Positions 1 through 64,000 of a stretch of DNA of 64,000 nt are shown here, in pieces. Position 1 is the first letter of the stretch; every line of letters begins with the position of its first letter. Position numbers and translations under genes: made by a program. Under the pieces are notes generated by a model, which was not told the origin of the DNA, did not search any database, and saw nothing but the letters and a program-made list of their open reading frames with translations. The DNA comes from Taiwanofungus camphoratus (Eukaryota; Basidiomycota; Agaricomycetes; Polyporales; Taiwanofungaceae), in contig CP021232.1 of assembly GCA_003999685.1 (NCBI GenBank), positions 806,001-870,000 of the forward strand, in the 5' to 3' direction.

Positions 1-1370
1 ATAGCCGAACCGTCCATGTAGCCGTGTCATGATTTCCAGGAAGTCAGGATCGTCCTCAGCTGTAAGATATCCATGACGAATCATAAAATCTACGAGAACT
101 GCGGAGACAGACCGGTCATTATCATGAAGACGAAGTGTCATAGGCTGGAAGTACTCACCGAGTGCGCAATTACGCTTGAAGAGACCGCTGCGCATACGGT
201 CGACCACTTGCGCAAGAGGTAACAGCTGTATAATGGAGAATAACAAGATCTTCAATTCCGGTATAGTTGATACAAAAATTGACCTGGAACTTACCTCGAA
301 GGACTCGACCTCACCGTCGAGTGGTTTAGGATGGAATAAAGCCGGATCCCCGCCCGGCGGCACACAGAGATCGTACACGTACCTGGAATGGACATTAAAT
401 CCACCTACATAAGGAATATTGGGATAGACGCCCTACTGGACTTCAGGCTGTAGCCAGCCTGCATCTGTCCTAGCCGGATCATCATTCGCCAGTCACTTTC
501 CACATGCGCTCGGAAATAGTAACATTCTCACCGATAGAAGTAGCTCACGGTGCCTGCAGCACGCGCATGCGCCCTCACCACGCTCTCAGCGATGCTTGCC
601 TCTTCCATCGCCTCCTTCACGAGCGACTCGAACGCGCCCAGGCCCGACGGGATCCCGCCTGCTACGCTGTTGTCGAGATAGCCCGGCCACGTCTGCTTCG
701 TCCGCGAGCGAGTCGGGACCCAGATCCTGCACGTCGCAGGGGGCCCGTCTCCGCCCCGCTCATCCGCATAGATCGTCATGTGCACGCCGTACGTGACGAC
801 GCCGAACAGCGCACACGCCGCACGCTCCATCATGAACGCGTAGTTCCGCTGCCCGCCGCCACTATCGGCATCGGCTGTGCGCCCCCTCGGTGCACCTCCC
901 GCGCCCAACACGGCACCCGCCTCGTCGTCATCGTCGTCGTCGTCGCTCGGCGCGTCATGGACACCGAACGGGTTGCGGTACACCGGATACATCTCCCCGC
1001 GCCATTTCCGCGGGCCGATCACGCCCGCCCACAGGCCCTCGTCGCGCCAACGCTCGCACATCTCCTTCATCACGCGTGTGCGCTGCGCGGACGCGGTGAG
1101 CGACGCAGCGAAGCTGACCGCCTCCCTCCCGCCATGCGTGGTGAAGGCCCATATCGGGCTTTCGTGGCGCGCGTTCTCGAGGCGCAGCTGGGAGACGATC
1201 TCAGGGCGGAGGAGGCCAATGGCAGGGGCGGCGGGATCCGGCGAGAGGCGCCATGGAACGAGATGCTCGGATGCCTCGGTTTCGCTGTTGGGCAGTCGGA
1301 AGTTGTCACAGGCGTCGATGATCTGCAGATATGTCTGCAGAGGCGTCGGCGTTGGACCACTGACGACCAT
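1..1370 (-). CDS. Nudix hydrolase with DUF4743-type N-terminal domain (3' end outside window)
   Basis: Likely hydrolyses a nucleoside-diphosphate-linked substrate; fungal relatives are thiamine-diphosphokinase-associated (Tnr3-like) or plant NUDT20/24-like, and I cannot tell the substrate. Exons on the minus strand are 1370-532, 469-437, 382-295 and 225-1; all phases agree and the introns are 62, 54 and 69 bp. The start is the first methionine before a conserved TYLQIIDACDN segment typical of the DUF4743 N-terminus. The Nudix box is in exon 1 (GGIPSGLGAFESLVKEAMEE, with the Glu-rich EAMEE metal-binding helix). The second and third exons give AGWLQPEVQ and YVYDLCVP, the usual continuation. An Asp run (about residues 140-150) is a low-complexity insert. 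The last visible residues are HGRFGY with no stop, so the C-terminus lies left of the window. Family assignment is firm; exact substrate is unknown. Confidence 0.85.
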
Positions 1371-1560
1371 ATTGAACTTGTGTTGTTACAACTGAAAGTG
1401 CAAGTGTGTTTCAGGTTCACCATCGAACTTTGTAAGGTCAAAGAGGGGAGAACACATACCTTCCACAAGATGTATAACCAAGATAAGTATGATCTTGAAA
1501 CATTACCGGCTTTGGTAATCGGCAATGTGCGGGGTATGTTTCTCCGCGAGCAACTCACCC

Positions 1561-3950
1561 GGTAAGTCTCTAGTCAATACTCACCTGAATGTCGTATTTT
1601 GTTCGAGCGTCATGAACTCCAGTGTGTTCTAGTTATCATTGAACACAGCTTCGGCTGTGCGAAAACGAGGACATGAGGACGTCCCACAAGTCTGCCAGTG
1701 TCTGGGGGCGGCCCCCGTCTGCGTACTGCCAACATGTACTAGCTATGGTAAGTCATTTCAAGCACACAATGATCACGCTCGTGCCAGTGTTGGTGTTCGG
1801 CATAGGTTCAGCTCGAGAGATTCCGTTTCTAGACCATTTCCTCACCCCTCCTGATGCTATTGACAGGTGCTAAGCTAGATCCTAAGAGAATAAATGGCAC
1901 TCGTTTCTTCAGTGACATCGTTGCTTGGCAAACCATCTAACTATCCGTCGTAATCTTTTTGTTTTCTCGTTTTCATCATATTTGAATCTTATCTAATATA
2001 TTTCTCACCATATCTTACTGATATCCTAAAAACAGATTGCCCTTCCGCAAGTTATAGTGCATTATTGTCTTCTGAAGGTTTTGCCTTGCGGAAAATAACC
2101 TGGGAGCAAGATGAATAACTCATTATTGCCTTTGGTATGTTGACCTACCCCTCTTTGCTGACAGTATTGCTCTATTAGCCGTCACAATGTCTACTCATTG
2201 TCCACGCTCATGATTATCATCACTAGATAGAACATTGTTCCCGCTGATTATTCTAGACTTCAGTATCCCAATGTGTCTTGGTCTGCGCTGTTAGCCGGAA
2301 ACAAGCAAGATCATCTGCTCGAGATACCACAAACACGTGCTCAATTGTAGGGAGCTCATGCCGCTGTGCGGACAGTCTACTCCTTCCTTCATCGAACAAA
2401 ATGACTTGCACATTGCCAGATATGCCTGCCCTACCCCCCTATGCGCCGAGCTGAGCAGGTAAGCCTTTTTTTGTTTTGCTGACCTTGCCTTTCTGGGCTG
2501 CAGAAGGTCTGCAGAGTGATCGCTCTTAAGGTGAGTCGGCCGTAAGGTGCGTACGCAAGCCTTTCGGCGCGCACTGTGCGGAGTAGTGTTATTGGCAAAA
2601 CGTCGCCGGCGACGGCGATTGCCAGCCTGGCGACACCTCCTTATGGCGATACCCGGCGAAACTCATAAGTGCTGTGAAGTATTCAGCACCCACCGAAGTC
2701 GGCACCCTCATAATTTTTGCATCCACTACACTTAAATTTCTTCTCTCTTTCTATACACTTATCTTTTCATATTCCTGCTCTCATTTCGAGCTTAAATGAC
2801 AGTAAAAGGTGGTTGAGGAGTCTTTTTTTCTCTATACACATTGGAATCATGCTCTGAGTTTCAGCTGCAATGCGCGCTCACATGATCTGTACAGCCCCAT
2901 TACTGCCAACTTGGGGGGTGCCGAATACCTGGTTAGTAGTGCCAGGCCTGGAGCAGGCGGCGAGAGGTGAGATTCAACATCATTTATCATCATCATTAGG
3001 CTTGTAGCTACCTGCAATATGATTTCAACTATTAAAATGAGCAGTTTCATAGTTTCGCCAGTTTCGCCAGTTTCGCCATCAGCAGTTGCCAGGCAGCACT
3101 GACGAGTTGTGATAGTATTGCCTTGCCGGCGATTGGCGAGGTCTCTTGGAGTTTTTCCCACCGCACTATGTGTGAGGGTAGTGTTGCGGTCGAGTCGAGC
3201 AACTCGCTCGACAACTCAATGAGTTGGTATTTCTGATAACATGAGCACGATCTTGCACAGTGATTGGCTAGCTTGCTGTTTGAGTTGTCTCTTAGACAAT
3301 CATCATCAAGCCTGTCCTCTGACACTAAGCAGTAAGAATAAGTAGGATTGACTATCGTTTGTGATGGTCTCTGTTCTCCCATATCCCCAGCTGAGAGATC
3401 GGAGTAGACATGGATCCAAACGCGCTTGGCGTTGATAACACGTGCTATTCACGTGACCGCGTTCTAATTTAGTGCTCCTTGCAGCAGCGATCTGCGCTCA
3501 ATGCAGTCGACATTGGACCGCTTTCTTTTCCCAATGCTGCGCACAGGATCCGTGCATTTGTTTTGTATCCGCAGGGCCGAGAGAGTTCAATTGAGCTGGA
3601 TGGGTATTTTAGAAAGTTATTTGTATGCGAACCTAATATGCCGCAAGAACGTTACAGCCGGCAGGCCGGGGGCGTGCTGACGCGTCGTCGGAGTGTGTTC
3701 GATAACATTCTTCTGCTCTTTTATGCGAGCGCGAGACTGGTAAGGGCCATGGAGATAGAGCTCTTTGTTTTCCCTGACCTATTGCGTCTTGCACTTCAAG
3801 TCTATCCTATCGCGCGCGGCCAAGGCGGATGCGAAAGATTACACCAGGCCGGCTGTGTAATTCAGGACGAGAAGGCGTCCCGATCGTATGCGAGTCGAGG
3901 CAGGCAATTCCGTCGGAGGCTTTGCGCTCGACTTGCTGACTGATCCTCCT
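1561..3950. other. Intergenic region without a supported gene
   Basis: I see no convincing coding exon. Open frames such as 2847-3161 (minus) and 3479-3943 (plus) have no family resemblance, no consistent intron pattern and arise in mixed-composition DNA. A short tandem repeat lies at 3051-3077. The right end holds the promoter of the aldo/keto reductase. Confidence 0.5.
3051..3077. repeat. Short tandem repeat, 9-bp unit AGTTTCGCC
   Basis: Three consecutive copies of AGTTTCGCC, followed by a degenerate fourth. Too short to be functionally informative. Confidence 0.8.
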
Positions 3951-4007
3951 GAGGCCTGATTACGAACCATGACGTCCCTTCTTGCCCCTCACTCTCTCCG
4001 GCTCAGC

Positions 4008-4015
4008 TATATAAG
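4008..4015 (+). promoter_or_regulatory. TATA box of the aldo/keto reductase gene
   Basis: TATATAAG lies 87 bp upstream of the ATG at 4102 and is followed by a pyrimidine-rich leader (CTCTCCCC and similar), the usual basidiomycete core-promoter layout for a strongly or inducibly expressed gene. Confidence 0.6.
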
Positions 4016-4101
4016 CTGCCACCTCCGATAAACTCTCCCCTCGTCTCTCTCCCCTTCTTTTCTCCTCCATCACCACCACCGCTACCACACCACTGCCCGC
4101 C

Positions 4102-5791
4102 ATGAGTATCTTCGCCCCCCCTCCCCTGCCCAAGACCAAGCTCGGCCGCCACCGCCAGCTCGCCCCCCTTGCGGGTGTTCACGTCTCACCCATTTGCCTC
4201 GGCGCGATGAGCATCGGCGACAAGTGGGGCCCGCTCGGCATGGGTCAGATGGACAAAGAGGGCAGCTTCAAGCTGCTCGACGCCTTTTACGACGCCGGCG
4301 GGAACTTTATTGACACGGCAAACAACTACCAGGACGAGACCTCCGAGGCATTCATCGGCGAGTGGATGGAGGCGCGCGGAAACCGCGACCAGATGGTCAT
4401 TGCTACCAAGGTGGGTAAAGATCCGGATTGGAGCGCTGGCTCGAGGTACTTTTGAAAATCTTTGTGAAGAGATTGCGCGGGCGGCCAGCCAGAGGTACTC
4501 ATCGAGCTCCTTACTATGTTCATGGCAATCCCAGCTTCGCAACTTGTCGTTTCCTAAGCTGCCACTGCACCAGAGAATTACGTGTTTCATGACGCATATG
4601 TCTGACCATATATTCTCCGCAGTACACGACAAATTTCAAGCGTGCAGCCAACATCCCAATGAAGAGCACCTTCGTGGGCAACAATGTAAAGTCGATGCAC
4701 GTCTCTGTCGAGGCGTCGCTGAAGAAGCTCCGCACGAGCTACATCGACATCCTCTACCTCCACTGGGTGAGTTCCCCCCTCTCCTATCATCAGTAAACGC
4801 GATTGACGGGAACGCATCAATCTCCCAGTGGGACTGGCACAGCGGCGTCGAGGAGGTGATGAACGGCCTGCACAACCTCGTCGCGCAGGGCAAGGTGCTC
4901 TATCTCGGCGTCTCCGACACGCCCGCGTGGCTCGTCGCCAAGGCGAACCAGTACGCGCGCATGGCGGGCAAGACGCCGTTTGTCATCTACCAGGGCGCGT
5001 GGAGTATTCTCCAGCGCGACTTTGAGCGTGACATCATCCCGATGGCGCGCGCCGAGGGTGCGTGCTTCCTCTCGTGACACTTGCCCGATTTGGCAGAGGC
5101 TCATCCACGTGCGTGTGCGGGTGCGGGTGCGGACAGGCATGGCCCTTGCGCCGTGGAACGTGCTCGCGGCGGGCAAGATCCGCACCGACGCAGAGGAAGA
5201 GCGCCGTCGCCAGACTGGCGAAAAGGGTTCGTCCGCGATTGCAAGCTTTTTTTTTCATGCGCTGGGATTGATGCCGCTTCGCCACAGGCCGTATGTTGTC
5301 CAGCCCCGAATGGGAGCGCACCCCCGAGCAGCGCAAGGTCTGCCAGGCGCTCGAGCAGGTCGCGAAGGAGGTCGGCGCGAGCGACATCACGTCCGGTACG
5401 CCCCTCACTTGTTCTCATCTCACCCCGTGCGCCTGACCGGGCCCAAACGCGGCAGTGGCGATCGCGTACGTGATGCAGAAGACGCCGTACGTCTTCCCGA
5501 TCATTGGCGGGCGCAAGGTCGAGCACCTCATGACGAACGTCGCGGCGCTCGACATCGCACTCTCGCCGGAGCAGATCGCGTTCCTCGAGGGCGTGCAGCC
5601 GTTCGACGTTGGCTTCCCGCACAACTTTGTGGTGCGTCTTTTGTCTTTTTTTATTTCGTGCTTTCTTGGGCTGGTTGAGTAACGGTTGCGCGTGCATGCA
5701 GGCTGACGGCTCGAGGTACATCCCTCTGTATGCGAATGCGGGCCACTTCGACAAGTGGCCGCGCCAGGAGGCGATCCGCCCCGCTCAGTAG
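4102..5791 (+). CDS. Aldo/keto reductase, aryl-alcohol dehydrogenase (AAD) type
   Basis: NADPH-dependent reduction of aromatic aldehydes to alcohols is the family activity; in wood-decay fungi these enzymes handle lignin-derived aldehydes. Exons: 4102-4410, 4623-4766, 4829-5057, 5137-5226, 5288-5395, 5456-5631, 5702-5791, all in phase, about 381 residues, normal for the family. The N-terminus has LAPLAGVHVSPICLGAMSIG; the catalytic Asp/Tyr lie in NFIDTANNYQDE, the Lys in MVIATK and the His in DILYLHW. NADPH-binding elements appear in FPIIGGRKVEHL. The first intron (4411-4622, 212 bp) is much longer than the other five (about 60-80 bp). The polypeptide ends DKWPRQEAIRPAQ. Regulation: a TATA box at 4008. 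I am sure of the family; a lignin role is inferred. Confidence 0.92.
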
Positions 5792-6279
5792 ATGGAGCAA
5801 ACTGTGGATGAGCCCGTTACGTGTCCAAGGCAGGCGCGAGTTTAAAGGGGTGAGGCCTGTAGTTATCTTCGATGACCCAGAATGCCATTGTAGTGACAAC
5901 AGCACGAAAGAATGGATGTATAGATTATTATACTGCATGTCGGCCGCATCGTCGGCATGTCTTGAGCTACGACGCTTCAAAGTGAAAATCAAGAAAGGCG
6001 TGACGTCCGCTCGGCTTTGAAAGTCCTTATCGCGAGCAAACCTCCTGGCGCTATGGCCCTCCGGTTCTCCTCAGGCAATTGTCTTAGCTATCCCCAATTG
6101 CAACAACGGCTGATTGATCTCATACTAAATCCGTTTGAGAAAGGATCCCTCGCTGATCAAGAGACCGCCATCCGCAAGGCGGATGTCGTGTTCGTCGTCA
6201 CACTACCTTGCCACAAGGCACCAGAGTGACAGCATAGCTCGCGGCGACGGCGAGACAGCGAGGACATTACGTGGTGGAA

Positions 6280-7650
6280 AAGTTAGTACAGAAGTGACAC
6301 AGATATGCTCAAGGTCGATGGGATAAAGCCCCGGACTCCCAAAGCATGCCACTTCCCACGTACGGAGGTGTTGTGGCAGGGCAACGGTATCAGCTGCTGC
6401 CTGTTCAACAAGAAACAGCGTCGGAGACCACATGATCTCCCGCAAGCATTGAGCGCAACTGGGCTTCGTCTGAAATGTACTGTTCCAGGTCTTCGCCGTA
6501 GATTTCGAGACCCGCTTAGGCCCATCAAATTTCGGAACGACAACATTCCGTCCGTTTGGGAGTAATGGTGCTGCTCGAGCTTTGCCAGCACGACATCAAG
6601 GACGTTGTCCCCTCTCCCACGACACCACCAGTCCTGGAATACGACGGCGATGTAAAAGATCTCTTCCAACGAGATCTCCGAGAAGAGCTTTGGCAGCCAG
6701 CCAGGTTCGCACATGTATGGAAGCGGGTAATGCGCAACTGTAGTCTCAGGAGGCCCGTATTGTCGGCAAGGCTCAAACGATGTCCTGGTGGATATCTAGC
6801 AGGAAATAGTTCCATTATATAGTGCAGAGAGCAAACCAGATCCGTGAAAAACGGCACCAAAAATGACAGCCCTCAGAGACACGTGCAGAGAACGGAGAGA
6901 TGGCCCTCAAGCGTGACCCTACTCCTGATCCTGTAGTTTGTATTGCAGGCATTCCGACTGAATTAGGGGGCGTCTGGTGCCATGCCATCCTTGCGAACTC
7001 TGCAGCTGTTCCGGTGATAACGAAGAAGTCGAGCGCATCACTTATACCAGTAGCTGCATACTGATGGCAGAACTTGTCATCTGCAAGCCTGCTGCAGGGT
7101 GCAAGCCGTCTAAGCGCTGCTACGTTGGTGCGGCCCGTGGATAAGTATAGGTAAATGAATCCGAGGCTCGTGAGGTTCGGAAGAGCACAGATAAGACGTC
7201 CAAACTGCGGACGCAGGGAATTCCACATCATTGAGGGCGAGTGCGGCGGTAGACGTGAATTCAGATAACGACAGGAAAACGCTGCTGCGGGCAGTTTGTT
7301 ATGAGACACCATCAATCCTGCGACGCTACACCAGTGGCTGCTTCCTCGCCAGAACTGCTGGAAATGCTGCCAAATGGGCGGGAAGGACGGACGTGTAACG
7401 ATCATCAGACCGAGCGTTCGTGACCTGCAATACATCAACGAAGGCTTCAAGGTAGGGCTTCGCGCTCAATGATCTTTGCGAGGCAAGATAGTCGCCCAAT
7501 ACGGCTTTAGAGCTGCTTGAAGAGTGTCAGGCGACTCCTCGGATACCACGCCCCGCAGGGTACGGGGGGATCGCTGTTACTCCACGTCGGAAGCAGCGGA
7601 ATCTTGCAGATTGTCCATGATGTATGTGAAGATTACGACAGAGAATACTG
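6280..7650 (-). pseudogene. Decayed F-box/leucine-rich-repeat gene
   Basis: Translating the minus strand in shifting frames gives blocks that match, in order, the intact F-box protein at 31848-33542. LSAKPYLEAFVDVL (about 7440-7480) resembles its KPCLGDHIEEIYVDSV; HLAAFPAVLAR (about 7350-7385) resembles its FPAQLARRAR; ALALNDVEFPA (about 7210-7250) resembles its leucine-rich strand; FGRLICALPNLTSL (about 7150-7210) resembles its FGRLICSLPNLSIL almost residue for residue. These blocks are separated by stop codons and at least one frameshift near 7205, and the F-box helix itself is not readable. The segment further left (6280-6714) keeps an open frame that may be the old C-terminus. Boundaries are approximate. 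Confidence 0.55.
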
Positions 7651-8346
7651 GAAACATTGTGATAGATCGGTCAAGCCTTCCTCTTCTCATACCGAGGGTT
7701 ATGCGATACTATAAGGTACCGGTGTACAAGACGTACCAGTAGGGCAGAGGCACCCTGAAGAGGTAGAAGAGCCTTTGATGTTGCCGATTCTGCGGTGGTC
7801 AAGAGCAGGAAAGTTTCTAAAGATATCATGCAGACATCGTAGAAGGACGGTAAGAAATATGGAACGGGAGTCCCAAGTGAGATCCCCAAACAGGCCTTGA
7901 AACGATGCACACAGGATATATGCGATGAGTAAGGATGATGCCTGCAATTGGGACTCATGTAGTTCAGTGGATTACTTTACTTACTGATACTCAAATTTGA
8001 ATGCGCTCGTCATAAACGCATCCCATCGCAAAAGATGTGAGAGAATAGAGATGATCAAGGACTCGAATTGGGCGTTAGTTGTTCACTCGGAATACATTCC
8101 GCACGGCGCGCGCAACTCGGAGCCCTGGCACGCGACGGGAGTTCGTGGAATATGACCGGGCGCCACGTCTGACGAACATAGAATATACCAAGAGTACTTC
8201 ACAAGGCTGAAGAGGCAAGGAATACCATCTCGCAGGTATAGCATTTGAATGATTGATGGCCAGGAAGTTGAAAACTGGATTTCGCAAAGATCGGCTAAAC
8301 ACGCGCTTGCAGGCTATTTACTTGTATTTTGCTTCCTACTTCCACC
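7651..8346. other. Intergenic region, possible remnant of the F-box gene 5' end, then MIC10 promoter
   Basis: No intact exon seen. The left part may hold further fragments of the decayed F-box gene but resemblance is too weak to place. The right end must contain the MIC10 promoter; I see no TATA box there. Confidence 0.35.
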
Positions 8347-8892
8347 ATGTCGTCAACGTCGAAGACAACGTCCAGCGAGAACATTGTTGCGCAGAAGGCA
8401 TGTTTCCTAATGATTCGCATTGTCCTGATCCTGACGAAGGCAGAATTTTAGTATGACCGCTGTTGTAGGTATTTCTTGAACATGGGGCGCATGGAAGAGG
8501 TTCTAACGCGTATAATTTCTACTGTGTCCGGGTGACCGAAGTGGCGGATCTGCTCGTGAAGTCGTGCGTTATTCTGTGAACTGTTTATTCTGGCTATATA
8601 TGACGCGGGACATGTCTTTCGTGCAGAGGGGTGGGCTTCAGTGTAGGCGTGGTTGCATCTGTCATCCTCTTCCGCCGTCCGTACCAATTCTTATCTGCTA
8701 CGTCCTCCTTCTCACACCAACACTACTTGCTTGATAACACCTACAGGACGCGCATGGCCAATTGCACTCGGGACAGGGTTTGGGATGGGTGCCGCATATG
8801 CAGACTGTGACCGGTCGTTCAACCCTGCACGGATACCGGGGACAAGGATCATCCCAAGTACAGATGCGACTGCCGCACCAGAAGCGAAGTGA
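8347..8892 (+). CDS. MIC10: MICOS complex subunit MIC10, five-exon micro-gene
   Basis: Core subunit of the mitochondrial contact site and cristae organising system; it oligomerises in the inner membrane and bends it at crista junctions. Exons: 8347-8397, 8452-8464 (13 nt), 8542-8563 (22 nt), 8627-8676, 8747-8892; 93 residues, the usual length. After the short N-terminus ENIVAQKYDRCLADLLVKSG comes hairpin segment 1 (GVGFSVGVVASVILF, about residues 30-45) and segment 2 (AWPIALGTGFGMGAAYADC, about 48-66). The second contains the diagnostic Gly motif GTGFGMG, followed by RSFNPARIPGTR. Intron 1 (8398-8451) uses a GC donor (AAG|GCATGT), the only way to join Lys17 to Tyr18 in frame. Every junction was set by matching phase and family sequence. 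Convergent with the gene at 9009-9341. Start is the first ATG of the conserved reading. Confidence 0.88.
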
Positions 8893-9008
8893 GGGGCTGG
8901 GCGACAGAAGAGAGGGACTGCTATGTAGGCATGCATAATACGAGCTTGCGCTCATATCACAATAGACTGGGCGAACTTCCATGCACGAAGACTCCCCGTT
9001 TGGAATCA

Positions 9009-9341
9009 TCATGAATGTGACTTAGATGGTGTGTCCTTGCCCCACACCTCCTTAAGTGCTCCCGTCCTCGTCTCGATACCCTCAGGCTTGATTTGTACGA
9101 TTTTCCTGTCTGCCTGCTCAGGGTCTCCGCGTGGAAGCGTGCGGCGCGGCTCTCCTAGCACTAGCCGTTTGTATAACACCACTGTATAATGCCATTAGTT
9201 GACTACGTCTTGAGCAGTATCACAGTGAACTGTGACCAAGTGAGAATCATGGGAAGACATACAGGATGTTGCGCCGATAATAGGGATGGTAACGATGATC
9301 GTACGCCAGCGACGTGCTTGGGGCGAAAGTTTTGAGGACAT
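9009..9341 (-). CDS. Unknown small single-pass membrane protein, possibly mitochondrial
   Basis: Two exons, 9341-9263 and 9181-9009, joined in phase (codon TTG split by an 81-bp intron) give 83 residues. The N-terminus MSSKLSPQARRWRT is basic and is followed by one hydrophobic span (IIVTIPIIGATSLVLY, about residues 15-30), a Lys-Arg stop-transfer, then a charged tail (QADRKIVQIKPEGIETRT, GALKEVWGKD). Size, the single span near the N-terminus and the charged tail resemble respiratory-chain assembly factors and small inner-membrane proteins, but I do not recognise the family and assign no function. An upstream in-frame methionine at 9413 exists; the one at 9341 was preferred because the preceding residues look non-conserved. 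Tail-to-tail with MIC10, 116 bp apart. Confidence 0.65.
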
Positions 9342-9575
9342 GCTGTGGACCCCAGCAATGATTACTCCCTGAGGGCACTGGTAGTGCAAAGCAAACGATT
9401 TTACGAAGTTCAAGTGCTCAGCGCGAACTTGTCAACGCGTAAGTTGCTGGGCCAATGAGCTCAGAAGTTCACGTGCGATACAAATAAGGAGCGCTTAAGT
9501 AAGCCATGGTCGCCTTCCTTCATTGGACTTGCTCGCGCTCAATCATACCACGCTTGCCCTTTACATTACACCACC

Positions 9576-12500
9576 ATGTCCGACATAGAGGAAGATGCTA
9601 TTTTGAACAGCGGAGGCCTCCTCGAAGACAACGAGGAAGTAGGAGATCAAGAGCAGCGTGAAGAAAGCCCGCAGAAGAATCGGCGGCAAGACGATGATGA
9701 GGAAGAGGACGAAGACGAGGATGAGGAGGAAGATGAAGATGAGGAGGATGAAGATCCGGGTACTGAGAGAGGAAAGAAGAGAGCCAAGGTTTGTGTACGC
9801 TCTATGTTGAAAACTCCCGTCAATGCTCACACTCTTCACAGCACCGGCACAAACGTCCCGCAGTGAACCGCTTCCTCGATGTAGAGGCCGAGGTCGATGA
9901 AGATGAAGAGGAGGATGAGGATGAGGACGAGTTTGCACGTGGTAAGCTTGTCACTACTCTTCTCTGAAGATTTTCCCAATTTCCGATGTAGACGAGTTCA
10001 TCGCCGACGTTGGTGGCGAGGGCGAAGAAGACGTAGCCCGAAGAGCAGCGGACCATGCGCGGTTTGACAGGCGTGAGCGAGAACTTGACGACCAGGACCT
10101 TGCGAAGATCGCCGAAGATGTCAGTCAGCGTTACAGGCGGACGGCGGTGCGGTATTCAGGCGACATGAGCGACATTCCACAGCGGCTCCTTATGCCGTCG
10201 GTACACGATGCCAATTTGTGGCAGGTCCGCGTCAGAGTACGTGTGAAGATTCTTCTATTAGACTTGATACTCATGATAACATCCACAGCCTGGCAAGGAA
10301 CGCGATCTGGTTTTCAGCCTGATGCGGAAAGCCATTGACCTGGAGTACTCGAATCGACCCCTCCAAATCCTGTCCGCATTCCAGCGAGACTCGCTTCCGG
10401 GGATGATCTACGTAGAGGCTCGTAGTGCCAAGCAAGTGAATGAAGCTTGCCACGGATTAGTGGGGATCTACCCGAGCCGAGGGATTGTGCTGGTCCCAAT
10501 CGAGGAGATGGCGAGTCTACTGCAGATAAAGAAGCAGGACTTGACAGTGACGCCCGGGAGCTGGGTACGGATCAAACGGGGCAAGTATCAGGGTGATCTT
10601 GCGCAAGTGATGGACATCACGGAGAACGGGGAGGAGGTTGGCTTGAAGTTCATCCCGCGAATCGACTTGAATCCTAAGGATGATGCGGCGATCGATGGGA
10701 AGAAGCGGAAGAAGGCGGGGAGTGGGTTATCATCGTTCAGCATGCGCCCGCCCCAGCGCTTCTTCAACTACGAGGAAGCAGTGAAGGTGTACGGGCGCAA
10801 GGCAGTATCGAAGCGCAATCAGGTGTATGTGTTCCAGAACGACACGTACAAGGACGGCTTTATTGAAAAGGACTTCCGCCTGACCGCGCTTCAGTTGGAC
10901 AATGTGAACCCGACCTTGGACGAAATCACTCGGTTTACTCGAGGTCAGGACGGCACGGAGAACGAGTCCAGTGTGGACCTTTCTATCATCGCTGAAGCTT
11001 CGCGGAAAGCAGCAATCTCAGTATTACAACCCGGTGATCATGTTGAAGTCTTCGAAGGTGAACAGTCTGGAGTGCATGGGACTGTCCACTCCATCGAACA
11101 AGACATTGTCACAATCCAGCCTGTCGGAGTCGACTTTGATGGCCAGCGAATTCAAATACCCGCTAGAAGTCTCCGAAAGAGATTCAAGCCTGGAGATCAT
11201 GTCAAGGTAATGACTGGCAAGAACGCCGATGAGACTGGTCTGGTTGTCTCTGTTGTCGACAATGTGGTTACGTTCCTGTCGGATATGTCGATGCAAGAGG
11301 TATGTATCCAGACTTCATTTCAAACAAAAACGTTTTTCTGAAGGATGTCTTCAGGTTTCTGTGTTCTCAAAAGACTTGCGTGAAGCTGCCGAAGTTGGCA
11401 CGGGAACGAACGTCGTAGGAAATTACGAGTTGCATGATCTCGTTCAGCTCGAGTAAGTTAAATATTGATTACCGTTGATTTGCTCCGCTAATACACGTCA
11501 CAGTTTGCAGACGGTCGGCGTTATTTTTAAAACTGAAAGAGATTCGTTTCGCGTTTTGGATCAGAATGGCCAGGTACGGCTCGTTCAGCCACATCAGATC
11601 TCAATGCGGCGAGATTCGAACAGAGCTATTGCAACCGATTCTGAAGGGCACGAATTGCGTATCAACGACAATGTCAGAGAGGTCGATGGAGAGGTCTGTA
11701 ATATGTACTCCTCTTTTGACCTTGTAGATTCTGACACAAAACATACAGGGGCGAAAAGGACGGGTATTACACACCCACCAATCATTCTTCGCATTTCTGC
11801 ATAATCGTGACTACAATGAGAATAGCGGCGTTTTTGTCACTCGTGCCAGGTCTTTGGTGTCCCTAGCTCCAAAGGGAAACGTCATGAAACTTGGATCTGC
11901 GGATTTGTCAAAAATGAATCCTGCTCTCACTGGCGGAGCAATGGGCGGCATGGTCGGCTCTGGGAATATTGGTCGCGGTCCACGAGACCGATTGATCGGT
12001 GTCACGGTAGCGGTCATCAAAGGTCCTAGCAAGGGCTATGTTGGCACTATCAAGGATACCAATGGCCCAGTTGCTCGGGTTGAGTTATACACGTCGAACA
12101 AAGTGATCACTATCGACAAAGTGAAGTTGAAAAGGAGGCTGTGCGCGGCGTTTTGCTAATTTCCCAAGTTTTCAGCTCATGTATTTCTAGTGCTGACGGT
12201 ACTCTCGTGGAACTCGAAGGCAAATACGGCTCAATGGGTCCTCCAAGTACACCGAATTCCTTCAGTCAAGGTGGACGCACACCCGCATGGAACACAGGGG
12301 GCCGGACGCCGAATCCTTACAACGATGGTCGCACGCCCGCATGGACGGCCTCTTCACGTACACCGAATCCATATGCCGATGGGAAGACACCCGCCTGGAA
12401 TGCTTCAGCTCGTACACCGAATCCATATGCTCAAGATGGCGGGCGAACACCGGCATGGAACGTGTCCTCACGGACTCCTAATCCATACAACTCTGGCGCG

Positions 12501-13429
12501 ACACCTGCTAGACCAACCTGGGGTGGTGCAACGCCCGGTAGGTCGAATTGGGGTGCGGCGTCACCAAAGCCGAATAACAATAATCCAGGGTGGGGCTCTC
12601 CAAGTCGTCCATCAGGTGGTTGGGGTGATGGCTCTTCAAGTGCTTGGGTAAGTGGTTAATTGGGACCACTCATTGTCACTGATTTTGAGTCTTTAAATCA
12701 GGGCGAGCCACCTCCTGCGGCTCAAACTCCTGGATATGCCCTAACCCCTGCTGCTGACGGCGGTCCTACACCTGGGCCCTATGCTGCCGCCCCAACTCCG
12801 GGATTGTATGACCAGTATTCTGATTTCCGGACGCCTGGAGTTGTAACCCCATGGCAAAGTGCAACAACTCCTGGTGTGTCCACCGGAGGATACGAAAGTC
12901 AGGAGGCTAACCTTGGTGAGTTGCATGATGACGGTTGTTTACTCATGGCGAGTGGGATACTTATGACGCTGCAGAGCTTCCCGCGAGATGGCTCCTTGAC
13001 CCGGACATCGTTTCAAAGCGTGGTATGGTCGTTGAAGTCAAGGGTTCGTTTGGTACAAATGAACAAACTAAGTGGCACAACGGCGACTACGAAGGCATGC
13101 AAGGTGTTGTGCTATCCGTTTTCGATACGCACAATGAGCACTTCCAAAGGACTGCGCGCGTACGATTTGAGAAGTCGCTGGACCCGACGCAACCATACCA
13201 GGCAGTGCCAGTAGATTTCCTCTGGCCAGTGCACCCGGACAAGCTGGACGAAGAAGTGATGATCCTACCACCTGCCCGACACAAGGGCCAGGAGGCTAAG
13301 GTGCACATGGTAGAACATGGTGGCGACATGGTCATCACCACCAAGACATACATGGTCCTAGAAACCAATGCGGAAAAATTGGTGCGGATCTGGAATATCG
13401 ATGACGAAGGAAACCGGATACGGGCGTGA
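9576..13429 (+). CDS. SPT5: Transcription elongation factor SPT5
   Basis: Partner of SPT4 in DSIF; clamps RNA polymerase II during elongation and recruits capping and processing factors. Exons: 9576-9788, 9842-9941, 9992-10236, 10289-11299, 11355-11452, 11504-11693, 11749-12140, 12191-12647, 12702-12915, 12975-13429; 1124 residues. Order: acidic N-terminus with long Asp/Glu runs (about 1-105); NGN domain from ERDLVFSLMRKAID (about 190-280), including RGIVLVPIEEM; KOW modules beginning TPGSWVRIKRGKYQGD, LQPGDHVEVFEGEQSG, FKPGDHVKVMTGKN, LIGVTVAVIKGPSKGYVGTI; then a C-terminal repeat region (about 760-860) alternating TPAW and TPNPY; finally a conserved C-terminal KOW-like domain (DIVSKRGMVVEVKGSF onward). 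Start is the ATG of MSDIEEDAILN just after a CACCACC leader. Convergent with UVE1. Confidence 0.96.
12255..12555 (+). repeat. SPT5 C-terminal repeat (CTR), TPAW/TPNPY type
   Basis: Within exon 8, about five alternating pairs of (G)GRTPAWN and SRTPNPY occur, ending in simpler ATPGR/ATPAR units; exon 9 adds further QTPGYA and PTPGLY units. Each holds a Thr-Pro, the expected kinase (P-TEFb/Bur1 type) site in SPT5 CTRs. DNA units are about 60 bp and not identical. Confidence 0.85.
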
Positions 13430-13776
13430 CACATCGATCCCCTTGATCCTGTTCTCTTACTGCTGTTGTTGTCCTTGCCATCTTACCCTCTGTATCAATA
13501 TTATTCTCTAAATGCTCTCTGCCCACGTCCTTGCATTAAGCAGGTCTTTGAGATGATCATAACATATGGACAACCAGGCGGACATATTTCCACAGCTGCA
13601 AAATAACGAGAGAGCTGAATAATGCACTAGCTATCTCCAAAGGTGTTGTATTTCGGAAGAATGATGGTCTCTAATGGATTTCATCTGCGTGCGTCTTTAA
13701 AATAACTCATACTTAAGCCTGAGCGTTCTCAGTCGAGCCTGGGAAAAAAGTAAGTGCTTGAAGGGATACCAAATAT

Positions 13777-16615
13777 TCAAGAAAACAAACTTTGGGTGAT
13801 TTTCCTTTTCCTCTTTTTCTTCCTCACAGACTGCCCGTCCTTGCATTGCTGAGCCTCCTGCTTCACGGTCTCCGCATTTCCTGCCGCTTCGGGATGCTCA
13901 TCTGCCTCGACTACCTCTACGGGTGCACCATCGACGGGCTCGACACTCTCTTCCTGATTCAACGGTAGAGCAACTTTTTCTTTCTTGGAGTGCTTTCGTT
14001 GTTTTGTTACTTTCGTACCTCTAGGGGTGGTCTCGGTGTCGTTATTTTCTCCAGAATTTTCCTCACCCATACCGCTTGCTTTCTTGGTACGCTTCGAAAT
14101 TGCAAGCTGGAGATCAGTGCTAGGGTTACCTGTAACAGATATTTCTGCGCCAGTTCGCCGCTTCCGCGGAGAAGCTTTCGCAAGCTTCGACGTGTCTGTT
14201 CCATTAGTGATATCCTCATCCTTGACCGCATCTGAATCTACGAGTCCAATGAGCTGAATGCGGCAATAAATCGCTAATAGTAGGAACGAACCGTCTAAGT
14301 CTCTTTTTCCTTTCGAGCCTGAGCGCGTTCGCATAATGGCTATACTAGCCTCCCCGTCTCCTTCCATGCCATCCTCTTCCTCGGCCTGGTCTTCACTGCG
14401 GTTCTTCCCGCGCACGAACGGCCGCGGGGGCTTCTCGGGACGGAGGTTCTCATGAATAACGGGCTCAAGGTCATATATCCTGTAAAGATGGAACACCGCC
14501 TGCTCCTTGTCCTTCGCCTGCGAAAAAAAATTAGCGTCCGAGTCGGTGCTGCCCAAAATTGGACTGCAGATAGCGATCCCAGGCATCCGTATCGAAAGCG
14601 GAAGTAGGTGTGGAGGGGGGTTGAAGAAAGAGCTCACTTCGATCATTAAGTCCATGTCTTCAGGCAGATCCACCGGCAGCTCGTGGCAGCGGTCGGCATG
14701 CGCGCGTTTCTCCATCACCGATTCTGCCCCGGGGCGGGGAGAGGAAAGGTGCTGCTTGGGCCTGATGCCCTTCTGCGTCCATGTTGCGGCGATGCGCGGG
14801 AGAAGCTCGGGAAGTGGATGCATACTCGGCTGAGAATAGAACCCACGACCAGTGATGGAATCGGTCCCAGAAATAACCAGATTCGGAGGGGGTTGGAGAA
14901 GGTCAGTAGGCTGATGCTGTTGTACGAAATACGTGACGTACATTAATCCAATCGTGGTGGTAGTCAAACTACGTTTTGAGTCGCAATTGTCTCATTGTTC
15001 CACATTCTACAGGGCTCAAAGATATGGACTCACTACGAGCGGGACGCCAAGTTCCTCGCAGACAGGCAGCAAGTCGTCTGCACTGTAACATATCTTCGCA
15101 AGCAATGCGCCCCTTTGAACGGACCACCTACGGAAGTTGCGAGGGACTCACCTCGTCGTTCTCGAGCACAAGCCGCGCACGCATCTCGTCTGTCAACCGC
15201 GTGCGGTAGTTCTCACGAAAGCGCTCGAGTGTCCCTGGCTTGTTGCCGTACACGCCCTGCAATCACCATGCGTCAGTTTCGATGGAAGAGTGGTGTGAAA
15301 GTGCGCCGCAGTGCATGTGTGAGAGTGTGAAGGGACTAGGGGTGGAAGGAGAGAAACCCATACCCCCATGTGAATGATGATCACGCTGTCCTGGTCGAGG
15401 CCCATGTATCGCATGAGCTGACAGTGGTCTGAACAAATACGGTCACAAACCGGCACTTAGGAAGGGAAGGGAAGGCGTACAATCCAGCTCGCGCACGGAC
15501 GCGGTGACGACATCGTCCTTTGGGGATGCGAGCTGAGTGAACTGAGCGCACCGATCGTCGAAGCACGGGAATAAATCAATGCAGAAAACGGGTATTGATT
15601 CTGACGAAACGCACCTGCCCCGGGTGCGAGGTGAGCCGGTGGCCGTAGCGCTTCGCTAGATCACCTGCTGCCTGCGAGTAGTTACGCTCGTCGGTAAAGG
15701 GGATCTGAGGAGGAATAGGCGCACCTTGAGCTCCTCTGCGGCGTACTCCAGCGAGTAGCCGTACGTCCCGTGTGAGGCGAAGGGGAACATCTCGGAGGAG
15801 AGGCGGAAGAATCGGACCCTGTTATCTTCGTTCCACTGTCAACTCGCGAGCCATCAGCTTTTGCGAGTCGCCACCACACAAATGCGGCAATACAACGAAA
15901 CAAGGACTCAGACACATGTTGGTTCGAGTAGTCGCGAGGTCAGACGTAGAGCGGGAAGAAGAGCCCACCTGGATGATCGTGAGCAGGTCTTTGCAGTTCT
16001 GGCGTCCGAGCTCCTTAGCGAAGTCGAGCCCGTTCTTACGAATTGTGTCGAGGCGGCAGGTGCGCGAACAGAAAACAGACTCGGATGCGGGCTTGCGTGC
16101 GCGGAGTATCGTGTTCAGGCATGCGTACCCAAGGCGACCTGCAGATGCCAAGTAGTTATACTCAATTGTGGACCGAATGCCGGAAAGAAGAACGTCAAGG
16201 CGAAATGAAGAGCGCCACGGAGCACTCAAGATATGCTAATCTGAACCATCGCCAAACTAGTAGAGAGTGACATACCCTTGAAATTTGTCGTCTTGCGTTC
16301 GACAGGCGGGATGTCATACACGACTGGTTCCGCGTCCTTCTTGCCCCTTCGCCTTTTAACGGTCGTCTCTGCCTTGCATGTCTCAGACTCAAGCTCTGTC
16401 AGGGGACTTTCATCTGCAACATTGGATATACTCTCTTCTGCATTTGAGAATCTTGATTCGGCGTCCACAGCCTTGTTCTTGGGTTGCTCATTGGCGGACC
16501 TTCGCTTACGGGGCGTGGTACCTGATGGATCCCGGACAGCGACTTCTGTCTCACGTATGATGGCTACAGCAGTGTGCCCCCTCTCTTCGGGGACAACGCG
16601 TTTCCTCTTAGCCAT
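13777..16615 (-). CDS. UVE1: UV-damage endonuclease UVE1 (UVDE)
   Basis: Nicks DNA immediately 5' of UV photoproducts and some other lesions, starting an alternative excision repair; acts in nucleus and, in some fungi, mitochondria. Twelve exons on the minus strand: 16615-16276, 16138-15969, 15835-15725, 15671-15615, 15541-15481, 15428-15364, 15256-15152, 15093-15034, 14968-14942, 14829-14638, 14517-14292, 14237-13777; 624 residues. After a basic, disordered N-terminus (KRKRVV, TPRKRRSANEQ) the TIM-barrel runs about residues 114-410: RLGYACLNTILR, FCSRTCRLDTIRKNGLDF, FRLSSEMFPFASH, RLTSHPGQFTQLASPKDD, IIIHMGG, LVLENDEICYSADDLLPVCE, DYHHDWIN, KQHLSSPRPG, RAHADRC and DMDLMIEAKDKEQAVFHLYR, holding the metal-ligand His, Asp and Glu residues. 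A long charged, basic tail follows. Exon 9 is 27 nt. The last intron (14238-14291) is 54 nt and stop-free. Confidence 0.94.
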
Positions 16616-16765
16616 GGCGGTGCTGAAAGCCCCTTTCAAATTCGCCTCTGCCAATGGAGGAGAGTCAAGAGACCAGAGAGGATGTTCGGAAATGAAAGGT
16701 CGAATGCTCAAGCTGACTGCGGCGCGGCGGGAAACAACAGCACGAAGAGGGAGGTAAACGCGCAT
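16616..16765 (-). other. Possible 50-residue mitochondrial targeting extension of UVE1
   Basis: The UVE1 frame stays open upstream to an ATG at 16765. The added residues begin MRVYLPLRAVVSRRAAVSLS and continue RPFISEH: Arg-rich, hydroxylated and almost without acidic residues in the first 25, as in a mitochondrial presequence. Alternative long and short UVE1 forms with mitochondrial function are known from Cryptococcus neoformans. Start at 16615 (MAKRKRVV) would give the nuclear form. Confidence 0.5.
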
Positions 16766-18239
16766 GTGCTCCAGCTTTCATCGACCGTCCCTGCTTCCCT
16801 CTGAATAAAATGAGTGTCAGCCTACGCCCGAGTCACGCTGCACGCCACGCCCTGTCGATCGCGGGCCCCTATACCGAAGCTCGGTCATTGTCGTAATACT
16901 AGTAATCAGTTTGGGTCCAACAATTTGAACATATGTTTTTACGAGCAATTGCTGGCCACGACTGGCATCCATGCACGACCGGGCGATGGAGAGCGTGAAA
17001 GCAACGCCAGCGATCGCGGTATAACGAAGAGTCAAAGACGCTGGAGACCGCGATCGATACCACGAAAGTTTAATTCGCGTGGCTATCACGCGACGGCTTC
17101 CCTATAGCTGCGGCCTTGAACTTGAAGCGCTGGTTCCTTTGGACTATTCATGTAACAGGCATACGCTGTTCACAACCGGAGAAAAGGTCAGGGATTTCAA
17201 GACCATCGCTTCGGATTATTTGTGGATCCAGTAACCGACGTTATTCAAGAGGGGCCGTGATGTTGGTGACTAGATCATAGGACTAGAACAGAGAATAGCC
17301 TTCTGGATACTCGCATTCGTTCGACGGATAATGAGTGGTGTTGAAACTGGATGTAACTTGCCTATGACAAGAGCAGAACCACTCAGCCATTTCATTCTTG
17401 ACCCGTTGTATAATTCCGGCCGCCCAATCTGTAATGGCATCTCAGGCCGCGGACATGTGTAGAGTCCACAAATACGTTATCAGGACACATCCACTGTTCA
17501 AGACTTGCTTCCTACTGAGCTCGTCGCCACTGAAGTTCACCCCATTTTTACTCTTGTTCTCGTCGATCGCTTTAGGCCACTCGAGACGTCTAAAGGTCCT
17601 GATAAGGGATGTCTATAAAATCTTAGAGACTTACGTTCCATCACTTTCATCCTCCATCTTTGTTGATCACTGCGATCAGTAGTGGAGGATGTGAGTGGAT
17701 TAGATGTCATCATCAAAGTGGTCACCTCTCCTTCCGCAAGAAACTTAGGCAGAGGTGATGTGGATATCGATGTGATTTGCACTGGCTGCTCACTGGGTTG
17801 GCAAGAGCGTCAGCCAACTTTGCAAATACCTCCACCAACTCTCGCTGCTTTCGATGGTAGCGAAGTCAGCAGAAGCTGTTGCACCTGCTTGGGACTTCAG
17901 AAATTTCAAACGAAGTATTTCATCATTTCGCGCTTGTGAAGAGGTCTTCCATGGAGACATCCGGGGTCGACAATCGCTGACCATGACAATGCGGCTTTGA
18001 TCCAATTAAATATAACGGACAGTCGGAATACTGGGCAGCGACAGTTGGCTATATTTCAGTCATGACAATACTTCTCCGACTTGCATGAGACTACAAAAAG
18101 TATCATTAGCCGCCAAACTTATAGGAAGAAGAGTTTATCCGCGTCACAGGCACTGACGCGTGTCACGTGACAACATGGAACAGTGGATTAATAGAGGGCT
18201 GGAGGAGATCTGGCACGTTCGACCTCACCCTCTTCATCG
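16766..18239. other. Intergenic region, no supported gene
   Basis: Several open frames of 60-100 codons occur on both strands (for example 17398-17682 plus, 17790-18005 minus) but none shows a recognised domain or plausible exon chain. The ends should contain the divergent promoters of UVE1 and the phosphoglucomutase. Confidence 0.4.
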
Positions 18240-20341
<2,102 letters not shown>

Positions 20342-20544
20342 GGATTCATTGGTACTGAAAGGACTGCGAGGAATGTTTTGGGGTTTGGACACTGGAGGAT
20401 CAATTCTGTACTCACACATATATCCCTCGTTTTACATTAATGAGGAGACGAATAAATGAAATGACATGTATGAATTGCTTGCACGAATCAAACCCAAAAT
20501 TCAGTTGCAAGTTGATACGATAGTGTCTGACAACCTGTTCTAGC

Positions 20545-22388
20545 CTAAGTTCGTACCACAAGAAATTGCTCCGGTATCTCAGGACTCTCGTAAGATGACA
20601 GACGCACGTCGACTGTAACCGAGCCATCCTCCTGAAGACTCGTAACTCGCTCGACCTACGCCGCGCAAGGGTAGAGATAATATTAAGATCAAGTTAGCTG
20701 CCAAGACCCTGGGAACCGTATTCTGCAGCACGTACCTGCCATACACGAGTGTTATATCCAAATTGAACCAGATGTGGCCCGCATTGCTTGACAATGGACA
20801 GGATTCTATCGCGGGACACCATAGGCACGTCTCCTGACATGACATCAAGTGGACGGTTGACGTGCACGGCACGCAAGCTTGGTGCCTGTGCCAAGCACGG
20901 TCCTAAGGCTTCCTGCAATACAAACCTACATGAGCACTTGTTCTCGATGTTACATTACCGCGTACATACCAGCACATGCTGCTCCACGACCACGAATAGT
21001 TGCTCTAGTTGCGGGCAACGCCGACAGATGTCCTCGATTGCTGTGATGTTCATCCGCATGCGATGCACTGAGAAACGGCGCAGGCGCTCGCCGTGCACAT
21101 TTACAATATCCGAACAGAATGCGGTGCCAAGTGCGGGTCCAACCTCTCCGCCAACAGTCGAAATGTGGAACTGCTCGATTGGTGCGGGCGAAAGGAGTGC
21201 ACGTACGTGCGTTTCCCACGCGGAGTCTGTCTGTGTATTCACGGCAAGTGTGATGGAACGTAGACTCCTGAGGGCATCTGTATGTGTGCATTGCTGTGCG
21301 AAGCGTGCTATATCCTATGACAGTTGGTATGGATCCAGCGCAACGAGGGACGACGGAACGACTTACGAAGGCAGACGAGAGTCCTTCCATGCCGAGGGAT
21401 AGAAGGCCCTTTTCATTCGCAGCAAGCACAGCCGATAATCCCTCGTCTGTCACCTTTGGACATCCGACGATATATAGGTGATCTAAACTTGCAAGACTCG
21501 GCGCTAAGGTCTCCAAGAGTCCATCGTTTAGAAGCGGTGAAGACTATGTGGTACATATGAACATCGAGGCTCATGCATGTGATACAGGACGAGTCACCTT
21601 GCAGATCAGCGACAGGTGCCGAAGTGTACCAGCAGTGTGTCGCGCCCAGACAGGCAAGGTATCGATCACTGGGCCGCTTGGCATAATAAGGACAATGCGG
21701 CGTAGATTTGTGAACTTCGTGAGAATACGTGGATCATAATTTCCATGGTGGTGACCATTGATCTCGAGCTCCTCTAGCTGAGGGCATAGGAGAAGTGTTT
21801 CAAGAATGGCGGAGGTCAGCGAGCCATCGCGTGTCCATGTGCACGATCGGAGGTTGATACAATTTTGAATGCCCTTGAGACACAGTATACGGGCGTCTTC
21901 TGAGTCGGCCGATTGCAATGCTTTGGGAAAATCGCGAATGACTGTTGCATAAATCAAGTCAAGCACAGGTGAACACACGGGAGGCCTGCAGCTGGTCCGA
22001 GATCGACAGAACGCCGTGACACAACAACTGCTACATGCGCCAACAAGGTCTGTCGGTCTCGGAAAAGCACCAAGACAGAGAATACACCTACCAAGTTGTC
22101 TAACGTACTTCGCGAGATGAGAATGCTGAGAGAGAGTCCGAAACAATCTGATCACCTGCAATCACCATGAGGAATGCCGCTTTCCGGAGATTCGAGGATG
22201 ATGCCCACCTTTACTTTGCCTTCCTTATGCCATGCGTATATAAAGGCACGTTCATACAACTGAGGCACAACAAATCCGTGAAATGATTTGTTAACGAGAG
22301 ACAACGCTGCAAGATGACTGGGGCAGACGACATGTCGCAAGATAATTGGAAGCAGCTCTAAAGGGAGATCCGGAAACTCTGTCATCAC
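20545..22388 (-). CDS. F-box protein with leucine-rich C-terminal region
   Basis: Probable substrate adaptor of an SCF ubiquitin ligase; target unknown. Seven exons on the minus strand: 22388-22209, 22155-22092, 21941-21598, 21543-21367, 21314-20970, 20912-20736, 20655-20545; 465 residues, every junction in phase. The F-box is residues 4-45 (FPDLPLELLPIILRHVV, HLAALSLVNKSFHGFVVPQL, Tyr-Glu-Arg). Then irregular leucine-rich strands follow, such as LCPQLEELEINGHHHGNYD, LASLDHLYIVGCPKVTDEGL (a Cys-containing F-box/LRR-type repeat), RRCPQLEQLFVVVEQH and LAQAPSLRAVHVNRPL. Ends EQFLVVRT. This is the large, fast-diverging agaricomycete F-box family; three more members or remnants lie in this window. 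Tail-to-tail with the phosphoglucomutase, 203 bp apart. Confidence 0.85.
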
Positions 22389-23001
22389 AAAGATCTATAT
22401 TCTCGTTGATATACAGATGTTCCGCTGTAGATTTTGGTAGTCAACGGAGAACAACATTTGATGATCCTTATAGTGCTTACACAACGTACATACCTACTCT
22501 TGAGCGGCCCAAGCCTGAGAGTCAGCGGTATCCTGCGAGACTTCATTGACGCCACATGCCGGCCTTTACAGTGCAGCCAACTTCTTCAACGTCGGCATAG
22601 TAAGACGTGCTCTGAATAAGTGGTATTGTAGTCTACTCTTTATAATGATCCATCTCGGATCGAAAAATATTCATCAATGCTGCTTGCATCTTAAGAGTCC
22701 CACGTACGGTTTCTCGAATTCGATATAACAGACACATTATGATACTAGTATTCATGTGCTCGCCGGAGCCAGACAACGATTGATTAAACATTCCATGAAG
22801 TACACTCAAAACTAAGCAGGCAATGTAAGTAAACAAAAAGTATGAGTCGCAAATGACAAGCAGTGACGAAAACTGCTGCTACAACATCACATCTCAACGT
22901 CAGCGCTAGCGAGGCAAGGTCCTGTGAGTTCATAATACATCAAACTCGTGACAAATGATGTTAAGTCAGACTAGCCCTTCAACTCACCCACTGATTACAC
23001 G
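22389..23001. other. Intergenic region, nothing recognised
   Basis: AT-richer sequence without a supported exon on either strand; presumably the F-box promoter and the 3' end of the unknown gene to the right. Confidence 0.4.
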
Positions 23002-23910
23002 TCAAAACACAGCGCGATAAAGAGCATCAATACAAATTCCCGCACAGAAAGCACCAACAAGTGCGAGCCCTAATCCGAAATTGATTCTCATCCTTCTCTT
23101 CTCTCCCCGTTCTGGGCCTTCTGTCATGTGCACGGTGCTCTCAGTTGCCCGCCTATAGCCGCTGAGTCCTAACAAGCTACACATTGAATGCACAATGCGC
23201 TCCCGCAACGGCCCGAAGAGCGACAGCGAGAAGACCAAAACAGACTTGAGATGTAACGGATCCGACGCAGGACCTGCGCACGCATGCGAGAGCGACGGCC
23301 GTCGTGCCGTCTGTGCCCCTGCCTGATGCGCAGAGTAAGCAGGCCAGTCATCTTCAGGCCTTCCTTGCTCAAATTCACGCTGACGTGGAAGAGGGAGCGC
23401 CGTGCCCGCGCGCCTCCGGCGCAGGCCGATCGCTATATCTTGGGAGAGCGAGGCTTCCCATTCAGCCTCCCATTCGGCCTTGTTCCACTGTGTCCTGCCT
23501 CGTGCAGTCATGTCTGTCCGCATACGCTTCACAGCCCTCGGTCTGGTCCCGGTGCCAGCGCTGATACGCTCGACTGCGCGTTCGACCTCGCGCCACCGCA
23601 TAAAGCGTGCTGCGCCTTCGGACCGAAGGAGCGCCAGCGTCTCGGGGGAGCGGAAGAGTCCTGAGCGCAGCGCATAAGGAGTAGCCGGGCGGAAAGCAGA
23701 GATTGCCGCAGTTCCTGCTGTACAGACGGTAGGATGTAGTGGCGGAGAGAAGGTATGGGATGGATAAGATGGTTGCGCGGGGAGTGGTGGCACAACGATT
23801 AGTGGAATGTGTGGGCTGAGTTTACTGATGAGCATCTTCTCCGTAGGTGAAGGCGCTAGAACATCGCAATGTGGAATGTGGTCAGATCGGTGTGAGGAAG
23901 TACAAATCAA
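23002..23910 (-). CDS. Unknown protein with C-terminal membrane anchor
   Basis: An uninterrupted frame of 302 codons that I do not recognise. A second possible start lies at 23835 (MLISKLSPHIP), after which the protein is 277 residues; the first 25 residues are unremarkable, so the later start is equally likely. A Pro-rich N-terminal part is followed by a charged helical section (ARFMRWREVERAVERISAG; WNKAEWEAEWEASLSQDI) with Trp-Glu repeats, a basic patch, and a hydrophobic segment six residues before the stop (FGLGLALVGAFCAGICIDAL), which suggests a tail-anchored or C-terminally anchored membrane protein. It may be a continuation of, or partner to, the unknown gene at 24354-25577 on the same strand. 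No function can be assigned. Confidence 0.5.
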   Translation of the reverse strand: MICTSSHRSDHIPHCDVLAPSPTEKMLISKLSPHIPLIVVPPLPAQPSYPSHTFSPPLHPTVCTAGTAAISAFRPATPYALRSGLFRSPETLALLRSEGAARFMRWREVERAVERISAGTGTRPRAVKRMRTDMTARGRTQWNKAEWEAEWEASLSQDIAIGLRRRRAGTALPLPRQREFEQGRPEDDWPAYSAHQAGAQTARRPSLSHACAGPASDPLHLKSVLVFSLSLFGPLRERIVHSMCSLLGLSGYRRATESTVHMTEGPERGEKRRMRINFGLGLALVGAFCAGICIDALYRAVF

Positions 23911-24353
23911 AGATCATGCAGAAACTAGTGCACAGATAAATGAACAAAGTCTTCTCAATGCCAATGTATACGGAAATGGACTTCTGGGCAGCTGATCCCC
24001 ACCATCTGCAAGTCTGGGCGGAATAGAGCATGATGAGCTGCAAGCCAGTACACCATAGCTGTAAACACTTGGCTTGCAGCTGTACACCTCCGTGCTAGTG
24101 GAATAGGGAGCAAACACTACGACACAAGCACCTCAGAAATCCAGCCATGTTTCAAGCGAGAACCCAAATGTCGCCATTATCGAATAAATGAGTTGGCAGG
24201 GAATGTAGAGCCACGGCATGGTCACTTGGAGAAACATCGCATGAAGAAGGATCAAGGAAACCTTGCTAGACGTGCCAGTATCTAAAAATAGCACAACCCA
24301 GCTATGTCACATTTTCTCTTCACTGCCGGCGCAGATCCACGTGCCATATGCCT
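23911..24353. other. Intergenic region containing a perfect inverted repeat
   Basis: No coding exon. It contains the 12-bp inverted repeat at 24036-24081 and separates two same-strand unknown genes. Confidence 0.4.
24036..24081. repeat. Perfect 12-bp inverted repeat with 22-bp spacer
   Basis: AGCTGCAAGCCA (24036-24047) and TGGCTTGCAGCT (24070-24081) are exact reverse complements. Each arm is followed by the same heptamer GTACACC (24048-24054 and 24082-24088). It could form a hairpin in RNA from either strand. Confidence 0.8.
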
Positions 24354-25577
24354 CTAAAGGGCTGGCGGCGGCAAGGCTCGCAGCACAGAGAACATGGATG
24401 ATAGAAATACCATAGCACTCCGGGAGCAAGGGAGAAGGACTGTCCTGGCGGCGGCCGGGATCAGATGACGGTAATGCGAAGCCTTCGCGGGCCCATCATG
24501 CTCCGCTTCTGAAGCCTGGGACTGAAGAAACGAGCCCAGAGCTGAGAAGTAAGTTTGAGGGTGCTCGCGAGTGGGCCATACGTCTCCAAATGAAGCCAAA
24601 GTCATGGGAAAGATAGCAGTCCTTCCCCGTAGGAGAACGGTCTCATCGAGGGAAACACTCACATGACGTTAGAAGCAGAATGAGCGCAGTATACAGTGGC
24701 GTACACGCGGAGGACAGGAGGTTCGCAAGCACCGAACTCGGGGCGTATTCCGGATTGAGCGCCTCAAAGACCTGGTAGAAGGGCGCGTGTATGATAGGGA
24801 GTGTCCGAGCGAGAACGTCATCCGCCTGCAAGACATACATGCTTGATCATTAGTCAACGAGGACGGCGACGAGTTGAATCGTACGCAACGCACGTTGTCA
24901 ACAAGATCATATCCAAGGAGCTCCACGATCTCTACATTCCGTGCAGGTTCGACGCGCTCAAGGCCGTGCGCATCTCGGTGCTCGACCCAGTCCGTAGACG
25001 CCCTTAGCACAGCAACCCTACCCACAGCGTCGTCTCCGCGTGGCTCCTCTTCCCATGTACCCAATTCAACGATATCCTCATTCTCCTCGAGTAGATGGGC
25101 TACAAGTGCTGCTGTTGATCGCGCGGAGCGACTAGGAGCAAGGATCAGTATACGCAAATCACCGAGCGTCTGACCATAGGGGGTCGGGCGGCGTGCAGGA
25201 GACGGCAGAGCGAGCGAGGGGATAATGAGGCCAGCCGTAGAGTCATGCAAATCAACATCCGAGTCTGCATCCGCATGAGTACCAAACTGGAATTGGGGCA
25301 GGTGCGGTGGGCTGGTGGGGCCGGAAGAGAACAGGAAAGACGAGGAGACAGAAGGGAAGGACGAGACTGAGTCGCCGGAAGGGCTACTTGGTGAGGGTAA
25401 GGCGCTATGAGGTGAAGATGGCCGTGAGGGTGGATGCGAGCCAGAGGGATCTATAGTCTCTGTATCCACTGACGAGAGCGAGAGCGTCAGGTTGTGCACG
25501 AAGTTGGTATCGCCGTTGAGTCGGTGCAGCCCTCGAATTGTAGACACGCTTGTCCCTGGTTCACATTGAGCTTCCAT
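24354..25577 (-). CDS. Unknown protein with Ser/Pro-rich N-terminus
   Basis: Three exons on the minus strand, 25577-24894, 24825-24663 and 24583-24354, join in phase to 358 residues. The first 110 residues are Ser/Pro-rich and probably disordered. A conserved-looking core follows: LGDLRILILAPSRSARSTAA, LVAHLLEENEDIVELGTWEE, RVAVLRASTDWVEHRDAHGL, VEIVELLGYDLVDN, then LPIIHAPFYQVFEALNPEYA and a hydrophobic stretch (CTPLYTALILLLTSY) that may be membrane-associated. The strand-loop RILILAPSRSARST recalls the first beta-strand and loop of a nucleotide-binding fold but lacks a true Walker A. I do not recognise the family. The last junction rests on phase and splice-site match only. Confidence 0.55.
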
Positions 25578-26398
25578 TGTGGAGGTGGGATATATTTTAC
25601 TTCAGCAGCTATTTGAACAATTTGACCGAACCAGGGTCGTGAGGGAGGAAGAACGTTTCAATGATCCCATCCGAGCGTGCTATAAGGCGTTATGGCTCCA
25701 GAAGCACCCTAGACAAGATAATCTTCACGTGGTTCTCCCGGCCTTTATCTTTCGATCTCTTGATCTTATCTTATCTCTTACACCGAAATTGAGTGCAACT
25801 AACATTCTCCTCTCAGTGTTCCTACTTCTAGTCAAAGTAACCGTTCTGACTGCTATATCATGCAATCCACAATGAAGCATAAATCAACAAGGATATAGTG
25901 TCTGGATTGCTGAGTCTACACGAGCATGGCACCCGTCCGCTTAGTTACATCTGCCTCGCAGTTTATACGCTCATGATCGCCTGGTATACTTACGTTGGAA
26001 GCACAAACACTATTGATCAAATCACAGGAATACAGAGAAAAGAAAGGCCCAGTCTAATCGACTGCTCTAGACGCCGAATACTTCTGCGATATCTGATTTT
26101 CCCGTTCCATAGCCTATCTCCGCTGTAGACAGTGGGAGTCCACAAATATGAGCTGATTCCTTCCACTTACTAAGGAAAATGAAATGTGGATCAGAGTCAC
26201 ACTCCAGACCAGGCCGGAAATATGACAAAATTACAACTGTTACCAGGATCTACGTTCTTCCTCAGGCTGCAAGGGATACAATAGCGCTTTCCAGTCGAGT
26301 GGTACATCACCTTGATCAAGAATTTACAGAATGAGGTACAGAACGGCGATGCGCACTCATCCACTTTAACTTCATCAGCATCCCTGCCGCCGTGTACT
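25578..26398. other. Intergenic region, nothing recognised
   Basis: Contains the promoter of the gene ending at 25577 and the 3' flank of the DUF302 gene; no supported exon. Confidence 0.4.
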
Positions 26399-27008
26399 TC
26401 ACTGTTCTGGACTCGTCACCTTTACCACGAGCCTCTCCAGCTTTTCATCGAGCGCCTCTGCGGCCTTCTTCAGCTCGGTGTTGACTTGACCTCCCACAGG
26501 GACGACGATCAACGAGGAGGGCAGAATATAAATGACCTGCGTCCCGGCATGGTCGGCTTTCTCGAGCACGACCAAGCGCGGGGGGACGTGCAATGCTGCG
26601 TAGCGGTCGTGCTGCAACATTGTCTGCGCGACAAGAGGGTTCCCGAAAGTGTAGAGCCACACCTCAGGCGTGCTCGTCGAGCCTGAGTACGTGTTCAGCC
26701 ACCTGTGATGCGGGCCTGCTGAGAACAACCTACAGCATCAAGCACATGAGGAACCGGTGTAAGCGCGAGTGATCGCTGGCGTATCGACGACTTGAGATGA
26801 CTTACACGAAGTCTTTCCCTCCATTGATCGCCTGCATACCTTCTTCGATGTCCTGCCTCGTCTCAGCCTTCCAGAGGACTTCTAACACCTTCGGGCCAGC
26901 TTTGTCTTTGCTGAGCTCCTCGTTCAGGCGTGCGATGACAGTGGCCACTGGGAGAGGGGTCTCGAAGGTGATGCGCTTGGCGGTGAACTCGTCGATGGTC
27001 TTAGACAT
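26399..27008 (-). CDS. DUF302 family protein
   Basis: Two exons on the minus strand, 27008-26806 and 26729-26399, with a 76-bp intron splitting a Val codon; 177 residues. The fold typical of DUF302 is visible: an N-terminal ITFETPLPVATVIARLNEEL, a middle with LYTFGNPLVAQTMLQHD (the characteristic 'GNP..A..ML..D' element), LHVPPRLVVLEKADHAGTQV and IYILPSSLIV, then a C-terminal helix with ELKKAAEALDEKLERLV. Members are small, probably cytosolic proteins of unknown biochemical role. The start at 27008 (MSKTIDEF) was chosen over an upstream methionine at 27047 because the extra residues look like leader sequence. Confidence 0.85.
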
Positions 27009-27566
27009 GGCGCGGGAGAGAGTACAAGTTTGTACGTTGTTGCACAAGCAATTAAAGGCGACTGGAACACGGTCTTTGAAAGATTCCTCGGGCAGCTAGT
27101 TGGGGCCGAGTCTTCTTGCGAAACTTTGGGGCCTCTCTGTCATGTCCACCGATATATCATCATCAACAAGTCGCAATATTGTGACCGCTACAACAAGACA
27201 TATCGAGGATAGTCGTACGTAGCGTGTCACGACGATGTGAGAACGTCTTCTCAGGACGACCGACTGCGGACGTGGAAAAGTACCTCCCTAAGGCCATTGA
27301 GAGCTCAATAGAAACTTGACTGATCCATGATGGGCGCTTAGATCTCGTGCTTGGACCCTTGAATCACGTGCATACCGTGTTTGGGCCCTGGCGCGTGGTT
27401 AGTGCTCATGCGATCATGGAATTATCGACTCTCCGCATTGTGCATGTAATAGTATTTCAAGATCAGCAAAATCACAACGTTTAAAGATGCTGCGGGGGCA
27501 GTTTCTTTCTTTTCCTCCAATTTTCGATCGCACCTTCCACCCTCAGCCTACGCCCAAACGCCCAGC
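27009..27566. other. Intergenic region, nothing recognised
   Basis: Promoter space of the DUF302 gene and of the tentative gene to its right. No supported exon. Confidence 0.35.
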
Positions 27567-28276
27567 ATGCAAAGGCAACGCAGTCCGGAAAGGCGAGCAG
27601 TGATTACGATGAAGGAGTGGCGAACGCACGAGCAGAGCGTGAAGGGCCTTTGCAACCGCCCGCGCATGAAGAACAGACAAACGGGGACAGTGACTATAAT
27701 CTTCTGCCGTCCTGGCTGCCAATGGCCATCGTTCACGCTGGTCTTGACGCGGGCAGCGCACCTTCCGCCGTCTCACCTATTGCATGTGCCAATTCAGCTT
27801 AGGAATCAGCCATTGTGTCTCACGGACGATTGGTTCCCTTCACTTGCTTCGTCTCCTTCCAAGTTGCGAAGGGTTTACTCACAGGCCAATACACCGTTCT
27901 TGTTCACGATGCATGATCATGATGAACCATCCATGGAAACTTTTGATTCTCTCCCTGGAGTGGCCAATATATTGAGAAGCGAAAATCACCGTCAGGGTTG
28001 CCATTCACACTCGGTACGTTCACTTGCGTTGAGGACTCTGCGGGGCTGCTCACAGTCGGGAAACAGAGTAAAATAGCCGTGGGGTCGCCGCATCAGCCAA
28101 AATCAGAGGCTCCAATGCGTGAAACAGTCCATATGGGTGCGTCATCTGCCAATGAACCACCCCGAAGCAACGGTGGCAAGTGGCGGAAACGTACTGGTAT
28201 AATGTGTCCTGCTTTTCAAGTCTTCGCCCACAGGCTAGGGTTTCGCCGCCTGCACTCAATCATCAATCGTGCATGA
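27567..28276 (+). CDS. Tentative gene for a small disordered protein
   Basis: Coding-like composition but uncertain model. From the ATG at 27567 one frame stays open to a good donor at 28014; a 53-bp intron (28014-28066) then leads in phase to an exon reading SKIAVGSPHQPKSEAPMRE and ending near NGGKWRKRTG, with a stop at 28274-28276. In the first part another frame (about 27570-27740) looks more like protein (KASSDYDEGVANARAEREGP, HEEQTNGDSDYNLLPSW), so an additional intron near 27740-27800 and a different start are likely. The product would be hydrophilic, low-complexity and basic at its end. No family recognised; it could also be a non-coding transcript. Confidence 0.3.
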
Positions 28277-28829
28277 AGACCTGCGTATATATGCCAGGGT
28301 GCCTTCAGTGGAGCACAAGACAAAAAGTGTATGATATTTTCCGACTGTCCTAAGTCATATCGTGTGCTACAAATGATGTATTATAGTTATGTAACTCGAA
28401 TGTACTTTGAATGACTTATATCTGAACCATCTACAAGTCGAGTACGCAGTGCAAAATTTGACAAAGGATACTTTTGGGAGGACAGCAACGAGTCGTATTT
28501 TCTTCAGACACATTACACGGTACAACGGCTTAAGGTATGACAACTCGAATGATTTCGGTCCTCATCCGCACTGTCTCGCTGTTCTTGTACACTGGTGAGT
28601 CTGTTCCAATTGATGGCAGTGTCATAAGCTTGTCACTATTATAAGCCGGTCAGCACTTAGCTGGCATGACACGGTCAGTGAAGTATTATCGCATGGGGAT
28701 GAATCTTCTGGCCGTGAAAAAACGGTAGCTTGCGGGGAAGCACGCTCCTGGACATCCAGTGTCTTGACACGAGAACTAGAGGGCTTAGATACAACAGAAT
28801 ATGTTTGAACTCAATGCGTAAATCCCTGC
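28277..28829. other. Intergenic region, nothing recognised
   Basis: No supported exon; 3' flank of the NOSIP-type gene. Confidence 0.4.
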
Positions 28830-30222
28830 CTATCCTTGGAAAGCTATACCCTTCTTCGACGTTTCTGCCATACCTCCTGCTGCGTAGCCCGTGCCTAAGA
28901 TAGTAGACTGAACAGATATGCACTAACAAGACTTGGAAGTAAACATACCTTCCCGTGTTAACTCAATGATCTCTTTCTCACTCACCTTGGCATCACATAC
29001 TATACACTGCTTAGCAGGCTTGACCAACGTGTCAGTACATGTCTTGCAGACAACATGTCCACACGACTTCATTACTGGGCAAATCGAACAAGGGAGGAAC
29101 CTCTCTTAGCATCCATGTGAGTAGATGTGATTGTATCAGCTCACAATGCATTAGAGTATTGTTCGAAAGACCCTTCTTGCACGAAGGGCATATTGGGGAC
29201 TTTTCCTCCCCTTTCGATTTGGATTCCTGACGGACTTCGCTAGTCGGCGTTGAATCTACTGATGGAGTAGGTGTCAGGTACGTGTCAAAGGAGAACTTGA
29301 CGGGTATCAGGCTCTTCCGCCTGAAAATAGCACCCCCGATCAAATCAACAACAGTTATATGTGGCACAAAAATTTAAACACACGTCAATGGGTGGGACGG
29401 GTTCCCCCCGCGACATGTTGTCTGTAACTTCACGTCTGTCAGCGACCTAGGTGGTCCACTTGAAGTATATGTCGGCGTCAGCGAGGGCAACCAAAAATCA
29501 GGTAGCTTGTGTTTGAGGGCCTCCGCCTGCTCACGCTCAATCTCGCGAAGCGCAGCTTCCTCGGCTTCTCGAGCAAGAGTCTCGACGGTGCTCGCAGAGA
29601 AGTCAAATTTCCGCTTCGTACCACGAACTGCGGCACAACAATCGACACAGTTTGCAGCGTCAGCGACAGCGCGAGGAATATGGCACTGGGAAGATGCGTA
29701 CATTCCGTTGACTCTGAGCCGGATGTTGTGATTGAAGAAGATTGAGAGACCAGGCCAAGTTGTCCTTTCTCAAATTCGAGCAACACACGCTCGCGAGCTG
29801 CCTCCTGTGCCTTCTGCTTCTCCTCTTCGGCCTCACGCTTTAAAGATTCCAACCTGACTTTCTGCCGCTTGATATCCTCAATCTGTGTGACTGCACGACA
29901 GTATGCAGAAAATCAACTCACATCGAGGACGACTTGACTCGGATGTAACAAACATACCTAGATCGGTATAGACACATTCCTTACAGAACAAATGGCCTTT
30001 CTGACATGCTACGGGCTCCCTCGCTCTCTGCAAGCACAGTGCACATGCATCAAAACGACGCATAGATTCATTACCTAAACGTTGCTGTAGGACTCGCCCA
30101 TGTTACGACCAGCAATATGGGAGACAATAAATGTATACCCTTTTGGTGCCGTAGTCAAGTCTCTTGTACTCCGCATAAGAAAATATGGAGGAAGCTGTGT
30201 TGTTCTTGCTATGTTTCGTCAT
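28830..30222 (-). CDS. NOSIP: NOSIP-like U-box/RING E3 ubiquitin ligase
   Basis: Homologue of nitric oxide synthase-interacting protein, a nuclear U-box-type E3 associated with late spliceosomes. Seven exons on the minus strand: 30222-30139, 30084-29958, 29890-29702, 29627-29384, 29320-29145, 29074-28949, 28894-28830; 336 residues, all in phase. The N-terminal zf-NOSIP signature is complete: MTKHSKNNTASSIFSYAEY, then DYGTKRQRLGNESMRRFDAC, ALCLQRAREPVACQKGHLFC and KECVYTDL. A charged coiled-coil follows (IEDIKRQKVRLESLKREAEE). The middle holds KLPDFWLPSLTPTYTSSGPP. The C-terminal zinc-binding half reads SPICPSCKKGLSNNTLM, MKSCGHVVCKTCTDTLV and KQCIVCDAKVSEKEIIEL, ending ETSKKGIAFQG as in most family members. 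Start is unambiguous. Confidence 0.95.
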
Positions 30223-31847
30223 CGTTATCAAACCGGGTTGGGTCGAGGTGTTGTCACAATTTATGTTAATTGCGAAGGGCACTAATCGGCGAGTGAAGAC
30301 GAGGATTCCCGAAAGCAGCAGACGGATGTTTGAATAGCATTATACTTATTTGGTTATGTAGTACTGACATGACATAGAGGTCATCAAACATTCTTAGCTT
30401 CGACCGCTACATGCACGAGCACCTTGAAGACGCCAATAATGTGCTACCCATCTAGGTACTGCCACTCTCTTCCAGCGAATTACAAGATACCTGCTTTCAG
30501 TTTATCATAGACTGCTTCCGGACCAAATAGACACCACGGAAGTCGATATACTCTGGAGATACTTGATTAATTAGCACAATCAATGGTCTTGACAGTGAGC
30601 GAGGATCCTTTTCCCGCCGTGCGATGGAGTACACCGTTGCGTGCCTTGCAGACATGTATCATTGACATGGACACATAGATGTAGGTATTGGGCCTTAGTC
30701 AACTCCAAGAGGGCGAGGCGATCACAATCACTCGAGCACGGCTACTTGAAGAATGAAGACTACGACTCGGAGGACTAAGTACTTAACCCGCAATGGGACT
30801 GACCTCAGCCGGCTACTATCGGTTCAGTTTTACCGTCATCAGTGGATGATGTCCTCTAATTATCGAGAGGCAAGGTAAGCCAGCTAAGCTCACCCTCGAC
30901 GGTTAATAACTATAGACACACCAGTGAGTCATCAACAAAATGGACCGTATAATAGTCTGCCTACATATATGTCGCATCGTTCACTCATCTTGTCCAGATG
31001 AAATTGTACGAGCTATCCGCAATATATGTTGTTTATCTTCACTTATACGCCCCATTTATTGGTCGGCAGGTAGGTAACACCATACCTCTCGGGGGAGCAC
31101 GATGCGTCATCATTGCAGTCCGACCAGGAAACCTGCAGGCCAGCGTCGGTGAGTGCGCGAGGTGGGCGATAAGCGGAACGTACACCGACAACACAGGCAT
31201 AGTTTCCTCCCATCCCCAACTTGTCACCTATCTTGATCATTTGTGTTCAGTCTACTAAATTGCTCCCGAAGCCAGCTGTGAATACTAACCCACAGTCGGG
31301 AGGAAGAACAGTGACTACCAATTGAATACAACAATAAGATAAGATTGCACTTCCATAATCATCACACCTAGAATACACCCAGGAACCGACTACATAACAA
31401 GAGTAAGCGGGTCCCTGTCTGCATATTACACATAGTGAACACGGCGTTCCCTCGGACCCAAATCCAGCTGCTAAATGCCATATGCTCGCAATACAAGCCG
31501 TTTATCTTGCCATAATGGACGCATCGAAGGTGCACCGGTGTAGTGCATGATCCAGACAGAGTGATTTATAGAAGCAAGAAAGACGCGTGGGAGGCTTGTT
31601 GCCGCAGTTTGGCAGAATTTTGACGGATGTGGTTGGAGACGATAAGCACGCCTCGTCGACTGTAATAGTAGCCATCGACTTGGAACAGCTCGAAACAGAT
31701 GCCTATGCGGATGTCCAGGCCACGACGAAGCCATAGTAAGTGCGCCGTCTACTAATAATCGGTATTTCCCAGTTTAAGTTCGTTCCACTTGATTGTCCCA
31801 ATGCTTCCGTCGCTAGGACGAACAGCGCGCGGATATAGGCCTGACCG
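30223..31847. other. Gene-poor region, nothing recognised
   Basis: AT-rich, with scattered short open frames on both strands (for example 30998-31258) but no recognised protein and no consistent splice chain. Confidence 0.4.
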
Positions 31848-33542
31848 CTACCAGCCGAAACTTATCTGCAGAATGCCTCGTGCATTTACCTTCGATAGGC
31901 CACTCTCCAGGGGTCGGACCCATTCAATCTCGTTGGCGTTGGGTTCGTGTATGCCCATCCTTAATGTGACGTTGCTGAGCGTGACAAAATTGCCACGGGA
32001 GAGGATTGTGTCGATGTGCTCCAGAGGAAGACGGCCCAACAATTCGGTGTTCCTTTGAGTTCTGTGCTGAATGGCTTCGCTTTCGTCACCGTCCTCCATC
32101 CCTTCATATAAGTCATAAGGCATCCACAAGCGGACTGTAATATCGCGCATATTGTGCGATATCACATGAGAGAGCATTGCAGATACCCATCGCATATTGT
32201 CCGTTCTCGAGGAAAAATTGACCGTTAATGCCAAGGACCGTAAATGAGTGTTCTTAGAAAGATCGAGGTACCTCCCTCAACAAGGGCTGAATACCCGTAA
32301 ACTGGAAGATGCAATGGTAAACTTACTGGCTATGTTCTCTGATTCTTCAAGCCCGAAAACCAGAGTCTCCACCTTAATCCCAAGCTGAAGACAGCGGAGG
32401 GATGCGCCCGCGGCTGCACACAATGATCCTATGCCCACACTTTCTGCATCTCGCAGCTCTATGCATTCCGGATCGCCGTTGACACGTAACACTATCTCTT
32501 CCAAGTATAAGGTACCTTTCGTGACGGCATTGAACCAGCCAAATACTTCGCCAACCCAACCGGCTTGGGGACCATCGATCATCAAAGACGTGAGTCTCAG
32601 ATGTGACACAAATTGCTGAGAGCTACCCAAGTTGTATTGACCCTCGAGGAGTTGTAGAGCCGACATTCGCAAGATAGAAAGATTCGGAAGGGAGCAGATG
32701 AGACGACCGAACTGTCCAAGGGAGTGGAATTTGGTGGCAACGAGTCTCAGCTGCGTGACCGAGGCGAACTCTGCGAGAACATAAAAATATTTGGGATGCA
32801 GAGGCGCAAGACACCAATCTACATTGCCGAATTGGAGCCGTTCTACTCGCCGCGCCCTCCGTGCGAGCTGCGCAGGGAACGACGCAAGGACAGACGCGGC
32901 GTCTCTCTGCGGATCGACGCTGTCTACATATATTTCTTCGATGTGATCTCCCAGACAAGGCTTCGAGGTGATCAGCTTTGAGAAACCGTTCAGCTGGCTC
33001 CTCCGACTCAGTACCACCCTGCGGACCAAATTGACGAGACTGCGCGGGTACCATGCGTGGCACGTCAGAGCACAAGCGAGCAAGGTGTGACGACGCCACC
33101 ACATCGCGCTAGCAACATGGTCAATGATATCTTCCCAGACCTCGATGGGAAGTACCGATCGTGAGGGCAACGCGATATCTCGATTTAACGCCAATGCAGT
33201 CTGGGGCCACGACAAGTGCATAGATAGAGGCTGCGAGGACGGCGAGGATATCTGCAGGGGCGATGACACCGACAGAGGAATTAAGGGAGACAGCGAGTGC
33301 GACGATTCCAGCGGACGGGAAGGTGACACAGCTAAGGGTACACTTTGAGGCCAGAACGATGCCGGCGACGGAGAGGGAGATTCTAACACAGACGAAGGTG
33401 GAGATGGCGGTAGGGGCACATTGCACAGTAGAATTCTGTCCATTTGTCCATATAAGCTCGGAGACGCATCCTGGACAGTCCGACGAGACCCGTCTCGCAC
33501 TGAATCCGATTGATTTTCTTCCGGAAGCCACATCAGAGCCAA
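31848..33542 (-). CDS. F-box protein with leucine-rich C-terminal region
   Basis: Probable SCF substrate adaptor. Two exons on the minus strand, 33542-32327 and 32275-31848, joined in phase by a 51-bp intron; 547 residues. The N-terminal 125 residues are Ser/Pro-rich with runs such as PLPPSPPSSVLESPSPSPAS. The F-box follows (SVLPIEVWEDIIDHVASAM, LLACALTCHAWYPRSLVNLV). Leucine-rich strands include RRVERLQFGNVDWCLAPLH, FASVTQLRLVATKFHSLGQF, GRLICSLPNLSILRMSAL, LRLTSLMIDGPQAGWVGEVF, SLRCLQLGIKVETLVFGLEE and LRSLALTVNF; the end reads GILQISFGW. It is the intact relative of the decayed gene at 6280-7650. The start could be a later methionine, as the Ser/Pro part is unconserved. Confidence 0.82.
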
Positions 33543-35760
33543 AACGTCGATGCTGTCTGACTATTCGCTTCGGTCCTGCACGGTATGCGTGGGTCAATGA
33601 ATGGGAGCTGATGACACATTACTTACTCAGTGTTTCCGGGAAAGCTTCGAATGACTATTGGAATACAGCAACCTCGAACACTTTGGACGATGGGGACGGG
33701 GGAAAGAGGGCGAGGATCAAGGAAGCTACGTCTAGCAATCGCTGATAAAGTATACATAGGCTAGGACGTGCGGCGGTGCCTAGAAACTCACGTACGCGTT
33801 TCAGGACGCGAGAGGCGGGGAGGTGGCTGTGAACACCCGAGGCTTGGCAAATCCCGACGCGATCACTTGTCGAATACGCTCCGCCCCGGACATTAGTACC
33901 GGTCAAGCTGAACTGGGTGAATATGGACTAGCAGCAAGCGTTGCGAGCACAGTGACGTATGCTAGGCATCGGCACAGATACCCATAGGCATGGCGACTGA
34001 TGGCAAGTGCTGGATGCGCAAGACTCTTCGTGCGGCTGCCCAGAGAGACTTGCTTGGCTCAATGAGAACGTCGAGTCCCGGTCGTCGGTACAGCGGCAGG
34101 TCGTCTGACACTGCGCCTTGAGTAACAGAAACCGCAGATGGAGTGATCTGAACGACGATGAAAACGTAGCAGAGGGATGTTAGGGCAACATGGAGCTGAC
34201 GGCGGAGACGGAAATCCTGAAAGTTGCAGATCGACGACGCCATCAGGATCGTCAACCACGGCAGCGACGTGTCAGATCTCGGGTCTCTCTTTAGCTATTC
34301 ACGAAGGAACGTAGCTGGGATATGTTCTGAAACACGTTTTCCATTGAGATGCATTGGCACCACATGAGCGAGCTCCATGGATAGCCGCACATTCACCGAG
34401 CGCCTCTGAGAAACTCTTGATGTTACAATCCAAGCAAGGCAACTCCCCAAGTGTGACTTTAGCGATGGCGGGGAGGAGCAACACCGAGTTTACATGGGCT
34501 GAGACGCTAGCGGTGCCTGACAACCCGTGCACACGTTTCAGGCGACAAAAAGCGCCTAGCAGAGTCTCGTGGGGCCTTACCAAGTGTGTTACAGCCTAGT
34601 GCTGGTGCCGACCATGTATGGATCACAATTGGCTTGCAGGGGCTATGACCGCTTACAGCGGGGTAGATCCGCGTGTGGTCGCTAGCTGAGCTTCTAGGGA
34701 AAGGTTTGTTTCAGTCTCTGTATCAGATTCGCGTTACCCGGGAGACTTGTTCCTCTAATGGTGGGAAGGAGAGGCGGCGGACCTACAATCCAATGCAGAA
34801 GCAACCTGCCTATCCTGCTGTGCATCTTGTAGACCAGGATGTTGCCAGTTTGCGACAGCATAAGTAGGTCATCAGAGGGCCCGGTGGATTCCATGTGATT
34901 CCTCGTTGATGGGTTCAGCATAGGCCAAGGGAGCATCATGAGAGTCGTCGACGTCTTTCTCGGGCTGAGTGCAAAAACCAACAGTGTATCTGGAGGGACC
35001 TGCTCAGTCGAGATCTTTACGGTCGCGCTGTGACTTATGCACGTAGAAATCAAGACAAATTTCTAGATGCGCAAACTCAGAGAGGAGAGGGCTACAGAAA
35101 GTGTCACTGAAAACTGTTGCGCACGACATGCAGTATCAATGGCAAGGATGTAGGTACTTGCTGGAAGTGACGGCGCGACTGGTGCAGAGATTATAAATAA
35201 ATATGGGAATCGACGGCTGTTGCCGAATTGCAGTCGATCATAAGTCGATTTCTATAGTAGGCCTCTTGATTCTCTCATTTCATTTTCGAGGATTCACCAG
35301 CCATTTTCTTTTTCCCTTTCGCACGAAACGCAGGCTCAACTTAATGGCATCTAACACGCTACTCACAAACGACACAATTCGAGTCGTGTTCTCGACATTA
35401 AAGTTATACCGTATTACTGCAGATTCAGATGGGACACCTCATGGCCACACACATTGAACCTCCCTGCGGCACTCCACATCTCCGGGAGCACCTGATATTT
35501 ACATCCGAATCGTAAATGCCGCTGGCGTGTCTGGGGTTGGCTTACATTCTTACATTGTGAGCAATCGGCCTTCCCGGGCGAGTTCGGCTGCGTGTGGAGG
35601 TCTCGAGGCAGGGCACGGGGAGTGCGGAATTCGAGCAGCCTGGCGCATCAGCCATCCAATCAATCACCAGAGTTGTCGTTATGCTTGTTAATATCAAAGT
35701 ACGCTGTTGCGCCAACAGAGATACAAATCATGATGCCGGAATCTCATCTCCTCGCTGCCT
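33543..35760. other. Gene-poor region, nothing recognised
   Basis: Several open frames near 100 codons on the minus strand (33962-34255, 34299-34583, 34694-35053) show no recognised domain; a TATAAATA at 35192-35199 precedes only a short frame. I do not support a gene here. Confidence 0.4.
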
Positions 35761-36107
35761 CTACACGCGCTCGCACACACAATTGTTCAGACACGCCGGG
35801 CACCCCTGGTAGCGATCGAACCCGTCCTTCTTCACGAGCCTGCCGCTCCCGTCGCATTTCAAGCAGTTGTTGCGGCAGAAGGTGTCGCCCGCAGACCCGC
35901 AGCGCGCGACGCGGTAGTTGTACTTCGCCAGGACGTCTGGCTGGTTTCTGAAAGGACACCCTGCCTCAGCGGCGGCAGCCAGGAGCATATACGGACGACC
36001 TACCCGCTGAGCGGGATCATCCCAGACGCCGCGTCTGCGCTGCCGGAGCTCGCGGCGACGAGGGGGGTGCAGGCGATGAGGAAGAGTATTTTGGAGAGAG
36101 CCCGCAT
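35761..36107 (-). CDS. Small secreted cysteine-rich protein
   Basis: Two exons on the minus strand, 36107-36004 and 35947-35761, with a 56-bp intron splitting a Gly codon; 96 residues. A clear signal peptide occupies about residues 1-19 (MRALSKILFLIACTPLVAA), followed by a Ser/Ala/Gly linker. The mature part carries eight cysteines within about 45 residues: VARCGSAGDTFCRNNCLKCD, then GSGRL, and CPACLNNCVCERV at the C-terminus. CLKCDGSG resembles the CxxCxGxG unit of DnaJ zinc fingers, but here an extracellular disulphide-bonded fold is more likely. Such proteins in agaricomycetes are candidate effectors or cell-surface peptides. No further family is recognised. The gene stands alone in a gene-poor stretch. 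Confidence 0.75.
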
Positions 36108-39100
36108 GCTGTGGTCGCTGATCGTCGTATCGCTTGGATGAGGAGAAGGGATATACTGTCTGAGGTCTGAGGTCTGACGGTTGGTGCGGTTTAAATGCTG
36201 CCCAGACGAGGCCATGTATCGCACGGAACGTGATCGGGGTCCCTGTCAAATGCATTGGCCATTGTGCTGTATGCGACACGGCATGGAAGGTATCCTGCGG
36301 CAGCAACTTGCGAGGCGCATAGCCTGGACGGTGGCGCTGCCAGGGGCGTAGTCCATTTCGGCGTTTATGCGCGTTCGACAGAGAAGCGCCTGCAGGTGCG
36401 TCATGTGAACGAGCGGGGGACTTGAAAGGAGCAACCCTGGCCCCAGTCCAATAACGGCCTAGGTTCAATGCAGATGTGTCCTGGACGATTGACGCCAGCG
36501 TCCGTCGGTTGACGACAACCAGGTGCAGCGGCTCAGTCTTTCGCGTGCGCAAGGTCCCGAATGGAAGATCAACGACCGCACCCCTCGCAGTGGGAGGTCT
36601 TCAGGAAATACTGAGCGATTTCAGAGTCCACACATTGGACTGGAAGCATACGTCAGTCAACAGTCCAGCAACAGCCTTCTTTGACCAGCTGCCTAGAAAA
36701 GTCTCTTCTGAAGGCGCGACCTGTTGTAAGCGCAGCCCGGTGAAAGCGAAGGCCGGAGGTGGGAGAAGCACATCCGACGTGCGTCAGGGAAGCTTTTCAA
36801 GATGATGAATAGATCAGAGAACACCAGGTGAGGATCCGTCTGCCATGTGATGACACCCGTCATCGATGTGATTTTTGCGAGGCATCAGGTTCACGAAAGC
36901 CCGACTTAGCCCGATAAAAGGACGGATACCTAAGCCTGCATGAGTGGCGAGCGGAGAACGAAGGCTGTTCACTTCCCATCCTCTGTCAAAAGTGCGGAGC
37001 GTACCAGACAAAGTACTGGTAGGGGTACGGATCTTGGGTCTTTATCTCAGTGTTGAACCACTGCGCGTCCTGTGCGACCGCCGGCCCTCGTCCTGTGGAG
37101 GGGAAGACTGCACGACCGCATGAACAGACAAACTGTCTGCATCGTGTCAGCATGCGAGCCGCCTGCACTCGCGTGGATGGACAAACCGTTGCGCACGCAT
37201 CGACGGAGACACCGACACCCTGCATCGACGGACACCTCGTTTCTCCCTATGGTCCCTGTGCAGTGTCTGCACCTGTATTGACTTACCTGTTCGCGTCTGA
37301 AGACACTTATGTATGGGGTGCAGGGGGGCCGGTTAGCACATGCGCTAGAGAATTGGCGCACTGATGCACCGAGGTGCGACCAGGAGGGAGAGCATGTGAG
37401 ATAGGGAACCTGAGCACGTCTGTACAATGGGCTAAGTGCTGCGACACCCATAGGGTTAGGACGTAGCGTGCTTCCAGGGACTGGCGGCGATGTAAGGACA
37501 CAGCTGGAAGTGGCAGCACCGAGAGTCTTGCAGACAACTCATCGGCGGTCGGGGCGCGTGATGTGAGGGCGGCACAGAACCCGCTGCTAGCACAGAGAGC
37601 GTCTTTGCAGTCGCTTTGCGTGTCGCCCTTCTCATCCAGAGCCATACGAGCTGATGCAGGCCCCTCATGTGAGCTCAAATATATTATAGCAGAGGGTCAG
37701 CCATTGGCTGTTGCTGGTAATCATAAGCTAGCGGGTGCTGTAAAGTCGAACGGATGGACTGCGAGCTGATTGAGGTGGCGGATGATCGATGTCGATCGGG
37801 ACTCCCCGCCATCAATTCACACTCGCCCTTCCACCTCACGCGTCGCTATCAATGTTAAGTCATCATTTAATGCTGCCAGCCATCCCCTTCCTGTGACACT
37901 AGCCTGCCATCTCACCGCCAGCCACGGCACAGCAGCGTGATACTTTCTCGCCCGCCTTCACCGCATCCAAATTGGTCGGTATCAGGAAAAATTACTCTTC
38001 CTGATCATCCCTAATTATTCCACGGCTTGCTGTTTTCTGACACTCTGGTAGTATGTGAGTCCTATAGCAGATGTGTCCCTGTACTCCTCTGTAGTCTTCG
38101 GAAATGTCATAGTCTTTGTCTTAAATAATAGCACTGGGAGATTTGACATGACAACAGGCCTCCACCCCAGAAATAAAGATCTCGTGACCATCAAATTATA
38201 CATAAATGAGCTCTCTATAACGCGATGGTGGCCAAATTTTCATTTGTTAGATTATTATAAAAACCCCTTAGGTAGAGCTTGACGCCACATAACGAGGCCG
38301 CCGAAATACTGTAGGCGTGCCGCGCGGGTGCGGATGCCTACCTACTACTATCATTTGACCAGTGTTTGAAGATTTCCGTCATTCGATTTTTAGCTCCACA
38401 ATGACTGAATGGATTGCTCTCGGAGCAGTGTCATTTTGTGGCTATGGATCTTGGCTACATGGCCATATACTTACATTTTTAATTACTTTCGTAGTGAGGT
38501 GCCCAAGGACGTTCCGGTGGAGAGGACTAGTGTTTGACGATTTTTCCGAGCAATGTCACGAAGAGTCACCATACCAGGACAGTGCCACAATGAAGCTCCG
38601 ACGTGGCTTTTGGGCATCCGCCTGCAGCATTGCAATGACAACGAAGTGCGTCTGCTGGCGGAGTTCAAATCCAGACTGAGGAAGTGTCACTCTTGCTCAT
38701 GGATTGTAACGCACAGCAACACATTTGCTGCTGTACACTCATTGCGCCCACGATAAGCTTCGGAAAAATTGGGAGAGTGCATGTTATGGTGTGCTTGAGT
38801 TAGACACAAGTACAGGAACCAAGCGGCCATGGTTTGGGATGAGGCGAGAGGGTAGAAGAACGGCGATCGGCCTAATTAATAGATTTTCTGACACTCATAT
38901 TGAACTTGTTCTCTACACACTCCCTCTCTTTAAAATCGGAGAACACAGTTGTGTTGCATGATTTTCTAGACTATTTTAGATATCGTCTGATCTTGAGAAT
39001 ATCCCAAGGAGAGTTTGCGATAAGCCATTCTCAAACACTGGGTCCTTCTCAAAGTGGTGTCACACGATACCTACGGAGTATAAACCCGATGAATTTGATT

Positions 39101-39309
39101 TAAAAAAATGGTAGATCTTCAAGAAAATGCGTGGCGTGGCGTGGCGTAGCCACTCTCGGGAGCTGCCGATAAGTCCATCTCGATCGTGATACGGCGCTTA
39201 GACGCGTCTCTTGTCTTAACTTGAACTAACACGACTACCCCAGGCTGTAGAAAGTTACAATCCTTAGCTATCATTCGTGTATACCTCACAGGCATCTCTG
39301 AAAACTACT
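36108..39309. other. Gene-poor region with one copy of a dispersed repeat
   Basis: Numerous short open frames occur on both strands (for example 36476-36805, 37307-37678, 38362-38679) but none is recognisable. A copy of a roughly 160-bp dispersed repeat lies at 37805-37972. A TATA-like ATTATAAAAA occurs near 38258 without a clear gene. Confidence 0.4.
37805..37972 (+). repeat. Dispersed repeat, copy A
   Basis: Matches 42986-43142 with substitutions and small indels. Shared anchors, in the same order, include CCGCCATCAATTC, CACCGCCAGCCAC, GATACTTTCTCGCC and CTTCACCGCATCCA. Confidence 0.7.
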
Positions 39310-41783
39310 ATGACGCGTAAGAAAGTCAAGACCAGCAATATCGTGACAGAGGGCAGCGATGAAGGCGTGTCTCGGCCTGCAGCCTCGCGTCGTACACTCC
39401 GAGGAAAGCGGGGCGGCCTCAAGGACATGCCCAACATGCCTCTCGACATCATTGTTGAAGTACGTGCACAAGTGCACAAAGGGTTTCCAGAGACAGCTTA
39501 CTGAACGTCTTCGTTTTCTCGTAGATTTGCTGTTATCTTGAACCTCGAGACTTGCTCGCACTAGCGAGAACAAGCAAACCATTTCGGGCGTTGCTCATGA
39601 CGCGTGAATCTGCCCATCTGTGGAAAACTGCGCGGAAAAACTTGGAAGGATTTCCGGATTGTCCGCAGCACCTAAGCGAACCCGCATATGCCAATCTCGC
39701 GTTTTCTCCTCATTGTCATGTGAGTACCTGGTCTGATACGAATGTCTATATCCTAAGAAGACATCAACACATCCAGCTCTGCTTGAAGAACAATGTTAAG
39801 AGCGTGTTGTGGGACTTCAGTGTCCGGTATTGCAGCAATTGCAAGAAGGAACAGTAAGCTGATCCTATTTGCTTATGTTTCAAATTCTGAAGTTTTGCAG
39901 GACTACTGGGTATATTGATCATTTACCTCATCCTTTGTATACCCATATAAAGAACTCCTCGGACGTGCTCAACTATATTCCTGGTAAATAAAAAAGCTGC
40001 ATATTGTCTCCTTCGGGCCGTTTCACTAAATTCCTTTGTTTAGATTCTCGGAGGGGCCTTTATCACAACCCTCAAATCTTAGCTTTGCAAAACGACTGGG
40101 ATAAAGTGAAAGGAAACAAGCTAAGAGCTGAACGTTTCATTCAAGACCAGAAGGGACTTGTCGAACGCATTCACGATGTAAGTAGCCAGGTTCATAGCCC
40201 TTGTTCTCCTTCTCATTGAATATAATCAGCATGCACATTTATGTAAGATATGGGCGTATTCGCAAGCCATGTCTCGTGAGGCCGAACTTGATAATATCAG
40301 AGAAATTCGCTTGCATGCGTAAGCATTGAACCAGGTCTCTCCGATGCGTCAGCTGATTCTGTGACAGGATCGAATCCCGCCTCCGCGAATTAGGATGGCA
40401 TGAAGACCTTGAATACTTGAAAAGAGATGACTATTGTTTATTGGCAGACCACGCACAAGTTCGCCAGCCAAAAAAGCTGACCGATAAAGGTACATTTCCT
40501 GTGTCACAACTCGAGACAAACGTACTGAACCTATTTAGGCTGGGAAAAGATTCGTGAACAAGTTCTCTGTTTGATGCAAGGAACCAGAGATCGCCGCTTG
40601 AGAGAAGAACGCTATCAAATTCTGTGTAAACGGCTCCAAGATCTCTTCCGCATGATGATTGGTCTGTACGCAGAAGCACGAAGGACGGCTGCCGACGAGT
40701 TTAAGCCTTTCTTCATGGACTTCGCCCTCATGCCAGAGTTTCGAGCTATCGCTGATGCTCCAAGTAATACCAACGTCACCAACACTGAATTTTCTGCACT
40801 TCGTGATCAAATACCAACATTGACTGAACGCTGGCGGGCCGACATCAAGAAGAAGTTAACAAACCTTGTCAGAAAAGAAATAAAAGTTAACAAGAAAGTG
40901 GATCCGCTTGACCTTGCTGTTGCATTCTTCCGATGTTACGATTGCTCAACAGTGCTGCCTTACCCCGAAATCCTCGCCCATAAGTGTTGCCGTCCAGACG
41001 TTTCTGGGTGCATAACGAGCTACTGTGTTCCAGACTTGTATACACGGGTGGCGCTCAGCATTGCAGGGGCTCGGAGGTGGACCTTCGGTAGATTGGAAGT
41101 CGGACGTACCCTGAAGTGGGTAGAGGGGATTGTCCGGGCATGCGGTAAAGATCCTAGTTCGACAACCCGAGAGGAGATGGATAATTTGGATCTTCGCCTC
41201 TCTTGGACGACCTACCCAAATGGGATCAAACGCATAAAGAGTTGGCGCACTGCGGCAAGTAAAATCCCTTGTTTTGGTATTCATGTATAATGAATGCTGT
41301 TTCAGGCGCATGATTCATGGACATCTTACCGCCAGATAAAAGAACCGGTATGGGAGGTTGTCAGTGAAGAAGAAAGGGACAAGGCAAAGGAACTCGAAAC
41401 AAATTATCACAAGAGATATCCCAAAGAGCCGAAGGATGATTATTTCTGGTGTTGTTCACTCTGTACTGCACGTGATGGTCGATTTTTGAGTATCGTCAGC
41501 GTTAAGGAGCACTTACGAAAAGCGTATGTATCACTGCTGCCTATGTTCTGCTATCATTTGACACAGGTATAGACATTCAATCGAGAACGCAAGTGAAGAA
41601 GACAGAGATATGTATCATCACCCCCTCGCTGAACAAACATGTCCAACAGAGGTGTTACTTCTTCCCGACACACTTCAAGAGGATGACCTCAAGGATTATG
41701 AGCAGGAGAAGCTATGGCTGACAGAAGGGCGCGCATGTTTCTTTAAATTTCCCCCTAAGGATGTTGCCACCGTCGTTGATTGA
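39310..41783 (+). CDS. F-box protein (agaricomycete long type)
   Basis: Probable SCF adaptor. Ten exons: 39310-39459, 39525-39719, 39777-39853, 39901-39983, 40044-40177, 40230-40318, 40368-40489, 40539-41254, 41306-41523, 41573-41783; 664 residues, all in phase. A basic N-terminus (TRKKVKTSN, SRRTLRGKRGG) precedes the F-box at about residues 38-85 (LKDMPNMPLDIIVEICCYLE, DLLALARTSKPFRALLMT). Then come the features of this family: LWKTARKNLEGFPDCPQHLS, EPAYANLAFSPHCHLC and a Cys pair VRYCSNCKK. A long helical middle follows, then Cys-rich elements (RCYDCSTVLPYPEILAHKCC and WCCSLCTARDG). The intron after 41254 begins GCAAGT, a GC-AG intron; no GT donor keeps the frame. Ends PPKDVATVVD. Confidence 0.87.
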
Positions 41784-42985
41784 GCATTGCCTACTTTTGT
41801 AGTGTTTTAGATATACGCGCACTGTGCTCTGATGCATGTACTCTAACAGTCAATAATGCAATAGTTTAGCTTTATGCTTGTATCTGGTCTTCGCTATTCT
41901 GAGTTTCGCGAGTGAGATCACTAATTTTGCGAAGGAAGTGTTCCTTGAACTGTTTGTGGTTCTCATTATTCGTGTGTGAGGCAGCCTAATACACAAGGTG
42001 CGGTCTAACAGCGCAATGGTGATGGTGATGGGTTGATGGATTGAAGTGGGTTCTTGAGGAAGCTGGTACGACATCATCTGTTTGTGTGAACAAATGAGAA
42101 AACACATAGCAATCAGATGATGGTCACTGAAGGTTACTATGAAAACTATTTAGTGTATCAGGCAACTGCATCAGATATCTCATCCTCGTCTTCAAGCTGT
42201 GAGATTGATCGTTGGCATCCCATGAATGGACAACTGCTGAGCCATGCTGAACTTGTGTTACGTTGCGGCGTGAGCCTCGCTAGAGCCCGAAATTGTTCAC
42301 ATAGCTATATAATCATATGGCAAAAGGTAAATTCAATGTGAAAGATACAAACTTTGAACCTACCTATGTAACAGAATAAGTGGCTGAGAGCCTGTTCAGT
42401 GTTGATGCAATTGAAAGAATCAGTACAATGCTGCCTTTAATATAATCGCTTATGACATAAACAAAAAAACTTGCATTTTTGAGCGATTTCTGAATCTACA
42501 ACAATTGATTTAAAAGAATTGGTTATTAGCGATCGTCACTTTAGGAGGAGCATACAACAACTGTCAATAAGACGCACCAGATGATAACTAAATTCGGGAG
42601 GCAATCATTTGCACTTGGACAACAATCAGTACTCAAGAGTGAAAGAACAACTATCCTACATAGTGGTATAATTGACATACTTGATAAGATTTGATCAAGC
42701 CTGTCCAACTTGTGCAGACTTCAACAATGGCAATTGTAAAAAGCGCTATTTATACCGCAGGGATGCATCATTACTAACAAGATCCGGGTGTGCTTCATTC
42801 TAATGTCTTTTGAGACCCACAGGCAGTGCAAGCTCCTCGGCAGCAGTATGCTGTTATTATTGCTACTTGTCCAAAGGTAAACTTACCATGACTCTATCAG
42901 TTTTTGCAACCGGCCGAACTGCACCCGGCGCGTCGATTGATGTTTAACGTGAAAGATTGTCATGGCATCCAGCAACAATTGGACC

Positions 42986-43142
42986 ACTCCGCCATCAATT
43001 CCCACCCGCCTTCCGTCCTCCAACTATCAACGTGAAGTCATCCTTTAACGCATTGCAGCTATCAGCCATTCCCCTCCTGCGACACTGACCTGCCACCGCC
43101 AGCCACAACACAGATACTTTCTCGCCTGTCTTCACCGCATCC
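42986..43142 (+). repeat. Dispersed repeat, copy B
   Basis: Second copy of the repeat at 37805-37972, same orientation, about 5.2 kb away. The two copies are clearly diverged, so the duplication is not recent. No open reading frame or terminal inverted repeat is obvious. Confidence 0.7.
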
Positions 43143-44033
43143 ACAACGATTATCACTGCTCCGCAAATTTTCTGTGGACTGACGAGGTCCAGGCGCGATG
43201 GCTCGCTTCCGTTATTACCATCTCCTTTACCACGCTGAATGTGAACCCGCTCATCTTCGTGCGACATGCTAAAAGTAGGTGACGAAAGTGCGGCCCCAGG
43301 TGAAAGCGTGGCCCCAGGTCGTGAGTTCGACCCTCATCGGGACGGGAATAGCCGTGATGTGCCCAGATTGGATCGTCCTGTCACTTTTTGCACCTATAGT
43401 GCTTTTTTAACCAAGTTCGGTGTAATGCTGTCTTGGTAGGTTTCTTGAACGTGGGCCTGCAGCTTTGTGTCATATCGGTGAGTGTAGCATCATTTGTTGT
43501 CTTAATTTATCATGCCATCCACCCACTGGGCAGCTTACGGAGTGGTTGTTTCCTGTCGCTGTATGCTTGCACTGACGGAACCGAGATAGGGTACGATCAA
43601 TGCAGCAGATACCTGTTCACCGGGGCTCGCGTAGACTGCAATACACGTTTCTACACCTCAAGGAGTACAGCTGGCCAAAAGGCAGCATGGCGGGCAGCAC
43701 CAACCTGAGACGGGCCGTTTAGAAGCCTACGGTCGACGGACTGGCGCTCGGTTAGCCATTCATCAGGATATACTCCGTGTATCATCCGCATTACCAGTGT
43801 GAAGCCTCACCAAAAATAGTGGCTATACTCATATATCCGCGCTTATGGCCCGTTCTCAGATGGATTTACTACAGGCATGACAAGAAGGATCCCGCAGACG
43901 ACGTTACCTGCCCGAAATGGATAGATTTAGCCAAACGCGGAAGGGTTCCTTCCGTATAAGGTATGTTTGATGACACGTGACCGACGCGGTTTGTTTAAAA
44001 CTACAAACATGTTTACGCGCCGCGGGGCGCGAG

Positions 44034-44040
44034 ATATAAG
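44034..44040 (+). promoter_or_regulatory. TATA box of the repeat-protein gene
   Basis: ATATAAG lies about 105 bp upstream of the ATG at 44142, followed by a pyrimidine-rich leader (CTTACCACCGTCTTCCCCCT). Confidence 0.5.
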
Positions 44041-44141
44041 GCGGTCCATTCCCCAATATTCGAACCATAGTTCTTGCCTCTTACCACCGTCTTCCCCCTC
44101 GCTCCCCAGCGCGCACCCCCGTGCGGCTACTCGCATACACA

Positions 44142-47100
44142 ATGCTTATACCACTCGCATATTTATTCATGGGTGCCATGACCCTCCTGGGGGCATGGCA
44201 CACCGCTACCTTCTCCGTCCTCACCGACGTCCGCTGGCCGGCACTTGTCCATGTCGTGTCCCCCTTCGGCGCTATGCTGAGCAGCCTCGCCGTGGGGTTC
44301 GGGTATGTCTGTTTTATTTTCTAGTACCTTTTCCTTCGTCTTAGTGCACCGTTGTAGCATTCCCCGCTCCGACGTCATGACCCCCTTCGATGCCGACATG
44401 GCTTTGCCAGTCGTGCTCACCCTCCCTGACGTGCTCGACAGCCTGCACAACGTCTCCCAGGCGGCCGGCTGGGAGCTGGTCGTGTACGGGCCCGCGATGT
44501 GTTCCGACCTTATCGTCAGGCCATCGTCTGCGCTTGTGCCTGTCGCGACCGTACCTCCGAAGCCGACGCCAACGCCGACGCCGACTTTGACACAGGCCTT
44601 CGCTTCTGCGGCAGGCTCTGCACCTCCGCGCTTCGAGAACGTCCGGCCTATGGCAAGCTTCGTGCCGCCTCCCGATGTCGTCATGTGGTGGTGCACCGTC
44701 GTGCTGGCCCTCATCATCGTGGTCTCCATCCAGGCGCTGGTGTCGTTCACCACGTACAAGTTCCTCGTCACGTACGTCATCAAGGATCGCCACGCCCGCC
44801 CGCCGCGTCCGCCCCGGCCTGTGCAGCAGACCGTGTTGTGCTTCACGCTCCCGGTACGTTGACAGTTTGTCCATACATGCCGTGTCCTGACGTCGTCCGC
44901 CCAGTCGCGCCGGCCCCAGCTGAAGCCGTCGCTTGCCGCGCACGCGTTCGTACGGGCCAAGTGGCGGATTGTCGAGAGCGGGGCGATGTTTGTAGATTAC
45001 ACGCTGTCGGTAGCCATGTATACGGAGCCTGCCCCCGTTGTCACGTCGTTCCTGGACTTCCTCGCGGCCGCCCCCATCAAGATTGGCTACACCGTCAAGG
45101 ACACGCTCGACGAGGACCTCGCCCTCGCCGCGCTGAGCAAGTCGGTCCCCCTCGCCGTGCCCGTGCCCGGCAACGACTCGCACCTCGGTGTTGCGAATGC
45201 TGCTGACTCGGGTACCCCGGCCTCCGACACCTCGGACGCGGTTAACAGTGCGACCTCGGCTCCTCTGGTCGACACGACTCCCGTGACTCCTCCGGTCGAC
45301 ACGGCTCCCGCGGCTCCTCCGGTCGACACGACCCCCGCGATTCCTCCGGTCGAGAGCATAGTGTCAGCCGTGGCAACAAGGACCGAGGGCCCGATGATGA
45401 CCGCAGCAGGAACCGACGACGCGATGCCGACCGTGGAAGGAGCCACAGCCTCGGTTTCAACCATGACAGGAACCGAGGGTATGATATTGATTGGGGCAGG
45501 TGTCGAGAGTGTGAGGTCGACCGTCGCAGAAACTGAGGGCTCGATGTCGACTGCGTCAGGAATCGAGGGCGTAGCGTCGATCCCTGCTGCCCCTGTCGAC
45601 ACGACGCCCGCAGCTCCTGCCAAGGTCGACTTGGAGCCTGCTACTTCCGCCTCGGTAAACGCTGAGCCTTTGGTTTCTACCACAGCTAATACCACGCCGT
45701 CGGTTCCTGCTAACACTGTCGACGTCGAGCCTGCATCTCCTACTGTGAGAGACTTTGTGCCCACCATGGTTGACTTCGAATATGTGATTCCTGCGACGAC
45801 CGACATTGAACACTCAACTCCTGCGGCGGGTGACATCGTGCCCTCAGGAAGTGCTTCTGCGATCGATACTCCACCCTTGGTTCCTGCCGTGGTTGAAATT
45901 GAGGTCGCGGTTCCCACCGCTGTCGACAACGAGCCTGCATCTCCAACTGCCATCGACATTGCACCGGCGGCACCCGCTGCGGTCGACTGCGAGCCCGCGC
46001 TTTCTGCGACGATCGACATTGAACCTTCGGCGGCGGCGGTGGTGGCGGGAGACATTGTGCCCTTGGAAACTCCTTCTATGGCAGACGTTGAACCTACGGC
46101 CCCTGTTACGATCGACATTGATCCCTCCGTTTCTGCAACGGGAGGCATCGCGCCCTTGGAAACTACTACGCCCTCGGAACCTGCTACCGCGGCCGACATT
46201 GAGCCCGCGGCTGCTGGCAAGGTCGACTCCACCCCCTCAGACCCTACCACAGTTGACTTCGACTTTGCACCCTCAGAGCCTAGTACTGCGGCCGACATTG
46301 AGCCCGTGGCTGATACCATGGTCGACATTGAGTCCTCAGAGCCTGCTGTCACAGTTGACTTTGAGCCCACAGCTCTTGCGACGATCGACACTGAACCCTC
46401 AGTGCCTGTGGCGGGAGACATCGCGCCTTCAGCCCTTGAAACAGTGGACATCGTGTCCTTAGAACCTGCTATCACAGTTGACTTTGAACACGCGGCTCCT
46501 GTGCTGATCGACTGTGAGCCCTCAGTTGCGGTGGGAGACATTGCGCCCTCACTCCTTGCAACTGTAGACATCGGGCCCGCAACTCCTACCACGACTGATG
46601 TCGTGCCCGCGGCCGACACGGTTGACACTGCGCCGTTGGATCCCATCCCAATTGATACCACTCCCTCGGTTCCTTTCGCGGTCGGATTCGAGCTCGCAGC
46701 TTCTACCATGGTTGACGTGGTCGACATTGCGCCCGCCACGGTCGACTCCGAGCCCACAGCTCCTGTGGCCGGTGACCAGCAGTTCCAAGATGATGCTGCA
46801 GCCCCTGCGATGGCCGAGACCGCTGTGCTAGGTCCCAGTGCCGATGTCGTTTCCCTTTCTGACTCCGTGGCCACTCCACAGCCTCACGAGACTTCCTGCG
46901 TCATAGAGATGGCCTCTGCCGTCGATACCCCCGTAGTCGATACTCCCGCCGATAGTGGTTCCACGCTCTCAGACGATGTTGTCATCAGTGATGCCCTTGT
47001 CGACGAGTCTCACGTAGTCCAAGCTTCCATCGTTGACTGCCTTGCCATCGGACTCGAAGCTCTCATCTCCACCGTTAACGCCCTCGCTACGGATGTTCCC

Positions 47101-48400
47101 GGCACCGAAGACCAGCTTGCTGAAATTGCGGCCATCCTAGATGCCACCGACGCCGCTGTTGATGACAGTCCGCACCAAGGTGTTGCGGACGTCGTTGATG
47201 ATGCGAACGTTACGGTATCTGGGTCTGCTGTTACAATCGAAGAGCCCGCGGACAGTGGTTCATCGAGTGGGTCTGCGTCTGACGCTGTTACTGGTGCACC
47301 AGGTGGACAGGCGGTGAATAGTGGTATGTTGTATACGTCTGCTCCGGAGGCTGTTGCTAATGCTCTAGCTATAGGCAATGCCGATAGTAGTCCCCCTAAT
47401 ACGACCACGAGGAACAACAAACGAGGTGGCAAGAAATTCCAGGATCGAAAGAGGAAAGGCAGATTCATGGAGGCCATGCACAATGCAGAGCGTTTCAGGT
47501 GGGAGCTTCCATTTGCGGGTTCGGATCTCCTCTACCCGTGGTGGAAGGTTCTTGAGGAATTGTACTTCAAGTACTACATTCATGCCGTATGTCCTCGTAG
47601 TACTTCACCGTGATTTCGCTGCTCACGCGACACATGCTAGATCATCGATCATGAAGAGGTATGTTCTCGTATTTAACTATCATCCGAACGCTCACAGTCT
47701 TGTCAGAGGGCGGAGCATCGCGAACCATTCAACATGGCGAAAGAAATGGATAACTTGGTCGCGAGGATGGAACGTCTGACTCTCAGCGAGGTGAGCGGCC
47801 TTGTTTTGTGCTCGCGATCAAACTCTGAACTGGACTTTGAATCACTTACAGGTCCCCCCGGATGAGACCGCGGCATGCCAAGATCAAGCTGTGGAGTCTT
47901 TTACTGAATCCTCTTTGAACGATGCCCAGACAGCAGCATCTGAGTTGCCAACGGCGCCCCAGTCTTCCACGGACCCTCAGTCGTCTACGGCTCAGGCTGA
48001 GTCCTCAACCGAGGCCATCTCAGTTGCACCCGAGGTACCGCGCACACGTCCCCGACTGGCTGTGGGGGCGCTCCTGTCCATCCGCGCGCTCGTCGACCCC
48101 GCCAGCCAGCGAAGCCGTCGCGCTGCCCCCCAGGTAAGTAATACTAGTTAGAGTTACTGTCGTGTGCTGATCCTGCAATAGTAGGCTTCGACTAAGACGT
48201 CTGAAGACGCGTCTGGGTCGTCCGCACCTTCCACCTCGTCGGAGACGGCGTCAAGCACCTCCTCCGTACACACATCATCTCCTCCGCCGCGTCCCGAAGA
48301 CTCGCGCCTCACAGGGGGTGAGAGTGGGCCGTCTTCGCAAGCGGTCGCCGAAGATGTAGGGATTGCGGCTGGGACGACTCCTAAGCAAGATATGCAATAA
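44142..48400 (+). CDS. Unknown membrane protein with long Asp/Glu/Pro/Ala repeat region
   Basis: Not a family I recognise. Exons: 44142-44302, 44358-44853, 44905-47323, 47375-47586, 47641-47658 (18 nt), 47707-47790, 47852-48133, 48185-48400; 1295 residues, all phases consistent. N-terminal hydrophobic spans occur at about residues 3-20 (IPLAYLFMGAMTLLGAW) and 38-54, a Pro/Thr spacer (PPKPTPTPTPTLTQ) at about 110-125, then a strong span near 160-185 (VMWWCTVVLALIIVVSIQAL). A conserved-looking stretch follows (SLAAHAFVRAKWRIVESGAM, FLDFLAAAPIKIGYTVKDTL). Residues about 340-850 are degenerate units of 9-13 residues with core (V/I)D(I/F)EPSxPA(T/V). After it a Lys/Arg-rich patch (NKRGGKKFQDRKRKGR) and a Ser-rich tail end in GTTPKQDMQ. 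The intron 47324-47374 is 51 nt and stop-free, so it may be read through. Confidence 0.7.
45255..46790 (+). repeat. Coding repeat array (about 30-nt degenerate units)
   Basis: Within exon 3, units of roughly 27-39 nt recur, with conserved GTCGACATTGAGCCC-like cores (encoding VDIEP). The first part (45255-45350) has a distinct, more regular 33-nt unit CTCCTCCGGTCGACACG.... The segment 45355-45585 carries the same cores on the opposite strand. Confidence 0.85.
45355..45585 (-). repeat. Inverted segment of the coding repeat array
   Basis: On the plus strand this stretch encodes an atypical Thr/Glu/Gly/Met-rich sequence (for example TMTGTEGMILIGAGVES). Its reverse complement encodes the canonical array core (DAVDIEPSVSATVDL, IIPSVPVMVE). 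Flanks on both sides are in the normal orientation. Both strands lack stops throughout. Confidence 0.75.
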
Positions 48401-50678
48401 TGGTTCAGGTTACTTCATCGAATGACATCTCCTTGAGCGCAGGCGCCAGCAAGATGTTCTCTTCAAGTCCCAGACACATATCAAAATTCCTCTTCGACGT
48501 CCCAGTTCTTTCAAATACAAGTCCGTCTGTTCCCGTCTCCGCCCGTCTCTGTCTCGAGGCTCTCTTTTTCTCCGTCTACTTAAATCTGTCTCACATGATA
48601 CTATCTCGATATGTACAGCAATCCTCTTTACCTCTCTTCTGTGCAGCACCAGAACAAGGGACATCGGCGACAATCTGCTTCTCCGTCCTCAATATCTCGT
48701 ACTAGGAACACAGGTTCCCGCTTACGAACTAAACAGGCGTCAGGCTCAACCCGCACTACTATAACCAACACGAACACTCTGCTCCTTTGATGGTCCTTCT
48801 GTTCGCTTACTTCTCGTCTCGCCCTCGGTTCTGGCATCTGGTCTTCGGTCTCTGGTTAGCATGATAACCCCCGCCTCTAGTATCTCTGACGACAGGTCTT
48901 GACTTACTATCTGGCTCTTTTACACTGGATCTTCTCGAGGCGTATCAGGTTTCCTCGTCTGTTATTTATTAGTCGACGTCAGGCCGGCCAACTATACCTA
49001 TCCGAATCTACACCCGAGTCGTCTCCCGCCAAAGGAGCGCGATAGCGATTCCTATTGATCCTCTCTCTTCCTGTATACCTCCGTCCTGTCTCTTCTCGAT
49101 ATGTATCCCTTCTCTGTGTCTTTTCTCCCTCATCGTATCATTATCCTATCTTCCATCCACCCCTTCATCTCTCACATCTATTATGGCGTAATCCTCACGT
49201 CCGTATATCCATTCCTTGCCATATACCCATCCTTCCATCTATCGTTCACTTGCATCTTCCCTTCGTTTCTTGTATTTTCTCGCCTCCTTCCCCATTCCTT
49301 TTCCTCATCATCTGTTTCCACTCCGTAGACCTAGATCCTTGTTTCTTTGTCTTGTATTGTACATGTCTTGTATCCTGTAGCAGTATACACATTTATATCG
49401 ATGTCAATGAATACCGTTTCGCGGATTTGTCTGTCCCGGAGAATATGTGAAAATGCACTAGCAGTACTCGCGCTCAAGCTAAAACTATGATGCCTGCTGT
49501 TGCCCGAGACTCAACGACCCCACCTTTTACTGTCATGCAAGCCCGAGATGAGAGTAGGCATACAAGAATATATGTACATGAAAACAGCAACGAGATTTGA
49601 GTGTAGTAAGGGCAGGAATCATGAAGGTGCCGACTTGGGGGCCTGCCGCCTGGGGCAGTGCGCACAGGGGAGACAACGTGTACGTGTTCTCTACCAATCA
49701 TAGGAGGTTCCCAAAGAGTAAAGGCGATCTATCAACCGCCTGCAGGGTGCGGACACTTGGTGGCAGTACCAACGCTCTTGCGCCGCTGCAGAACGACCCT
49801 GAAAGTTAAGTTCATCTTCAACTCCTTCTGATGTTTCCTCCGATGCGGAAGAACACAGAAGGTGCATAATCATGATGCCAGGAATTTTTTAGTTTCCCGT
49901 GGCTGGTGAGTATAATTCTTGGATGATCGTCGTTCCAAGCATCAACGATATGAGGAGTTTGTCACTGCCATGCCTTGGTTGACCTCAATACGTAGACGTC
50001 GGAAGTGTGCTGGAAAGACTGGCTGCTTTTACTGTTCGGCCTCACTTGCTCTGCCGTTCTCTCGCCAAACTTCGGCCAAAGAACCCACTTGAAGTCACGG
50101 CCCCTGTCAACTTCCGCGATTCTGCCGTCAATAATTCAAGTCACCGCAGACGGCGTACAATTCATATCGGCAACTCACTTCGGTGGCATTGCTTCAGCAC
50201 TGACATTTTGTGAAGGTCAGCCGTTCCGAAGGGCTTCGATGTTGCCCGTCAATGGTATCGATTGATAGGGCAGAAGCTAGCAGCAGGGATGATCACTTGT
50301 AATGAGAATGGCTAATTATACGGAGCCTCTCCGCATCAACCAGAGGCATTTAATGCCCGCTCACATTGGTCCGTCTACAAGGACCGCTCTATTCAGATGC
50401 TAGTGGAGAAGTGCGGTATCCGTACATACGAGTTAATTGTACCTAACAAGCCGGCGCTGAGTATCTTTAGGACAGTGGATAGCTTACGTACGTGGCCTTC
50501 TTCTGGAACGCGGTTCATTGCATACGTACTACATCCTAGAGCACGTATACATATATCACAGCCATACACAGGTCATACACAGTCACACAGTCAACATAAT
50601 GTCCATTGAAGATGAAATGTCTCAATATTCATCCAATCCGCATGCTGGATAACATAGCGCTGTACCGTGCCCTGAAAT
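48401..50678. other. Intergenic region including a pyrimidine-rich tract
   Basis: From about 48460 to 49380 the plus strand is strongly C+T-rich, with many CTCT and TCC runs; open frames there are composition artefacts. The remainder, up to the catalase stop codon, contains short frames only, including one with a hydrophobic start at 50005-50265 that I do not support as a gene. Confidence 0.45.
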
Positions 50679-53593
50679 TTAGTGGAACAACGTGCTGTGG
50701 TCACTGTAAATAGTATGGTTATACCAGGTCGGACCATCAGGGAATGTAAGGTTAGTAATTTGCGTGACACCGACTCCATCCGCAATCGCTTTTCCGAGAG
50801 TGTAGTTGGCATGTGCGAATAGAGCGACCTGACGTTCGCGGACCGTTTGACTGACGACCTCACCCAGGTGGCCCACCACATTACTGAATCAATCCGGAGG
50901 TAATTAAGATTTATCGGGCAACGCGAATGGCCAGAAATAAACGTACCTGATCAGATTCTGCTGGTCCTGCTCTGACAGACCACTCCAAAAAATCCGCGGC
51001 CAAGCGAAATCGATCTCAGTCACAGCTGACAGTGATTGTACAGCTCCGCCCTAATTTTGGTCAGCAATAGCTGGCCTGGGATTACCTTGACGAACTTACA
51101 GTCCACTGCTGATGCGAATCTAAAGTCCAAGAGCGATTGTACAGTCCAATCGGACTCAATGTAGACATGTAATTGGGCCTGTTTCCTTGATTTCCGTTGA
51201 CATTCATAGCACCCGCGCGCTCAAAATTAGCTGAGTAATTTTCAGCCCATGTTGGATGAGATGACTGGACGATAACCTACCAACAGGAGTTACAGGCGCG
51301 TTGACCTGTTATACATCATTGTGAACGATTGACGTAAGGCAAGAGGTGATGATGTACGTACAGGAATTTGCTAAAAATATTTCAACAACATCGGAAATAG
51401 TTGGAACTAACATCTCTCGAGCGCTCACTTACCATGTAGTTCGCGCCCAGCCTATACCGCTGAGTATCTGATGAGGTCCGATCAGCATCAACACAAGACT
51501 GCTGGTAGAAGGAATACCCACCAGAATATGCGAACATTCTGGCCTGAAGCATAGGATCAGCGGAAGGTGCCCAACCGTCCACAATGTGTGAGGGAGAAAA
51601 AGCGGCTTGTTCAATTTCTGCAAAATAGCTAGTACCAATATCAGTGTCCACGTCCGTGATATCGAAGGTACGAGACGAACTTGGTAGGATTTTGCGTCAG
51701 GTACAGCTTGCCTATCTCAACATAAGGAATAGTAGCATCCCAGTCTCTGTGCGCCAATATGTTAGATCAAGAGCACGGGATAAAAAACAAAGCAGATCTA
51801 CTTCGTTAGGTCAAGGACATTATATCTATGCATATATATGAGGGATGAAACCTAATAGCAGGGTTCGCAAGGACATACGTATAATTTTCTGCCTGCTCTG
51901 GAGTCATTACTTGAGCGTACACTGTCCAGCCGGGATATGATCCATTGGTAATCGACTCATACAGATCCTGAGTAGCGAAGTCGGGATTTACGCCTATGTA
52001 TCATCTTTGGTTAGGCTCTCTAACACGAAGTGGTGGCTCTCGGGTACATACCTTGCATAACGGTGGCCTCAGCATTTGTGAAGTTCTTGACCTAACACGC
52101 AAGTGGCGTGGCAGGCCGTATTAGTGACACCTTGTACCTCAAGGGATGAAGCACCCACCCCTTGCATGGTCTCAAAATACAACTTGACGTAGTGCCATGT
52201 ACTATCTGATTGAATCCATCTGTCACGAAGCATCAAGAAGGCGGTGTGAACGAAGTCGCAACAGGAACTGACCGATAGCTGTGACCAGTCCATGCATGCA
52301 TGTGCCTCATACCATAGGGAGTCCCCCGATCAGAGAAAAGTATCATAACTTGGTACAGGGATTCAGGATTGGAACTGAGGTAGTCCCAGAATAAGCTGAT
52401 GGAAACACATCACTATGTCAATAGCCAATTGATACGAGTGCCGAAGAACACCAACTCTTTGTCCCTCAGATTAGTCTGTGGGTTACGTTTCTGAGTCTGA
52501 ATGCAAACACTTATCAGAGATTGCCTGAACTCCGGAAAGAGCAGGCATACATGAATAAAGTATGGGAATTTGGATGGATCACGCATGAAGAACACAGGCG
52601 TATCTGTGATGGTTGCCGTTTAAGAATCCACGGCTGAAATTTTTTTATCAAATACGAACTATTCATGACAATATCCAGAATGCCCTTGCGGGTCCTGAAC
52701 CTACCGTTACAGTAATCAGTTTTCTAATTGGTTGGCGTAGAATAGTGCTAAATACGTACTTCACAGCGAACCCGCGAGGATCGCGGAGCTCGTCAGAAGC
52801 TCCTGTCTCACCACTGACAGTGCTGATGCGAACTACACCCGACATCAGTATCAGACAGATTCTCCCCAGTGAGGTCTCCTCACCAGTTACAGGAGTACGG
52901 AGGCCATCCTGCGTGATCGAGGGCGAATCAGCTCCTCTGATGGAAGGTAAAAAAAGAACATTGTTCTTTACCTCACTCAGCATATCCCTGAAGAGGAAAA
53001 TGATTTAGTCGTCAAGACTCACGGTTATAGTACACTGCCCTAACCTACATCATAGTATATTGTTTGCAGAATGTGGCATTCGTTACTTCAAAATAACCAT
53101 GTGCTCCAGCTAGAAACAAAAGTAATTCTCATATTGGATTCACAGTGACAGGACAAGAAGACTTACCACCCTTGGCGTGAACGACACGCTCAGGGATGCG
53201 CTCACGGTGAAAGGAACCAAAGAGCTCGGTCAGATGGTAGTCTTCCAAGAGAAGAGGGCCTGTAACAAGTAAAAACTGAGCCGTACATATTCAAAGAACC
53301 CGGTCCGGCTTACCGGTTGCACCAATGCGCAATGCGTCATAGGGATTAGTGTAGGGGGCCCCATTGTCAGTCGTATATTCAAGCTCGGTAGCGGGCTGTT
53401 CAGAGGTTTGAAGTTGCATCTCAAAGCCTGCGTCGACGTTGACCTGGAATGGAGCAGCACCAGATGGGGGGGCAGGCGCACTGCCATTACTGGCATCCTG
53501 CCGCCGGAGGCCAGGTGCGTTCATGCCAGGGAATCCTCCTGCAGATACAACAGCGAAAACGGATAATAATGAGACCAGACTTTCTCCTCTCAT
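50679..53593 (-). CDS. Secreted haem catalase in 21 exons
   Basis: Decomposes hydrogen peroxide, probably outside the cell: a signal peptide opens the protein ([19 protein letters not shown]). Exons on the minus strand: 53593-53314, 53259-53167, 53109-53049, 52987-52972, 52908-52884, 52832-52760, 52700-52660, 52603-52551, 52496-52450, 52395-52273, 52219-52159, 52091-52052, 51993-51879, 51825-51802, 51746-51681, 51628-51522, 51467-51433, 51305-51281, 51230-51100, 51050-50947, 50883-50679; 574 residues. Key motifs: catalytic His in [39 protein letters not shown]; distal Asn in [40 protein letters not shown]; haem-ligand Tyr in [17 protein letters not shown]. There is no flavodoxin-like extension. 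Exons of 16, 24, 25, 25 and 35 nt were placed by phase and family match. The exon 9/10 junction is least certain. Confidence 0.88.
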
Positions 53594-53683
53594 GGTGCTC
53601 TACGATTCACGCAGCACAGGGACTGATACACGAGGTGATATTATTGGAGGAAGGGAAGACAAGGAGGTGGGACATGGACGTCC

Positions 53684-53691
53684 ATTATATA
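53684..53691 (-). promoter_or_regulatory. TATA box of the catalase gene
   Basis: TATATAAT on the minus strand lies about 90 bp upstream of the catalase ATG (53593), a normal distance for this type of promoter. Confidence 0.5.
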
Positions 53692-53699
53692 CTTGCAAG

Positions 53700-56600
53700 A
53701 TTTGCGATATCTGAACAGAAAAAGAAAATTAGGTGATCGTCCCGTTCGGCGAAAGTTCCGGACGAAGGCTTACTTACAATGTGTCAAACTGCTCGGAACA
53801 ACGCGGTTGTTCTAATTCGAGCTCGACATTCAAAACCTGCCGGAAGCTAGTCAGAATTGTGGTTCGTCTGGCCCCTGAGCCGGCCCCCGATGAGGATAGA
53901 TGGACTGCAGAGCGAGAGGTGAATAAATCATTTGTGAAGTTAACGCCATGCCACTACACGGTCATAACGACAATGGTTAGACTGTCAGAAAACTGTTGAA
54001 CCGCTACTGGAGACGCTCCATCGACGAAAATAGGAGAGTCCGAATGGAAAGAACGTTGTAAGGCCCCGAACCTCGCACACAGTCACGGCGCGAGTACGAC
54101 AAGCGGGAGCCACATGACACCCCAAGCGCCCGGATGGTCCGACTTTCCTTATCTGGGACCCCGAGTAGACCGTTCAAACATGCAGGCCAAGACATTCGAA
54201 ATACTTCTTGCCGGCTGAGAACCTGAGACTCAGATGGAGAGGGCCTCGACTGACCGAATACAACTGACCTCGAAGGCGGATGACTAAAAGCTGAAGCACT
54301 ATACGCTGTCAGACGGCATAAACAGCATCAGAGCGGCGTACACAAATTCTTGAGTCAACATGGCAATCCGCTTGATTTCTGTACGAAGACATCGCAGTGA
54401 CTGCCGAAAAGCAGCCATGCCGGCCTCGCATCATGCTTCTGAGAATTACCGAGATGCCGTAGGGCACATACATAACGACGCCTTAACGCAAGGCCACTCT
54501 CGACCGAGTCGGGCCACCTTTTGATCGGTAACGTTCGTGCGATGTTGCTTCTAACGTACCTAAACGTTGAGGAGGTCATCGTGCGTGAGTGCATATCAAC
54601 GACATCCGTGCACGAAGATCGCTTACTTATGAGGTTTCCATGACTTCTGAACGGAACGTTCAGACCATTGAAACAAGATCTCCGTTTGTACGCCGCTGAG
54701 GTGGTACAAAATGCTTCCGGTATTGAAGGTTTGGAAGGATGACAGAGTGTACCAGTCATTTTGAAGACCAACCTTCCTACCCGGGCGAGCCGCGGGACGC
54801 TCGGAGCAGCGTTGACGTTACCGGTCCGCATAATGCGCTAGAGATGTTTATCGTAGCAGCGCTTGATTGATACCACGTCCCACTATATGCTACGTGGAGC
54901 TGAGACTGCGGATGGCACTGATGTGCCCGAGCAATTGCTCACTCCGAGCCATCGAGGCGCTGAAGAACCACCAACGCGTCCGAACAGCTCGGTGGTTTTC
55001 ACTTTCATTGAGCATTTGCTCCACACGTCGCGGCTACCACGAGTTCCTGCGCAACGCCATTGTGACGAAGTCTTCCCTAACCCTTACTCGTGAGTCTCTC
55101 ATCGGCGACTTGGTTGCCATTCGAAAGGGTCAAGGTGAAATAAATCTAGGTTATACACACCTCACACGGTGCGGTTCGGGGACCACATCTGTTATAGATT
55201 CAGCCGCTGTAAATGAAAACAGGAAAAGCGTCGAGGAACGGTTGTGTTCCGAAAAGCGCACTGTGCATTCTTTGCGAAATGATAGGATTCAAACGGACAG
55301 CTCTGATGGGAAGTACCAACCAGCGTCCCTGTTACAATTAGCCTCGTCTTGATTGGCTGCAAAATCCTACGCATGGAGGAATTTGATCAGGTTCGAGATC
55401 AGGTTCGAAACTTCGATCAAGGACGACAGCTTGCTCGAAATTTGGTGTGTTTGTTTGCCTCATACTAGCCAGACCCATTTGCGACAAAAGCTGACCACAA
55501 GTCCTTTTGTCTTGGAAAGGTTAATCATGAGCTGTCACTAGACATTGCTATCGCGTTTGAAATTTAAGCAATACTAGCCATTGCACCTGGGAGAGGGTTT
55601 TTGAAGTGGTACTACTTCAAGAATTGACACTTGTTCTGACACCACATAAACGGGGAACAATATTGAATAAATTCCACCGCGAAGTTTCTGGCAGCTAGGG
55701 GAATCAAGGTAAGTACTTGCTGTACCCAACATGGACCTATCGAACAAACTGAAATTTGAGCCAATCAGCTGAAGGTCCTAAACCATGTCAACTGCACGTA
55801 CGTACAGTCAGCCGCCTTGCGGAGTTTCGTGAACCTTAAATTCCTTAGACAAACGTGCTACAATTAATGACGTTGTTCGCCTCAGCCAGTACACGTTCTA
55901 CCGGCCTTGACGAGCGGAGTTAAGCATTCTCTTGTCACGAAACGCCTTCGACCAGAAGTCACGGAACCTTCATTTCCGCTAACGTCCGCGAAGGCCCAGG
56001 GCGCGAATCGTCAGGGCCTCATCGATAACAATGTTCATTGATGCGTCTCGTCCATATGCCGTTATTTCATCATACGAACTTGGGTCATTGAGAGCAAAAA
56101 CCTTGGACCGCACAGGATCCATGCGCATCAAGCAAAGCCAGAGAATTTGCAGCGAGTCCAGCACCTCGGAAGCGTCTCGATTTATCGTTTACGTACATTC
56201 GAATGCTGGCGGTCAAAGGTGGCCGGGGAATGAGTTGAAATTTTCTTATTAAGGACATGCAGAACTGGAGATGTTCATGAGTGTTAACAACGTTGCGGGT
56301 GTTCTGTGATAGAACGCACATATAATGTACGTCAATATGAAGCAAAGCCTCACTTGACCTCAACTTCTCTTTGCCGAAGTTGCATCCCCTCCGTACAGAA
56401 TTCTCCTCCCCCAATCGGTCGCTCGCTGGTCCCACTCACCAGCTGTGCGAAAGAGCGTCTCCATCTGCGTGTTCCATTGGCTTTTCAACACAGTCGCGAA
56501 TGGCCGTCGCAAAATACGCTCGGAGGCGGGAGGAGGGGCAGATGTGCCGTACGGAGAATCAAGCAACCGTTGGGAGAGTTCGAGCAGACTTGAAAATGGT

Positions 56601-57537
56601 AGTCAGTTGGGCGTAAGTCCCTACATGACCAGTGAGGACGCACTCGGAACAGTGTCTCTCAGTCCTGCAAGAACTAAATGAGTGAAACGAAGAGTGAGCA
56701 TGATATTTGGTACGGTTTACCTAGTCTGGATCATAGTGGAGAAACCATAATAGATCTGAAAGGGAAGAATGTGAACACTTTCATGACGAGCGTTGCTGTC
56801 AGACGGAACGTACACCTCCTGCAACGAGTGCACCAGACGCTGGTCCAACTAATAAAGACATATCACAAGCAGCGTTGAAATTACGTGGGTCCACACTTCA
56901 AGCTTAAAAGTCTACAGTGTACCGTCTATCCATGAGCGTACTTGTGGCAAAACACTTGTTTGTCATTGTTAGGATCAGAAGCTATTAGCCTCTACCTCAT
57001 TACTGCTTTGGGTCCACACGGCACTGACGCTGCGCTCGGACCCGAGAACCATTCGATGAGCGACATTTGCTACTATGCCTCACCGGGAAGTCGGCAGGTA
57101 ACGCAGAAGTAACACCGCTGTCACACGTGCCGACTTGAGGGACCGCTGCAAAACCAGCCTCGGATGCGTCCGAGGCGTGACTGACCGTGATCATAGGCGT
57201 AACAATGGCCTGAGTCTATGACACGTACTTTCCACGCACGAAGAAGACACGGAAAGTTGGTGTGGTAGATGATCTTTTAGGACAGTTATGAAAAAAATAA
57301 TTGGCCTAGAGAATTGTAGCTGGTTGATATTACTGTATAAATGAATTTTGATTTGAGACACCATAAGCAACAGAGGCCTCAAGACAGGGAAACAATCTGC
57401 CGAATAGGCAACAGCAACGGGACCTCGGGGACGTCGCCTAAGGTGGTGGAAGTACGGTATCATTCCACCTAGAGCTACAACAAGTACATCGCTTCAACCT
57501 AATCCGCATCGTGACATATCCTGCAACGCATACAATA
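53700..57537. other. Gene-poor region, nothing recognised
   Basis: Several open frames of 100-160 codons (54355-54831 minus, 54867-55352 plus, 56085-56435 minus) show no recognised domain, transposase, reverse transcriptase or integrase motif. Possibly old, degraded transposon sequence, but I cannot show it. Confidence 0.4.
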
Positions 57538-60500
57538 CTATTGTCCGTACCCGTGTGAATGAAAATACGAACCATATTGCTGCTGTTGCTGAGGTAAGGG
57601 GTTCTGATATTGATATGTATTCCGCTGTTGTTGCGGAGAGGATGGGGATAGCGGAGATGAGCCGTACTGCGGTTGATATGAGACTGGAGGTGGAGGCGGA
57701 GGAAATGGTGAGTTGGCCGCTGCAGATGGTGGTTGGTACGCCGACGAATACGGAGGTTGCGAGGGTGGGGGAGGAGGAAGCGACCCCTGGGGTGGTAGCT
57801 GAGAGTACGGGGTCTGGTGACTAAGTGACGGGTACGATGACTGCAGCTGTTGCGACTGTTGCCCATAGGACGGTTGCTGAGGATGCTGAGGAGGGCGAGT
57901 AGAAGGGACCGAATTGGGGCTTGAGGCAGAATTAGATAAGGAGGAAGCTCCGCCTATGCTGCTGCCAAACATGTTCAGAGAGGCATAAGGGTCAGAGGGA
58001 GGTGCAGACGGTTGGAAAGAAGGTTGAGAAACGGGACCACTTGGAGGAGACGGAAAGTACGGTGTTCCAGATGGCTGAGAGGGTAATGGAGGATATTGCT
58101 GAGAGGGAGCAGAAGCAGGCGCCCAGGGACTCTGACTTGACGGTGGTGGTGGCGATGTTAGGCCTTTGGGGCCATGAAGGTTCATGGAAGCAAAGGAGCT
58201 GTCGAGTCCTGCGGGTAGCGTCGATCCATGAGGTGGTCTAGGCAGCGGTGGCGGGGGGACGCGCGGTTTCTCTGCGAGAGGTGGTGGAGAGGTAGCTGAA
58301 GCTGAAAGCCTGCGCTGAGCTTCTGCTTGGGATGCTAGCATCTCACGCTCCACAGTCCGTTCGGCTACGAAAGACTTCACGTTACGTCTCAGAACAGTGG
58401 TTAGCTCCGTGAGTTCGTTGTAAAATTGCAAACCCTTTCTGTTCGTAAAGTTTTGAGTTACAAGCAGTGACTTCAGTGGTGGAAGAACAGAAGATACGCA
58501 CGCAAGACCATCTCTCACTTCCATGTAGCCGTCCCTAGCGCGCGAGAACCGACGAATAGTGTCCTTTTTCCGCCGTTCCCTCTCCTCCCATTGTTTTGCA
58601 CCTGGTCCGCGGCCTGCGAGGTCCTTCAATCCACGCCAAAGAGTAGAGACTTCTTGCAGTGTGACCTGCTCTGCGTGTACAGTGGCTGTTAAGCGTTGCT
58701 GATACGGCCGGAACTTTTCGAGCTCTCCCGCGAACAGACTACTTTCAACTCCTGTGTTTCTGCGATTAAGAAGGAGCAAATGGGAGACATCATCCGATTG
58801 AACCTAGTGATAGCCGATACGTCAGTTCGATAATACTCGCGGACTGAAATTTGAAGACTGATGGTACCTTATCCTTCAGATCCTTTAAGACTTGGCCCCT
58901 TTCATGCCCGATCTTGTTCAACCTGCCCAGGCGCTCTTCGATTTCGTCAACAAATTGCGCGATCTTCCTGCGCTCTTCTTCATCTTTCATTTCGCTTGTG
59001 ACATCGAGGTCTAGTAAATTCTCTGAGCCTGCACCCCCCTTCTCCGTACTTGCCCTGAACACTTCCTCTACCTGTGCGGAGAGGAGCAATCGGATCTCGG
59101 CCTTGACCAAATCCCACAGGGCTGCTACCTGCTGGTCGGACTGCGACGCTGCCTCCAGAGCACTGAAATGCGATTTCAGATCTTGCCGTAATGTCTTCGT
59201 AAGCGAGGCTGAGGGTTCTTGATTCCACAGATGGTCATACTTTACCCGCATAGCCTCACACTCCTTGCTCTCAACCTCTAAATCCCTGCTGATTCCCTCC
59301 AGCTCGCCCTTGACATCACCTTTGAGCCTGTTCAACTGGGCCATAATGCTTTCAACCCCCTCCCTCTCCTCCATTACTCCGATATCTTCTCGCCACCGTC
59401 GTACCTCTACAGGTACTTCCTCCTCGCCGCCGACCCCTCCTTCAGCCATGGCTTTGAATCGCACCAGACCCTGCTTGACACCCATCGACTCCAAGGCGCT
59501 CTTCACCTCCACATCCGCATTGTCCGCGTTCTCCACCTCGGCACGCACGAGCTTGGCCTTCTCTTCGGAATATACACTAGCACTTTCGTGCACGCTCAAC
59601 GGGATCAGTCGCACGAATAGGTCCGGTCCGATCACTTTCTGCACATCAGGTGTGGCGTACACCTCCTGGATTGTCACTGGCGTTGCAACGGCTGCCTTGT
59701 CAATCTGCGGTAGGGTTTCGGGAGTAGGTAGCACGGAGTTGTATATAAGGTCATTCTCCCTCTGAGCCTCATTCTTCTTCTCCGTACACAGAGCTAGGTG
59801 CGCTTTAGTCAGATCCATAAGAGTGGGGCCCGCATCTGGAGGTAAATTAGGTGACATTTGGGTCACAAAGATAGAGGCGAAGGAGGATGCAGAACGATTC
59901 GCCTCCTTGGCAGCGGTTTCCGCGGCTGTGAAGCGAACGAGAGCATCCCCATGTTTACCAGCAGCATCGTCTGCCAGTGCTCGGTAGTATTGGGCCATAG
60001 ATGTGAAGTACTTGGCCTTCGACTACAACCAATCAGCGGATAGAATTGCCGTTAGTCAGAATATAGTACACACCTGGATGACGGTGACCCAGTTGCGGTC
60101 GAAAATTCCCTTCCCCATGAATTCCTTCACTTCCTCACTGAGAGAGGTGTACATGAAGGCCGTTTGGGAGGCAATCTTAGAAATCAGCGCGTTTCCCTTC
60201 CTCTCATCGGTGCATTTCTCAAAGAATACCTCCGTTGCTTGTGCCAATATGATCCCCACTAGGAACTTGATCACCTCGCGGCTTAAGTCAGTCGATGGAG
60301 CGTGCAGGAAGTTGTCATTGATGTACGTGAGCATCCCCACACAAGTACGGAAATAATAGAATGCACGTTTGAGGCCCTCGGGATCGGATCGGTTCTGTGA
60401 TGCAGCGATTGCAGAGTGGGTCGCCGCAATCTGAAAGATGACAGACGCCTTCTCATATGCTATGGACGTCTGAGTAATGAGCTTATTCGTGAATGCATCT

Positions 60501-60839
60501 CGCCAAGGGAAGTTGACTCGGATCTCTGCAAAGCGCAGCTCAAGCAGCTCGAGTTGCCCGAAGTATTTGTACAAAAGGTCCCGAGCTATATAGCATAAAG
60601 AGACGATTATGCTTGCTATCTTATGCGAGCAGTGACAGGGACGTACCAGTCATATCACTGCCTGCTCCCCTCACGGCATCCTGCCTACACCGTTGAAGGC
60701 TCGCACATTCTGTCGCATAGTTATCTGGATCTTCACCATAAGAATGCGAAATGGCATTACGAATTGGTGTCGTCCAGTCGACTTCTTCGGTCGACTTTCT
60801 AGGGATGGATATCATTGGCGAATGGTGTGCTGTCATCAT
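57538..60839 (-). CDS. BRO1: BRO1/ALIX-family ESCRT-associated protein
   Basis: Endosomal adaptor that binds ESCRT-III (Snf7) and recruits the ubiquitin hydrolase Doa4 in yeast; acts in multivesicular-body sorting. Exons on the minus strand: 60839-60647, 60585-60074, 60022-58868, 58803-57538; 1041 residues, all in phase. The BRO1 domain spans about residues 8-400: [57 protein letters not shown], a motif [38 protein letters not shown] and the closing [21 protein letters not shown] coiled-coil V-type domain follows (about 400-790). The C-terminus (about 800-1041) is very Pro/Gln/Ser/Tyr-rich ([26 protein letters not shown]). The Pro-rich tail favours BRO1 over the paralogue RIM20. Starts at the first of two adjacent ATGs; MISIPRKS at 60815 is an alternative. 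Confidence 0.93.
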
Positions 60840-61270
60840 GGTCAAATTACAGAGAAACGCGTTCTCTAAAATAGTAAAAGCTTGAGTAGTGTACTTCAGG
60901 ACTGGTAGAGCTCGTTGGTGTCCCGATTAGTACCAGCGGGAACAGTGATAGTGTTCGTCAGTGAGATACAGTAGAATACAGTGCCAAAAGAGATCGCGGT
61001 CTCTGGATCACGCAGGGCACAGGTCAACATCCACGCGTCCGCAGCCTGTGTGCCAGCCAATGTCCCCGACCAACCACTGCTGAGTAACACGCACTGAATA
61101 GCAATATAGCAATCACGGTCAAACCTGAAACTTCAAGCTTCAAACTCAAGGCCGGATTCGAGGCTGAACTCAGACAGTCATTACATTTTGATGTATCCAT
61201 ACCCATTGTCTACGGGACATGAAGCCAATATCCGACTAATCTACTCCTGGAGTGTAAATTACAGGAGCAC
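60840..61270. other. Intergenic region between BRO1 and ATP3
   Basis: BRO1 promoter and ATP3 3' flank. A minus-strand frame at 60896-61090 (and a possible 5' exon from 61206) is coding-like in composition but would need a 39-bp intron, so it is not called. Confidence 0.4.
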
Positions 61271-62585
61271 TCACAGAGCACTGGCACCTGTACAACAGCA
61301 TTACAACATGAAAACATAATTAGAAGATCTTGGCTTACCAGTGATAATGTCGACCAGTTCGTTTGTAATGGTGGCTTGACGTCCACGGTTGTACTGCATC
61401 TGGAGCTTGCCAATCATGTCCGACGCATTCTTAGACGCATTGTCCATAGCATTGCGACTGTATCACGTCAGATTATTTTGGTTCTATGATTGTACGTTGC
61501 AACCTACCGAGCACTCTGCTCGCACGCGTGACCCTCGACAAGTGCCGCGTAAATTGCGTTGGCCAGCGTAAACTCAGCCAAGTCTTTCGTGACGTCGTCT
61601 TCCATCTCGTACGCCTTAAAGCCGGCTATACAGCAGAACATATTTGGTGAATCGCGTTACAGGAAAGCGCTGAAACTTACGCGAATTCTTGAGCGCATCC
61701 TCCGTCTCGACCTCCATGACCGCCGCCTCGTACGAGATCGCAGACACAAACTTGTTGTATACAATGGCGATGCTATCGCACTTGACGCCAGACTTTATGA
61801 TCAAGTCGGCTACACCCGCCGCGTCAGCGAAAGTGGGGATATCGCGGCCGATCTGGTTGAATGTCATGACCAAGCTGTGGGGCAACGCGCGGGTGAGTTG
61901 CGCCTTAGCCTTGTCACCAATGACCATGATGGGAGAGTCGGAGTCAACGAGTGTCTCCTTGTCCGCAACGGTACGACGTGTGGCCTTGGTGACGGACGAG
62001 TGGATACCACCGCAAAGACCCTTGTCGGACGAAATGACAATGAACAACTTCCGCTTCCCTTGCTGTTCAGCGGGAGCATTCTGGAACACCTCTACATACG
62101 GTCAAACGTCATGTTGAGGGGCGAAATGTGAGAGTGTATCCTTGTGATCGTAGCGAATTTAACAGACCAGAATTGGCAATACCATAGTCCTTGCCTGCCC
62201 GCATGGCACGCTGTGCCTTCGAAAGTTTCGTCGAAGCGATCATTTTCATGGACTGTCACATAATGCAAAAGTCAGTAGATTGTCACATGGATATTTACCA
62301 GACATAGCCGGTGACATTCGAAAAATTAGCGCGTCGAAAAAACAAACACGACAGAGATCACGGCCAGACCACTGTTGCTGACGCGGCCTCCCTAATGGTT
62401 GCGAAATACGCATGGCAAGTCTAAAGAGAATGACCGAGCACCTTTGTGATCTTCTCGATGTTCCTCACAGACTTGAGGCGCAGTTCAATCTCACGAAGGG
62501 TGGCCATATTGCGCGCATTTGAGGGGGCTGTCCCCAGCACCTGGGGCTGGGAAGCAACACGACCGAGCGTACGCCGAGCAAGCAT
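61271..62585 (-). CDS. ATP3: Mitochondrial F1-ATP synthase gamma subunit
   Basis: Central rotor shaft of the F1 catalytic head, coupling proton flow in Fo to ATP synthesis. Exons on the minus strand: 62585-62442, 62252-62168, 62091-61681, 61625-61508, 61457-61339, 61287-61271; 297 residues, family length. A mitochondrial presequence opens it ([18 protein letters not shown]), followed by [59 protein letters not shown] (a highly conserved strand), and the C-terminal helix [40 protein letters not shown] ending GASAL. The last exon is only 17 nt and encodes the final five residues and the stop. The start at 62585 was preferred to upstream methionine 62636 because it begins a typical presequence. 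Confidence 0.96.
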
Positions 62586-62775
62586 TTGGGAAGAAAGCGA
62601 AAGAGAGTTAGTTATGCCAGGTGTGCACCGGTCCAAGCCGGGACAGTGCGGGAAAGGCCTGGGAAAGTCATGAAGCGGAGTTTCAAGTTGCTCTGACTTG
62701 AATCGAGCTCATTGTGCGCGACGACGAGCACAACCTTTTTTCCTCCTTCTTGTCAAACAATCACTTAGAACCAAT
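62586..62775. promoter_or_regulatory. Bidirectional promoter of ATP3 and SUI3
   Basis: Only 190 bp separate the two divergent start codons, so the genes must share or abut promoters. No TATA box is visible; a pyrimidine-rich CCTTTTTTCCTCCTTCTTG leader precedes the SUI3 ATG. Both are housekeeping genes. Confidence 0.6.
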
Positions 62776-64000
62776 ATGGCATCAGAGGAACCGCTGTTCG
62801 ACCCTTCGCTGAAGAAGCGTAAGAAGAAACATGTCGCTTTTTCTGAGGATCCTCTCGGTGCAGATGCCGACCCCACCATCCCAGCACCTGCCACGATCGA
62901 TGGTCATACCGCCAATGGTGATGGTGTGGACATGGGCCCCAGGACTGTGCATGAGCAGATGAAACAAAATGGGATCACAGGGGGGGAAGTCGAAGATGTT
63001 GCTGAGGAAAGAGAAGAGAAGAAGGAGGAGGATGATCTCAAGGCAATGTTCGGTGACCTGAAGAAGAAGAAAAAGAAGAAGGATATACCCCTCGATCTAG
63101 TCAGTAACGTGTGTCTGTGAGGTCCCCGTACTCACATTTGATTCTCCCTTGTTTCACAGCCTGAGGATAACTCTGGAACAGTAACCCCTACAACTGTGCC
63201 GGCTGTCTCTGAAGATTTGGACTTCTCTGACCTCAAGAAGAAGAAAAAGTCGACGAAGAAGAAGGCTGCACTTGACATGGAAGCATTCGAGAAAGAGCTC
63301 AACCAGTCCAAGGCGAAGGACGCCGAGGAAGAGGAGGGCGGAGAGGAGGGTGTGACAGAAGTTGATGAGGTAGAACTCGGCGATGACCCCTTCACGCGAG
63401 GTGAAAACGCCGTGAACTTGGACGCAGGTAGCGAGCCATGGTTGACCAGTGATCGCGATTACACCTATCAGGAGGTACTACCGAGATAATTATTGAGCCT
63501 TATTGCCCTTTACGCTGACCGTCTTCGTCTTTCGCAGCTCCTGCACCGATTCTACGTCCAATTACACGCCTCTAATCCTGCTCTTCTAAATTCCGCTGGC
63601 AAGCGTTATACGATTGCACCTCCCCAAATATTGCGTGAAGGTAACAAGAAGACAATTTTCGCAAACGTCTCGGACATTTGCAAGCGAATGCACAGACAGC
63701 CTGAACATGTCATCCAGTACATGTTTGCGGAAATGGGCACTACTGGGTCGGTAGACGGGTCAGGCCGTTTAGTCATTAAGGGACGGTTCCAACAGAAGCA
63801 GATCGAGCATGTTTTGCGCCGGTATATTGGTGTGTATTGCGTTCTTGGTTGTGTTGTCTTGTGTTACACTTAATATTTATACAGTTGAGTACGTCACTTG
63901 CAAGACCTGCAAGTCTCCCGATACACTCCTCTCGAAAGAGAATCGTATTTTCTTCATGTCCTGCGAGTCCTGTGGTTCACGGCGGTCCGTTAACACTATC
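62776..64000 (+). CDS. SUI3: Translation initiation factor eIF2 subunit beta (3' end outside window)
   Basis: Beta subunit of eIF2, which delivers initiator Met-tRNA to the 40S ribosome; binds eIF5 and eIF2B through its N-terminal Lys blocks. Exons: 62776-63099, 63160-63474, 63538-63829, 63895 to the window edge. The N-terminus has three Lys-rich blocks ([29 protein letters not shown]), the hallmark of the family, separated by acidic stretches. The core follows: [95 protein letters not shown] and the C-terminal zinc ribbon, both CxxC pairs visible ([24 protein letters not shown]). The sequence ends at SVNTI; the basic tail is missing. Start at 62776 is before [18 protein letters not shown]. 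Confidence 0.96.

Follow-up and report, generated by a model that had tools for sequence, protein, structure and literature searches.

Coding minisatellites that vary in copy number are found in fungal repeat proteins, and all units of such an array normally share one head-to-tail orientation. In bacteria, intragenic invertons, in which an inversion within a reading frame alters the protein, were reportedly described by Chanin et al. (Nature, 2024), and within a population these elements are said to change orientation reversibly, with inverted repeats at their ends. For Saccharomyces cerevisiae, the cited part of a study on inverted-repeat spacers gives ten inversions with 2-5 substituted bp, at most two changed residues and arms of more than 9 bp, some of which flip repeatedly (PMC8604942). 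For great apes, the cited part of a survey of template switches gives a copied fragment with a median of 12 and a maximum of 128 for the "gold-standard" events, 5.5% of which leave length unchanged, with events depleted in coding regions (PMC7954356).

Here, a window of 64,000 nucleotides from Taiwanofungus camphoratus (contig C13 of a 33.2-Mb assembly in 15 contigs, C13:806001-870000) was analysed, and positions are given as those of the window unless stated otherwise. Within a long coding tandem array of this window, one block of units runs opposite to the rest, and a single historical inversion of ~231 bp inside the array, tolerated and then inherited, is very probably its origin. With one orientation in three of three copies, the block has the appearance of an ancient, fixed change rather than of a working switch. 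Among the matches listed in the literature (titles and abstract openings, with subscription literature largely outside the scope), no report of a coding tandem array containing an inverted block was found.

Table 1 Features of the repeat-array gene and its inverted segment, in window coordinates.
Feature	Position	Strand	Description	Basis
Repeat-array membrane-protein gene	44142-48400	+	1315 aa predicted	Splice-site and frame model
Seven modelled exons of the gene	44142-44302, 44358-44853, 44905-47586, 47641-47658, 47698-47790, 47852-48133, 48185-48400	+		Splice-site and frame model
Coding tandem array	45205-46779	+	Residues 320-844	Repeat families and cyclic unit model
Antisense open frame over array	about 45087-46883	-	~595-598 codons, stop to stop; by-product, not a proposed gene	
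Inverted segment	45350-45580	-	~231 bp, ~7.7 units; ends approximate	Strand scan with shuffles, reversion scan
Imperfect inverted repeat, left arm	45323-45345	+	23 nt, 83%; last forward unit	
Imperfect inverted repeat, right arm	45558-45580	-	Reversed unit, pairs with 45323-45345	
Two-unit stretch absent from paralogue	45475-45534	+	60 bp, in frame, inside inverted segment	Alignment

The strongest hydrophobic helix of the predicted protein comprises residues 166-184 (mean hydropathy 2.58) and is followed by three K/R within the next 15 residues, with further K/R beyond. Because these residues follow the strongest helix, the positive-inside rule suggests that the array is on the cytosolic side of the membrane, a prediction that disfavours the "surface" sequence assumed in a preliminary description of this DNA. 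The helix count is uncertain, since weaker hydrophobic stretches (hydropathy 1.65-1.73) exist at residues 1-19, 35-53 and 923-946. Searches of Pfam with four exon translations returned no family above its cut-off; DUF975, considered as the family of the protein, reached 13.1 bits against a cut-off of 34.8 and was rejected. A protein search with the N-terminal 330 residues returned the relative P0001, "hypothetical protein AcV5_009629 [Taiwanofungus camphoratus]" of strain V5, with 93% identity over that part. P0001 is a cluster of three member sequences, one of which was compared, and no relatives outside this cluster were found among 5.8 billion proteins; in each search, scoring covered the ~8,000 candidates with the most words in common, and distant relatives may therefore escape. 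Of two further queries, one gave P0001 alone and the other, whose length limit excluded proteins as long as P0001, returned none, and a counterpart of the window copy itself in another strain was not found in the protein searches. Judged from these searches, the gene possibly represents an orphan family with its sole cluster from the same fungus. The cited part of the genome paper on this fungus lists four monokaryon genomes, W1, W2, V5 and V7, the locus tag AcV5 being that of V5, and has "14 nuclear chromosomes" as a section heading (PMC8865532). Elsewhere in the window are SPT5 elongation factor domains, a UvdE endonuclease match and BRO1/ALIX-like ORFs (10322-11338 +, 13780-14967 -, 57541-59998 -), and four of the eight window ORFs tested against Pfam were without match.

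The array is built of units of ~9-10 aa (27-30 bp) of the type V-D-I-E-P-S-x-P-A-T. The inverted segment, which sits in exon 3, agrees with the surrounding array only as reverse complement. Its plus-strand translation is VESIVSAVATRTEG...GIEGVAS, and its antisense reading, DATPSIPDA VDIEPSVSAT VDLTLSTPAP INIIPSVPVM..., has the array's own period. The inverted reading consists mainly of Thr (16%), Ala (14%), Gly (13%), Ser (13%) and Glu (11%), and the right-hand array of Ala (17%), Pro (15%), Val (13%) and Thr (12%). For a strand scan, 45100-46929 was covered by sixty 60-bp scan windows, each matched to the forward array in either orientation and flagged when more than 5 points better reversed. 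Six of the sixty were flagged, all within 45370-45579, with scores of 29-40 as reverse complement versus 14-20 on the same strand; the boundary scan windows were tied (24/23 at 45340-45399 and 28/26 at 45550-45609), and the remaining 52 gave no flag. Taken as one piece, the segment scored 45 as reverse complement versus 12 forward. The maximum was 21 in 300 codon shuffles (mean 14.2, sd 2.1) and 18 in 300 dinucleotide shuffles (mean 12.4), and for seven further array pieces of 231 bp the scores were 37-56 in the forward orientation but only 10-12 in reverse.

Moreover, the region was scored before and after flipping with a cyclic unit model of ten states that had the forward array as its training set, and the score rose from 62.9 unflipped to 119.3 with 45350-45580 flipped and to 124.6 at best. 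A junction score by local alignments (unflipped 78, best 88) was uninformative, as flanks alone could score, and was given up for the cyclic unit model. Breakpoints were scanned over 961 pairs, with each end moved by ± ~15 bp only. Stops arose in 1 of the 321 pairs with L+R divisible by 3, in 8 of 320 pairs of the second register, whose best score was only 43.1, and in all 320 pairs of the third. Because the gain in score is confined to one register and stops arise elsewhere, the flip is real and its register is fixed. Its ends are not exactly resolved, the best 15 of the 961 pairs being spread over 45336-45362 on the left and 45571-45582 on the right. TCGA palindromes lie at 45350-45353 and 45577-45580, and a flip between them restores units (PPVDATPSIPDAVDIEP ... 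ADTMLSIPAAPVDTTP). As exact breakpoints, however, this microhomology pair (45350/45580) ranks 98 of 961 (119.3 versus 124.6 for the best) and was rejected, being kept as one candidate; with an earlier version of the model it was outside the top 20.

Together, the strand scan, the register stops and the reversion scan reveal a reverse-complement relation in place with an open reading frame. The core of the preliminary description is thereby confirmed, namely that the segment matches the flanking array only in reverse complement (45 versus 12, 6/60 scan windows, shuffle maxima 21/18), that its antisense reading gives canonical units (VDIEPSVSAT and others, with the array's period), that both strands are open across the array (minus frame 46883-45090, 598 codons), and that a ~230-bp flip altered the peptide with the frame intact (62.9 to 119-125 on reversion, in one register only). 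The ends then proposed, 45355-45585, were right in location and ~5 bp off the preferred ones, which are themselves approximate.

Arms of the yeast type (more than 9 bp) were not found at the segment ends, where the best flanking pair is the 23-nt imperfect inverted repeat at 83% (Table 1), with a longest perfect run of 8 nt; between the end zones (45320-45370 versus 45555-45610), perfect inverted matches likewise reach 8 nt at most. The imperfect repeat is a possible substrate for a re-flip, and the arms may have decayed since the event, because it is old.

The register in which the segment was inverted is free of antisense stops across the array (45205-46779), versus 13 and 19 stops in the other two registers, and the array of a paralogue described below has 0 (395 codons) versus 7 and 19. 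In this register third codon positions face third codon positions, so that stops arise only from Tyr codons after T or C, or from His/Gln codons after T, and Tyr/His/Gln make up 1.0% of the right-hand array. When the codons of the forward array (447 codons) were shuffled 2000 times, the used register contained 1.5 stops on average, and 12.9% of the shuffles were without any. The antisense openness is thus mostly a matter of composition, with few Tyr, His or Gln codons, and since this register is stop-free, an inversion in it could be tolerated. The array is also low in complexity, with 29 copies of the palindrome TCGA, and a 123-bp higher-order repeat is present at 46324-46573, overlapping an indel between the paralogues (46284-46586).

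In simulations, 231-bp inversions of the right-hand array stayed open in 41% of cases; for four further ORFs in the window, the values were 6.2, 17.0, 4.7 and 12.3%. Within the same gene, 65.2% stayed open in exon 2, 32.7% in the short pre-array part of exon 3 and 15.8% in the rest of exon 3. For inversions of 60-270 bp in the right-hand array, 3037 of 6000 stayed open, including 1990 of the 2015 in the used register. The array is therefore tolerant of inversion, as had been proposed and as its 41% versus 4.7-17% in the four other ORFs bears out, but not uniquely so, because exon 2 stays open more often (65.2%).

A paralogue of the gene was found on the opposite strand at ~C13:932.1-936.0 kb, ~78 kb beyond the window gene. 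In the alignment it has the same segment orientation and the same junctions, and 5 of the 20 scan windows printed for it prefer the reverse strand, all wholly or mostly within the segment. Indels between the paralogues inside the array are of 27, 60, 3, 303 and 9 bp, all five multiples of three, and the inverted block itself differs by 60 bp in frame, like an ordinary coding repeat. The 303 bp at 46284-46586 are present in the window gene and absent from both the paralogue and the V5 protein. A 1-bp indel is located at 48360, within the final exon of the model, in which the copies have different C-termini. The divergence between the paralogues reaches 26-27% in the outer flanks (upstream 66/253, downstream 53/194 sites), compared with 11.2% (100/893) in the right-hand array and 8.2% (14/171) in the inverted segment. 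It is low in the introns (3/260), near-upstream sequence (2/161), pre-array exon 3 (3/300) and exon 1 (4/161), and higher in exon 2 (37/496), the rest of exon 3 (77/807) and exon 6 (25/282). Two runs are identical, 44752-45157 (406 bp) and 47539-47756 (218 bp), suggesting gene conversion, and the mosaic of divergence likely reflects patchy conversion of this kind. Judged from the alignment, the flip is older than the last exchange of the paralogues at this site; it is not provably older than the duplication, because gene conversion could have copied the flip from one paralogue to the other.

The V5 protein corresponds to the paralogue rather than to the window gene, with 97% identity to the former over residues 1-966, and its residues in the inverted part are identical to those of the paralogue. 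Introns 1 to 6 of the gene model agree with this protein, which differs from the model in an exon 5 acceptor 9 nt downstream, in the lack of 17 consecutive residues behind the array and in its C-terminus. The segment thus has the same orientation in all three copies (window gene, paralogue and V5 protein), which lends no support to the rapid or ongoing variation envisaged in the preliminary description. As no copy in the ancestral orientation was found among these three (both loci in this genome and a single protein from a second strain), the order of events, with the array preceding the flip, is deduced from the orientation of most units and the restored periodicity. Between the paralogues, dN/dS of the inverted segment is 0.60 (57 codons, with 15 changes, too few to show selection either way), and its antisense reading has 4 synonymous and 10 non-synonymous changes (56 codons), giving no contrast.

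An inversion in place is one way to produce such a block. The reversed block may instead have been copied in by a polymerase that switched to the opposite strand elsewhere in the array, of the sister or of the paralogous copy, the reverse-complement units replacing forward ones or adding to them, which we consider unlikely. Template-switch copying of reverse-complement fragments in great apes (PMC7954356) and template-switch inversion of spacers in yeast genes (PMC8604942) are documented in the cited parts of these studies, and donors are available here, with reverse matches to the array of 66 and 48 nt at 71%, 33 nt at 73% and 20 nt at 85%. However, none of them has the look of a long recent donor, since matches of at least 30 nt reach only 71-73% and the closer ones (83-88%) span just 16-23 nt, whereas a single flip in place, with nothing gained or lost, makes the units nearly continuous at either end. 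An unrelated independent domain, or a chance antisense similarity from shared composition, would be conceivable in a low-complexity array with 29 TCGA palindromes, but has practically no probability given a score of 45 versus maxima of 21 and 18 (300 shuffles each) and seven other array pieces that are unlike the array in reverse (10-12). Repeats are hard to assemble, and a flipped contig piece would look alike; yet the same junctions occur at two loci that are 8% apart in the segment, and the protein annotated from another strain agrees, so that an assembly artefact is hardly credible.

Another reading makes the segment an active coding switch that flips to and fro and yields two protein forms. 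In its favour are the 23-nt arms (83%), which enclose the greater part of the segment, and the good tolerance of the array to inversion in one register, but a single orientation in 3/3 copies and perfect inverted matches of at most 8 nt between the end zones make such a switch exceedingly improbable. By inspection, a re-flip via the 23-nt arms would moreover leave one unit reversed, and the array, predicted to be cytosolic, is probably not at the cell surface. A more general conjecture, which we consider very unlikely, is that some repeat arrays keep an antisense register open and that in them the inversion of unit blocks is a recurrent, frame-safe source of new protein sequence, reversible in principle via inverted arms that the initial flip creates, the present array being a captured state of a slow two-state element.

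For the favoured single inversion, the following course is proposed. The event would predate the last exchange of the paralogues at the site and the split of strain V5 from this genome. The mutation step may have been a template switch during replication or a joining at short inverted matches of units, and both fit. An inversion leaves length unchanged, so the downstream frame was kept, and the event would have hit the sole antisense register that is stop-free across the array. In that register the genetic code roughly exchanges V with T, P with G and D/E with S and leaves A as A, so that ~77 residues of an acidic, Pro-rich repeat would have become a Thr/Ser/Gly/Glu-rich repeat of similarly low complexity. 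The altered linker was probably tolerated and may then have been fixed by drift or weak selection. We infer the mutation mechanism, the disorder of the linker and neutrality, and likewise, from three copies, fixation in the species.

The locus offers a readable case in which ~77 residues were replaced at once by their antisense counterpart and the protein survived. The permitting conditions are a length-neutral event, a composition poor in Tyr, His and Gln, and the third-to-third codon register. Further cases may be searched for by scanning coding arrays for blocks of units on the reverse strand, with the caution that such reversed blocks could be mistaken for separate domains. A ~231-bp inversion retained in two paralogues is of interest beside the smaller events given in the cited parts of the yeast and great-ape studies (PMC8604942, PMC7954356).

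In comparison with known systems, the array resembles fungal coding minisatellites in the in-frame gain or loss of units (27, 60 and 303 bp between the paralogues) and differs from them in that one block runs the opposite way. With the bacterial intragenic invertons the segment has in common that an inversion within a reading frame alters the protein; unlike them, it belongs to a fungus, has one orientation in three copies and is without sharp inverted repeats. Like the great-ape template-switch events, as far as the cited part of that study describes them, it is a reverse-complement copy of neighbouring sequence, but those events are smaller (PMC7954356). With the yeast spacer inversions it shares, on the cited part of that work, the exchange of a coding stretch for its reverse complement, which changes residues but preserves the frame, no adaptive explanation being needed (PMC8604942). 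In contrast to these very short spacers (2-5 bp changed), the segment covers ~231 bp and ~77 residues, with perfect end matches of at most 8 nt and no re-flip in three copies. The segment exemplifies a known type of mutation at large size and in a good state of preservation, in a low-complexity array.
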